Source of the DNA: a virus | Strand: one strand, 5' to 3' | IMG/VR virus record: IMGVR_UViG_3300046660_000411 | Coordinates: 1 to 39,271 of that record | Length of the DNA stretch: 39,271 bases | Shown here: in pieces, positions 1 through 39,271 of the stretch | How positions within the stretch are numbered: the first letter of the stretch is position 1 | Layout of the letters: each line of letters begins with the position of its first letter | Notes under the pieces: model-generated | What the model was told of the DNA's origin: nothing | The model's input: only the letters and a program-made list of their open reading frames with translations | The model's database searches: none | Position numbers and translations under genes: made by a program

Positions 1-194
1 CCTCGGCCGCCAGAAAAAGCTGGATCCCGGCAATGACATTGGTTTCGGTCGCGGCAGCGTCCGCACCTTCATCGACACGCACGACGACGACGATTGGCGA
101 GCCCTGATCGGCAATAGCGCTCAGCGCCTTGGCGAGCGTGCCGCCCGTGCCCGCCCTGTCGACCGCGCTGCGGACGTCAGTGACCAGCGTGCGC
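1..194. repeat. Terminal direct repeat, left copy (contig circularity)
   Basis: The first 194 bases match 39078-39271 at every position but one: C at 67 against T at 39144. The sheath reading frame runs from this end into the other end without interruption. This is the overlap of a circular or circularly permuted assembly. I do not take it as a biological long terminal repeat, because it lies inside a structural gene. Confidence 0.93.
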
Positions 195-355
195 GCGCCG
201 ATCGGGAAGGCGGCGTTGAGATCGGTCGTGGCTTGCCCAACGGCAGCGGTCGCGGTCGCGATCAGGCCGATGACGGCAAGCGATGACGGCAGGATCGGCC
301 GAACGCCATCGGTCGGTTCGGTGATCGAAATGCCGTGCAGGAAGGTGTCGGGCAT
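1..355 (-). CDS. FI: Tail sheath protein FI, N-terminal part (gene crosses the contig ends)
   Basis: This is the first 118 codons of the contractile tail sheath; the rest is at 38257-39271. The ATG at 355-353 opens with MPDTFLHGISITEPTDGVRP, typical of P2 FI-like sheaths. Joined across the junction (355 to 1, then 39077 to 38257) the protein is 391 aa, close to the 396 aa of P2 FI. The sheath surrounds the tail tube and contracts at infection. The gene starts 12 nt after W ends, so it belongs to the V-W operon. Codon 97 is GGT (Gly) here and AGT (Ser) in the copy at the other end. The split is an artefact of linearisation, not a broken gene. Confidence 0.92.
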   Translation of the reverse strand, partial: MPDTFLHGISITEPTDGVRPILPSSLAVIGLIATATAAVGQATTDLNAAFPIGARTLVTDVRSAVDRAGTGGTLAKALSAIADQGSPIVVVVRVDEGADAAATETNVIAGIQLFLAAE

Positions 356-367
356 GGCTGGTGGTCC

Positions 368-736
368 TCAGGCGGTGACAGGGTTGAGCGGGATCGACAG
401 GCGGGTGATTCCCGCGGGCGACGGTTCGTCGGTACGGACGCCCTCGAGGAGCAGCGTCACGGCGCCGGCGGAAAAGGATTGGGCTTCACCGAGCAGTTGG
501 ACGCGCTTGAGCAGGAAACGCGGCTCCCAGCGGCGCAGGGCATCGGCGACGGCAGCGATAATGCGCAGGCGCCCGAGCGCGTTGAGCGGCTGGTCGACCA
601 TTTCGAACAGCATCGAGCCGTAATCGCGGCGCATGGCACGGCTGCCGATCGGCGTCGACAGGATGTCGCCGATCGACTGCGCCAGGTGCGCGTCGCCGGA
701 CAGGCGCTTGCCTGTAGCGCGGTCCATGCCGAGCAT
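368..736 (-). CDS. W: Baseplate protein W (GPW/gp25 family)
   Basis: This is a baseplate wedge protein related to P2 gpW and T4 gp25, which helps start sheath assembly. The 122-aa product carries the family hallmarks: MLGMDRATGKRLSG near the N-terminus, then HLAQSIGDILSTPIGSR and MRRDYGSMLFE. I chose ATG 736 because it overlaps the stop of the preceding 35-aa gene as TGATG and gives a length close to P2 W (115 aa). An upstream in-frame ATG at 802 would add 22 arginine-rich residues unlike the family. FI follows after 12 nt. Confidence 0.92.
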   Translation of the reverse strand: MLGMDRATGKRLSGDAHLAQSIGDILSTPIGSRAMRRDYGSMLFEMVDQPLNALGRLRIIAAVADALRRWEPRFLLKRVQLLGEAQSFSAGAVTLLLEGVRTDEPSPAGITRLSIPLNPVTA

Positions 737-843
737 CAGTGCGCGCCCCAATAGGCGGCGATGATGGCGGCCGCGGCGAGCGCGATCGGAATCATCGCAC
801 ACCAGACGGCAACGATCGTCAGGGTGACTGCCAGCCGGCTCAT
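736..843 (-). CDS. Small membrane protein between V and W (35 aa)
   Basis: This is a very short gene held in place by overlaps on both sides. Its ATG (843-841) overlaps the V stop as ATGA, and its TGA (738-736) overlaps the W start as TGATG. The 35-aa peptide begins MSRLAVTLTIVAVWCAMIP and is almost entirely hydrophobic, with one or two membrane segments ending in YWGAH. P2 has no equivalent between V and W. The double overlap implies translational coupling and argues that the gene is real, but the function is unknown. It could affect lysis or exclusion, or simply link V and W translation. Confidence 0.7.
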   Translation of the reverse strand: MSRLAVTLTIVAVWCAMIPIALAAAAIIAAYWGAH

Positions 844-1406
844 ACCGGCTCCTGCGTCTGTGCGCCGCCAGCCTGGACGCCAGGATGCTTGTGATGCGTC
901 AGGCTGACGCTGCCCGCCTTGACGTCGCCGTCGGCCTCGACGTTCCCGTCCGCGTGGATCTTGCCGTCGACCTGCAGATCTCCGGTAATGCGAACGTCCG
1001 CGTCGATCGTGACGCCGCCAGGGGCGACGATCGACACCGTGGCGCCATCGGGCAATACCGCCTCGAGCTTGTGCGCTTCCGGATCATAGGCAACGACAGC
1101 GCCGTCCGCGAACTTGATCAGCTCGCGCTTGCTGTCGCCGGCCGGCGGAAAGTCATCGAAATGGACGCCGCGAAGGGCAAAGGCGTGCCCGATATCGCCC
1201 TCGGGGGTGAAGACGATAACCTGTTCGCCGACTGTCGGCGGCGACCAGCTTGAGGTCGCGCCGGCAGCGCCATGTAGCCAGCGGATCGGCTGCGTCTCGA
1301 TCTCGCCGATATTGACGGTGATCTTGGCCGTCGACAGGTCGACGGTCTTCACCCTGCCGAAGCGTATCAGCTGGCCAATCAGATCATTGGGTTCGTCGTT
1401 GCGCAT
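840..1406 (-). CDS. V: Baseplate spike protein V
   Basis: This is the membrane-piercing spike at the tip of the baseplate (P2 gpV family), 188 aa. Residues about 10-90 form the OB-like N-terminal domain, with WSPPTVGEQVIVFTPEGD as the family signature. The C-terminal third has repeated D/G-rich beta-helix turns (VDGKIHADGNVEADGDVKAG) and ends with a histidine cluster, THHKHPGV, matching the HxH metal-binding apex of P2 V. It is the first gene of its late operon. The Ogr-type palindrome at 1454-1472 is centred 57 bp upstream, and no Shine-Dalgarno sequence precedes the ATG. V and W lie after the fibre genes here, whereas in P2 they precede J. Confidence 0.93.
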   Translation of the reverse strand: MRNDEPNDLIGQLIRFGRVKTVDLSTAKITVNIGEIETQPIRWLHGAAGATSSWSPPTVGEQVIVFTPEGDIGHAFALRGVHFDDFPPAGDSKRELIKFADGAVVAYDPEAHKLEAVLPDGATVSIVAPGGVTIDADVRITGDLQVDGKIHADGNVEADGDVKAGSVSLTHHKHPGVQAGGAQTQEPV

Positions 1407-1453
1407 GCCGCGAGCACGCTGGCGAGAGGATGGCCGGCGGGCGAGGGCGGGTT

Positions 1454-1472
1454 GCTGTAAACGCGGCCGTTA
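1454..1472 (-). promoter_or_regulatory. Ogr-type late activator site upstream of V
   Basis: The site is TGTAA-N9-TTACA, a 19-bp palindrome flanked by GC on both sides, as at 8543-8561 and 15503-15521. It lies between V and the divergent HEPN-like gene. P2 Ogr sites have the form TGT-N12-ACA centred near -55; here the gap is N13. A -10-like element, CAGCGT, lies about 38-43 bases past the ACA end in the V direction. Confidence 0.85.
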
Positions 1473-1495
1473 CAGCAGGGCGCGAGTCGGTTGAG

Positions 1496-2131
1496 ATGCA
1501 CGACGTTTTGGTCGATGTTTCCCCGATGCAGGGCGAATCTCTCAAGGCAGCGGAAAGAGCGTATCTGAAGGCCAGCCGCGCGGCATACGATCTCAGCATG
1601 GCCAAAACCCACGATGAGGCGGAGGATGCCTGGGAACGGTTCCTTGGCCAACATAGCAGGGTTTATGAAAAGCTGAGGGCAGGCGCGAAGGGCAGCAAGA
1701 AGAGCGAGCAATGGTTTTTCGGGACCGTGCAGCCGGAACGCAAGAATGACGAGCTGCTGGCCTATTTACATCACGCTCGCAACGCCGACACACACGGCTT
1801 GGCGGACGTGACGGCCAGAGACGATCCAGGCGCGCAACTTCTGTTCATCGGCCCCGATGGCCATCAGCGGGGCGGCTGGATCAAGAGTATCGCTTTTGGC
1901 CCAAATGGCGTCGAGGCAGATTGGTCTAGCGATGATCCTACGGCAAAGCTCGTTGTTCAACGAACGGCGCCGTTGGTTCTTCACGACGTAAAGGATAGCG
2001 GCGTCGTCTATAAGGTGCCCACGCAGCATCTAGGTCGACAGCTCGACCATAAGACCCCAGTCGAGGTGGCGCAGCTCGGCGCGAGTTATCTCGAGCGGAT
2101 GCTGGCGACGGCGCCGCCGGCCGGGGCATAG
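1496..2131 (+). CDS. HEPN-like protein, paralogue 1 (moron between fibre operon and V)
   Basis: This 211-aa protein has no named function. It is a clear divergent paralogue of the product at 32076-32684. Shared blocks include AWERFLGQHSRVYEKLR (here) against EWDNFLGGCSRVFEKLK, YLHHARNADTHG against YLHVARNQDHHG, and a C-terminal helix ending SYLERMLA against SYFQGLLA. R95-NADT-H100 fits the R-x4-6-H motif of HEPN RNase domains and follows a predicted helix. The gene runs opposite to the late operons around it, divergent from V and convergent with the fibre operon, as expected of a moron. I chose ATG 1496; ATG 1526 is also possible, and neither has a strong ribosome site. The HEPN assignment and a defence or toxin role are inference. 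Confidence 0.72.
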   Translation: MHDVLVDVSPMQGESLKAAERAYLKASRAAYDLSMAKTHDEAEDAWERFLGQHSRVYEKLRAGAKGSKKSEQWFFGTVQPERKNDELLAYLHHARNADTHGLADVTARDDPGAQLLFIGPDGHQRGGWIKSIAFGPNGVEADWSSDDPTAKLVVQRTAPLVLHDVKDSGVVYKVPTQHLGRQLDHKTPVEVAQLGASYLERMLATAPPAGA

Positions 2132-2141
2132 AGCGTTGGGA

Positions 2142-2333
2142 CTAGGCCTCGCCGATGATTGTTTCTTCAACGGGCGTGGGGGGTACGATCTTGATCGTTA
2201 AAACCGCTGTTTCTCCTTCGGCCGGCAGCTCGATACTGCGCATGGCGCCGGGTTCGATGCGATCGATATTCTCGCCATCGGCTCCGGTCATGGTGAGCTC
2301 AACGGGCTGACCTTGCGTTTGGATAAAAATCAT
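2142..2333 (-). CDS. Small protein downstream of the tail spike
   Basis: This is a 63-aa protein starting MIFIQTQGQPVELTMTG and rich in beta-forming and acidic residues. It follows the tail spike after 9 nt and is the last gene of the J-I-H operon. Its stop faces the stop of the HEPN-like gene 10 bp away. Its size and position suggest a fibre accessory protein, but I recognise no family. Confidence 0.6.
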   Translation of the reverse strand: MIFIQTQGQPVELTMTGADGENIDRIEPGAMRSIELPAEGETAVLTIKIVPPTPVEETIIGEA

Positions 2334-2342
2334 GTCGCTTCC

Positions 2343-4964
2343 TCAAATTCCGATAACGGCGTTTGCATTGAGCAGCTGCCAAAGCAGATATGCGATGATG
2401 TCATAGCCGGTGACCGAGCCCTGGTTGGCGGCGATCGTTCCGTTCAGGTGTGTTCCGTCCGTCGAGTAGATTCCCATCGCCGTGGCAGCGTAAGGGGCTT
2501 GAGCGCCTAGGGCGTAGTGTACATCGATCACCGAAAGTCCGAGCTTGAGGGCGATTGCCAGCGCAAGATCGGTGTATTTGTTCTGGGTCGCCTGGGGAAT
2601 CGTCCCGATCGCCGTGGGCGGGTCGGACATCATCAGGACGTCGCAGCCAATCGCCACCAGCGCGCTCAGGATTGACGTCGCGCAGGAGGTGTAGGTGCTC
2701 GGCGCGGTCAGCCCGCTTGCATCGTTCGTGACGAAGTCGGGTAGCGCCAGCGAAGGTTGTAGCTTTCGCGCGATCTCCGGCACCGAATTTTCCGGCGACG
2801 ACGCGGAAATGTTGTCGGTGGCCATGGTCACTGCGGTTCGCAACGACGTCCCGCCGTTTACGACGATCAAGTGAGGCGAGGTCGAATTCCATGCAATCGC
2901 CCCGGCGATTCCTACCGGTTTGGCGTCGAGCGTCGTGATTTGATAGTTGTTCATGCCCAACGGCACGCCATCGCCAGGGCCAATGTCGAAATAGCTGAGG
3001 CCGGCCGCGATGTTGCAGTCAAATGTCTTTAGGGTCGGACCTCCATTCACCGACGCGGCTAGTCGTCCATACGCTCCACCAAATGCGGCCGCCTGGCCCG
3101 TCCAGCAAAAGATGCGATAGCTGTCGGTGTTATTCGACGGGGTGAAATTGTGGGTGCATCCAGCCGTCGCGGCGCGCATGGCGCTGTGAACCAGCTGGGT
3201 CCCCCACGCCGAAAATCCGGCACTATTAGAGATGCGGTTATCGTAGGTATTGACGCCGCCAGCGGTCACAAGGCCGGTTGCGCCGAACCAGTTATCGATC
3301 GTCGCCGGCGTCCCGCTTGCCGCCATTCTCGCGGCCCAGCGGGCAGCGACGCTCGAGACTTTGGTCGTGCTGACCGGGTTGGTTCCCGCCTGGTGCGACG
3401 TTCCCGGTCCGAAAAGAATCACAGGCCAGGTGCCGCTCGGCATGGGGACGCCGGCGCGCATCATCAGAAGCGCTTGGCGATAAGCCTTGAGCGTTTGCAC
3501 GGAGTCGAAATTGCGCAGGAACTTCGACAGCTTCGGGATCGGCTGGGCAATATTATACCGATTGAAGAAGGTCAGGTCGTCGAGCGCCGATCCCAGATAT
3601 TCAATGCGCGGAATGCCGCCGTTAAGTGCCTGCTGCCCCTGTAGGTTGGCTCCGTTGGTCGGAGCCCCAATGCGCGCGTTCGCTCGAGCCACACCGTTAT
3701 TTAGCGGGTAGGGGATACTGCCGGGGATGCGCGATCCGCCACCCCATGACGTCCTGGCGGCGTCATAGGTTATCCCGACGCGCGCCAATCCGGTCGACGA
3801 GCTGACCGACCCGAGACCCGCACTATTGATGTGCGTCTGGTCGTAATAGGTCAACGACGTCGCATTCGAGAGGAACAGCGACGCGAGACCGTTGAATCCA
3901 AGAATGGTGCTTGAGGTTGCCGCAACCGGCACCGGCACGCGCACGTCGAACAGCATGGTACCGGCGGCACCTTGGAGAATGCCGAGGATCGTAGAAGCGA
4001 GCGGGAGCTGGTCGGCGTCACGGATGCCGGCGGACCCTTTGAAGGGCGTCGGTATTGATCGAGCAGGAATATCCGAATTGTACTCGACCTGCAGCGCCAT
4101 GGCGGCGCTAGAGTTCGCGACGGTCACCTTCACATTGCCCGGCGCCGTAACGTTGAGCGCCTGGTAGTTTCCGGCTCCGCACACCGTGGTTCCGAAATTC
4201 GTGGCGGTAGCGGGTCCAACGTCGCCTGCGGAGGTCGTAACCTGCGCGCCGGGGTTCGCATCGTTCGCCCAAATGATCAGGATTCCTGCGACGGGCATGT
4301 TAACGGTGCGCGCACCATCGCCAGGATTCACCATCGAGATTAGACAGTTGGTGCGTTGATAATCCAGCAAGCCGATAACCGGATGGCGTGCGGGCACATT
4401 TGCGGCGAACGTTTGGTAGACCGTACCCATGGCGTCGATGTGCAGCAGGTTGGTTGTCTGCTGCGCACGGGTCGTGGTGATTTCGGCTGAGGGAAAGGTC
4501 CCGCCGTCTCGGCGGAGATCGTATACAACGCTGTCGCGCGTTACCAAGTCGCCGAGAACCGGCACGCCCGTCGACCATCCGGCCCCGGTGCGAGTGTACC
4601 AAAGCTTGTCAGCCGAATTGTACGCGACGTCGCCTGTCTGACCTGCGTTGGTGGGCGGCGGGCCGGCAAAAGACAAAAAGGCGGCGCCAACAGGCACGCC
4701 GGCTGCTGCGGCGACCGCGGCGTCGCGAGCGTCAGCTGCCGAGAGCGCATAGTTCGACGCTTGACCGATCAGCGCCGTTATCGCGTCGGTCGCTGCCACT
4801 TGCGCGGCGGCAACGGCTGCAATTGCACCTGCCTTCACGGACGCAAGCTGGTTCGTTGCCCAGGTGAGCAAGTTGACGCGCTTGGCCTCTCCGTCGCCAG
4901 CAACAACGACTGCCTGCTCGGCGCCGGTCGGTTCGTCGATCGGATCGAGAAGGGAAATCTTCAT
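2343..4964 (-). CDS. Tail spike/fibre with C-terminal SGNH hydrolase-like domain
   Basis: This 873-aa host-recognition protein has a short alanine-rich N-terminus (residues about 1-95) that probably attaches it to the baseplate or another fibre. A central region around residues 330-470 resembles a concanavalin-like jelly roll (GTMLFDVRVPVPV). The C-terminal 350 residues resemble an SGNH/GDSL esterase. LFGPGTSHQAG is a plausible degenerate block I, and DGTHLNG (D836, H839) matches the DxxH catalytic pair. Such domains deacetylate surface polysaccharide. The ATG overlaps the stop of the assembly protein as ATGA. The block I residues deviate from GDS, so activity is not certain. Confidence 0.75.
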   Translation of the reverse strand: MKISLLDPIDEPTGAEQAVVVAGDGEAKRVNLLTWATNQLASVKAGAIAAVAAAQVAATDAITALIGQASNYALSAADARDAAVAAAAGVPVGAAFLSFAGPPPTNAGQTGDVAYNSADKLWYTRTGAGWSTGVPVLGDLVTRDSVVYDLRRDGGTFPSAEITTTRAQQTTNLLHIDAMGTVYQTFAANVPARHPVIGLLDYQRTNCLISMVNPGDGARTVNMPVAGILIIWANDANPGAQVTTSAGDVGPATATNFGTTVCGAGNYQALNVTAPGNVKVTVANSSAAMALQVEYNSDIPARSIPTPFKGSAGIRDADQLPLASTILGILQGAAGTMLFDVRVPVPVAATSSTILGFNGLASLFLSNATSLTYYDQTHINSAGLGSVSSSTGLARVGITYDAARTSWGGGSRIPGSIPYPLNNGVARANARIGAPTNGANLQGQQALNGGIPRIEYLGSALDDLTFFNRYNIAQPIPKLSKFLRNFDSVQTLKAYRQALLMMRAGVPMPSGTWPVILFGPGTSHQAGTNPVSTTKVSSVAARWAARMAASGTPATIDNWFGATGLVTAGGVNTYDNRISNSAGFSAWGTQLVHSAMRAATAGCTHNFTPSNNTDSYRIFCWTGQAAAFGGAYGRLAASVNGGPTLKTFDCNIAAGLSYFDIGPGDGVPLGMNNYQITTLDAKPVGIAGAIAWNSTSPHLIVVNGGTSLRTAVTMATDNISASSPENSVPEIARKLQPSLALPDFVTNDASGLTAPSTYTSCATSILSALVAIGCDVLMMSDPPTAIGTIPQATQNKYTDLALAIALKLGLSVIDVHYALGAQAPYAATAMGIYSTDGTHLNGTIAANQGSVTGYDIIAYLLWQLLNANAVIGI

Positions 4965-5449
4965 CGGTCACTCCATTCTGGCCACCAGGTCGCGGCGCCA
5001 GCATCGAAAGCGGTAAGGGCAGCCGACGCCCAATCGGCGATCGTGGCCTCGACGAGGTTGGAAGCCGTCCGGATCGCGTCGATCTTGGCGCGACGCTCGA
5101 GCGCGCCTTCGAGATCGGTCCCGGCGCCACAATAGGCCTCAATTGCGATCGACGCCGCGTCGTTCGCCTGGCGCTCGAGGCTAGCGGTCGCGAGGATCCT
5201 GCGGCGCGCTTCGGCCTTGATGTCGAAAATCGCGCGCTTGAGCAGGAGTTCACGCGTCGCGCGCGTCGCCGGTGTCAATTCGGGCTTTCCACTCTTGCCC
5301 GCGCGAATTTTGCGCCCCTGACCCTGTCCCTCGAGCAATTCGCGGTGCCGGCGATCAGTTATTGGCTGCGCATCACCGGGAACGGTGTCGGCGTGGATCT
5401 CGGCGTGGTAAAAGTGCCCGGTCGAAGGGCTCCAAAGGTGATTGTTCAT
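4961..5449 (-). CDS. Tail fibre assembly-like protein
   Basis: This is a 162-aa protein opening MNNHLWSPSTGHFYHAEIHA, followed by ITDRRHRELLEGQGQGRKI. That pattern is typical of phage fibre assembly proteins of the gp38/DUF4376 kind encoded after fibre genes. The C-terminal half is helical and alanine-rich and ends WWPEWSDR. The ATG overlaps the H stop as ATGA, and its own stop overlaps the spike start as ATGA, so the three genes are translationally coupled. It probably helps H or the spike to trimerise, or decorates them. Confidence 0.7.
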   Translation of the reverse strand: MNNHLWSPSTGHFYHAEIHADTVPGDAQPITDRRHRELLEGQGQGRKIRAGKSGKPELTPATRATRELLLKRAIFDIKAEARRRILATASLERQANDAASIAIEAYCGAGTDLEGALERRAKIDAIRTASNLVEATIADWASAALTAFDAGAATWWPEWSDR

Positions 5450-6933
5450 TTGCCGAACACCAGGATGTCGAAGCCGTCTAGGCGCTTGTCGTTGGACGTC
5501 GCCGCCTGCAGCTGCACGGTGAGACCGCCGAGGGTGACTGACCCGGCGATTTGGGGGAAAAGGTCGCGGAACGTGTTCGGACCGGAGATCCAGCCAGTCG
5601 CCGCAGCTGGCAGCGCGACCGACTGAAACGCAACCGGCAAACTGAGGAATACTGACGCTTCGGTCGAATAGGGCGCGCGGTACTGGATCCACTGCACCAT
5701 GAAGCCACCCGGCCACATGTAGTAGCCGTTCGGCGTCAGGCTTTGCGGCAGACCGGCCAGCCCTGCCGGAGTTATCGCCTTGTTGTTAATCAGCCCCGCC
5801 GCGATCTCGGCCGCGCTGGCGATCGCCACGTCGAACGCGCGATCGGCTCCGAGATTGCCGCCCCCGCTTATGAGGCCGGTAGTATAAAGGGTTCGCGCAG
5901 CCGGCACGGATGATGCGAGTTGGGCGAGGATCAAGCTGAGGGAGGCCGGCGACAGCGCGCGATCGTGGGCGGCGCCGGCTAGCGCTTCCGCAGGCGACGC
6001 CTCAAGCACCGTCAGGACGCGATCGGCATTGAGAGGGCCGCCGCCCGTTACCAGGCCGCCGCCGGTGACCGTGCGCCCCGTCGGCACTGCGCCGACGTCG
6101 GCCGCGGTTAGAACAACGGCGCCGACTTTGCCGTTGACGCTCGATACCGGCGCCGGCGTGGAGATCTCCAACCAATTGGCCAGCGTCGTCGCCGGAAGCG
6201 ACTGAAGGACGTAGACGAGGCCATTGTCGGACCGGACCGCGAAGTCGCCGACTGTCGCGACCAACGCCAGCATCGCGGCCTGGCTGGCGACCGGCCAGAC
6301 GTCGATGAGGTCGATCGGGGGGCGCTGCGCGACCGTGAGCTTGCCATCCGCGCCGAGGGTCGCGACGCCGTTGGGCTGTCCCAGCTGCTCGGCCGCGATG
6401 TAATTGGCGAGCACTGCGGCCATGGCGGCCGGCGAAATGATCTTGTCGGCGACGGCGCCGGCGAGGGCCTCAGCCACGGTCGCGAGATAGGCGACGCCCT
6501 GCGTCGTCTCTGTCGCGGGCGGGTTGAGGAAATTCGTGTCGCCGAACTGCACCAGGTCGGCGTTGCCGTCGACGAATTTGAGGTCGGCTGCGAGCAGGAA
6601 GGCCGTAACCTCTGCCTTCTGGCAGATTATCTCCGGCTGAGTGTAGACTGCGAACAGCGCGCCATCGTCCAGGTAAAGCGCCAGCGCGCGCACGTCATAG
6701 GCGTCGGTCGAGCTGTCGCGGACAGTTAGGTGCACCGTGTCGGCGTCGACCGCGAGGCCGGCGACCGCATCGAGCCGCTTGATCTCGCCAGGAAGCACTT
6801 CAAGCGTCGGGGCGGCGACCACGACGGACGCGGTAACGCCCGCCTGGGTGACGGTGACAGCCGCGGTGCCGCCGCCAGGGTTGACCATGGCGGCGCGGCC
6901 GGCATCGGTGAGAACGAAACGCAGCGCGGTCAT
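5446..6933 (-). CDS. H: Tail fibre protein H
   Basis: This is a 495-aa P2 gpH-like fibre. The N-terminal 150 residues (MTALRFVLTDAGRAAMVNPG onward, LYLDDGALFAVYTQPE) form the collar-binding domain that docks on the baseplate through I and J. The middle consists of repeated GGGLVTGGG/GGGNLGADR segments, typical of shaft repeats. The C-terminal about 85 residues (GFMVQWIQYRAPYSTEAS) resemble the gp53-like fibre tip domain. It starts with an ATGA overlap on I. It is shorter than P2 H (669 aa), consistent with a separate spike downstream providing additional host recognition. Confidence 0.88.
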   Translation of the reverse strand: MTALRFVLTDAGRAAMVNPGGGTAAVTVTQAGVTASVVVAAPTLEVLPGEIKRLDAVAGLAVDADTVHLTVRDSSTDAYDVRALALYLDDGALFAVYTQPEIICQKAEVTAFLLAADLKFVDGNADLVQFGDTNFLNPPATETTQGVAYLATVAEALAGAVADKIISPAAMAAVLANYIAAEQLGQPNGVATLGADGKLTVAQRPPIDLIDVWPVASQAAMLALVATVGDFAVRSDNGLVYVLQSLPATTLANWLEISTPAPVSSVNGKVGAVVLTAADVGAVPTGRTVTGGGLVTGGGPLNADRVLTVLEASPAEALAGAAHDRALSPASLSLILAQLASSVPAARTLYTTGLISGGGNLGADRAFDVAIASAAEIAAGLINNKAITPAGLAGLPQSLTPNGYYMWPGGFMVQWIQYRAPYSTEASVFLSLPVAFQSVALPAAATGWISGPNTFRDLFPQIAGSVTLGGLTVQLQAATSNDKRLDGFDILVFGK

Positions 6934-7589
6934 GGGGCACTCCCGTCGAGGAACCCGCCGAAATCATCGGTCAACGGTTCGCCATTCTGGTCGGTCAGCA
7001 GGTCGCCCCACGGCACGGATGCATCGGCATCGGTGTCGGAAGGGCCAAGGCGGACATAAAACGCGGTCTGGGCGGCGCTGATCGGCGCGAGCAGCACGGT
7101 CATGTCGAGTTGCTGGACCAGCGCGAAATGCGCGCTGGCCGGTTTGGTGGCGATAACGTCGGCGACGATCTGGCGCGCGAATTCCGCCGACACACGCGTT
7201 CCGCCCGCGACGCCGTCCGCGTTGATCAACGGCAAGCGGACCTCGAACGTGCGCGGAGCCATGCGCGGCGTCGTCTGGAACCACTCGACCAGTTGAATTA
7301 GATCGTCGTAGCTCTGCAGCACCTGTTCGACCGAATAGCGCGTGCCCTTGTGGCGCTGCTCCTCGATCGCCATCGCCACGGCACCGCGCTTTTCGGCGTC
7401 GCTCCAAGCCGAACTCCAGCGGTCGATCGACAGGCCCCAGGCGAGCCAGGGCAAATGCTCTGGCGGACATGTCGCGGGGTTCCACAGCGCGCCGAGGTCG
7501 AACGGAATGGAGGCGACTCGCGCGTCGATTGCGCCGGCGAAAGCCTTCTCGAGCTTGGTCGAGTTCGGGGGCAGGAGATCAGGCGCCAA
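6930..7589 (-). CDS. I: Baseplate/tail protein I
   Basis: This 219-aa P2 gpI-family protein links baseplate and tail fibres. The signature PATCPPEHLPWLAWGLSID (about residues 38-56) is followed by a region rich in aromatic and charged residues (RHKGTRYSVEQVL, WFQTTPRMAPRTFEV). It overlaps the end of J by 11 nt and the start of H by 4 nt. The C-terminus extends beyond P2 I (176 aa) with an acidic tail. Confidence 0.92.
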   Translation of the reverse strand: MAPDLLPPNSTKLEKAFAGAIDARVASIPFDLGALWNPATCPPEHLPWLAWGLSIDRWSSAWSDAEKRGAVAMAIEEQRHKGTRYSVEQVLQSYDDLIQLVEWFQTTPRMAPRTFEVRLPLINADGVAGGTRVSAEFARQIVADVIATKPASAHFALVQQLDMTVLLAPISAAQTAFYVRLGPSDTDADASVPWGDLLTDQNGEPLTDDFGGFLDGSAP

Positions 7590-8496
7590 GGCCAGCCACC
7601 GTCACGTTGGTGCCAGCGCAGTGCGTCGCCTGGGTGTCATTGACCACGACGTCCGCAGCCGGCGACAAGAGCGCGACGTTCTGCACGCCCTCGACGAAAA
7701 GCGCAGCGACGATTCCCGCGCGGGTGACGTCCATGCCGAGCTTTCCTGCCCCGGCGATCATCGCGTTGAGGCTGGCGAGCGCGTTCGCCAGGACGACGGT
7801 CGGATCGGGACCGCGGAACAACGTCAGCTGCGCTTCGATGACATAGGTGACGATCGAGGCGGACGCGACGGTGACCAGGTCGGTCAGCGGGCGCACCTTG
7901 TTGCCGAAGACGATGCCGAGGCGATCGCGCACGGCGTCGAGCTGGGCAGCTGTCGCAGTGCCGTCGCCGGTCGCCGACAGGACGGAGACGAGAACCTCGC
8001 TCGGCGCCGGGCTGGTCGCGCTGGCGTCGCGGATCGTGCCATCGGCCGAGCGCGCGTGAAAGACATAAGCGAGGTTCGGCCCGGCGACCGAGAAGCTATC
8101 CGGCGCCAACACGATGCGCTCGCGGAAAGCGGTGTCGCTCTCATACACCGGGTCGATCCCCTGGTCGGGATCGCCTTCATCGATCAGCAGGCGTGGCACG
8201 CCGACCAGCGCGCCGAGATGATCGAGGTTCGATCCGGTCGCATAGGCGACCATGACCTGGCGGGCACGATCGTTGAACGCGGCGCGGATCAGCAACTCGC
8301 GATAGGCGAGCACCTCGAGCAGTTTGACCGCGGGATCGCTTTCGACAGTCGCGTCGAATTCCGGCAGCACGTCGGGCTGCTGCAGATAGGCGATGATGCC
8401 GGCGAGCACGCTTTCGAACGAAAGCTGCTCGACGACGTCGGGTGCGGGCAGGCGCGAGAGGTCGACGGCCGAAGAGCTGGGCGAAGTGCTGGACAC
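7579..8496 (-). CDS. J: Baseplate protein J
   Basis: This is a baseplate wedge protein (gpJ/gp47 family), 305 aa from GTG 8496, matching the 302 aa of P2 J. The hallmark VDLSRLPAPDVVEQLSFE begins near residue 10, and the central block AVKLLEVLAYRELLIRAAFN is typical of the family. An ATG at 8532 would add 12 residues (MAHPALARRHAR) that do not look like J. No ribosome site precedes the GTG. The Ogr-type site at 8543-8561 is centred 56 bp upstream, so J is the first gene of its operon. Confidence 0.92.
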   Translation of the reverse strand: MSSTSPSSSAVDLSRLPAPDVVEQLSFESVLAGIIAYLQQPDVLPEFDATVESDPAVKLLEVLAYRELLIRAAFNDRARQVMVAYATGSNLDHLGALVGVPRLLIDEGDPDQGIDPVYESDTAFRERIVLAPDSFSVAGPNLAYVFHARSADGTIRDASATSPAPSEVLVSVLSATGDGTATAAQLDAVRDRLGIVFGNKVRPLTDLVTVASASIVTYVIEAQLTLFRGPDPTVVLANALASLNAMIAGAGKLGMDVTRAGIVAALFVEGVQNVALLSPAADVVVNDTQATHCAGTNVTVAGLGA

Positions 8497-8542
8497 GCGG
8501 GCATGTCGCCGCGCGAGCGCGGGGTGCGCCACGCCTCACTGC

Positions 8543-8561
8543 TGTAATGGAGCGGGTTACA
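8543..8561 (-). promoter_or_regulatory. Ogr-type late activator site upstream of J
   Basis: TGTAA-N9-TTACA, with the same flanking GC/GC as the sites at 1454 and 15503. It lies between J and the divergent membrane-protein gene at 8661. Its centre is 56 bp from the J start codon. Confidence 0.85.
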
Positions 8562-8660
8562 GCAGCACCAAGGCTAATATGTCCGGTTCGGATCAAAAGC
8601 CTCATCGACTGATTGCGTTGCTCTCGCGCATGACAGATTCAACGCGAGGGAGGGGTTTAG

Positions 8661-9221
8661 ATGACACTTGTGCTTGAGAGAGCTCGCCGGGGTATAGTTC
8701 ACCTCGCGAGCAAACTTGACGATAACGAAACTGACAATGAGAAGATGGCGAAAGCTAATTCTCTTCTTCGCACGTATGGTTGGCTTTTTTTGCCAATCGT
8801 TGCGGTTCTGTGGGCTACGTCGGCCCCTCTCCAGCGATTCGTAGATCCAGATGCGATGAGAGTAATTGGCGCAATATCAGCCGCATTGTTGATTGTTGGA
8901 TATTTTACCTTCCATGCGGAGGGATTGATTCGTCTTGCGTTGGCGTCTTTTTCGTTCTTCTTCTTCGCTATTCTTTGTCTTCTAGTGATGGGGACATTCA
9001 GTACTGCACTCGACCTTTCGCGCAAAAATGACAAGGTCTGCATGGTGTTGGAGCGCGACCTAATTGTTGCGAAGCCTAAGGTTAGTGACGCTGCTACAAA
9101 GTTTCAGGCCCTCGCATGTCGACCGCAGGGTGTTGCGCTCGAGGAGTTGGAACGATTGGCCAATGATCAACGGCGCTCAGTCCCGCGCGCTTCCTTGCCA
9201 CCAGCAGGACCTAAGCCGTAA
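8661..9221 (+). CDS. Three-helix membrane protein, moron between S and J
   Basis: This 186-aa protein has three probable membrane helices, at about residues 38-53, 67-83 and 90-112. The last contains a run of phenylalanines (FSFFFFAILCLL). A soluble C-terminal tail of about 70 residues carries two cysteines (C127 and C153). A strong ribosome site (GGGAGGGG) lies before ATG 8661. The gene is on the opposite strand to the surrounding late genes and is visibly richer in A/T, both signs of acquisition. P2 carries its moron orf30 in the comparable slot after S. I recognise no family. A superinfection-exclusion role is a guess from membrane location and position. Confidence 0.75.
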   Translation: MTLVLERARRGIVHLASKLDDNETDNEKMAKANSLLRTYGWLFLPIVAVLWATSAPLQRFVDPDAMRVIGAISAALLIVGYFTFHAEGLIRLALASFSFFFFAILCLLVMGTFSTALDLSRKNDKVCMVLERDLIVAKPKVSDAATKFQALACRPQGVALEELERLANDQRRSVPRASLPPAGPKP

Positions 9222-9242
9222 CCGCAATTCGGGGCGGGGAGA

Positions 9243-9746
9243 TCAACTGGGTACCGGGAACCGAAGTTGATCCATCGCGCGCTCGAGGATCCTGCGCCGA
9301 TCGTCCGCCGATAGGCCGAGCAGCTCGCGTTTGGGGTAGAGCGCTGTAGGCGCGTGATCCTGCCGCGAGATCTTGTCGGCCAGGCCGTCCTGGTGAACGC
9401 GGAGGATCCGCGAAGCGGCACCCGAAAAACCGACCTCGGCGCCGCCCGGAACGGCGCGCGCCGTGAGCACCCGAGCGACCTTGCGAAACATGCGCCCGCG
9501 CTTCGGGCGCTGCTTTTCGACGTTGACCAGGTTACGCAGCCTGCCGGGCTTGTGCTTCGGCTTTTCCTTGCGGGGCACCATCGCCTCGCCCTCGGGCGTG
9601 ACATTGTCGCGGATCCGCGCAAGGTTTGCCTTACGCACATCACCCGCGATGAGTTTAGCGAGACCGGCGCGCGCGCCAGGCTCGAGCCGCAGCGTCAGCG
9701 CCTCCAGACGTTCGGTGAGTTTGTCGATGTCCCCTGCGTCGCTCAT
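9243..9746 (-). CDS. S: Tail completion protein S
   Basis: This 167-aa P2 gpS-family virion morphogenesis protein is needed for tail completion and head joining. It is basic, with a central RKEKPKHKPGRLRNLVN block and a C-terminal PKRELLGLSADDRRRILE motif that is characteristic of the family. The ATG overlaps the R stop as ATGA. It is the last gene of the O-to-S operon and ends convergent with the membrane moron. Confidence 0.9.
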   Translation of the reverse strand: MSDAGDIDKLTERLEALTLRLEPGARAGLAKLIAGDVRKANLARIRDNVTPEGEAMVPRKEKPKHKPGRLRNLVNVEKQRPKRGRMFRKVARVLTARAVPGGAEVGFSGAASRILRVHQDGLADKISRQDHAPTALYPKRELLGLSADDRRRILERAMDQLRFPVPS

Positions 9747-10240
9747 GCGTCGGGCAACGGGATGACGCGTTCGTCGCCGATCCAGATCTCAGCAAGCGGG
9801 ACTTCGGCAACGGCGCCGTCGAGGAGCATGTCGTCGGGGCTCGGCTCGGGCAGGTGCTCCAAATCCCAGCCACTGCCATCCGCGCGCGGCGTGACCGCCA
9901 CGGCCTCAGTAAGGTCGAATTCGATCAGGATATCGGTCGCATCCTCGCTCAGTATGTCCGCAACGAACGCTATACGATTGTCGTCATTGGCGAATGACAG
10001 GACGAGATCGGGCTGATTGGTGCGAAGCCACATCAGCAGGGGCAACATGACGCGATCGGCGCTGCCCTGGAAAGCTTCCAGCCACAAGCGCGTCTGATAA
10101 CGATATTCCCAGGCGAGTGAGGGGCCGTAGCGCGGCACCAGGCGGCCCTTGTCGACGAACACGCCAAGGCGATCGGGCGATGCCTGCAACTCCGGCAGCG
10201 CCGCCAGCAGAGCTTGCTTGAGGCTGGCAATCTTCTTCAC
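9743..10240 (-). CDS. R: Tail completion protein R
   Basis: This 165-aa P2 gpR homologue acts with S at the head-proximal end of the tail. The start MKKIASLKQALLAALPEL followed by LAWEYRYQTRLWLEAF is typical. I chose GTG 10240 because it overlaps the stop of the lysis lipoprotein as GTGA and gives a length close to P2 R (155 aa). The C-terminus ends in an acidic domain with LAEIWIGDERVIPLP. Confidence 0.9.
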   Translation of the reverse strand: MKKIASLKQALLAALPELQASPDRLGVFVDKGRLVPRYGPSLAWEYRYQTRLWLEAFQGSADRVMLPLLMWLRTNQPDLVLSFANDDNRIAFVADILSEDATDILIEFDLTEAVAVTPRADGSGWDLEHLPEPSPDDMLLDGAVAEVPLAEIWIGDERVIPLPDA

Positions 10241-10578
10241 GGCGTCGGGCTTGCCATGACGACGGAGGGCGCCGGGCAGCTGCCGGGCGCGTCCCAGTTT
10301 ATCAGCCGGTCGAGCTGATCGGCGTTCATGCCGGCATCGCGCGCGAGCTCGACCAGCTTGGCGCGCGCTTCGGGCGGGATCTGTGCGGCCATTCCCTTGG
10401 CGAACGGCGCGGGCCGCTGCGCGCACCGGAGCAGCTCGGCCGGGGGAGGATCATCGACCTTTACGGCGACGGGGATCGGCTTTTCGACAGGGACCGAGAC
10501 GGTCTTAACGCATCCCGGCAAGGTTGCCGAGAGCACCGAACCAGTCATCGCCAACACGATCATCCTGAATTTTGCCAT
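10237..10578 (-). CDS. Rz1: Rz1-like outer-membrane spanin lipoprotein
   Basis: This 113-aa protein begins with a lipoprotein signal: a basic start MAKFR, a hydrophobic stretch, and the lipobox LPGC with the lipidated cysteine near residue 22. It would sit in the outer membrane and pair with the inner-membrane spanin to fuse the two membranes at lysis. The gene overlaps the Rz-like gene by 74 bp in a different frame, the usual Rz/Rz1 arrangement. It is longer than classical Rz1. A C-terminal region (PPEARAKLVELARDAGMNADQLDRL) is helical. The family call rests on the lipobox and gene architecture. Confidence 0.75.
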   Translation of the reverse strand: MAKFRMIVLAMTGSVLSATLPGCVKTVSVPVEKPIPVAVKVDDPPPAELLRCAQRPAPFAKGMAAQIPPEARAKLVELARDAGMNADQLDRLINWDAPGSCPAPSVVMASPTP

Positions 10579-11008
10579 TGGCGGTCTCCATTTCCTTTTC
10601 CGCCGCGCGCTGCGCCTGGCCGTTCGCGGTCGACGCCGTCCGATCGGCGACGGTCCGCTGAATGTGTTGCTCGGTCGCCTTGGCGAGCACCGTGGCGGTC
10701 GCATCGGCCGTGTCTGCGCGGAATTTGGCCAGATACCCGACACGTTGCTCGCACAGGATCCCGCGGGCGTAATTCGCGGGCCGCTTTTTGCCCTTGGCAT
10801 CCGTGACGATGACGGTCGACGCGTCGAAGCCCTGGCCGGCACTCGCGCAGGTTCGTTGCGCCCAGGCGATGACCTGGTCGCGATCGTTGGCCAGATGGCG
10901 AACATGGACATAGATCGCGGCACCGGCGATCGCGACGCCGAGCAGCGCAAGCCATCCGATCTCGCCGAGGATCCAGCCCTTGGCCGCGTTGAACATGCGC
11001 GAGATCAT
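10505..11008 (-). CDS. Rz: Rz-like inner-membrane spanin
   Basis: This is a 167-aa protein starting MISRMFNAAKGWILGEIG, with one N-terminal membrane helix (LALLGVAIAGAAIYVHV). A long alanine- and glutamine-rich periplasmic helical region follows, with two cysteines. Location after lysozyme, single anchor and overlap with the lipoprotein gene identify an i-spanin. ATG 11008 overlaps the lysozyme stop as ATGA. Confidence 0.75.
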   Translation of the reverse strand: MISRMFNAAKGWILGEIGWLALLGVAIAGAAIYVHVRHLANDRDQVIAWAQRTCASAGQGFDASTVIVTDAKGKKRPANYARGILCEQRVGYLAKFRADTADATATVLAKATEQHIQRTVADRTASTANGQAQRAAEKEMETANGKIQDDRVGDDWFGALGNLAGMR

Positions 11009-11532
11009 GGTGCCCTCCCGGTCTCCATCATCACCTCGAGGCGGCGAGCGCGGTCGCCCACCTGGGTATGCCAGAGCGACAATTTCATCCCGGCGACAGC
11101 GCGCCGCCAATCATGGGCTTCGATTGCCGCCAGCGTGTTGACGAACTGCAACAGGCCCTTGGGCTTGATGCCCGGTGCGGCGCGCCGCCCAATTCCCATG
11201 TTGAAGCACATGTTGAGCAGCACGCGTTGCCGCACCGGGTCGAGCGAGCGCCACCATGGCAATTTGGCATCGAGGTCGACTTCGGCCGCGTCGATGTCGT
11301 TGCCAAGCATCACGCGGGATTGTGGGCGGGTGATACCGTTGGCCAATACCGACGCCAGGGTGATTCCCAGCGCTGCGGTCTCGCTCGGGCGGATGCCGAT
11401 CGCGTCGAGATTGCGGCCGACGCCGATCGTGCGCTTGGGCGGTTTCGCCGTGTCGAGATAGACGCGCAACCGCTCACCCTCATCGCGGACGAGCTCGGCC
11501 TCCATCAGTGCGCGATCGTAAGTTTCCGTCAT
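11005..11532 (-). CDS. T4-type endolysin (GH24 lysozyme)
   Basis: This 175-aa peptidoglycan hydrolase has the T4 lysozyme catalytic pattern E18 (RDEGERLRVYLDT), D27 and T35 (KRTIGVGRNLD). The later block VLLNMCFNMG matches the conserved N-MxFN-G region. There is no obvious signal peptide or signal anchor, so export depends on the holin just upstream. ATG 11532 overlaps the holin stop as ATGA. Confidence 0.9.
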   Translation of the reverse strand: MTETYDRALMEAELVRDEGERLRVYLDTAKPPKRTIGVGRNLDAIGIRPSETAALGITLASVLANGITRPQSRVMLGNDIDAAEVDLDAKLPWWRSLDPVRQRVLLNMCFNMGIGRRAAPGIKPKGLLQFVNTLAAIEAHDWRRAVAGMKLSLWHTQVGDRARRLEVMMETGRAP

Positions 11533-11894
11533 TGTCCATCCCCCTTTTTGGGGAGCCAGGACAGGATCGCACTGGGAATGCCGGCGATCGCCGTGCTGGC
11601 GCTGGTGATGAAACCGGGCGTCGCCTTGTAGGCGATCATGCCGAACACAAAGCCCACGCCCTGCAGGACGAAGGCGTCGAGTTCGACTTTCCAGAGGGCG
11701 CGGCACAAAGCGGCGAAGAGCCCAGAGGCGAACCAGCTGACGGTGATTCCGACCGCCAGGCGCGCGAACCGGTCGCGCCAGGTCAGCCCCTTTTCGTAGA
11801 GCAACGAGATCCCGGCGCCCAGCGCTGCCGGCGTCAGCCCGGCGAGGAATGCGAGCCCGTTGGTGATGATCGAGGGGAGGTCGTGCTTGTCCAT
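11529..11894 (-). CDS. Holin-like membrane protein
   Basis: This 121-aa protein has two or three membrane helices: about residues 9-32, 45-67 with SWFASGLFAALCRALW, and 74-112 with GVGFVFGMIAY. The C-terminus is lysine-rich (LPKKGDGQ). Its place directly before the endolysin and the ATGA overlap with it support a holin that permeabilises the inner membrane to release lysozyme. The exact holin family is not clear. Confidence 0.78.
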   Translation of the reverse strand: MDKHDLPSIITNGLAFLAGLTPAALGAGISLLYEKGLTWRDRFARLAVGITVSWFASGLFAALCRALWKVELDAFVLQGVGFVFGMIAYKATPGFITSASTAIAGIPSAILSWLPKKGDGQ

Positions 11895-11896
11895 GG

Positions 11897-12109
11897 TCAG
11901 TCCCAAAGCTGGACGAGGGCGATCTCGGCCGGGGTTGAGGGGAGGTCGGGAATCGTGACGGGCGTGCCCTCGGCGAGCGCGGCGCTGGATTCGGCGATGC
12001 CCGGGTTTGCCTCGAGCACCAGCTCGACCGCGCCAGATCCCTGACCCGTGGTTCGCCACACCAAGGCGTCGATGCTCTCCGCCTGCAGGGCGGTCGCGAT
12101 GCGCGTCAT
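11897..12109 (-). CDS. X: Tail protein X
   Basis: This 70-aa P2 gpX homologue is a short protein with a LysM-like fold needed for tail assembly. The N-terminus MTRIATALQAESIDALVWRT and the C-terminal PDLPSTPAEIALVQLWD are diagnostic. It overlaps the end of L as ATGA and is followed by the holin after 2 nt. Confidence 0.92.
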   Translation of the reverse strand: MTRIATALQAESIDALVWRTTGQGSGAVELVLEANPGIAESSAALAEGTPVTIPDLPSTPAEIALVQLWD

Positions 12110-12576
12110 ATGAGCACCGCTTTCGTTCGGGTCTTGCCGAGGATGTCACGAATCGCCGAGGTGCCGTTGCGGCGATGGTCGTCAGACGAGGCTGCGCGCT
12201 CTTCGCGCCGATCGCGACCCTCATTGGTTGCAGTGATGTCCGATTGGGTGTCCGCGAGATCGGCCGCGGCGAACGAATACACCGCGCGGCGCCAGCGCTG
12301 CAGCAGCACCTTCTCGCCGGCGATGGTCGGACCGGCGATATCGACCAGGGATGTCGCGCCCTCGGCTTCGCGTGCGATGCGCCAGGCGGCCAACGCGATT
12401 GCCACGGTACCCATCGCGGCGATCAGGGAGTCGCGGCACCGGCCTGCGGTGACGTTGGTCCCGATGCGAACAGCGTCCCGAAACTCCGAGATCTTGACCT
12501 CTGGCCACCAATCTGCGGCGATGACGTCACCAACCGTAGGCGTAGGAGCGGGAGGAGCGGCGACGAAGTCGGACAC
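12106..12576 (-). CDS. L: Head completion protein L
   Basis: This 156-aa P2 gpL-family protein stabilises filled heads and forms part of the connector. The motif DWWPEVKISEFRDAVRIG is typical of the N-terminal region, and RWRRAVYSFAAADLAD follows later. It sits 135 bp after M; that gap holds no gene that I can see. Confidence 0.9.
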   Translation of the reverse strand: MSDFVAAPPAPTPTVGDVIAADWWPEVKISEFRDAVRIGTNVTAGRCRDSLIAAMGTVAIALAAWRIAREAEGATSLVDIAGPTIAGEKVLLQRWRRAVYSFAAADLADTQSDITATNEGRDRREERAASSDDHRRNGTSAIRDILGKTRTKAVLI

Positions 12577-12711
12577 GTCAGGATCCTGTTGGCGGTTTAC
12601 GGGGGGTGAGGAAGCGGGCGGAACGCTTTGCCCCGAAAGGCGGCATTACCGTTCGTTTCCGCCCCCCGAGCGCCGCGGGGCGAGCCGTTGAAGACAGGCG
12701 GGCGAGCATGA

Positions 12712-13446
12712 TCAGCTCGCGGAAGTGCTATGCTCGGTCAGCTTGTCGATCCTGCGACCGAGCTGCTCGAGCGTTTTCTTGACGCCCGAGTTGCTGTCCA
12801 GCTCGAGCGCGCGCTTGAGGTTCGCGCGGGCGTCCTCGAGCATCGCGCGAAGTTGGCCAGCGGGACCGTCGCCGCCAGGCTGGATACCATCCGCAAGCCC
12901 GAGCTGGACCAGGCCTAGCGCCTTGTGCAGCTTCGCGCGCACTTGGTCGAAAATGTCCGCATCGGCGACCATGTACGCGACACGCCCCAACACGCTGAGC
13001 GGGAAGGTCTCGCCCTGCCCGAGCGATTTGATCGCGGCATCCGCTACTTCTTCACAGACGAGGGTCGGGGCGGTCCTGTCGAAGCGTTCGGGCAGGGGGA
13101 GTTTGTGGCGGATTAGGTAATCCGCAAGGTCGAGGCCGAAGTCCCAATTGCCGATATCGAGGCCCCAGATCATCAGGTGTGCGACGATATCGTCCTCGGC
13201 GCCGCTGTCCGCCACGAGCACGCCGCGGCACCATTCGAAATATTCGGGCACCAGCTCGCGCTTGAGCTCGACCTTATTCTCGATCGACTGGATCTCGCTA
13301 AGGCGACGGATATCGACCCCCAGCCGCGCGCGCATCGACGCATACTCGGTCGCCGCCTCGCCGAGGCGGTTAGCCACGGGTGAGGCCGACTGCGAAGCGG
13401 CTAGCTGGGCGAGCTGGCGCTCGCGATGCGCGCGGGCGGGGGTCAT
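12712..13446 (-). CDS. M: Terminase small subunit M
   Basis: This 244-aa P2 gpM homologue (247 aa in P2) recognises the packaging site and works with P. Family features include MTPARAHRERQLAQ at the start, ELKRELVPEYFEWCRGVL, and MIWGLDIGNWDFGLDLADY. The C-terminal about 60 residues are helical and charged (LEQLGRRIDKLTEH). ATG 13446 lies 2 nt after the N stop. A longer upstream frame is shadow coding. Confidence 0.92.
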   Translation of the reverse strand: MTPARAHRERQLAQLAASQSASPVANRLGEAATEYASMRARLGVDIRRLSEIQSIENKVELKRELVPEYFEWCRGVLVADSGAEDDIVAHLMIWGLDIGNWDFGLDLADYLIRHKLPLPERFDRTAPTLVCEEVADAAIKSLGQGETFPLSVLGRVAYMVADADIFDQVRAKLHKALGLVQLGLADGIQPGGDGPAGQLRAMLEDARANLKRALELDSNSGVKKTLEQLGRRIDKLTEHSTSAS

Positions 13447-13448
13447 GA

Positions 13449-14501
13449 TCACGCCTTCGGCCCGAGCTGGATGTTCTCGACCAGCGCCGCCTTGGCATAG
13501 TCCTCGACCATGAAGGCGTCGTTGATGCTCTCGTAATTCTCGATCTGGTCGAGCGCGGCCTCGTCCTTGATCGTGCGCCGCGCCGAGCCGATCTGCCAAT
13601 AATAGGACAGGTTCTTCAGGCTGGTGACCATGATGGCATTGGCCGGGAAGAACGGGACCTGCACGGTCGGCTTGCCGCCGAGGTTACGGCTCGACAGCAG
13701 CACGTCCCGGGCGACCGCTTCGGTCGCCTTGTCGCCGGCATCGCTGACGATCTTGAAATACTTCTCCTGGACCAGGTCGCTGCCGACCACCACGACCAGG
13801 TCGGTCGCGGTGCGATACTGCTCGGCGATAAGGTTGCCGATCATGTCGAACACCAGCGCGTCGAGGTTGACATAGTCGGCGCTGCCGGTGTCGGACACGT
13901 AGACCTTCAGGTTGTCGAGGGCGCCGTGCTCCATGACGCGGGCTGGCGCGTAGGTGCGCATCTTGTACAGCCAGCCGTAGTTGACGTCCTGGAGCAGCGG
14001 ATAGGTGACGCGATCGGTCTCATCGGCCGCGTTCACGCCGTTGAAGCCGATGGTGATGATGTCGGACGCCTTCTGGACCAGCACCGCGTCGCGGCAGAGC
14101 TGCTGGAATTCCGGGCGGTGCGCCCAGGCGTCGAGCATGGCGTAAGACCAGGCGTAATCGTAATCGGTCTTTTTGCAGAAATACTGGTCGATCGCGTCGC
14201 TGCCGGTCGGATCGGTCGGCGTGCGACGGTGACCTAGCGCGCGATTCGTGCGGCTCGCGAGCGAGCGGGTAATGCCGACGCCGACGCGGGCGCCCTGCTG
14301 TGCGACAACGGGAACGACGTTGATGCGGCTCAGGAAGTCGCTGGTCAGCTGCAGCTTGGCCTGCAGGCGCTGTTCGATCACAGGCGCGACGTTGAACTGC
14401 TTCAGCTCGCCGGGAACGGCGACGTAGCTTTGATCGAGGGCGTTGAGGCTCGCGACCTGGGCGACATACGAATTGAAGAGAAGGCGGGTTGCGGTCTGCA
14501 T
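13449..14501 (-). CDS. N: Major capsid protein N
   Basis: This 350-aa P2 gpN homologue (357 aa in P2) forms the T=7 head. Conserved blocks include MQTATRLLFNSYVAQVA at the N-terminus, QYFCKKTDYDYAWSYAMLDAWAHRPEF in the middle, and YWQIGSARRTIKDE toward the end. In P2 the O protease removes the first 31 residues. It follows the scaffold gene after 35 nt. Confidence 0.95.
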   Translation of the reverse strand: MQTATRLLFNSYVAQVASLNALDQSYVAVPGELKQFNVAPVIEQRLQAKLQLTSDFLSRINVVPVVAQQGARVGVGITRSLASRTNRALGHRRTPTDPTGSDAIDQYFCKKTDYDYAWSYAMLDAWAHRPEFQQLCRDAVLVQKASDIITIGFNGVNAADETDRVTYPLLQDVNYGWLYKMRTYAPARVMEHGALDNLKVYVSDTGSADYVNLDALVFDMIGNLIAEQYRTATDLVVVVGSDLVQEKYFKIVSDAGDKATEAVARDVLLSSRNLGGKPTVQVPFFPANAIMVTSLKNLSYYWQIGSARRTIKDEAALDQIENYESINDAFMVEDYAKAALVENIQLGPKA

Positions 14502-14536
14502 TTAAGGCTCCGGGGCGATGAGGGCGGCGAGGGGGA

Positions 14537-15385
14537 TCAGCAGTCGGTAAGGTGCTCGGCCGAGCCGGCGCCGCCATTGGCGGGCGAGCGGTTGAAGCCG
14601 TTGGGATTGGTGACGCCCTCGAGCTGCGCCTTGAGCGCGTCGAAGTCGGTCCGGAACTGTGCCTGGGCCTCGGCGATCGGTTTGACCGTGGCGGCGATCG
14701 ACTGCGCGACGGTGCTGCCCATCGCCTCGGCGAAGGCGGCGAAATTGTCATTGGCGGGCTGAGCGGGCGACGGCGCCGGGGACGGTGCGGGCGCAGGCGC
14801 CTGGCTCTCGCCCTTGAACTTGGCCGTGAGAGCCGAGAAGAAACCTGCGATCGCGCCTTCGACTTTGCTGGCGTCGCCGGCCGCGCCGAGGTCGGGCTCG
14901 AATTCGAGCGTGACCGATTCCTCACCCGACGCGCGGACGGTGCCCGGCGCGGTCCGCGAAAACTGCAGGCGCTGGGTGGCGATCGACGCCGGGCTGTCGG
15001 TGAAGGCAAGGCCGACCAGGCCGACCTTGTTGGTGCCGGCGTAGCTGTCGGTGATTTCGACCGAGGGGAACGGCTTCTGATCGGCCGCAGTGAGGGCGGT
15101 CAGCTGATCGTTGCCGTCGACCTGGCAATAGAGAGCGCGACGCTTCACGGACTTGCCGTCGATAACGATATCGTCGGTCTGGGCGCGAACCGCGACAACG
15201 TCGCCATAACCGTTGAAGGGCGGCAAGGGGCTGAAACCCTTGATATGCTCGACGTTGATTCGCGGGGTGTACGTGTCGAGATTGAAGGTCGACACGATCT
15301 CATCGATCATCTGCGCCGTGATCGCGCGACCGTCGCTGATGGTATTGCCTTCGACGAAGGCTCGGAAAAACTTGCTCTTGGCCAT
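14537..15385 (-). CDS. O: Capsid scaffold/protease O
   Basis: This 282-aa P2 gpO homologue (284 aa in P2) has an N-terminal serine protease and a C-terminal scaffold. D18, H47 (NVEH) and S108 (PFPSVEI) match the P2 triad D19, H48, S107. The C-terminal half has proline/alanine-rich linkers and a helix (TVAQSIAATVKPIAEAQAQF) that interacts with capsid. I chose ATG 15385, which begins MAKSKFFRAFVEGNTISDGR, because upstream codons are out of family. AGGAG lies 17 nt upstream. Confidence 0.93.
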   Translation of the reverse strand: MAKSKFFRAFVEGNTISDGRAITAQMIDEIVSTFNLDTYTPRINVEHIKGFSPLPPFNGYGDVVAVRAQTDDIVIDGKSVKRRALYCQVDGNDQLTALTAADQKPFPSVEITDSYAGTNKVGLVGLAFTDSPASIATQRLQFSRTAPGTVRASGEESVTLEFEPDLGAAGDASKVEGAIAGFFSALTAKFKGESQAPAPAPSPAPSPAQPANDNFAAFAEAMGSTVAQSIAATVKPIAEAQAQFRTDFDALKAQLEGVTNPNGFNRSPANGGAGSAEHLTDC

Positions 15386-15502
15386 GGGGCTCGCGCGCTC
15401 CTGATCGATCTCGGGTGGGGCGATCGGCGAAAGGGTCAAACTCCGACCGCCCCGGAGGCCGCAACACGCGCGGACAGCGACATTTTCGCAACGCGGCGCT
15501 GC

Positions 15503-15521
15503 TGTAATCGCGCGGGTTACA
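15503..15521. promoter_or_regulatory. Ogr-type late activator site between O and P (divergent)
   Basis: TGTAA-N9-TTACA with flanking GC, the best match to the sites at 1454 and 8543. It sits between the divergent O and P genes, where P2 has its divergent PO and PP promoters. The centre is 59 bp from the P start codon and 127 bp from the O start. In the P direction a -10-like element, TAGCGT, lies at the same offset as CAGCGT before V. Confidence 0.87.
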
Positions 15522-15570
15522 GCAACGGCAGCGGGAACCGGGCGGGCAGGCGCGGCTAGCGTCCGGTTCC

Positions 15571-17613
15571 GTGTCGACCGAACCGATCCCCTTTGATGCA
15601 CGCCGCAGGGCCAAGCACCTCTATTGGGCGGGCTATACGCTCGAACAGGTCGCCGACGCGCTCGAGCTCAACGCCAATACGGTGAAAAGCTGGAAGCAAC
15701 GCGAGGATTGGGACAACGCGTCGCCGCTCGAGCGCATGGAGGGCGTGACCGAGGCGCGCTATTGCCAGCTCGTCCTGAAGGACGACAAGTCGGGGCGCGA
15801 CTTCAAGGAGATCGATCTGCTCGGCCGTCAGGCCGCGCAATTCGCCAGGGTGCGCCGCTACGAGCAGCCGGGCGGGCACGAAGGCGACCTCAATCCGAAG
15901 GTTGCCAACCGCAACAAGGGCGAGCGTAAGAAAGCGCGCAAGAACCACCTGACTGAAGAGCAGGCCGAGCAGCTGCTCGCGGCGTTCGACACCGAAATGT
16001 TCGGTTATCAGCGTGGGTGGAGCGGGTCGCGGATCGATCTGCTGTCGTCCACGTCGAACGTCACCCGCTTCATCCTGAAATCGCGCCAGATCGGTGCGAC
16101 CTTCTATTTCGCGCGTGAGGCGATCGCCCGCCTGCTCGAAACCGGCAACAATCAGATCTTCATATCGGCGAGCCGCGCCCAGGCGAACGTGTTCCGCCAG
16201 TATATCGTCGACTTCGTCTTCAACGTGACCGGCGTGAAGCTGGAAGGCGACCCGATCACGCTCGATATCGACGGCGTGCAGGGGCCGCAGGGCGAAGCGC
16301 CGAAGCTCTATTTCCTCGGCACGAACTATCGCACCGCGCAAAGCTATCACGGCGACGTCTATATCGACGAGTGCTTCTGGATCCACGGCTTCGAACGCAT
16401 TGACGAGGTTGCCAGCGCGATGGCGACCCATTCTCGCTATCGCATCACGTACTTTTCGACGCCGTCGACGATCGCGCACCAGGCGCACCGCGTGTGGTCG
16501 GGAGAGAAGTACAACGAGGGGCGTGACAAAAGCGAAAAGGGCGACTTCAAATATTCCGACGAACAGCTGCGCACCGGCGTGCTCGGCCGGGACGGCATCT
16601 GGCGCCAGGTGGTCACGCTGCTCGACGCGAAGGCGGGCGGTTGCGAGCTGATCGACGTCGATCGCCAGCGCCAGCGCTATTCGGTCGAGGCGTTCGACAA
16701 TCTCTACATGTGCAAATTCGTGGACGACAGTCAGTCCATGTTCCCGTTCGCGCTCATGCGACGCGGGATGGTCGACGCCTGGGAAAAGTGGCGCAAGGAC
16801 TTCGATCCATATGCGCTGCGTCCCTATGGCGAAGGCGAAGTGTGGATCGGGTACGATCCGGCCGAGAGCGCGGCCGGCGACGATGCCGCCCTGGTGATCC
16901 TCGCCGCGCCCCGCACGCCGACCGAGAACTTCCGGCTGCTCGAAAAGATGCGTCTGCGCGGGCTCGACTTCGCCGGCCAGGCCGCCAAGATCATCGAGCA
17001 GCTCGGCCGATACAATGTCGGCTTCATTGGGATCGACACGACGGGTGTCGGCGCGGCCGTCTGGCAGCTGGTCGTGCAGAAATTCCCGATGGCCAAGCGG
17101 TTCGACTACAACGTCGCGCTCAAGACCAGCATGGTGCTGAAGGCAAAGAACGTCTTCACGTCGGGTCGCTTCGAATACGACAACGGCGCCCAGGACGTGC
17201 TGCAGAGCTTCATGGCGATCCGCGCCGAGCTCACCGGCAGCCAACGCCAGATCACCTATGTGGCGAGCCGTGCCGGCGACACCGGGCACGCCGATCTCGC
17301 CTGGGCGATCATGCACGCCCTCTACAACGAACCTTTGGACCCTGCGGGCCTCGGCTCGCGCAAATCTCGAGTGAGGATCTCCGGCAATGCACAGTCAGGA
17401 CACGATCAGCCCGGCAGCGGCCCGCGCGCATGGCACCGCAGCGGCCGAGACCACGGCTGGCGCATCGCAGCCGGCGCGCGCCATGGCCTTCAGGTTCGGC
17501 GATCCCACGCCGGTGCTCGATCGCGGCGAGTTCCTGTCCTACCTGCAGTGCCTCACCAACGGCCGTTGGTACGAGCCGCCCATTCCCATGCACGGGCTCG
17601 CGCGCGCCTATGA
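15571..17613 (+). CDS. P: Terminase large subunit P (with unusual 3' extension)
   Basis: This is the packaging ATPase and nuclease of the P2 gpP family. It starts at GTG 15571 with an N-terminal helix-turn-helix (YTLEQVADALELNANTVKSW). A deviant Walker A (LKSRQIGAT), Walker B (VYIDECFW) and the nuclease motifs IGYDPAES, GIDTTGVG and DTGHADLAWA follow in order. P2 P is 590 aa. Here the frame reaches the usual end near residue 606 (SRKSRVRIS) but then continues without a stop to residue 680, overlapping Q by 227 bp in another frame. The extension looks like translated Q-shadow sequence, so a lost stop codon or a sequence error is possible. No Shine-Dalgarno sequence precedes the GTG. Confidence 0.9.
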   Translation: MSTEPIPFDARRRAKHLYWAGYTLEQVADALELNANTVKSWKQREDWDNASPLERMEGVTEARYCQLVLKDDKSGRDFKEIDLLGRQAAQFARVRRYEQPGGHEGDLNPKVANRNKGERKKARKNHLTEEQAEQLLAAFDTEMFGYQRGWSGSRIDLLSSTSNVTRFILKSRQIGATFYFAREAIARLLETGNNQIFISASRAQANVFRQYIVDFVFNVTGVKLEGDPITLDIDGVQGPQGEAPKLYFLGTNYRTAQSYHGDVYIDECFWIHGFERIDEVASAMATHSRYRITYFSTPSTIAHQAHRVWSGEKYNEGRDKSEKGDFKYSDEQLRTGVLGRDGIWRQVVTLLDAKAGGCELIDVDRQRQRYSVEAFDNLYMCKFVDDSQSMFPFALMRRGMVDAWEKWRKDFDPYALRPYGEGEVWIGYDPAESAAGDDAALVILAAPRTPTENFRLLEKMRLRGLDFAGQAAKIIEQLGRYNVGFIGIDTTGVGAAVWQLVVQKFPMAKRFDYNVALKTSMVLKAKNVFTSGRFEYDNGAQDVLQSFMAIRAELTGSQRQITYVASRAGDTGHADLAWAIMHALYNEPLDPAGLGSRKSRVRISGNAQSGHDQPGSGPRAWHRSGRDHGWRIAAGARHGLQVRRSHAGARSRRVPVLPAVPHQRPLVRAAHSHARARARL

Positions 17614-18466
17614 CATGTCGCCGCATCATCGCAGCGCGATTCTCTACAAGCGCAATCAGCTGATCCGCCTTTTCGAGCCGACGCCCTGGCTCACGCGCAG
17701 CACGCTCGGCCAAGTTGCTCTCAATCTTCTCCAGATGGGGAACGGATACCTGCAGCGCGTCGACAACGTCTTTGGCCGGCCGCTCCAGCTACGCAACTCG
17801 CCGGCGATCCATACCCGCGTCGGCGTCGAGCCCGGCCACTATTTTTGGATACCGGACGGCGAGCCGGAATCCGAATTCGATCCAGGGTCGGTTTTCCATC
17901 TGCTCGAGCCGGAGTTGAGGCAGGAAATCTATGGGCTGCCCGAATGGACAAGTGCGCTGCAGGCCGGACTGCTCAATTTCGACGCGACGATCTTTCGACG
18001 CAAATATTACCTCAACGGCAGCCATGCCGGCTATATCCTCTATGTCAGCGAAGCTGTGCTCGAGGACGCCGACGCCGAAGCGATCGAAACGGCGATGGAG
18101 CAATCCAAGGGACCGGGCAATTTCCGCAACCTCTTCCTCCATCTGCCGGGCGGCAAAGAGAAGGGGGTGCAAGTCATCCCGATCGGCGAAGCCGCGGCGA
18201 AGGACGAATTTCTCGGGATCAAGAACACGACGCGCGATGACGTGCTGGCCGCGCATCGGGTGCCGCCCGTGCTGATCGGTGTCGTGCCGCAGGTCGCGGG
18301 CGGGTTCGGCAAGCCTAGCGAAGCGGCAGAGGCGTTCCATTACGCCGAGATCGAGCCGCTTCAGCTGCGCACGCTTGAAATCAACGACTGGCTTGGCGTG
18401 GAAGCCGTCAAATACCGACCCTATGAGGCGGCGCCGGCCGCTGCCGCGGCGAACCAAGCCGCTTAG
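17387..18466 (+). CDS. Q: Portal protein Q
   Basis: This is a 359-aa portal protein of the P2 gpQ family (344 aa in P2), a dodecameric ring at the head vertex. The conserved stretches are RYDMSP-like ARAYDMSPHHRSAI, LLQMGNGYLQR, VFHLLEPELRQEIYGLPEW and KNTTRDDVLAAHRVPP. The N-terminal 30 residues are alanine/threonine-rich and variable. It follows P in the late rightward operon. Confidence 0.93.
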   Translation: MHSQDTISPAAARAHGTAAAETTAGASQPARAMAFRFGDPTPVLDRGEFLSYLQCLTNGRWYEPPIPMHGLARAYDMSPHHRSAILYKRNQLIRLFEPTPWLTRSTLGQVALNLLQMGNGYLQRVDNVFGRPLQLRNSPAIHTRVGVEPGHYFWIPDGEPESEFDPGSVFHLLEPELRQEIYGLPEWTSALQAGLLNFDATIFRRKYYLNGSHAGYILYVSEAVLEDADAEAIETAMEQSKGPGNFRNLFLHLPGGKEKGVQVIPIGEAAAKDEFLGIKNTTRDDVLAAHRVPPVLIGVVPQVAGGFGKPSEAAEAFHYAEIEPLQLRTLEINDWLGVEAVKYRPYEAAPAAAAANQAA

Positions 18467-18472
18467 ACACTA

Positions 18473-18500
18473 CGCGCCCGGTGCCACGACGCCGGGCGCG
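18473..18500 (+). terminator. GC-rich hairpin after portal gene Q
   Basis: A perfect 9-bp stem (CGCGCCCGG paired with CCGGGCGCG) with a 10-nt loop begins 6 nt after the Q stop. No U-tract follows, so it may be a weak terminator, an RNA-stabilising hairpin or a part of a packaging region. The rest of 18501-18607 holds no gene that I can see. Confidence 0.4.
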
Positions 18501-18607
18501 GGGTAGGGCCGGGACAAGCGGCCAAACCGACGAGGCTCTCGCTCGCCACGATAACGCCCGCACCGGCGACGCCGCGGCGGGATTCCTACGAGAGCGAGAA
18601 TTCCAAC

Positions 18608-19408
18608 ATGACAAGTCTTACCAGCGTCCGTCCGGTGCGGCCGGCGAGCGGTTACATCGGCGGGAAGCGCAACCTGGCGACGCGCATCATCCCCATCATC
18701 GAAAGCACTGATCACCAAGCCTATGCCGAGCCGTTTGTCGGCATGGGCGGGATTTTCCTACGCCGGCGCCGTCGACCACCGGCCGAGGTCATCAATGATG
18801 TGTCGGGCGACGTGACCACGTTCTTTCGCGTGATGCGCGAGCATTACGGGTTCTTCATGGACTCGATCCGCTGGCTAATTGCCAACCGGGCCGAGTTCGA
18901 TCGGCAGATGCGCCTGCCGCCCGACGATCTCACGGATCTGCAGCGCGCGGCGCGGTTTCTGTATCTGCAGCGCTTGGCGTTCGGCGGAAAAGTCGAAGGC
19001 CGCCATTTCGGCGTATCGCCGCTGCAGCCGGCACGCTTCAACGTGTTGCGGCTCGAGCGCGACCTTGCCGATCTTCACGAGCGCCTGGCCGGCGTCGTGA
19101 TCGAGCGGCTCGGCTTTGCCGATTTTATCGGGCGGTATGATCGGCCGGGAACGCTATTCTATCTCGACCCACCCTATTGGGGATGCGAGCGCGACTATGG
19201 CCAGGATGTGTTCTGCCGCGACGACTTCGCAGCCCTCGCCGAGCAGCTGGCGGGCATCAAGGGCAAATTCCTGCTGTCGATCAACGACACGCCCGGCGCG
19301 CGCGAGGTGTTCGGTCGCTTCCGCATGCGCGAGCTCGAGACCACATATCAGATTGGAGGCATGGCCAATGCCAAGAAGGTCGATGAGTTGCTGATCTCTA
19401 ACTGCTAG
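18608..19408 (+). CDS. dam: Dam-type DNA adenine methyltransferase (D12 class)
   Basis: This 266-aa N6-adenine methyltransferase has GYIGGKRNLA near the N-terminus and the AdoMet-binding motif EPFVGMGG (41-48). The catalytic DPPYWG (187-192) and a C-terminal INDTPGAREVF segment follow, in the order of Dam/D12 enzymes. Its likely target is an adenine in a short site such as GATC, which cannot be read from the sequence. It follows Q on the same strand after 141 bp and may be expressed late, marking progeny DNA before packaging as protection against restriction. No cognate nuclease is adjacent on the same strand. Confidence 0.88.
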   Translation: MTSLTSVRPVRPASGYIGGKRNLATRIIPIIESTDHQAYAEPFVGMGGIFLRRRRRPPAEVINDVSGDVTTFFRVMREHYGFFMDSIRWLIANRAEFDRQMRLPPDDLTDLQRAARFLYLQRLAFGGKVEGRHFGVSPLQPARFNVLRLERDLADLHERLAGVVIERLGFADFIGRYDRPGTLFYLDPPYWGCERDYGQDVFCRDDFAALAEQLAGIKGKFLLSINDTPGAREVFGRFRMRELETTYQIGGMANAKKVDELLISNC

Positions 19409-19416
19409 CATCGGGC

Positions 19417-19442
19417 GGGGGGCGGCGCTCGCGTCGCCCCCC
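19417..19442. terminator. Terminator-like hairpin between dam and the DUF262-HNH gene
   Basis: An 8-bp stem (GGGGGGCG with CGCCCCCC) closes a 10-nt loop 9 nt after the dam stop. A TTTT run follows about 14 nt downstream in the plus direction. It separates convergent genes. A possible 25-codon reading frame at 19465-19542 follows, but nothing supports it. Confidence 0.5.
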
Positions 19443-19538
19443 TGCGCTCGTATTGAGTTTTAACATGGTTGGCGATCTAAGACCCGCCGACGTCGATGCA
19501 GTGATGGATAGGCTCGTTCGCCACCGGTCGCACAAATG

Positions 19539-21152
19539 CTAGTTCTTGAAGCCTGAATTGCAGAATGGGTGCGCAGGGTTAAGGTTGCGGCTTTGATTAT
19601 CGCCACCATCCTCGCGCCGTTTGTCGTGGTCAAACGTCATTGAATTGCTGTGAACCGCGGCGTCACAGATCCGGCATCGCACGGGATTAGCCATCGCCTC
19701 GCGGATAAATGCGCTAGAGCGTGAAGCGCTGGATGCGCCGCGCTTGCTTGGCGGCAAATCTGCGGTTGGCGGCGGGATGTCGACTACCTTAAGGAAGACG
19801 TAATCGTCCTTTGCGACGAGAGTTTTCAGGATGCCATCTTCCGCGACGCCATCGTGCAGGGCCTGAAAAATCTCCCAAAGTAGATTGGCCACCCTGTCCA
19901 GACTGCGTGCGCCACTTCCGAGGCGAGTTATCGCCAGCGAGATGAAAATCTTGTTCTGAAAAAGGTAGTCCTCGAACCGCCGCCGCACAGCGGTGAAGTG
20001 CTTTTTCCTACCCTCCCGATCCAGTCGCTGGGAAAACTCCAATGATGCCAGGAACGCGCCGGGCAGAAAGTTTCCGGAGCGAGCGTAAAAATAGATCAGT
20101 GGGTGAAGGCCAAGCGACCCGCTGTCATTGGTGCTGATCAAGTCGATCCGCTTGCGAACTTTTTCCAGCATCGCAACTGTCTGCGAGCCATCCGGATCGG
20201 GCGCCAAAGCGTCGGGTATCAGCTTGGCAGTTGCGCTGCTCGCCATCGGCAGGCCGTTGCATAGGCTGACCAGATCATAAACGAACGGGAGGGCGTTGTA
20301 GCCCTGCCCCGCTATTGGCACGTCTGCCGATGTAGTCGGGTTACGATGCGGCGGTTTGTATAGGTCATCATATAGGCAGTCGCCTAAGGTCTCGATGCGC
20401 TCCCTTCGGGTATGATCGAACGCACCCCAGTATTTGTGGCCCTGCGCACCGCGCGCAATGCATCGTGCCGCAATGGCGTTCGGAGCCGTGCGACTCTTAA
20501 GGATAGTGCGCTCAACTGGATCAATTGGCTGTGCCGCTTGATTTATCTTGAAGAAAGAGTCCTCAGCCGCCTTCGGCGTGGTGGCCGTCACCCACTGGAT
20601 GAGTATCGACTCGCGGCCAATAGCGGCTAATCGTCGCGCCTTCTCGGGATCAGAAACCTCCTGCCCGACTAAGCCCGAAAATTCAGCGTAAGTACCGATT
20701 TTGCTCCTGATCATGTCGCGCGTGCGTTTTGCAATTCGTCGCTGTTCGTCGGTAATCCCAGCGCCGAATAGCCGGTTTGAGTCAGCTTGATCGCCGTAAT
20801 CGTCGCGCACCCAAGCAATCAGCGCACTGAGACGGTGCGCGCCGTCAATTACAAATATCTCGTCTCCCCGTTCCCACAGGATGACGGCGGGAATTAGATC
20901 CCGGTCCAAGAAGGATCGAATCAGATCATAGACCTTGGTCGGCGTCCAATTGGCAGTCTCTCGCTGAAAATCAGGCTTGCGAAGGCTGTTTTGGAAGAAG
21001 CCGTCTTTTTTCAGATCGGTCAGACTGATCGTCTGGCGTGGACTCCCGCCGCCCTTCACGTCATCCTTAGCTGCGAAATCGCCGCGCGGGATTAGAGCGT
21101 CAAGGTTCACAAGTCCGGCCATTTGCTCTTCCCCGTCCCGAGCCGCGGTCAT
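19539..21152 (-). CDS. DUF262-HNH nuclease, candidate anti-phage protein
   Basis: This is a 537-aa protein. The N-terminal half is DUF262-like: residues 60-66 (PDFQRET) and the ParB-like signature IDGAHRLSAL (102-111). DUF262 domains in GmrS-type proteins use this site for nucleotide-dependent control. The last 45 residues form an HNH nuclease: C493-x2-C496, D508-H509, R522-N523, C531-N532. There is no DUF1524 domain as in GmrD, so the nuclease is fused in a single chain. A strong ribosome site (GAGGAGAG) supports ATG 21152. The gene sits in the slot after Q, the position of tin/old in P2, and has lower GC than its neighbours. A defence role against modified or invading DNA is inferred from domains and location. 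Confidence 0.8.
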   Translation of the reverse strand: MTAARDGEEQMAGLVNLDALIPRGDFAAKDDVKGGGSPRQTISLTDLKKDGFFQNSLRKPDFQRETANWTPTKVYDLIRSFLDRDLIPAVILWERGDEIFVIDGAHRLSALIAWVRDDYGDQADSNRLFGAGITDEQRRIAKRTRDMIRSKIGTYAEFSGLVGQEVSDPEKARRLAAIGRESILIQWVTATTPKAAEDSFFKINQAAQPIDPVERTILKSRTAPNAIAARCIARGAQGHKYWGAFDHTRRERIETLGDCLYDDLYKPPHRNPTTSADVPIAGQGYNALPFVYDLVSLCNGLPMASSATAKLIPDALAPDPDGSQTVAMLEKVRKRIDLISTNDSGSLGLHPLIYFYARSGNFLPGAFLASLEFSQRLDREGRKKHFTAVRRRFEDYLFQNKIFISLAITRLGSGARSLDRVANLLWEIFQALHDGVAEDGILKTLVAKDDYVFLKVVDIPPPTADLPPSKRGASSASRSSAFIREAMANPVRCRICDAAVHSNSMTFDHDKRREDGGDNQSRNLNPAHPFCNSGFKN

Positions 21153-21227
21153 AGCTTAGGCTCTCCTCGGCGGGAAGGGACGGGTACGGAATTGATAATA
21201 GCGCCTTTAATTTGAGGAGCACGAGTG

Positions 21228-21365
21228 ATGGTTGAAGCAGACGATCCGAAGTCGCTGACCGATCAGGAGCTGCTGTCCGCCTATGAGCAGACCAGCGGCG
21301 AGCCTGGTGATCCGATCGCCGAAGCGCTGCTAGCCGAGATCAAGCGGCGCGGGCTCGATACCTGA
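21228..21365 (+). CDS. Small acidic protein upstream of YedK (45 aa)
   Basis: This is a short gene with a good ribosome site (GAGGAG, 9 nt before ATG 21228). Its stop overlaps the YedK start as TGATG. The product, beginning MVEADDPKSLTDQELLSAYE and ending IKRRGLDT, is helical and acidic. I recognise no family. Coupling to YedK suggests that it is a real operon member. It shares the 75-bp intergenic region 21153-21227, containing a TTGATAAT -10-like sequence, with the divergent DUF262-HNH gene. Confidence 0.68.
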   Translation: MVEADDPKSLTDQELLSAYEQTSGEPGDPIAEALLAEIKRRGLDT

Positions 21366-22009
21366 TGTGTAACCTCTACAACCTTAAAGTCGCGCGCTGG
21401 GAATTGCAGGCCTACTACCAGGCCAATGATGACTTCCGGCGCGAAATCGAATTGGATGAGCTCGCCAAAGATTATGTGAGCAAGGCGACGCCGGGCCTGG
21501 TTGTACGGCAGGTGGATGGCCAGCGCCTGCTATCCGAACCGCTCCATTGGGGATGGCCGAATCCACGGCCAGGACAAGACGAGGTTCGGAACGTCCGCAA
21601 TTACTCGAGCCCATTCTGGCGCTCGGCCCTCGTCAACCCTGAACGGCGATGCCTTGTGCCCTTCACGCAGTTTCAGGAATGGACGGTCGAGCCTGATCCT
21701 GAGACGGGCAAGAAACGTCCGCATTGGTTCAGTCTGCTCAACCGGCCGATCGGCACGTTCGCTGGGATTTGGCGCCCGAGCGAGAAGGGCGACATTTTCA
21801 CCTTTCTGACATGTGGGTACAGCGAAAGTCCTCGCGATAGCGACGATGAGCGCGCCGCCGCCGCTTCGCATATCGTGGGGAAAATCCATCCTAAGGCGAT
21901 GCCGGTGATCCTCCACGAGGAAGACTTCGACAAATGGCTGACCGCGCCTGTCGATGACGCCCTAACGTTGGCATGTGCCCATCCGAGCCAGCTGATCGTA
22001 GTCGATTGA
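21365..22009 (+). CDS. yedK: SOS-response-associated peptidase (SRAP/YedK)
   Basis: This 214-aa protein belongs to the YedK/HMCES family, which crosslinks to abasic sites in single-stranded DNA through its N-terminal cysteine. Catalytic landmarks are present: Cys2 (MCNLYNL), Asn near 76-79 (VRNVRNYSSPF), Glu105 (FTQFQEW) and His175 (IHPKAMPVIL). Its length is normal. It overlaps the 45-aa gene before it and the next gene as TGATG at both ends, forming a three-gene operon. In a phage it may protect replicating DNA, or act together with the SOS-regulated genes that converge on it. Confidence 0.92.
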   Translation: MCNLYNLKVARWELQAYYQANDDFRREIELDELAKDYVSKATPGLVVRQVDGQRLLSEPLHWGWPNPRPGQDEVRNVRNYSSPFWRSALVNPERRCLVPFTQFQEWTVEPDPETGKKRPHWFSLLNRPIGTFAGIWRPSEKGDIFTFLTCGYSESPRDSDDERAAAASHIVGKIHPKAMPVILHEEDFDKWLTAPVDDALTLACAHPSQLIVVD

Positions 22010-22629
22010 TGGCAACAGAGAACATCTGGGTCATCATCGCGTCATCATCGGTAGGAGCGGCTGCTCTCACTCAGCTTTTTGCCGAGGTCCGCGAGCGTTG
22101 GAAGGAACGTGACGAAGCGCCTTTTTCGGCACTCTACCTCGCGCTGGCTTTGGAGGATTATGCTCGCCAATGCGAAAAGTACCTCGACGATCTAGAGACG
22201 TTCAGGGCGTCGGACGAACACGCCGGTAGGTTCCACATGTCAACGCCGGCGCTTGCCGAATATCCGGACGCCATCGACTGGAAGCGCGTTGGCGTCCGAC
22301 TATTTGAAAAGGCATTTGAGTTTCGGGTGCTTCTGTCGGAGGCCGATCGCGAAATCGCTCAAGCCTACTATTTCGACCCTCCCGATGGCGGCGATCAACT
22401 GCTGATGGAGACGCTCATCAACAAGGGTTTGGCCGCGCTCGACTTAGGGGCTGAAATTCGCAAGAAGCACAAGCTGTCGCGGCTAAAGTCAGAGACGCCG
22501 TTCTCGACGTATGGCTATCTCGCCATGCTGAAGGAACGCGCCAAGGAGAGGCGACAACTCCTCATTAAGTCGAAGATTGGCGGGGGCCAGCCCGACGGTT
22601 CGCCCGGAACCGGGCAGGATGAACTGTAG
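22009..22629 (+). CDS. Membrane-anchored hypothetical protein after YedK
   Basis: This 206-aa protein starts at ATG 22009, overlapping the YedK stop. One short N-terminal hydrophobic segment (IWVIIASSSVGAAALTQLF, residues 6-24) is followed by a charged helix (AEVRERWKERDE) and a mostly helical cytoplasmic domain. The C-terminal 30 residues are lysine-, arginine- and glycine-rich. I know no function. Its coupling to YedK suggests that the two are needed together. Confidence 0.7.
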   Translation: MATENIWVIIASSSVGAAALTQLFAEVRERWKERDEAPFSALYLALALEDYARQCEKYLDDLETFRASDEHAGRFHMSTPALAEYPDAIDWKRVGVRLFEKAFEFRVLLSEADREIAQAYYFDPPDGGDQLLMETLINKGLAALDLGAEIRKKHKLSRLKSETPFSTYGYLAMLKERAKERRQLLIKSKIGGGQPDGSPGTGQDEL

Positions 22630-22635
22630 CGTGGC

Positions 22636-22872
22636 CTAGTCGATATCGAAGAAAGGCTCGCCCTCTTCCAGCTGATAGAACGTCACCGTCGCGTCAGGCA
22701 TTTTGCGCAGCACCGTGAGCCGTTCCTCCTCGTCAGGCGCGGCTAGATATTGCCGCTGCTCAGCTGTGCCCGCGTACATGCTGGTATCGTAAACCGAGTG
22801 GATCACCATACCCGGTTCGGCCACTGGCGGCATCTGCGTCGCGGGATACTTCACTCCCAGTTCGGTCATCAT
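22636..22872 (-). CDS. Small hypothetical protein, last gene of the LexA-box operon
   Basis: This 78-aa protein starts MMTELGVKYPATQMPPVA and ends EGEPFFDID. ATG 22872 has AGGAG 5 nt upstream; an earlier ATG at 22917 has no such site. The gene ends 6 bp from the convergent YedK operon. No family recognised. Confidence 0.65.
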   Translation of the reverse strand: MMTELGVKYPATQMPPVAEPGMVIHSVYDTSMYAGTAEQRQYLAAPDEEERLTVLRKMPDATVTFYQLEEGEPFFDID

Positions 22873-22873
22873 C

Positions 22874-23185
22874 TCAACTCCTAAATCGGCTAACTGCCTT
22901 CTTCCATGCGCGATCATCGGGCATCGGCAACGTCGTGTTGGGTTCCTTCGTCCGGGACCAGGTCAAGAACGCCCCGGCGCGGCATTTCGAACATTTGAAC
23001 CGATGCATCGCGTTGGAGATCCTCTGATCCCATTGCTTCCGCTCGAACAACCACCAGAGCGCATGTGGGTCGAAGACAGTCTCCCTCGCGCAGCGTCGGC
23101 AGATCGCGACAACGCATAGATGCCAGGCAGCGCAGTCGAAGAGCGTCGTTGGGATGCGGCAACCGTCAACATCGAACCGCGCCAC
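22874..23185 (-). CDS. Zinc-ribbon-like hypothetical protein
   Basis: This 103-aa protein has paired CxxC motifs at C29/C32 (ICRRCARE) and C65/C68 (FKCSKC), spaced as in a zinc ribbon, with a tryptophan-rich segment between them. It starts at GTG 23185, immediately after the preceding gene's stop. It might bind nucleic acid or protein, but the function is unknown. Confidence 0.68.
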   Translation of the reverse strand: MARFDVDGCRIPTTLFDCAAWHLCVVAICRRCARETVFDPHALWWLFERKQWDQRISNAMHRFKCSKCRAGAFLTWSRTKEPNTTLPMPDDRAWKKAVSRFRS

Positions 23186-23186
23186 T

Positions 23187-23459
23187 TCATTCCGCCAACG
23201 CGCCTGGCGGCATCGTCACGAGGACGTCGTTAGGATCAGCGCGCCAGGCCGAAACCAGCGCCTCGAACTCGGGGCGGCTCACCGGACTTCCGTTGTCGAT
23301 CTCCATCAATCTGTGCTCGGGGATGCCGCTATCGCGGGAAAGGTGGCGATACGAAACTGTCGAGTGCAGCGCCCAAGCGAACAGCCACGTCTCGCCGTCG
23401 GCGATTGCTTGCTGCACCGCCTGCAGCGGGCGCCAATCAGGGAGCGCCGGCCGAACCAT
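23187..23459 (-). CDS. Small HTH-like hypothetical protein
   Basis: This is a 90-aa protein. Residues 38-63 (YRHLSRDSGIPEHRLMEI) resemble a degenerate helix-turn-helix, and the N-terminal part (WRPLQAVQQAI) is helical. ATG 23459 overlaps the preceding stop as TGATG. It is probably a regulator or accessory DNA-binding protein of the operon; that is inference. Confidence 0.65.
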   Translation of the reverse strand: MVRPALPDWRPLQAVQQAIADGETWLFAWALHSTVSYRHLSRDSGIPEHRLMEIDNGSPVSRPEFEALVSAWRADPNDVLVTMPPGALAE

Positions 23460-23650
23460 CAGATCGCCAAGCGCAGCTGATCATCTGCGCGGATCCGTTC
23501 GATAATCAGACCAGCGAGCTCATCTGCCGCGCGCTCGCGCAGCCGCTCGTCTGGACAGGTGATCGCCAGGCGAGTGACCGGCGACGATGACAGGATCGCG
23601 TTGACGATTGTCGAACGCGACAGCGCTGGGGTGGATGACGACTCGGGCAT
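23459..23650 (-). CDS. DUF6771-like small protein, first gene of the LexA-box operon
   Basis: This 63-aa protein ends with DERLRERAADELAGLIIER, a pattern I associate with the DUF6771 family of sphingomonads. ATG 23650 is 12 nt from the LexA box at 23663-23677. It is coupled to the next gene by TGATG. No function known. Confidence 0.65.
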   Translation of the reverse strand: MPESSSTPALSRSTIVNAILSSSPVTRLAITCPDERLRERAADELAGLIIERIRADDQLRLAI

Positions 23651-23662
23651 AGCGCGAGAATA

Positions 23663-23677
23663 GAACAAACGCAGAAC
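23663..23677. promoter_or_regulatory. LexA box, alphaproteobacterial type
   Basis: GAAC-N7-GAAC (GTTC-N7-GTTC on the minus strand) is the established LexA operator of alphaproteobacteria. It lies 12-27 nt upstream of the start of the four-gene minus-strand operon (23650 to 22636), in the right place to control it through the SOS response. A TATTCT -10-like sequence overlaps it. Confidence 0.75.
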
Positions 23678-24055
23678 ATAGGGCAAGGGGGTCGGACCTC
23701 GACGTCGCGCGCCGCGCTTGCCCCCGCGCCTCGCCTGCCCGCTTTTTGGATTAGTTCGGGTGCAGTCGCCACGCCGGCGTTGCGAAGGGACCACGCCTAG
23801 AGCCGGTGTAGGGGGCGCAGGATGCGCTACGGTGCAGTTCGGTGCGCCGGATATCCCGTTCTTGCCCTGACGGGCCGCAGGCGGCGCCCTGGCGGCAAAA
23901 ACGGCGCACTTCGTGCTCTTCCCCCCTCGACAGCCCATCGGGGCGGCGCAAGCCGCCACGACCGACCGCCGGGTCTTGGCGATCGGGTCGAAGGGTTCGG
24001 ACCCTTGCGGATGGGGGGAACAATCAAATCAAGCGCACGGCGCAGCCGTTCCTTA
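23678..24055. other. Intergenic region between the SOS operon and the winged-helix gene
   Basis: I see no gene here. The region contains hairpins: GGCGGC-GCAA-GCCGCC at 23942-23957 and AAGGGT-TCGG-ACCCTT at 23991-24006. These could end transcription leaving the winged-helix gene on the minus strand. The right part is A/T-richer. Short frames here overlap one another and look like shadows. Confidence 0.4.
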
Positions 24056-24787
24056 TTATTTGACCTCTCGATCGGGATTGCGACCAGCCGTTGGACTCGC
24101 GGCTCCCCTATTAGAGACCCCTCGGCTCAACGAGCGAAGCGCCGCCGCCAATGGGCCTTCGTCGACGTGGTAGCCGACGCGCTCGTCGGATGTCGCAGCG
24201 GCCAGCATGGCCGCCACGTCGGCGCGTTGCGCGTTCGCATGGGCGACGGCATCGTCGGGGACAGGATTGCCCTTCACAGCCGCCCTGACTCGATCCAGCG
24301 CCCATTTCGGCAGCTTGAACCAATAGGCGTTGGTGTCCTGCTCGACGATGGGGCCGCCGGGTTCCGGGTCCTCGACCGGCCTGGTGCGCCGGAACCAATC
24401 GATAAAGCCGTGAGCCTTGAGTCGCTTCAACGCCGAGACGACGGTCTGCTTGGAGATGCGCAGCTTGCGCGCGATCGTTTCGAGCGCGGGATCCAGGCGG
24501 CCGGTGCGGAAGCACCGCATACCCATCAACTCGTCGGCGATTTCGATTGCCACGCGGCCGAGCGGCCCCATGGGTTTGCCCGGCACCTTGTGCTGCCGAT
24601 CATATTCGCGAAGGGCGCGCAGACGCTCGCGGCGCTCGGCCGCGCTAAACCGATTGGCTGTTCGCCATTGCTCCAGCTCTCGCTCGCCGGCGTGCCGGCT
24701 GTTGCGTCGAACTGGCGCGCCGGTCCGGCGAGCTGCTTGGGTGCCCGCGATGCCGGCGGCCAGTTGGCCAATGCCGACCGCACTCAC
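24056..24787 (-). CDS. Winged-helix DNA-binding protein, possible replication protein
   Basis: This 243-aa protein has a helix-turn-helix at about residues 97-130: LDPALETIARKLRISKQTVV followed by SALKRLKAHGFIDWFRR. QDTNAYWFKLP comes next, a pattern shared by a group of alphaproteobacterial plasmid and prophage DNA-binding proteins. The start GTG 24787 is uncertain, and the first 60 residues are basic. The gene follows integrase after 16 bp on the same strand. No P2 gpA-like initiator exists elsewhere in the genome, so this is the main candidate for replication initiation or its control. That role is inference. Confidence 0.65.
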   Translation of the reverse strand: MSAVGIGQLAAGIAGTQAARRTGAPVRRNSRHAGERELEQWRTANRFSAAERRERLRALREYDRQHKVPGKPMGPLGRVAIEIADELMGMRCFRTGRLDPALETIARKLRISKQTVVSALKRLKAHGFIDWFRRTRPVEDPEPGGPIVEQDTNAYWFKLPKWALDRVRAAVKGNPVPDDAVAHANAQRADVAAMLAAATSDERVGYHVDEGPLAAALRSLSRGVSNRGAASPTAGRNPDREVK

Positions 24788-24803
24788 AGGGCACCGCCGG
24801 CGA

Positions 24804-26063
24804 TCAGCGTGGCGGTTTGGCGGCGAGCAGCGTCTCGGGTTCCGGCAGGCCGTCGGTCAACCGGTCGGCCCAATCCTGCGCGAGCTCGCGCCGGCGCTTC
24901 ATGTACGCCGCGCGGTTGTAGGTCGCCTCGGTGCCCTTGGGCACGTGTGCCAGCATCAGGTCGATGATGGCGCGATCGCCGTCGCGTTCGTTCTCCTCCG
25001 CGATTTCGTTCGTGATCGTCGAGAAGGTCGACCGCCAACCGTGGGGGACGTGAATCCCCTGGTAGCCCGCATCTCGGTACAGCTTGCTCAAGGTGTTGTC
25101 GCTGATGGGCGTATTGCCATCCTTCACCCCCCGAAAGAGGTATTTGCTCCCGGCCGACCAGGCCATTGCCACCTTCACCGTCTCGACCGCCTGCCGCGAC
25201 AGCGGAATGACGAACTCCATGGCCAAGTCCGACTTCAGGACGGCCGTCAACTTCATTTTCGCAGGGGGCACCCGCCAGAGCGGCAAGTCGCCGTCCAGAT
25301 CCTCGAACTCGTGCCGCTCGGCGAAGCGCAGCACGCCCGATCGGGCGACGGTCAGTGCCAACAGCCGCGACGCGAGGCGGGTAAGCGGATAGCCGGCTTG
25401 CTGCTCGACCCCGACCAGGACCGCCCGCGCCGCCTCGATCGTCCGCACGGCCGGGAAGCGGCCCTTGCGCGGCCGGCCGATCGCTTTGCGCGTTACCGCA
25501 GCCGGGTCCGTCGTTGCCTGATGGCTGGCGATCGCCCGCGCATACACGTCCGAAAGCTTCGATCGCAGACGGTGCGCCGTCTCCCGCGCGCCGCGCTTCT
25601 CCACGGCCTTCAGCACTTCGAGAATTTCCGGCGTCGTGATACCGTCGATCCGACGTGCCCCGAGCTTGGGAAATATGTCGTTCTCGAACTGCCGCAGCAC
25701 CAGCGCGGAATATTCCGGCGACCATCGGTGCGATTGTTCGGCCACATAGCCCTTGACCTGCGCACGCAGGGTTAGCTCGTCGGTCGGTACCGCCGCGGCC
25801 ATGCGCTTCGCACGCTCGGCCGCAGGATCCTTGCCCTGCGCCAATTCCTGCGCCGCCAAGCTGCGCTCGGCCCTGGCCTCCGCGATCGTCATTTCCGGGT
25901 ACGATCCGAAGACCAGCCGCTTTTCCTTCTTCGCGAAGCGGTACTTCCACCGCCACGATTTGAAGCCGGTCGTCGTGACGAAGAGATACAGCCCGTTCTG
26001 GTCGGCGAGCTTGTAATCCTTGTCCCGGGCCTTCGCTTTCCTGCAGGCCAGATCGGTCAGCAT
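24804..26063 (-). CDS. int: Tyrosine integrase, P4 type
   Basis: This 419-aa integrase has the N-terminal DUF4102 arm-binding domain (MLTDLACRKAKARDKDYKLA, then GLYLFV and WRWKYRF). The catalytic residues are R241 (ARSGVLRFAE), H341-x-x-R344 (HGWRSTF), H373 and Y387 (TYNRAAYMKR). It would recombine attP with a host site, usually a tRNA gene for this family. The start ATG 26063 gives a standard N-terminus. Upstream in-frame codons run through TGCCCCC repeats that are likely binding sites. It is expressed from the early strand. Confidence 0.93.
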   Translation of the reverse strand: MLTDLACRKAKARDKDYKLADQNGLYLFVTTTGFKSWRWKYRFAKKEKRLVFGSYPEMTIAEARAERSLAAQELAQGKDPAAERAKRMAAAVPTDELTLRAQVKGYVAEQSHRWSPEYSALVLRQFENDIFPKLGARRIDGITTPEILEVLKAVEKRGARETAHRLRSKLSDVYARAIASHQATTDPAAVTRKAIGRPRKGRFPAVRTIEAARAVLVGVEQQAGYPLTRLASRLLALTVARSGVLRFAERHEFEDLDGDLPLWRVPPAKMKLTAVLKSDLAMEFVIPLSRQAVETVKVAMAWSAGSKYLFRGVKDGNTPISDNTLSKLYRDAGYQGIHVPHGWRSTFSTITNEIAEENERDGDRAIIDLMLAHVPKGTEATYNRAAYMKRRRELAQDWADRLTDGLPEPETLLAAKPPR

Positions 26064-26067
26064 ACGA

Positions 26068-26320
26068 TGCCCCCACCGGTTTCGCCGATGCCCCCGTGCG
26101 TGCCCCCGAATCGGGGGCGCTCTCGTGAGCATCTATAGAACACAATGAGACAACCGGGCCGCATGAAAGCAAGAGAAAACGGCGACTTGTCAGCGTCTGT
26201 GAGACAATGTGAGAAGTCGTGATGGTGGACAGGGCTGCCATCGAACTACACATCTTAAACCCCCGAAATACAAAGAAATATGTGACTGATGATTGACTGG
26301 GTGCCCCCAAGGATGCCCCC
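26068..26320. other. Probable attP region with integrase arm-type repeats
   Basis: TGCCCCC occurs at 26068, 26089, 26101, 26302 and 26314. That is three copies next to the int start and two about 200 bp away. Between them TGAGACAA occurs at 26146 and 26200. GGGGGCA direct repeats upstream of P4-type integrases are familiar, and two clusters around a core fit an attP. The core is not identifiable from the phage alone. No gene is visible here. Confidence 0.6.
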
Positions 26321-26332
26321 GCATTCGTGCGC

Positions 26333-26512
26333 TTATGCGGCGTTTCGGACTGCGTTGCGGGCGGCGAGCCAGGCTTGGATTTCGGCCTCGCGCCAGCCTA
26401 CGCAGCGCTCGGTCAACGGCACCTGGCGCGGGAACCGCTCGGCCTGCATTTCGCGGTAGATCGTCGGCCGACTGAGCCCGGTCGACGCGATGACGTCGTT
26501 GATCCGCAGCAT
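26333..26512 (-). CDS. AlpA-family regulator/excisionase-like
   Basis: This 59-aa protein starts MLRINDVIASTGLSRPTIYR and contains FPRQVPLTERCVGWREAEIQ, the signature of AlpA/Xis-like winged helix proteins that control integrase and excision. ATG 26512 has GGAAGG 5 nt upstream. An upstream ATG at 26578 is possible but adds a non-family extension. It lies on the far side of the attP region from int, the usual place for a directionality factor. Confidence 0.85.
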   Translation of the reverse strand: MLRINDVIASTGLSRPTIYREMQAERFPRQVPLTERCVGWREAEIQAWLAARNAVRNAA

Positions 26513-26579
26513 TCGCCCTTCCGAACACGGCGTCCCTAGGGCCTTCGCGCTGGCGAGAGTGGATGATTGACGGGACATT

Positions 26580-26924
26580 CTACGGGCGCTCCGAGCGGGC
26601 CGCCGAGGCGGCGTTAAAGGTCGTTGTGGGTTGATGGTGACCAGCGGGCGCAAGCCGCAGATCAGCGTGCGGGACGGACGCGTTGTCGAGGTGTAGAGTG
26701 CTGTAAGCGGCTGCATTACAACTCGGGCCTGCGCCCGATCGCCGTCCGGTCGCGCGATCCTCTTCGCGTAACAGGGACTCTAGGCGCAGGCTCTCGGCAT
26801 CGGTCAGCGCACGCGTCCGGCTAAGCGCGATTAAGTCAGCGAGGGTCGCGCCTGCGCGCATCGTCTCAGCGACGGTGCGATGGGGGAAGGGGAAGGACCC
26901 GCAGGCTGGCAGAGGACGCATCAT
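26580..26924 (-). CDS. Hypothetical protein after the second methyltransferase
   Basis: This 114-aa protein has a central helical part, SRTRALTDAESLRLESLLRE, and a low-complexity C-terminus. ATG 26924 overlaps the methyltransferase stop as ATGA. An Ogr-like palindrome (26702-26720) lies within the C-terminal half. No family recognised. The C-terminal half may not be conserved. Confidence 0.5.
   Translation of the reverse strand: MMRPLPACGSFPFPHRTVAETMRAGATLADLIALSRTRALTDAESLRLESLLREEDRATGRRSGAGPSCNAAAYSTLHLDNASVPHADLRLAPAGHHQPTTTFNAASAARSERP
26702..26720. promoter_or_regulatory. Fourth Ogr-like palindrome, inside an early gene
   Basis: TGTAA-N9-TTACA, preceded by GC like the late sites but followed by AC instead of GC. 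It lies inside the 26580-26924 gene, about 200 bp upstream of the AlpA-like gene on the minus strand. It could be a real activator site or chance. Confidence 0.4.
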
Positions 26925-27619
26925 GCAGCCTGCGCCTGGTCGATCGTCGCGACGGCGCCGCGGATCCGCTCCACGGCGATGTCGAAATAGCGCGGGTTCT
27001 TCTCGATGCCGGTGAAGCGCTTGCCGGCGCGGATGGCGGCAACGCCGGTCGAGCCGGTGCCCATGAACGGGTCGCACACCGTCTCGCCAGCCGCATTGCC
27101 GATGATCTTGGCCATGAGGGCGTCAGGCTTGGTGGTCGGGTGCCCGAAGCGCGCGGCGCCGCGCGGCCGATCGATCCTGCTGACGCGCTTCAGCTCGCCG
27201 AGCGTCCCGCACGGATGATAGCCGCGGTTCCACGCGTGGACATAGAACTCGACGTCGGGCCGATAGTGCTTGTTCGCGACCGGTTGGGGATTCGTCTTCT
27301 GCCAGACGCAAAGCGCGTGCCGGTGAAACTGGCCCTGCACCAGGGACAGCAGCTCGGCGAGTTGGTCATTGTGAGCGAACACGACCGCCGCGCCGCACAG
27401 GAGCGGGTTGACGATCGACATGTCGAAACCGCGATGGAGACCATCTTCGAGGAGGCGGTCCATCGTTGGGCGATCCCTGCGGTATCGACCGCCACCCTGA
27501 GCACGAAATAGGTAGGGAGGATCGGTCGCGTCCACGTCGTGGAACCCGAGGGTGGGGCGCAACTCGTAGGCGTCGCCCAGGTAGAGGGTCGCCGGGCCGA
27601 TCCGGACAAACGTCGTCAT
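26921..27619 (-). CDS. Beta-class DNA methyltransferase (N6A/N4C)
   Basis: This is a 232-aa site-specific DNA methyltransferase. Catalytic DPPY (33-36) comes first, HPTTKP is at 160-165, and the AdoMet motif DPFMGTGSTGVAA (183-195) comes last. That order is the beta class, as in CcrM-like enzymes without the extra C-terminal domain. The target sequence is unknown. ATG 27619 overlaps the stop of the preceding 42-aa gene as ATGA. It is expressed with the early operon, unlike the dam gene in the late region. Confidence 0.88.
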   Translation of the reverse strand: MTTFVRIGPATLYLGDAYELRPTLGFHDVDATDPPYLFRAQGGGRYRRDRPTMDRLLEDGLHRGFDMSIVNPLLCGAAVVFAHNDQLAELLSLVQGQFHRHALCVWQKTNPQPVANKHYRPDVEFYVHAWNRGYHPCGTLGELKRVSRIDRPRGAARFGHPTTKPDALMAKIIGNAAGETVCDPFMGTGSTGVAAIRAGKRFTGIEKNPRYFDIAVERIRGAVATIDQAQAA

Positions 27620-27744
27620 CGCGCGTCTCTTCGGCCGAAGGGGACGGTGTCGACGCGCCGATGAAACGGAGCCGGGTGCCGGATTTTGGAGCGCGGCCAT
27701 CCCGAGGGCAAAATTAGGGGGAACAGTCTGCGGATTTCTGCCAT
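27616..27744 (-). CDS. Small basic protein upstream of the methyltransferase (42 aa)
   Basis: The product begins MAEIRRLFPLILPSGWPRS and is rich in arginine, proline and histidine. A clear GGAGG lies 8 nt before ATG 27744. The stop overlaps the methyltransferase start. A 16-codon frame (27744-27794) precedes it with TGATG at both ends, so a chain of overlapping short frames links the 85-aa gene to the methyltransferase. It may be a coupling device more than a functional protein. Confidence 0.5.
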   Translation of the reverse strand: MAEIRRLFPLILPSGWPRSKIRHPAPFHRRVDTVPFGRRDAR

Positions 27745-27793
27745 CAGGCGGCCTCCATCGAATGGAAGGGCCAGCCGAGCGCGATCGAGGCCA

Positions 27794-28051
27794 TCAACGG
27801 CGCGCCTCTGACCGGCTGGCGCAGGGCGGCGACACCCACAGGGCGTTGGCCAACAGCGCGCTACGCTGCACGGCAGGAAGCCAGCCCAAACCCTCAAGCG
27901 TCCTGGCGAGCGTCGCGTGTCCCGGGACGCCCTCCCCGAACGCGGCGCGCAGGCCATCGCGGACCGCTCCGAGGGTGACTTGCGGTCTGCCCGTGACGAC
28001 AACCGCGACGCCGGCGCGCAGGGCGGCAAGATATTCGGCACGCGTCTTCAT
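27794..28051 (-). CDS. Hypothetical protein after the GapR-FtsK fusion
   Basis: This 85-aa protein starts [40 protein letters not shown] resembles a small helical DNA-binding or regulatory fold. ATG 28051 overlaps the fusion's stop as ATGA. No function known. Confidence 0.6.
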
Positions 28052-28713
28052 GCCGGCGCCTGGTCGTGCCGGGGCGCCATGACAGCTCGCTTGCCGGTCC
28101 CGTCGGGCTTGGAGACGATCCGCTCGCGCTCCATGAGTTCGATCAGGCGCGCGGCCGAGTTGTAGCCCAGTCGCAGCTGGCGCTGCAGCCACGACGTCGA
28201 CGCCTTGCCCTCCGAGCGGACCAGCTTGACGGCTCGATCGTAGAGATCTTCGTCCGTCGTGTCCTCGCGGGCTTCGGCGAGCTGGCGCAAGCCCGACATA
28301 GGCAGAACGAGGTTGCCATCGATGATCGTCCCGCCGGCCTCCTGGATCTGCGCGGCGAGCTGCGAGACATCGAGTCCGGTATTGGTGGCGTCGATCGCTT
28401 GCTCGAGCGGGGTCGGCTCCATCATCGAGCCGAGAGGGGTGCTGGCGAAATCCATGCCGAGGGCGTGGAGATAGGTGTCGAGGATCGCCTCCTCTTCCTG
28501 ATACTCCTCCCGCTTCTTCTTCCGGATCGCCATGATCCGCTTGGCGGCCTTCACATCGTAGCCGCGGCTTTTGGCCTCCGCCCAGACGTCCTTGAGGTCG
28601 TCGGCGATGCCCTTTTTTTCTTCCTCCAGACGCTCCGCGCGCTCGATCAACAACCTGAGCTCATCGGCCGCTACGCGCCCTCCGCCGATGCCTTCGCCAC
28701 GTTCTTCAACCAC
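28048..28713 (-). CDS. GapR (DUF2312) - FtsK gamma domain fusion protein
   Basis: This 221-aa protein joins two DNA-binding modules. Residues 13-87 match GapR/DUF2312, the alphaproteobacterial nucleoid protein that binds overtwisted DNA ahead of replication and helps gyrase. Key segments are [19 protein letters not shown] and [16 protein letters not shown]. Residues 154-212 match the FtsK gamma winged helix, which in FtsK reads KOPS sequences and activates Xer[36 protein letters not shown] linker of about 65 residues separates them. GTG 28713 has GGGAG upstream. It sits in the early operon between Ogr and the methyltransferase, and suggests a role in phage DNA topology, replication or resolution. 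The fusion is what I see; the role is inference. Confidence 0.85.
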
Positions 28714-28728
28714 GGGTCACTCTCCCTT

Positions 28729-29214
28729 TCAGTAGCCAAAAATGCAGAGGATGCCGGGGCCGCAGGTGACGCGGTCGACGGCAAGGATGAGCGCCAGACC
28801 AAGGGTGATTGCCGCCCAGGTCACGCGCGAGAAGCGGCGTAGGAGTGCGTCCCCTGGCCAAGGATGCGAACAGCGTCCGCAGCCGCAATCCTCGGGATGA
28901 TAGGGGTCGGCGTCCGACGCTGATGGTGTCAAAGGCATGGGAACAGCTCCTTTCAGGCGCCGGAACAGCCAGCGTTGGAGGGTCGGAGCGACGCTCATTG
29001 GCGACCGCTCCCGAAATGCATGACGAGTGCCTCGGAGGCGCCAGCGGCGCGGAGAATGTGGAGCCCCCTCGGTCAGCAGGATTCCCGCTTGGCCGACGGA
29101 TGCGTCATAAGGGACGTTCACGTGGTCGACGTTGTCGGGTGCTGCAGCGACGATGCGCGCCAGGTCGTCGAGTTGGGATCGGCGATCAACGGACAGGCGA
29201 AAAACTCCGGGCAA
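28729..29214 (-). CDS. Hypothetical protein with C-terminal membrane helix; start uncertain
   Basis: This is an open frame of 161 codons from TTG 29214. The best-supported start is ATG 28938, with AAAGGAG 8 nt upstream. That gives a 69-aa protein with CGCGRCSHPWPGD followed by one membrane helix (WAAITLGLALILAV) and CGPGILCIFGY. ATG 28998 is also possible. If TTG is used, the N-terminal 90 residues (LSVDRRSQLDDLARIVAAA) would form a separate soluble domain. Only the C-terminal 69 residues are reasonably secure. Confidence 0.5.
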   Translation of the reverse strand: MPGVFRLSVDRRSQLDDLARIVAAAPDNVDHVNVPYDASVGQAGILLTEGAPHSPRRWRLRGTRHAFRERSPMSVAPTLQRWLFRRLKGAVPMPLTPSASDADPYHPEDCGCGRCSHPWPGDALLRRFSRVTWAAITLGLALILAVDRVTCGPGILCIFGY

Positions 29215-29289
29215 ACTTGAGTGCTCCCGCCAACAGGGGTCGGCGCGGGGCTTGGATCAGGTCAGGAAAGGCGCCCGAGCGCGCGAACG

Positions 29290-29613
29290 TCAGCCGGTGA
29301 CTAGACCGGCCTCGTGATCGTCATTTGCCGGCCGCGGCACCTCCGGGCCGCTCATATCGTTTGCCGCCGGCGGGAAGTCGTCGTTGGCGACGCGCCGCGG
29401 CGGAGCCTTCCGCAGCGTGATCGCCGGGTTTGGCATCGCGCTGGGCGAGATTTGGTGGGTAATCGACAGATCGGCGCCGAACGTGGCGCCGCATTCAGGA
29501 TTGACGCATTGCAGCTGCATCTGGCGAACGAGCGGCGTCATGGACCGGCTATGCCGAATCCCCGTCGCTTGTCCGCAGTGCGGGCAGGCAATGCCGTGCG
29601 GTCTGCGGCTCAT
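29290..29613 (-). CDS. ogr: Ogr/Delta-type late transcription activator
   Basis: This is a zinc-finger activator of the P2 Ogr family. C10-x2-C13-x22-C36-x4-C41, with CVNPECGATF, closely follows the Ogr pattern C-x2-C-x22-C-x4-C and CQNVNCSATF. Ogr binds upstream of P2 late promoters and contacts the RNA polymerase alpha subunit. This protein is 107 aa against 72 in P2; the extra length is a proline- and asparagine-rich tail. ATG 29613 overlaps the preceding stop as ATGA. The palindromes at 1454, 8543 and 15503 are its probable targets. In P2, ogr lies after D at the end of the late region; here it is inside the early operon. Confidence 0.92.
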   Translation of the reverse strand: MSRRPHGIACPHCGQATGIRHSRSMTPLVRQMQLQCVNPECGATFGADLSITHQISPSAMPNPAITLRKAPPRRVANDDFPPAANDMSGPEVPRPANDDHEAGLVTG

Positions 29614-30143
29614 GCCTTATCCCCCCCTGGGGACGTACCCTCCCGCAAAACGCCATCGGGCCCCGCGCCTTCGGTCAGGTGCGGGAGGGTTCCTTTGAGC
29701 TCTTCGATCGCCTCGAGGACTTCCTTGGTCGCCCTGGCGCGCTCAGCGCCGGTCGCCCCTGGAAGGAGGGCCGCGACCAACGCATCATGCGCCTCGCCGC
29801 CCTCGCGGATCGCGGCGCGCGTCCGGCGCGCCAGCTCCAAATTGCAGGCCAATCGCTCGGTGATCGCGAGATCGAGCAGATATTGGTATGTGTCGAACAG
29901 GGGGAAGCCGTCGCCCCCGGCCTTTTGAAATTCGATGTCGAGAGTGACCGAGCAATCTAGCGGGATCTGCTCGGGCGTGTCGGGATCGCCCCAATTGCGC
30001 ACCGTGCGCTCTGATCGCGGCTTAAGCTCGCCATGGTCGAGACGCGGGCATAGCTCGCCCATGCGCTTCCACGCACCGGGAATCTGCCCCGCGATGCGCG
30101 CGAGCGCCGCGTCGATCGTCAGGGGGGCGTGAGCCTTGGTCAT
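29610..30143 (-). CDS. CII-like/early regulatory protein
   Basis: This 177-aa protein has a central segment, RSERTVRNWGDPDTPEQIPL, resembling the helix-turn-helix of phage CII-like (CP76) regulators. A helical region (YQYLLDLAITERLACNLELA) and an acidic, glycine-rich tail follow. ATG 30143 overlaps the membrane protein's stop, and its own stop overlaps ogr. In related phages such proteins control early genes or establish lysogeny. The family assignment is moderate. Confidence 0.6.
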   Translation of the reverse strand: MTKAHAPLTIDAALARIAGQIPGAWKRMGELCPRLDHGELKPRSERTVRNWGDPDTPEQIPLDCSVTLDIEFQKAGGDGFPLFDTYQYLLDLAITERLACNLELARRTRAAIREGGEAHDALVAALLPGATGAERARATKEVLEAIEELKGTLPHLTEGAGPDGVLREGTSPGGDKA

Positions 30144-30340
30144 ACCGTCAAACGCCAGCCGCCGATTACGACGCAGAGCAAGCCGACCGCGAAGAGCCCG
30201 CAGCCGAAACGAACAGTTGCGATGCCATCGTTGGGCACGCGTGACATGCCGCCGGCGAAGGCGGTGACGCCCCCAATCGCCATGGCAAGGATGCCGAGGA
30301 TCGCGCAGATTATCGCTGAGATGTCGCCTAAGGTCGCCAC
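30140..30340 (-). CDS. Small two-helix membrane protein
   Basis: This 66-aa protein has two membrane helices (about residues 8-30, ISAIICAILGILAMAIGGVT, and 44-62, GCGLFAVGLLCVVIGG). It is coupled to the next gene by ATGA. It could act in lysis control or exclusion; I recognise no family. Confidence 0.65.
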   Translation of the reverse strand: MATLGDISAIICAILGILAMAIGGVTAFAGGMSRVPNDGIATVRFGCGLFAVGLLCVVIGGWRLTV

Positions 30341-30366
30341 GCGCGGGCTCCCTGGCCTGCAAAATG

Positions 30367-30397
30367 GGGCGCCGATCGCAAGTGACGATCGGCGCCC
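30367..30397 (-). terminator. Strong hairpin between cro-like gene and the early operon
   Basis: A perfect 12-bp stem (GGGCGCCGATCG with its complement) closes a 7-nt loop. In the minus direction CCATTTTG follows. It lies downstream of the cro-like gene and before the membrane-protein gene, so it may attenuate early transcription or end a short cro transcript. The rest of 30341-30542 holds no gene that I trust. Confidence 0.6.
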
Positions 30398-30542
30398 AGG
30401 CTACCATGGGAGGATCGCAGACGAGGTTCACGCGCGCCATTGAAACTTCCCAGGCACCCCTGGAAGTGGATGGTGCGAGCGGCACGCGCGGTTCCGCCGG
30501 TCTGCGAGCGGACGGAGGGGGGAAAGGGGGATGACAAGTGCG

Positions 30543-30878
30543 TCACGCGATAGCCGCCGTTGCCGTTTGTGGACTGCGAATGCGACGGCGCCGGGCCTGT
30601 TTCGGCCGCCGGTTACGGGCGACGATGTCGGCGAGCGCCTCGATCTTGGCGCGGACGGGCACTTTGAAGAAGTCGGGTCGGAAATAGTAATCCGGGATGC
30701 CCGTCTCCTTAGCGATGGCCGGAACGTGCTCTATCGGCACCTGCTTTGTGGTTTGAAACCACTTCCAGACGGCCGCTTGCGAAAGCCCCGCCATGTCGGC
30801 GAGGGCCGTCTGCGTACGCGCGATCTCGAGTGCCGCGCAAAGGGCCTCATAGCGCGTTGGAATTGTTTCTGTGTCCAT
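30543..30878 (-). CDS. Cro/YdaS-like early repressor
   Basis: This 111-aa protein has a helix-turn-helix at residues 21-45 (TQTALADMAGLSQAAVWKWF). IPDYYFRPDFF follows and the C-terminus is basic, like YdaS/Cro proteins of lambdoid and P2-like phages. It is the first gene of the leftward early operon and divergent from the CI-like repressor. It probably represses the repressor gene to commit to lytic growth. Confidence 0.82.
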   Translation of the reverse strand: MDTETIPTRYEALCAALEIARTQTALADMAGLSQAAVWKWFQTTKQVPIEHVPAIAKETGIPDYYFRPDFFKVPVRAKIEALADIVARNRRPKQARRRRIRSPQTATAAIA

Positions 30879-30885
30879 GCCGCGA

Positions 30886-30941
30886 GCTACAACCAGCGTT
30901 GTAACTCTGTCAACCCGTATTCGTGCAGTGTAAATTACAAC
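30886..30941. promoter_or_regulatory. Lysis-lysogeny switch: early promoter and operators
   Basis: A consensus -35 TTGACA (minus strand, 30913-30908) is followed after 16 nt by TGTAGC (30891-30886) for the cro-like gene. The palindrome TACAAC-CAGC-GTTGTA (30888-30903) covers the spacer and -10. A second palindrome, TGTAAATTACA followed by AC (30929-30941), shares the half-site and lies nearer the repressor start. The two are likely operators for the repressor pair. Confidence 0.7.
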
Positions 30942-30961
30942 CTAGGTTTTAGGTGTTCGGT

Positions 30962-31624
30962 ATGATCCGGACAGATCGAGTTATTGAGAGGCGCGAGGCT
31001 AAGGGGATCACCCAATCGGAGCTCGCGCGTCGTGTTGGAGTTTCTGCGCAGGCTATCCAAAAGATCGAAAGCGGCGAGACTAAGCGGTCGGGCTACGTGG
31101 TGAAAATCGCCCGCGAACTAGATACGACGCCAGCGTACCTTGAGAGCGAAACCGACGATCCCAGCATGGAAGGTGTCGCGCTACCGAGCGCTTCAACGCT
31201 TGCGGAGCAACTCGACGCGGTAATGATGCGCGAGATAGAGATCGGACTATCGATGGGCGGCGGATCGCTGAACGAAGATCTGCCAGTCACGCGGATGGTT
31301 CCGATCAGCCGGTCATGGCTGCGCGGGATGACAGACGCCAATCCAGCCGACCTTATTGTGGCGCGCGGCGAGGGCGATTCTATGATGCCCACGATACTCG
31401 ACGGGGATCTGATATTCATCAACACGGCAGAGCGCACTTTGCGGCAACAGGATCGCATCTGGGCGCTCGTGTACGGCGATTTCGGCATGGTGAAGCGCGT
31501 GCGCGGACTGCCGGGTGGGAATCTGCAGATCAACAGCGACAATCCTGCCGTTTCGGCGATCGATGCCGCGCCCGATGAAGTGAACACGATCGGTCGCGTT
31601 GTGGCTATACTTCGGAAGGTATGA
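30962..31624 (+). CDS. CI-like repressor with S24 peptidase domain
   Basis: This 220-aa lysogeny repressor has an N-terminal helix-turn-helix (residues 15-42, GITQSELARRVGVSAQAIQK). The C-terminal LexA-like S24 domain carries S140 (GEGDSMMPTILDGD) and K178 (GMVKRV). Such repressors cleave themselves on RecA filaments, so the prophage is probably SOS-inducible. P2's own C repressor lacks this domain, so the switch is not P2-like. I preferred ATG 30962 (AGGTG upstream) to GTG 30953. It leads an operon with the next two genes, coupled by ATGA overlaps. Confidence 0.9.
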   Translation: MIRTDRVIERREAKGITQSELARRVGVSAQAIQKIESGETKRSGYVVKIARELDTTPAYLESETDDPSMEGVALPSASTLAEQLDAVMMREIEIGLSMGGGSLNEDLPVTRMVPISRSWLRGMTDANPADLIVARGEGDSMMPTILDGDLIFINTAERTLRQQDRIWALVYGDFGMVKRVRGLPGGNLQINSDNPAVSAIDAAPDEVNTIGRVVAILRKV

Positions 31625-32079
31625 TGGCGCGGCGCGAATTGACCGGACCCCAAAAGTCTCTAGTCGGCGGCTTGGTCGCCCTTGGCGTCGTGTTGATAAC
31701 GCTGATCATCGTTGGCAGAGCAGCGGAGCCGAGCCGGGTTCCGGGGCCGGCGCCAGAGGCTATCACTTGGCGCTCCATGAAGAGCGAAGCCGGGGCCGAT
31801 CTGACTGACGTGCATGTCGCGATTATTCCTGCAAAGCTGTCGGCCGATGAAGTCGATCGCCAAGCGCGTGCAAAGTGCGCGGGACGCCAGTTCTGCAAAG
31901 TCGTTGGTTGGGTCAACGGCACGAAGGCGGCGACCGCTTTTCCGATGACAGAGCGCGAATTTATCGCGCAGAGCTATGCTTACGACCTAAACCGGCAAAG
32001 CGGATTGGATCGCGGCCTATTCGATTGCCGGATCTGGAAGGTGGCCGCTGCGCGCTGCCTGGTCATACTAGATCAATGA
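31621..32079 (+). CDS. Membrane-anchored protein in the repressor operon
   Basis: This 152-aa protein has one N-terminal membrane helix (residues 13-32, SLVGGLVALGVVLITLIIVG). The extracytoplasmic domain carries four cysteines (86, 92, 136, 146), consistent with two disulfides in the periplasm. It overlaps the repressor stop and the next start as ATGA at both ends, so it should be made in the lysogen. That location suggests superinfection exclusion or other lysogenic conversion, but no family member with known function comes to mind. Confidence 0.75.
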   Translation: MMARRELTGPQKSLVGGLVALGVVLITLIIVGRAAEPSRVPGPAPEAITWRSMKSEAGADLTDVHVAIIPAKLSADEVDRQARAKCAGRQFCKVVGWVNGTKAATAFPMTEREFIAQSYAYDLNRQSGLDRGLFDCRIWKVAAARCLVILDQ

Positions 32080-32684
32080 TCTCGCTGACACCAACAACGG
32101 ACTGGTGGGCACCAGTTGAGGACGCTGTGGACCGGCTCCCCCGCACCGCCTGGCAACTTACCCATGCGTCGACCCGCGCAGAGGCAATGCAGGAATGGGA
32201 TAACTTTCTCGGGGGGTGCAGCCGGGTCTTTGAAAAGCTGAAGGAAGCATCGAAAGCGCACTCGTCACTGCGGTCGTGGTACGAGAGCAAGGTTGATGAA
32301 CGGGCGACTGAGCCGGTTCTGCTATATCTGCACGTAGCCCGAAATCAGGATCATCATGGTGTTGTAGACGACGCCACAATGGGACAGCCAACAAGGGCGA
32401 TCACGCCCGCCAGGCGCGTAGACTTCGGAGAAGGTGGAGCAGTTAGCTCTCCAGACCCGCTTTTCCCGCACCAGGTTCGCCAAGATTTCGAGTTGAAGCT
32501 TCGGTCCGTTTCGGATCGGAGGCACGCCTCCGTTGATCCTCCGCTATACTATCGAGGGCAATGGATTTCGGCGGCGCCAGAATGGATCGGCAGTCGACAC
32601 TATGCCCGCGATCTGATTCCCTACGCCGTCTCATACTTCCAAGGGCTGCTTGCAGAGGCCAAGGCTCAAACCATATTTCCTTGA
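32076..32684 (+). CDS. HEPN-like protein, paralogue 2 (in the repressor operon)
   Basis: This 202-aa paralogue of the 1496-2131 product has R89-NQDH-H94 (YLHVARNQDHHG) as its R-x4-H motif. FLGGCSRVFEKLKEASKAHS precedes it in line with the other copy. The C-terminal helix (YAVSYFQGLLAEA) also aligns; the middle is divergent. ATG 32076 overlaps the membrane-protein stop as ATGA, so it is coupled to CI and expected in the prophage state. HEPN domains with this motif are often RNases in abortive infection or toxin systems. Function here is inferred from motif and context only. Confidence 0.72.
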   Translation: MISLTPTTDWWAPVEDAVDRLPRTAWQLTHASTRAEAMQEWDNFLGGCSRVFEKLKEASKAHSSLRSWYESKVDERATEPVLLYLHVARNQDHHGVVDDATMGQPTRAITPARRVDFGEGGAVSSPDPLFPHQVRQDFELKLRSVSDRRHASVDPPLYYRGQWISAAPEWIGSRHYARDLIPYAVSYFQGLLAEAKAQTIFP

Positions 32685-32768
32685 AGCGCGCCTAAGTCAT
32701 CGAACCGCTAGGAACGGCGATACAGAATTTCGTCGTGGCATTGAGCCTTGTCCTCTAAAGTCGTGTCA

Positions 32769-33632
32769 ATGTTTCCATTAGTGCACCAGATACTGAAGCC
32801 TCAGGGACCGCAAACTAAGCTCCCGTCAATCGGCGAGTGCATCTACTGCCGACGAAAGCCGCCCGATGTAACGTTGACCACCGAACATATCATCGCAGAT
32901 GGCCTTGGCGGCGATCTACTATTGCCAGATGCAAGCTGCGGCGATTGCGCCCGCAAAACGGGCTGGTTCGAGCAAGATATCTTGCGCCAGCTCCTCAAGC
33001 AGCCGCGCGGCGCTCTGGGCATTCGATCACGTAAGAGGAAGCCCAAACAGACCTCAATGAAGGTGAATTTGGCAGGAGATGGGGAGCCACCGGCCTTCAC
33101 CGAAATACCATTTGTGGAAGGGATGCCAGCATTCTTGACGTCGCTGGTTGGTGACAAATCCCCCGGAATCATGCGTGGCGCGCCACGCGACGAAGAATGG
33201 CTCGGGCGCGTGCAAATTGCCACTCAAGCCGATTTCAACGAACGCGCGATGAAAACGATCGGCGCGGGCAGATTTCGATACGGCTTTAAACTTCACGCCG
33301 GCGTGTACGGGCAACTGATCGCCAAGACCTGTCACGCATTTGCTGTCGCCCACCTCGGCGTAGACGGCTTTGAGCCGTTTTTGACCGACTACATTATGGC
33401 GACCCAGCCGCGGTTCGACAGCTATCACCTGGCATCAACAACCTTCCCACCGCAAACGGAATTTCTCCACGAAATTTCGCTGCAGTCGATATTCGTGCCC
33501 GCAGTCTCGATTGTTGGGGTCGGCTCGCGTGAGGTTTACGCTGTCCGGTGGCGCATGTTTGGCCAGCTTTCTGGACCGGTTTTTACAGCAATCGTCGGAA
33601 AGCCCGTCAATCGAGCGCAGCCCGCGCTGTAG
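32769..33632 (+). CDS. HNH endonuclease-like protein
   Basis: This 287-aa protein has an N-terminal HNH-type zinc domain: C24-x2-C27 (CIYCRRK), E39-H40-I (TTEHIIADGLGGD), and C57-x2-C60 (CGDCARK). The remaining 220 residues have no recognised domain. Start alternatives are TTG 32748 and ATG 32769, and neither has a clear ribosome site. The gene follows the HEPN-like gene after 84 bp and converges on D. It could be a moron nuclease or belong to the same conversion module. Confidence 0.75.
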   Translation: MFPLVHQILKPQGPQTKLPSIGECIYCRRKPPDVTLTTEHIIADGLGGDLLLPDASCGDCARKTGWFEQDILRQLLKQPRGALGIRSRKRKPKQTSMKVNLAGDGEPPAFTEIPFVEGMPAFLTSLVGDKSPGIMRGAPRDEEWLGRVQIATQADFNERAMKTIGAGRFRYGFKLHAGVYGQLIAKTCHAFAVAHLGVDGFEPFLTDYIMATQPRFDSYHLASTTFPPQTEFLHEISLQSIFVPAVSIVGVGSREVYAVRWRMFGQLSGPVFTAIVGKPVNRAQPAL

Positions 33633-33680
33633 CGGAATGCAACATTCGCCCGGCTTGGCGGGTTTCGCTCACATCGTACG

Positions 33681-34724
33681 CTAAGACGCCCTCGTTTCGA
33701 GCTTCACAGTTGTCTTGAGGCCGCCATTGCTGTCGATCGTGTGGCGCAGCTCGGAAATAACCCAGGACAGCGCGTCGATCGTCGCTTTGAAGCCTGACAG
33801 CGTTGCCGGCCGCTCGGGATAGAGGTCCGGCCGGCCGAGAGCGAGATTGAAGTCGAAACTCGCCGCGGCGCGCCCGGCTCGGCTCGCTTCGGACTTGGCG
33901 GCGCGCTTGGCGTCTTCCTTGTTGGCATAGACCCTACGGAGCATGCGAGGTTTGCCGCTGCCGCCTTTGCCGGTGCCGGCGACCGATACCGTCTCGCGCT
34001 TCCCCTTGTCGACGTCGTGATAGCGCGCCTCGACGCCGGCGCCGGCCGAGCGATCGACTTTGGTATAGGCGCCGCCGCTGCCCATAGAAGCTTTGATGGT
34101 GACCGCAGGGAGCGCCTTGCCGCTCGACGTCGCGCCCTTGCCGATCGGCGACAGGATCAGGTTGCCGTCCTTTACCGTCGCGACGGCGTCGTGTTCGCGG
34201 CCCAGCTGCCGCAAGAGGGCCATGTCCGACCGCTGGTGCTGTTCGAGCGCGGGTACCGGGATCGAGGCCAGTTCAGACGCTACGCGCGCCTGCAGCCCGT
34301 TGGCTGACGCCACCTTCTTGGCGATGTCGCCCAGCGTCGTTCCCACGTAGCTCTTTTCCTTGCGGGCGCGGAAACCAGCGGTCAGGTCGGCCGAACGGGC
34401 GCGGACGGTGATTTGCGCTGGCGGCCCCTGATTCCACGATGCCTCGTCAACCTTGAACGTGCCCTTGTCGACAAGGCCGGGCGTGACGTCGGCGCCCTGT
34501 TTCCACCCAAGCTTCAGGTGGATCATCCCGCCCTCTGCTGGAATCGCGAGCTTGCCATCGCCGTCCGACAACACCAGCTCGAGATCGTCGGCTTCCTCGC
34601 CGCGCTTTTCGGTGAGGGTCAGACTGACCAGGCGCGGGCGGGCTTTGTCGGTGAAGTCGACGCCGTCCATCTGCAGCTGATAGTCGGCAATATTGGAATG
34701 GCGCTCGGCCGAGCTCTGCGCCAT
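33681..34724 (-). CDS. D: Tail protein D (baseplate hub)
   Basis: This is a 347-aa P2 gpD-family protein (late control D), forming the hub between tail tube and spike. Family segments include IADYQLQMDGVDFTDKARPR, LGWKQGADVTPGLVDKGTF and SDMALLRQLGREHDAVATV. ATG 34724 overlaps the U stop as TGATG; GTG 34727 is the alternative. It is the last gene of the third late operon and converges on the HNH gene. A short CCCG/CGGG hairpin followed by TTT lies in the 48-bp gap. Confidence 0.93.
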   Translation of the reverse strand: MAQSSAERHSNIADYQLQMDGVDFTDKARPRLVSLTLTEKRGEEADDLELVLSDGDGKLAIPAEGGMIHLKLGWKQGADVTPGLVDKGTFKVDEASWNQGPPAQITVRARSADLTAGFRARKEKSYVGTTLGDIAKKVASANGLQARVASELASIPVPALEQHQRSDMALLRQLGREHDAVATVKDGNLILSPIGKGATSSGKALPAVTIKASMGSGGAYTKVDRSAGAGVEARYHDVDKGKRETVSVAGTGKGGSGKPRMLRRVYANKEDAKRAAKSEASRAGRAAASFDFNLALGRPDLYPERPATLSGFKATIDALSWVISELRHTIDSNGGLKTTVKLETRAS

Positions 34725-35104
34725 CACGCCACCCGGAGCAGATCGAGCGTGAAATCGACGCGCTGCGGGACGCCGTCGATCATCAGGTCGCTGCCCTGCG
34801 TATCGAGGCCGGTCAGCACGAAGCTGCCTTCGACGCGGCCGTCGCCGCGCACGAATTGATAGGTTTCGCCGGTATCGCCCATCGCGACCAGGGTATCGAG
34901 CGCCGTGAAGCTGCCGTGGACAAAGGGAACGACCGTGCCGCCCAGGCTAATCGTGTCGTCATCGGGGCCGACGAACTGGACGGCGTCGCGCACGCCGATG
35001 CGCGGATCCTTGGCGTGTCGCCACCCCATGCGGCGCCGATAGTCGTTGTAGAGCAGCGCATCGAGTTGAAAACAGAACAGGCCGAGGGCGGCGAGGCGGC
35101 TCAT
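34724..35104 (-). CDS. U: Tail protein U
   Basis: This 126-aa tail terminator of the P2 gpU family begins MSRLAALGLFCFQLDALLYN and contains YRRRMGWRHAKDPRIGVRDA. It overlaps T and D by 4-5 nt. P2 U is 159 aa; the shorter length still covers the domain. Confidence 0.92.
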   Translation of the reverse strand: MSRLAALGLFCFQLDALLYNDYRRRMGWRHAKDPRIGVRDAVQFVGPDDDTISLGGTVVPFVHGSFTALDTLVAMGDTGETYQFVRGDGRVEGSFVLTGLDTQGSDLMIDGVPQRVDFTLDLLRVA

Positions 35105-37245
35105 GCGTCTTCGTCCCTATAGCTCGAGCGGTCCCGCGAACGCTGGGCATCGTCAATGCGTCGCATGACCTCATCGGCGATCGCCTGCGCGTCCTTGCCG
35201 GCGCCGTGAATGTGAATCTCGATATGATCGCCGCCGCGTGAGGATCCTGCGGTCATAGCGCGCGCGCCAGCCGCGATGCCGGCGCCGATCGGCCGCGCGG
35301 CAACGGCAGGCGCTGCGGCGAGCGAACTGGTTGCCATCGCCGCGATCATGCCATGTGCAGCGGCGCGGACGCGCGCGATCGGTGAGCCGGCCTGGCGATC
35401 GATGCCAAGGGCAAGTCCGCCCATCATGTGCCCACCCAGGACAGCAAATACGCGGCTGGGCGAATGAATGCCGAGCACGCCCTTGAACCAATCGACCGCG
35501 CCCTTGCCCAGCGCAACGATCTTCGACTTGAGCGCGCCAAACATCGATCCGATGCCGTTGATGATGCCCAGGACCAGGTTGACGCCGACCTGCACCATCT
35601 GAGCGTTCAGGCTGAGGAACCACGAAATTCCCGTCATGGCCGTCGACCTGAGCCACGCCCAGGCCTTGCCGAAGCCCGCCTTGATGTCATCCCAGAAATA
35701 CCAGATCGCCGCACCAGCCGCCGCGAGCGCGGCGATGATCGCGATTACGAGCCAAACGGGGATGCCGAGGAAAGCGGCGATCGCGCCGATCGCTACACCG
35801 AGGATCCGCACGATCCACATTATCGGGGTCACCAGCCATCGCAGCACAGCGAGGAAGCCCTCGAAAAACACCATGATCGGCCGCGCGCCCGAGGCGCCGA
35901 CACGAAAGAGACCGAACAGCCATGAAAAGGCCGGAGCCAACCAGCCGATGACCGTCAACAGCCCTCCCAAAGCGGTTAGGATGGGGCCGAGCACGACGGC
36001 GAATTCCAGCAGCCGCGTGGTCGCCTGCTTTTGCGCCGGCGACATGTTGTTGAACGCCTTCATCAGCTTGGTCGCTTCGCGGAGGAAGTCGGGCAGGACG
36101 GTCAACGCCATCTCGCCCATGTTTTCCTTCATGGTCCGCATTTCTTCGTCGAACGCGGCCGATGGAGTCGCATCGCGCGCGGCCTTGGCAGCGCCGCCAA
36201 ACTCGCGCTGCAATTCGTCCAGGATGATCGCTTGGGCCTTCGCCGCCTTGCCCGATTCGACCAGCGTCTTGATCTGATCCTTTTGGTCCTCGGTGAACTG
36301 GATACCGACGCGCCGCAGGGCGGTGATACCCTTGACGGGATCATTGAGCGCCTTGCCGATCTGAATGGTCGAACTCTGCAGGTCCTGGCCGAGGCGCTGC
36401 GACAGGTTGACCGCGGCGAGCTGGGCGCGATCGAAGTTCTTGCCGGCGATCGTGCCGAAGGTCAGCATGTTTGCCGTCACCCTCTGCATGATATCGTCAT
36501 CGTCGAAGAGCGAAATGTCCTGCAGCTGGCCGGCGAGGTCCTGCAGCTGGTCGAGCGTCCTGCCGGACGCGTTGCCCATCGACTTGAGCGCCGCGGCAAC
36601 CTGAGCGGTCGCCTGGCGCGCCTGGACGGCTTCGGGAATCGCGGCTGCGAAGGCGCTGACGATGGGGACGCTGACGCCCGCGGTCATGATCGCGCCACCC
36701 GCCATGACCTTGCCGCCAGCGGCGCGGATGCGCGCTGAGCGCGCCTTAACCCGTTCGACACGCTCGAGCTGCTCGCGTTGCCGGCCGAGCAGCTTGTTGG
36801 TGTCGTACATCTCCTTGCCGAGCTTGTCCTCGGCATGGCTCAGATTGGTGACATCGACGCCGGCGGCATGAAGCTTGCGCCCGAGTTCCTGCAACTTGTG
36901 CCCCTGCTCCTCGTGACGCTGATTGGCCTTGGCTTCCTGTGCCTCGAGCTTGCCGAGCGACGCGGTCATTCGCTTGGTTGGGCCATCCACTTTCGCGATC
37001 TCGGCGCGCAGGTCGGCCGTTCGCTTCTGCGCGGCGAGCAGTTCCTTGCTCGTTTGGCGCCAGCGTTGCTCGACACCCTTGTAACTGGAGATCTGCGCCT
37101 CGGCGCGCTTGAGCTCGCCGATCTTCTTGCTGGTGGCGCCGATATCGCGCGCCAGTCCCTTGCTGCCGTCGCGCAGGCGACGGATCGGCGCGCCCAGTTT
37201 GTCCAGGGCCGCAAAGGTGACAAGGATGCGAAGCTTGTCGTCCAT
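35101..37245 (-). CDS. T: Tape measure protein T
   Basis: This 714-aa P2 gpT-like protein sets tail length. The N-terminal 170 residues are coiled coil and rich in lysine and glutamate (GATSKKIGELKRAEAQI). A glycine/alanine-rich segment (IRAAGGKVMAGGAIMTAG) and several long hydrophobic stretches at about 420-540 (LVIAIIAALAAAGAAIWYF) may cross the membrane during DNA entry. The C-terminus is charged. Its length predicts a tail slightly shorter than that of P2 (T is 815 aa). It directly follows E', with the TAG adjacent to the ATG. Confidence 0.93.
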   Translation of the reverse strand: MDDKLRILVTFAALDKLGAPIRRLRDGSKGLARDIGATSKKIGELKRAEAQISSYKGVEQRWRQTSKELLAAQKRTADLRAEIAKVDGPTKRMTASLGKLEAQEAKANQRHEEQGHKLQELGRKLHAAGVDVTNLSHAEDKLGKEMYDTNKLLGRQREQLERVERVKARSARIRAAGGKVMAGGAIMTAGVSVPIVSAFAAAIPEAVQARQATAQVAAALKSMGNASGRTLDQLQDLAGQLQDISLFDDDDIMQRVTANMLTFGTIAGKNFDRAQLAAVNLSQRLGQDLQSSTIQIGKALNDPVKGITALRRVGIQFTEDQKDQIKTLVESGKAAKAQAIILDELQREFGGAAKAARDATPSAAFDEEMRTMKENMGEMALTVLPDFLREATKLMKAFNNMSPAQKQATTRLLEFAVVLGPILTALGGLLTVIGWLAPAFSWLFGLFRVGASGARPIMVFFEGFLAVLRWLVTPIMWIVRILGVAIGAIAAFLGIPVWLVIAIIAALAAAGAAIWYFWDDIKAGFGKAWAWLRSTAMTGISWFLSLNAQMVQVGVNLVLGIINGIGSMFGALKSKIVALGKGAVDWFKGVLGIHSPSRVFAVLGGHMMGGLALGIDRQAGSPIARVRAAAHGMIAAMATSSLAAAPAVAARPIGAGIAAGARAMTAGSSRGGDHIEIHIHGAGKDAQAIADEVMRRIDDAQRSRDRSSYRDEDA

Positions 37246-37374
37246 CTACTTCCCGTTGCCGTTCATGGCGTTCCAGCGGGCGACGGCGAGCCGTTGCCAC
37301 ATAAACAAATCTTCGATCGACAGCGCGTCGAGCTCGGCGGGTTGCCAGTGAAAGATGGCGGCGATGTCCGCCAT
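37246..37374 (-). CDS. E': Tail assembly chaperone GpE' (frameshift partner of E)
   Basis: This is a 42-aa GpE-family frame, MADIAAIFHWQPAELDALSI followed by WQRLAVARWNAMN. It lies in the -1 frame relative to E. The reading is open back from ATG 37374 into E as far as a run of seven T residues (minus strand, 37434-37428). The E+E' fusion made by slippage at that point is the expected product, so free E' may not be translated. Confidence 0.85.
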   Translation of the reverse strand: MADIAAIFHWQPAELDALSIEDLFMWQRLAVARWNAMNGNGK

Positions 37375-37382
37375 CGCCTGGG

Positions 37383-37694
37383 CTATTGGATCTTGGTCAG
37401 CGCTGTCGGATTCATCCCCGCCGGCAGAAAAAAACCGGCGATCTCAATCGCGCATTGAAACAGGTCCTCGGGCTCGAGCGCCACGGCTTCCGCCTCGGTG
37501 AGCGGCGGAATCGTGATGCGCGGGAGCAGCGTCCACAATTCGTCGGTCTGCAGCATGGTAAGCTGGGCGATCGACAGGCCGCGCAGCTCGCCGCCCTGGG
37601 GTTTGCGCAGCTGCAGGGTGGCGATGCTGGTCTCGCCACGCTCGATAGGGTGTTCGAGCGAGACGGTGACGATCTTCTTGGCTTTATCGGCCAT
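37383..37694 (-). CDS. E: Tail assembly chaperone E
   Basis: This 103-aa P2 gpE homologue binds the tape measure protein during tail assembly. LEHPIERGETSIATLQLRKP at the N-terminus and TIPPLTEAEAVALEPEDLFQ are typical. Near its end GGT TTT TTT CTG provides a slippery T run, after which the -1 frame is open into E'. P2 uses the same arrangement with a T6G heptamer. It follows FII after 12 nt. Confidence 0.9.
   Translation of the reverse strand: MADKAKKIVTVSLEHPIERGETSIATLQLRKPQGGELRGLSIAQLTMLQTDELWTLLPRITIPPLTEAEAVALEPEDLFQCAIEIAGFFLPAGMNPTALTKIQ
37428..37434 (-). promoter_or_regulatory. Programmed -1 frameshift site in E
   Basis: Seven consecutive T on the coding strand (GG-TTTTTTT-CTG). 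Slipping back one base gives TCT GCC GGC GGG GAT and an open frame through the E' ATG to the E' stop at 37246. Position and phase match the conserved E/E+E' frameshift of P2-like tails. Confidence 0.85.
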
Positions 37695-37706
37695 CGGTTC
37701 GGTTCC

Positions 37707-38216
37707 TTACTGCTGCAGCGCGGCGCGGATGCCGGCCATGGCGTCGACGCCGTCGACCATGAAGACGCAGTTGATGACGTCGATCTCGACCTCTGTGCGT
37801 CCGTTCACGATCCATTTGAGGTAGGAGAGGGTCATCTTGCGCGACCACTCGGTGTTGTCGCCGACCTTGGCGTTGCCGGGATCGAGCTCGGTCACCAGCC
37901 CGCGCACGACCAGCTCGGCCGCGAGGATCCCGCCGGCGACGTCTTCCTGATAGGCGCCGACGAAGCGGAGCATGGTGCCGTCGATCGTGAGCGCGCCAAG
38001 CGAGCGGAGCGCGCCGAGCAGCAAGCCACCGAGCTTGAGCTCCATTTCCATCTTCTCGAGGCCGAGCGCGACGTCGACCTCGGACAGCATGCCGCCGCCG
38101 CGGTACTGCTCGACCTTGAGCGCGATCTTGGGGAGGGCGACCTCGGGGATCTTCCCGATCCAGTTTTCGCCATCGCCGAATACGTTGAAGTTCTTGAGCT
38201 TGTGCGGGAGACCCAT
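37707..38216 (-). CDS. FII: Major tail tube protein FII
   Basis: This is a 169-aa P2 gpFII homologue (172 aa in P2), forming the inner tube. MGLPHKLKNFNVFGDGENWI and KMTLSYLKWIVNGRTEVEID are family signatures. It follows the sheath gene after 40 nt. Confidence 0.95.
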   Translation of the reverse strand: MGLPHKLKNFNVFGDGENWIGKIPEVALPKIALKVEQYRGGGMLSEVDVALGLEKMEMELKLGGLLLGALRSLGALTIDGTMLRFVGAYQEDVAGGILAAELVVRGLVTELDPGNAKVGDNTEWSRKMTLSYLKWIVNGRTEVEIDVINCVFMVDGVDAMAGIRAALQQ

Positions 38217-38256
38217 GGTCCTGGTCCTTGCGTTGAGGGGCTAAACGTCGCCGGGG

Positions 38257-39271
38257 TCAGCCGGTGATGGTGTCGGACAACTGGTCACCCAGCGTGTCGT
38301 AATAGGCGCTGGTGATGCGCAGCCGGTTGATGATGCCCTCGGCCGGCGCGACGGCCGTGTAATCGAGGTCAAGGGTCAGACGGCCTGCCGCGAGGGCGTT
38401 GCCGGGGTTGGCGCTCTTGTCGAACCAGCAGCGCCCGCCGATCAGCTCGCCCGCGGTCACCTTGCGACGAAGATAGGCGTTGCCCTCTTCCTCGAGGTTC
38501 CGCACCAGGCCAACCGTCATCGGCTGGTCGATATAGGGCGCCTCGATCGCGGCCAGGTCATCCTGAATGGCCTGGGCGGTACGAGTCGCGCTCTCGAACG
38601 TGAACAGCGGCTCATCGCTGGTCGTGTGGTTGCCCCAGAAGCGATAGCCGTTCATCCGCACGATCGTGGTGATGTGCGCCGCGTTGAGCAGGCCCGCGTC
38701 GGTCGACGGGTCGCGGATGTCGAAGCTGACGTCCTTGCTGACGCCAGTAACGCCGGCGATCGCCACGTTGGAGATCGTCTTGTGCCAGCCGACGCGTTCG
38801 TCCAGCGCGGCGCGCAAGCCCAGCGCGATCGCGACGGCATGGCCATTCCATCCGGTCGTTTCCGGCCAGATCGGCATGAGTTCGCGGTCGCCGAACGCCT
38901 CCACATAGGTGATCGCGTCCGCCAGCGTCGCCGCGATCGCCCCGTCCGCTGCAGCTGGGCGGCAAGCCGCGTAAACGAACCCGCGCAGGCGCTTGGCAAC
39001 GATGACCAGCGCCTCGACAACGTCCAGCGTGTCGAGCCCAGGCGCGCCCAGGATGCGCGGACGCACGCCAAGCTGGCCCTCGGCCGCCAGAAAAAGCTGG
39101 ATCCCGGCAATGACATTGGTTTCGGTCGCGGCAGCGTCCGCACTTTCATCGACACGCACGACGACGACGATTGGCGAGCCCTGATCGGCAATAGCGCTCA
39201 GCGCCTTGGCGAGCGTGCCGCCCGTGCCCGCCCTGTCGACCGCGCTGCGGACGTCAGTGACCAGCGTGCGC
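38257..39271 (-). CDS. FI: Tail sheath protein FI, C-terminal part (continues at 1-355)
   Basis: This is the 3' part of the sheath gene; the start is at 355-353 on the other side of the circle. Segments typical of P2 FI include PRILGAPGLDTLDVVEALVI, VYAACRPAAADG, NGYRFWGNHTTSDEPLFTF and RTAQAIQDDLAAIEAPY. The stop TGA is at 38259-38257. The last 194 bases duplicate 1-194 with one base change that gives Ser in place of Gly at codon 97. Confidence 0.93.
   Translation of the reverse strand, partial: RTLVTDVRSAVDRAGTGGTLAKALSAIADQGSPIVVVVRVDESADAAATETNVIAGIQLFLAAEGQLGVRPRILGAPGLDTLDVVEALVIVAKRLRGFVYAACRPAAADGAIAATLADAITYVEAFGDRELMPIWPETTGWNGHAVAIALGLRAALDERVGWHKTISNVAIAGVTGVSKDVSFDIRDPSTDAGLLNAAHITTIVRMNGYRFWGNHTTSDEPLFTFESATRTAQAIQDDLAAIEAPYIDQPMTVGLVRNLEEEGNAYLRRKVTAGELIGGRCWFDKSANPGNALAAGRLTLDLDYTAVAPAEGIINRLRITSAYYDTLGDQLSDTITG
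39078..39271. repeat. Terminal direct repeat, right copy
   Basis: This repeats 1-194 with T at 39144 where the first copy has C at 67. It is the overlap that closes the genome into a circle of 39,077 bp. Confidence 0.93.

Follow-up and report, generated by a model that had tools for sequence, protein, structure and literature searches.

The window, by which we mean the whole 39,271-nucleotide stretch of DNA that was analysed (IMGVR_UViG_3300046660_000411), encodes two divergent proteins, copy 1 and copy 2, that share an R-x4-H motif and a predicted helical core. Both genes probably encode HEPN-type RNases that serve as prophage-encoded abortive-infection effectors made in the lysogen, comparable to Tha; we infer their RNase activity and defence role, as well as the trigger, the inhibition and the silencing of the copies.

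Two related genes in a P2-like phage

The window is a P2-like temperate phage in which tail, tape measure, sheath, baseplate, major head, integrase and CI-like repressor genes were recognised; the gene names D, V and tail fibre, and the word structural where it is applied to neighbour genes that have no computed match, are assigned by eye or from recall. A 194-base repeat is present at the two ends (1-194 vs 39078-39271, 99.5% identity) and the reading frame of the sheath gene remains open at each of them, so that the record looks complete and circularly joined. At 19539-21152 (-) a 537 aa protein with a GmrSD_N domain (PF03235) and an HNH match below threshold is encoded, which likely gives this phage a further cargo gene for restriction or defence.

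Copy 1 and its surroundings comprise the following features.

840-1406 (-), baseplate assembly gene, left bound of copy 1 (phrog_9992, E 7.9e-24), which we take to be P2 gpV-like
1496-2131 (+), copy 1 (P0001), 211 aa as annotated, with the open reading frame present at these coordinates
1778-1795 (+), R95-N-A-D-T-H100 motif of copy 1
2142-2333 (-), 63 aa ORF running towards copy 1, with 10 bases separating their stop codons
2343-4964 (-), 873 aa gene, right bound of copy 1, coming after tail fibre and fibre-assembly genes

Those of copy 2 are the following.

30953-31624 (+), CI-like repressor, first gene of the copy 2 operon (phrog_4, E 1.1e-42)
31621-32079 (+), 152 aa gene that follows the repressor and precedes copy 2, with an ATGA overlap with both
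32076-32684 (+), copy 2 (P0002), 202 aa, its start overlapping the preceding stop (ATGA)
32340-32357 (+), R89-N-Q-D-H-H94 motif of copy 2
32748-33632 (+), gene for an HNH_5 endonuclease-like protein, next in line after copy 2 (PF14279, 28.9 bits, cut-off 27.5)
33681-34727 (-), tail gene bounding the copy 2 cargo interval (phrog_52, E 6.1e-112), presumably P2 gpD-like

The start of copy 1 is uncertain, since the other family members start at its Met11 (base 1526) in the family alignment; further upstream, its open frame continues as far as an ATG at 1430.

The original prediction that the two products are paralogues with a shared order of motifs is borne out. In blastp, 85 aa of the two proteins align with 41% identity (E 3e-17); each has a match to phrog_23516 (E 1.7e-20 and 4.8e-9), and both contain, in this order, FLGxxSRVxEKL, YLHxARNxDxHG and an SY in the last helix. 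Neither copy has a Pfam match, and PHROG 23516, which names the family of both window proteins and explains no function, is itself listed as of unknown function, in agreement with the earlier statement that no function had been described for the family. The similarity of the pair lies mostly in the second helix and the motif helix, with identities of 11/56 in the insert that follows the motif and 5/19 in the last helix. In the family tree both copies are on long, unsupported branches, and constraining them together gives a p-AU of 0.527, by which their pairing is neither rejected nor shown; a recent duplication of copies 1 and 2 is not demonstrable.

Family members and conserved residues

Relatives were first found with a degenerate pattern for YLHxARNxDxHG and then with an alignment; pattern scans with the single window proteins or with their pair alignment returned no relative. 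Both window proteins and two relatives gave no match by tblastn in 50,697 GenBank phage records, nor did copy 1 when searched in plasmids, and the L011 relative as query recovered three plasmid members, two of them from Acinetobacter. Relatives are found at 13 genome loci, from alphaproteobacteria or 'Proteobacteria'. They are also encoded on three viral contigs, and the protein of one of these (L004/L018) is identical to that of L005; four more members, two clear and two remote, came from the sampled genomes. The family is rare, with matches in 2 of 385 genomes of the class, namely the seed and one remote member, and in 4 of 398 genomes of the phylum, the seed genome counted. In L030, a remote member (E 3e-6), the family domain is C-terminal, after a long extra N-terminal stretch in an open frame.

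As had been claimed, the R-N-x-x-x-H core of the two copies fits the R-x4-6-H motif of HEPN RNases, and R and H of R-x4-H are kept in all 24 members compared (21 aligned and three from plasmids; the incomplete L185 member was excluded, its frame missing the half of the protein that would contain the motif). The residue after R is N in 18, D in five and H in one of these 24. Only W73, L88, R95, H100 and P175 are invariant among the 21 aligned members, and a PxxHLG segment is also conserved in the family. Because W73, L88 and P175 are no less invariant than R95 and H100, this conservation does not prove an active site. Many, not all, HEPN families carry Ex3[KR] in helix 2; in the present family position 61 is E or D in 18/21 and position 65 is K in 19/21, giving an Ex3K in helix 2, and the window copies are without its E, with R and K at position 61. 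Mean pairwise identity is 19.5% in the insert, the least conserved part, vs 59.9% in the motif helix, and such low conservation would suit a sensor but equally a relaxed loop region.

Predicted fold

AlphaFold models were built from a 17-row alignment (mean pLDDT of 87.5 for copy 1 and 81.8 for copy 2, in which residues 103-126 are under 50). The model of copy 1 has helices at residues 13-35, 39-64, 68-84 and 86-96, a last helix at 188-205 and, between the motif helix and the last helix, a beta-rich insert at about 112-172. Helix 86-96, which is preceded by an extra helix, ends at R95, and H100 is located in the following loop. In HEPN proteins, according to the accessible part of the published description (PMC3710099), the motif is at the end of core helix 3, an extra element is frequent between core helices 2 and 3, a polar residue, mostly N, D or H, directly follows the R, and Csx1 has a beta-hairpin after the motif. 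The predicted layout of copy 1 matches that description as far as this portion of the source extends. The structure prediction that had been proposed as a check on the HEPN-like assignment gave a helical-bundle core, and R and H proved conserved, so that neither check refuted the assignment.

A Foldseek search against the PDB returned no match at E <= 0.001. In the VIA comparison, the HEPN chains, among which we count 7bxo_G, 6m6u_D and 1wty, have Z of 6.7-7.4, below unrelated four-helix bundles at up to 8.8; as the unrelated bundles outscore them, HEPN cannot be told from a generic four-helix bundle by this search, and the missing HEPN top match is not taken as disproof. The viral fold library gave nothing at E <= 0.001 and one unnamed protein at E 0.018. 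With hhalign, the family scored 0.2-0.4% against samples of RiboL-PSP, HepT-like and DUF4145, which is no signal given that its controls (reversed, shuffled and FliS) reached 0.0-0.5%, as high as the HEPN families; the same three HEPN families score each other at 3-39%. A profile search of PDB sequences returned only moesin (E 0.32-0.33), and PADLOC gave no recurrent match, Cas11b (E 0.001) and PycC (0.043) each being matched by one of 17 members. WD40 matches of copy 1 in the PDB were rejected, as no stretch passes on its own.

As the fold search does not favour HEPN over other bundles and the profile comparison with three HEPN families was negative, the term HEPN rests on the motif grammar, the predicted topology and the shared partner gene described below, and we do not claim membership as proven from sequence. 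The HEPN-like assignment of the original prediction therefore stands with regard to the R-x4-H, the helical core and the position of the motif at a helix end, but a profile match to the three HEPN families compared is absent and the fold search is unspecific. It can be argued instead that the family is a helical non-HEPN protein in which R, H, W and K bind a ligand or partner, acting as a regulator or a superinfection-exclusion factor; this would agree with the negative profile-profile comparison, with a fold search dominated by unrelated bundles, and with the invariance of W73, L88 and P175 alongside the conserved PxxHLG segment. We find such a protein decidedly unlikely, given the joint occurrence of R-x4-H, of N, D or H after the R and of the helix-end placement, and a partner gene that is common to other R[ND]xxxH proteins.

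Genomic positions of the two copies and of their relatives

Copy 1 is flanked on one side by the V-like gene and on the other by the 873 aa gene and the 63 aa ORF that follows it, and is encoded on the strand opposite to theirs. Being antisense to the surrounding late genes, it is no ordinary member of the late operon. The 873 aa gene, which has no Pfam or PHROG match, is read as a tail fibre by position, and the 63 aa ORF has no homologue among the fetched loci. None of the three V-bearing relatives found carries a family gene. No promoter or terminator was found at copy 1, a result that is uninformative.

Copy 2 is the third gene counting the repressor, and two ATGA overlaps join the repressor, the 152 aa gene (no PHROG match, no Pfam family over the cut-off) and copy 2. 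The HNH_5-like gene could belong to the same cargo. In another phage (L020), a CI-like repressor and two small ORFs precede the family gene on one strand. The contents of the interval from D to the repressor vary among the 14 of 34 fetched relatives that were inspected; three of six ORFs from this interval were above the Pfam cut-off, namely an OLD-like AAA/TOPRIM protein (L141), a trypsin-like peptidase (L151) and a DUF2806 protein (L157). Similar-looking unannotated ORFs of about 310 aa are found in this cargo slot in L145 (7640-8590, -) and L146 (7646-8575, -), the former having no Pfam match.

Among the relatives, L005 has in its region 7366-9890 the family gene inserted antisense between homologues of Rcc01687 (E 1.2e-90) and Rcc01688 (E 5.6e-11), which are the major capsid protein and the adaptor, both of the gene-transfer-agent type, of a solved phage-like particle. 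The L009 gene is likewise antisense, beside a tape measure gene, and that of L007 is just upstream of a terminase gene. tRNA genes occur within about 1 kb of the family gene in L006, L012, L014 and L017, and L030 is near a tRNA-Pro; L014 adjoins an integrase and L015 an Mrr_cat gene. The plasmid members are near TIR or BrnT/BrnA genes, the one in L175 following TIR-domain genes, and the chromosomal members L006, L011, L012 and L013 are, by eye, among housekeeping genes. No neighbour family is shared by all 17 loci. The members are distributed as mobile cargo is, and the suggestion that the two genes occupy moron positions is supported both by the cargo positions of the two copies and by these settings of their relatives.

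The original prediction further placed copy 1 in the late region and copy 2 with the repressor, and took them to act probably in different phases or on different targets. The placement is correct in that copy 1 is among late genes and copy 2 is coupled to the repressor, but copy 1 is antisense to those late genes. For copy 1 to act late in the phage's own lytic cycle and copy 2 in lysogeny is thus suggested by the location of copy 1 among late genes and opposed by its strand, as well as by the family genes of L005 and L009, which are likewise antisense to their structural neighbours; we regard this division as highly improbable. Expression in the lysogen would fit both copies better, and the assignment to different phases is not upheld.

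A small convergent partner gene

In five of the 15 non-window alignment loci, a gene of 55-75 aa is arranged tail-to-tail with the family gene and overlaps 44-72 bases of its 3' end.

L008, 5566-5784 (-), small partner ORF
L009, 8554-8763 (-), small partner ORF
L010, 2616-3131 (-), small partner ORF
L019, 832-1056 (-), small partner ORF
L020, 8547-8981 (-), small partner ORF

A model built on the remaining four picked up the L008 partner (E 2e-14), and the core of the small protein reads EITPEMIxAG...LVxxVYxAM. The partner model has no match anywhere in the window, including the 63 aa ORF facing copy 1, and the gene is absent at 10 of the 15 other loci, at L027-L030 and at all three plasmid members. 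The L020 small protein had no match in GenBank phages and none of four small proteins matched PHROG below E 0.1; among the literature matches listed, which mostly leave out subscription papers, there was no paper on the family or on a HEPN gene with a convergent small partner.

Searching with the partner alone gave, in a first sample, 13 new loci (the incomplete family gene L185 and 12 others) after removal of L180, a chance match in a long frame, and L184, the same DNA as L020. A tail-to-tail ORF of at least 140 aa is present at nine of the 12, all nine with R[ND]xxxH, compared with 25/201 among the remaining ORFs of this length in 18 loci; L181, L188 and L190 have no such tail-to-tail ORF. 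A second sample gave 29 rows, of which seven were places already known, seven weaker ones (E 3.6e-4 to 6.5e-3) were left out, and 15 were examined. RNxxxH is found at the junction in 10 of these 15 loci, RVNLVH in one and no such motif in four, with a background of 16/84 ORFs (the floor was 90 aa for junction ORFs vs 140 aa for controls, and contig ends truncate L206 and L199). The Fisher values of 2.9e-8 and 4e-4 overstate the independence of the loci because the first-sample junction proteins are partly related, and the motif counts refer to ORFs, not verified proteins, from loci of which the related ones are not independent. The loci from these searches are as follows.

Further loci with the partner against a HEPN-like gene: L176-L179, L182, L183, L185-L187, L189, L195-L198, L200, L202-L204, L206, L215, L219
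Partner without a HEPN-like mate: L181, L188, L190, L201, L205, L207; L199 is cut by the contig end

The profile of the nine junction proteins scored 14% against HepT-like and 6.8% against HEPN_RiboL-PSP, values that fall in the range where HEPN families match each other, with 0.1% for FliS and only 0.8% for DUF4145; the window family reaches only 0.2-0.3% against the same profile. Individual matches are all weak (L186 to MtlR, Abi_2 and DUF4145, under the cut-offs; L177 to HEPN_Apea). The motif at the junctions and the scores of the junction profile together indicate that the small protein goes with HEPN-like proteins generally and that the window family shares this partner. In the overlap of eight long-overlap loci, both frames beat all 200 shuffles in conservation, the small frame by more (mean of 30.6 vs 18.9 shuffled) than the other (25.9 vs 21.3).

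Tentatively, and as a reading that could well prove correct, we propose that the small protein is a shared HEPN RNase inhibitor swapped among several HEPN families of alphaproteobacteria and phages, head-on with a 3' overlap in every pair found. Each pair would then be a toxin-inhibitor module with built-in antisense control, and the window family a branch in which the phage copies can do without the inhibitor, being self-protected by genomic position.

A similar phrase, SSGF-FLG, is found in L177, L179 and L219 in the open frame just before the likely start Met of the HEPN-like gene, which suggests a conserved upstream DNA element.

Proposed role

Each copy would be a single-domain HEPN-type RNase with a beta-rich insert between the R-x4-H core helix and the last core helix, carried as prophage cargo and expressed from the lysogen. 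When a competing phage infects, a trigger would switch the protein on, RNA would be cut and growth would stop (abortive infection). The variable insert is the likeliest candidate for a sensor or regulatory surface, in which case the two copies may answer to different triggers. The tail-to-tail small protein of several relatives is probably an inhibitor. The window copies, without the small gene, may be silenced by position on induction of their own phage, copy 2 as the repressor operon stops and copy 1 by antisense late transcription.

The family could alternatively function as a maintenance toxin-antitoxin module in which HEPN-fold toxins, with the small protein as antitoxin, stabilise prophages and plasmids. 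The small convergent overlapping gene is indeed found with family members and with other R[ND]xxxH proteins, and members are present on small mobilizable Acinetobacter plasmids, one of them between BrnT/BrnA modules. However, the small gene is absent at both window copies, at the three plasmid members and at 10/15 other loci, and the usual antitoxin is co-transcribed with its toxin, unlike this head-on gene; we consider such a module an unlikely explanation.

The abortive-infection role, if true, would provide a function for an unnamed phage protein family. The shared head-on partner would become a handle on many uncharacterised HEPN-like genes as well as a candidate inhibitor, and the arrangement would bear on how temperate phages carry killer RNases without harm to their own lytic cycle.

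Comparison with known systems

HepT (HEPN-MNT; PF01934; PDB 8xdj, 8yuf, 7ae6) has R-x4-H on a helical bundle, like copy 1, and gives Z of 6.9-7.4 against copy 1 in VIA-align, where we take 6m6u_D to be HepT. The window family differs in its large beta insert after the motif and in having no profile-profile signal to HepT-like, and no MNT nucleotidyltransferase was noticed by eye adjacent to the family genes in the neighbourhood listings.

AbiF (Abi_2) of Clostridioides difficile prophages, which is paired with the RNA antitoxin RCd22, is described in the accessible part of its report as a toxic HEPN protein for which R and H are needed (PMC12373285); to that extent it resembles the window copies as a prophage-borne R-x4-H protein. 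None of 17 family members matches Abi_2. An AbiF-type RNA antitoxin was considered and rejected, as tRNA was the only RNA family that Rfam searches at gathering scores gave for the window and six loci, and no upstream element is shared among 17 family genes.

The old/tin region of P2, between gpA and gpQ, is an anti-phage cargo hotspot of P2-like phages according to the portion of the source available (PMC9122126). The present slots are likewise P2-like cargo slots, and the D-to-repressor slot of L141 contains an OLD-like gene. Their place, as far as that portion of the source describes old/tin, is another one, here between the repressor and D and in the interval left of the 873 aa gene, beside V.

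The accessible text on Tha of S. aureus prophages describes a HEPN RNase with an RNxxxH motif (PMC11087260). Its gene is transcribed from the cI promoter, tail proteins activate the enzyme, and its inhibitor is encoded by ith, a small antisense gene that overlaps tha. On that partial text, Tha has 301 aa with a separate N-terminal region and a C-terminal HEPN, whereas the proteins of the window family are some 200 aa long and carry their insert within the helical core; and the window copies, unlike tha with its ith, have no match to the small gene of the relatives. In layout, compared by arrangement alone, ith closely resembles the small convergent gene of the relatives, and the position of copy 2 is a similarly close parallel to that of tha. 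Like the window copies, Tha is a prophage-encoded RNxxxH protein, and copy 2 is placed as tha is on the cI promoter, with a gene order that by itself would fit cI co-transcription, copy 1 being located elsewhere.

Follow-up and report, generated by a model that had tools for sequence, protein, structure and literature searches.

A one-gene DUF262-HNH protein, probably a GmrSD-like restriction nuclease, encoded as cargo in a P2-like phage

The stretch of P2-like phage DNA analysed here (39,271 nucleotides, hereafter the window) encodes a single-chain DUF262-HNH protein of 537 aa on the minus strand at 19539..21152, which was identified as a member of family phrog_29172 from its ORF, Pfam and PHROGs matches, residue conservation, and an AlphaFold2 model. 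The protein is probably a GmrSD-like (type IV-like) restriction nuclease encoded by one gene, which a P2-like prophage carries as cargo and which protects the lysogen from competing phages. The computed basis for the type IV-like reading comprises the domain content, a three-motif NTP pocket, the HNH residues, the predicted fold, the one-gene organisation, and recurrence on mobile elements.

The ORF at 19539-21152(-), which begins with ATG and whose coordinates include the stop codon, was confirmed as real, as was its DUF262/HNH content. A Pfam search of the N-terminal end placed GmrSD_N (PF03235, DUF262) on residues 54-214 (20511..20993, minus strand; E 1.7e-10, 41.8 bits, above the gathering cut-off of 33.2), and the same domain was found in 84 of 94 relatives. 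At the C-terminal end, PF01844 HNH was aligned to residues 493-533 of the 537-aa protein at a score just under its cut-off (E 0.0015, 19.0 vs 21.4 bits), but it was matched by 89 of the 94 relatives; the corresponding motif spans residues 493-534 (19551..19676, minus strand). The preliminary description had read a DUF262-like region and a compact HNH motif on one chain, and both domains are indeed contained in this single 537-aa ORF. Since each domain recurs in most relatives and the motif residues are invariant among them, the DUF262-HNH pairing is not a chance association. DUF1524 (PF07510) was detected at E 0.01 in none of the 94 family members. The match to phrog_29172 covers the full length of the protein (E 1.6e-115), and the function label of that family in PHROGs is "unknown". 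PADLOC v2 returned no confident match of the nuclease to any known defence system model, the nearest being NsnA (2.8e-7) and PD-T4-2_A (0.002), both weak and partial. LexA-like boxes (GTTC/GAAC type, CTGT-N8-ACAG) were sought upstream, and none was located close to the nuclease gene.

Three DUF262 motifs have been defined in TgvAB as QR, DGQQR, and FxxxN (PMC11411939). In the window protein, their counterparts are all encoded within 20511..20993 (minus strand): QR as KPDFQRET (residues 59-66), the middle motif as DGAHR (residues 103-107), and FxxxN at residues 200-204. Across the 94 aligned sequences, QR and FxxxN are invariant or almost so, and the middle motif is conserved as DG[A/G/S]HR instead of DGQQR. 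Invariant positions within these motifs and the surrounding DUF262 segment include K59, P60, F62, Q63, R64, T66, and W69, followed by D103, G104, H106, R107, I203, and N204; invariance also extends outside the DUF262 and HNH motifs, to D18, A19, and R23 near the N terminus and to S346, L347, P351, R390, and E394 in the middle of the protein. The HNH residues, encoded within 19551..19676 (minus strand), form the pattern C493xxC496, D508 H509, N523, and H528xxC531-N532, of which C493, C496, H509, H528, and C531 are invariant (together with G517) and D508, N523, and N532 are near-invariant. As judged from these residues, the C-terminal domain is a Cys/His zinc-type (Cys4-type) HNH domain that includes the predicted catalytic histidine H509. 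D103 and H509, the two residues singled out for replacement in the preliminary description, thus both belong to the invariant set.

An AlphaFold2 model built from 89 sequences reached a mean pLDDT of 91.6 and a pTM of 0.89. When this model was compared with the PDB by Foldseek, no match with E < 0.001 was obtained, and a profile search against PDB sequences did not reach BrxU, SspE, or GmrSD. In BFVD, the best-scoring named matches were mostly GmrSD_N or DUF262 proteins, with low TM-scores. A second structural aligner put BrxU at the top (residues 39-493; Z 7.0 and rmsd 13.1 over 319 residues), ahead of SspE (Z 6.2), ParB and Noc (about 6), DndI (5.6), and sulfiredoxin (about 4), and the C-terminus was matched to the HNH structure 4h9d. 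The leading Z values are modest (6-7), and values below 8 often arise by chance, so the fold evidence was weighed jointly with the Pfam and motif results. Taken together, they point to a predicted architecture of a ParB/Srx-type N-terminal domain, a helical middle, and an HNH end, and the prominence of BrxU, SspE, and DndI among the structural matches agrees with a GmrSD-like fold.

The same fold and motif data bear on what the nuclease would respond to. It might be triggered by some other sign of infection, such as free DNA ends, replication intermediates, or changes in the nucleotide pool, and act as an abortive-infection effector. DUF262 does occur in systems without known modification sensing, namely PD-T4-2 and Menshen (PMC10952713), the DGxHR pocket is unlike the DGQQR of GmrSD, and the models that PADLOC placed nearest, although weak, were NsnA and PD-T4-2_A. 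The best full-length structural match, however, is BrxU, a modification-dependent enzyme, and PMC12373910 assigns single-gene ParB_n+HNH proteins to type IV; an infection-sensing effector is therefore considered unlikely, and the type IV-like reading is preferred.

The distribution of the family was addressed by several searches. Scans of viral and genome contig collections with the single protein retrieved no relatives, probably owing to over-specific peptide seeds. By tblastn, relatives were found in Burkholderia phage KL3, filamentous phage Pf8, and several plasmids (36-41% identity over almost the full length), and an alignment of these relatives, used as the query, succeeded in the contig scans where the single protein had not. 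With this query, family members were identified in 18 viral contigs and in a species-representative genome collection, where at least 274 stretches from bacteria and archaea encode one. The best 80 of these 274 were kept for analysis and span Pseudomonadota, Bacteroidota, Cyanobacteriota, Actinomycetota, Bacillota, Chloroflexota, Planctomycetota, archaea, and others. Family proteins vary little, most having 511-560 aa and all being collinear over their whole length, and the closest among the matches listed is a Sphingopyxis soli protein (67%). A more distant branch with about 25% identity, represented by locus L008 (4908-6563), has its own C-terminal HNH and is common on Acinetobacter plasmids.

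Occurrence within species and families is patchy, which fits mobile cargo: a member was found in 53 of 5426 complete E. coli genomes (ATCC 8739 among the strains) and in 4 of 250 genomes from the bacterial family of the Sphingopyxis genome (L009). In E. coli, 13 genomes carry a near-identical allele and 40 a more distant one; members in this species include WP_000146940 and, in the laboratory strain ATCC 8739, WP_021293132. All three of the 13 near-identical loci that were read lie in a P2-like prophage, in the D-ogr interval beside ihfA/pheT, whereas the distant allele is chromosomal and lies outside the P2-prophage allele; the two loci read among those 40 both have an integrase next to the gene, with rcnR and a TPP riboswitch nearby. 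Carriers of the family thus include P2-like phages, the filamentous Pf phage Pf8, plasmids, and chromosomes. In the family tree, no fewer than 13 changes are needed to account for the phage-borne label, and the copies in the window and in KL3 fall into separate, strongly supported groups, which together indicate repeated uptake by phages. In some members (L006 5989-7572, L020, and L057), the gene is interrupted by a stop codon or a break in the frame, suggesting that it is dispensable cargo in those hosts.

Phages commonly carry HNH endonucleases, and this one could accordingly have no role in defence but be a selfish enzyme for homing or for maintaining its element, a possibility to which the 40 E. 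coli genomes with chromosomal relatives outside the P2-prophage allele, and the integrase adjoining both loci read, would lend some weight. Yet the gene interrupts neither an intron nor a conserved gene, the family occupies several unrelated cargo slots, and it retains an invariant, predicted NTP-binding DUF262 domain of a kind that homing enzymes do not have, all of which makes a selfish endonuclease very improbable.

In the window, the genes are ordered P, Q, methylase, nuclease: terminase P (from 15571, plus strand), portal protein Q (17387..18466, plus strand; Pfam, PHROGs), a Dam-type (D12) DNA methyltransferase (18608..19408, plus strand; Pfam, PHROGs), and the nuclease gene on the opposite strand, convergent with Q. 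In terminase P (15571-17613), homology ends at residue ~593, but the frame stays open for about 260 further bases and enters that of the portal gene, which reflects either an unusual overlap or an indel of one base. Next to cos, the gpQ-gpA region of P2 is an established hotspot for antiviral genes, P2 itself having old and tin there (PMC9122126), and a reverse transcriptase gene occupies the same P2 position in Burkholderia phage KS5 (PMC3091744). The proposal that the nuclease gene lies in this slot after Q holds for the Q-proximal side, with one gene between, and a position beside Q recurs in phage KL3 and in viral contig L102, where the nuclease gene is likewise convergent with Q; gpA (PF05840), which bounds the classical gpQ-gpA hotspot on its other side, was not found within the window. 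D-ogr, occupied in the close E. coli relatives, is a second P2 slot for the family.

Acquisition as cargo had been argued from low GC content and opposite orientation. The first of these stands, because the nuclease gene has a GC content of 0.566 against 0.636 for the window, and no sampled stretch of equal length was lower; orientation alone is no sign, as all three Q-slot genes (window, KL3, and L102) point towards Q. Low GC content is shared by a divergent neighbour encoding a SRAP (HMCES/YedK-type) protein (21365..22009, plus strand; Pfam; GC 0.586) and by a PADLOC candidate defence protein resembling PDC-S67 (21973..22629, plus strand; 1.2e-10; GC 0.572), which delimits a cargo block at about 19.4-23 kb. 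Elsewhere in the window, a second low-GC HNH protein (32748-33632, plus strand; PF14279 HNH_5, 1.1e-6) is encoded next to tail gene D, in the region of the second P2 slot, and a GapR DNA-binding domain (PF10073, 2.8e-28) is fused to an FtsK gamma domain (PF09397, 2.7e-23) at 28051-28713 (minus strand).

Neighbour clustering in 106 loci revealed no conserved partner gene: no cluster occurred in more than seven loci, and the commonest, found in seven, was transposase-like in appearance. The SRAP gene was considered as a partner, but it lies no more than two genes away in four loci (window 21365-22009, L005, L015, and L039), too few for a link to be asserted, and with mixed orientation (p 0.09). 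Enrichment in defence islands was not convincing either, as PADLOC gave few strong matches among 128 near and 117 far chromosomal neighbours alike, counted per family and not per protein. Individual copies do adjoin known systems, namely EcoRII R-M and Vsr genes in KL3 and CBASS-type genes on a Burkholderia glumae plasmid. The window itself carries two DNA methylases, the Dam-type enzyme at 18608-19408 and an N6/N4-type enzyme at 26921-27700. Across loci, DNA methylase genes were found at most two genes away in seven loci versus two far (Fisher p 0.007), three of these seven having supplied query sequences. This association, together with the presence of SspE and DndI among the best structural matches, would fit a nuclease that reads a host mark, either phosphorothioate, as in SspE/DndI, or the mark of a nearby methylase, and that accordingly determines whether DNA is attacked or spared, as half of a restriction-modification-like pair. 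Against such a role, methylases of the searched types are absent within two genes of the nuclease in about 93% of the 106 loci, the types involved differ (Dam and C5), and no partner is conserved, leaving a host-mark reader quite improbable.

For the type IV-like nuclease, analogy with BrxU, SspE, GmrSD, and TgvAB (PMC10952713, PMC11411939) suggests how nucleotide use, modification sensing, DNA cleavage, and phage protection may be connected. The DUF262 (ParB/Srx-fold) domain would bind and hydrolyse a nucleotide and would recognise some property of DNA entering the cell, a base modification being the likeliest. The resulting change may be relayed through the helical middle, so that the HNH domain at the C terminus would cut or nick that DNA. 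E. coli is normally Dam+ Dcm+, with GATC and CCWGG methylated. Because relatives reside in E. coli and an EcoRII-type cytosine methylase lies beside the KL3 copy, plain Dam (GATC) and Dcm (CCWGG) methylation are probably not the trigger. A bolder and rather unlikely proposal is that proteins of the DGxHR branch form an immune nuclease type of their own, very widespread and made of one protein, which has moved among phages, plasmids, and bacterial and archaeal chromosomes and has a trigger unlike those of GmrSD, BrxU, and SspE (neither glucosylated hydroxymethylcytosine nor phosphorothioate). The trigger of this family bears on whether DUF262 proteins of the DGxHR type sense the same DNA marks as those of the DGQQR type, in a family that is large, uniform, single-gene, and present on at least three kinds of mobile element.

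The combination of DUF262 with HNH instead of DUF1524, regarded as unusual in the preliminary description, is an established design: in PMC12373910, single-gene ParB_n + HNH proteins are one standard GmrSD type IV architecture, and most E. coli members are named by NCBI as GmrSD restriction endonuclease domain-containing proteins. That paper reports that 8 of its 15 GmrSD groups were active against T-even phages. In PMC11341870, DUF262 and HNH are also shown, though not tested, among the genes associated with KKP modules of prophages. The general design is thus already known; the phrog_29172 branch itself, though widespread, appears to lack a dedicated study, none having been found in literature searches that included the accession numbers of three members and phrog_29172.

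Compared with known systems, the cargo position beside portal Q is shared with P2 old/tin and other gpA-gpQ hotspot genes (PMC9122126), to whose proteins the nuclease is unrelated. With TgvAB the family shares the DUF262 motif set (QR, DGxxR, and FxxxN) and a His-Me nuclease, but TgvAB needs two DUF262 proteins, whereas no partner gene accompanies the family. Likewise, the predicted DUF262 domain fold resembles that of SspE and DndI (Z 6.2 and 5.6), which, unlike the family with its lack of any conserved partner, act with phosphorothioation genes. BrxU (PDB 7p9k and 7p9m), the top structural match, covers the N-terminal domain and helical middle (Z 7.0, 319 residues); its nuclease part is DUF1524, in contrast to the PF01844 HNH of the family, and the profile search gave no sequence match to it. 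In contrast to GmrSD sensu stricto (DUF262 + DUF1524), the family has no detectable C-terminal DUF1524 (PF07510), and it has DGxHR where almost all GmrSD proteins have DGQQR. Two features of the GmrSD superfamily are nevertheless present, with an N-terminal DUF262/GmrSD_N domain and a His-Me finger nuclease (HNH) with invariant H509 on the same chain. At the level of architecture, rather than of assignment to one of its 20 clusters, the protein therefore resembles the single-gene GmrSD enzymes of PMC12373910, in which N-terminal DUF262/ParB_n and C-terminal HNH are likewise joined in one chain.
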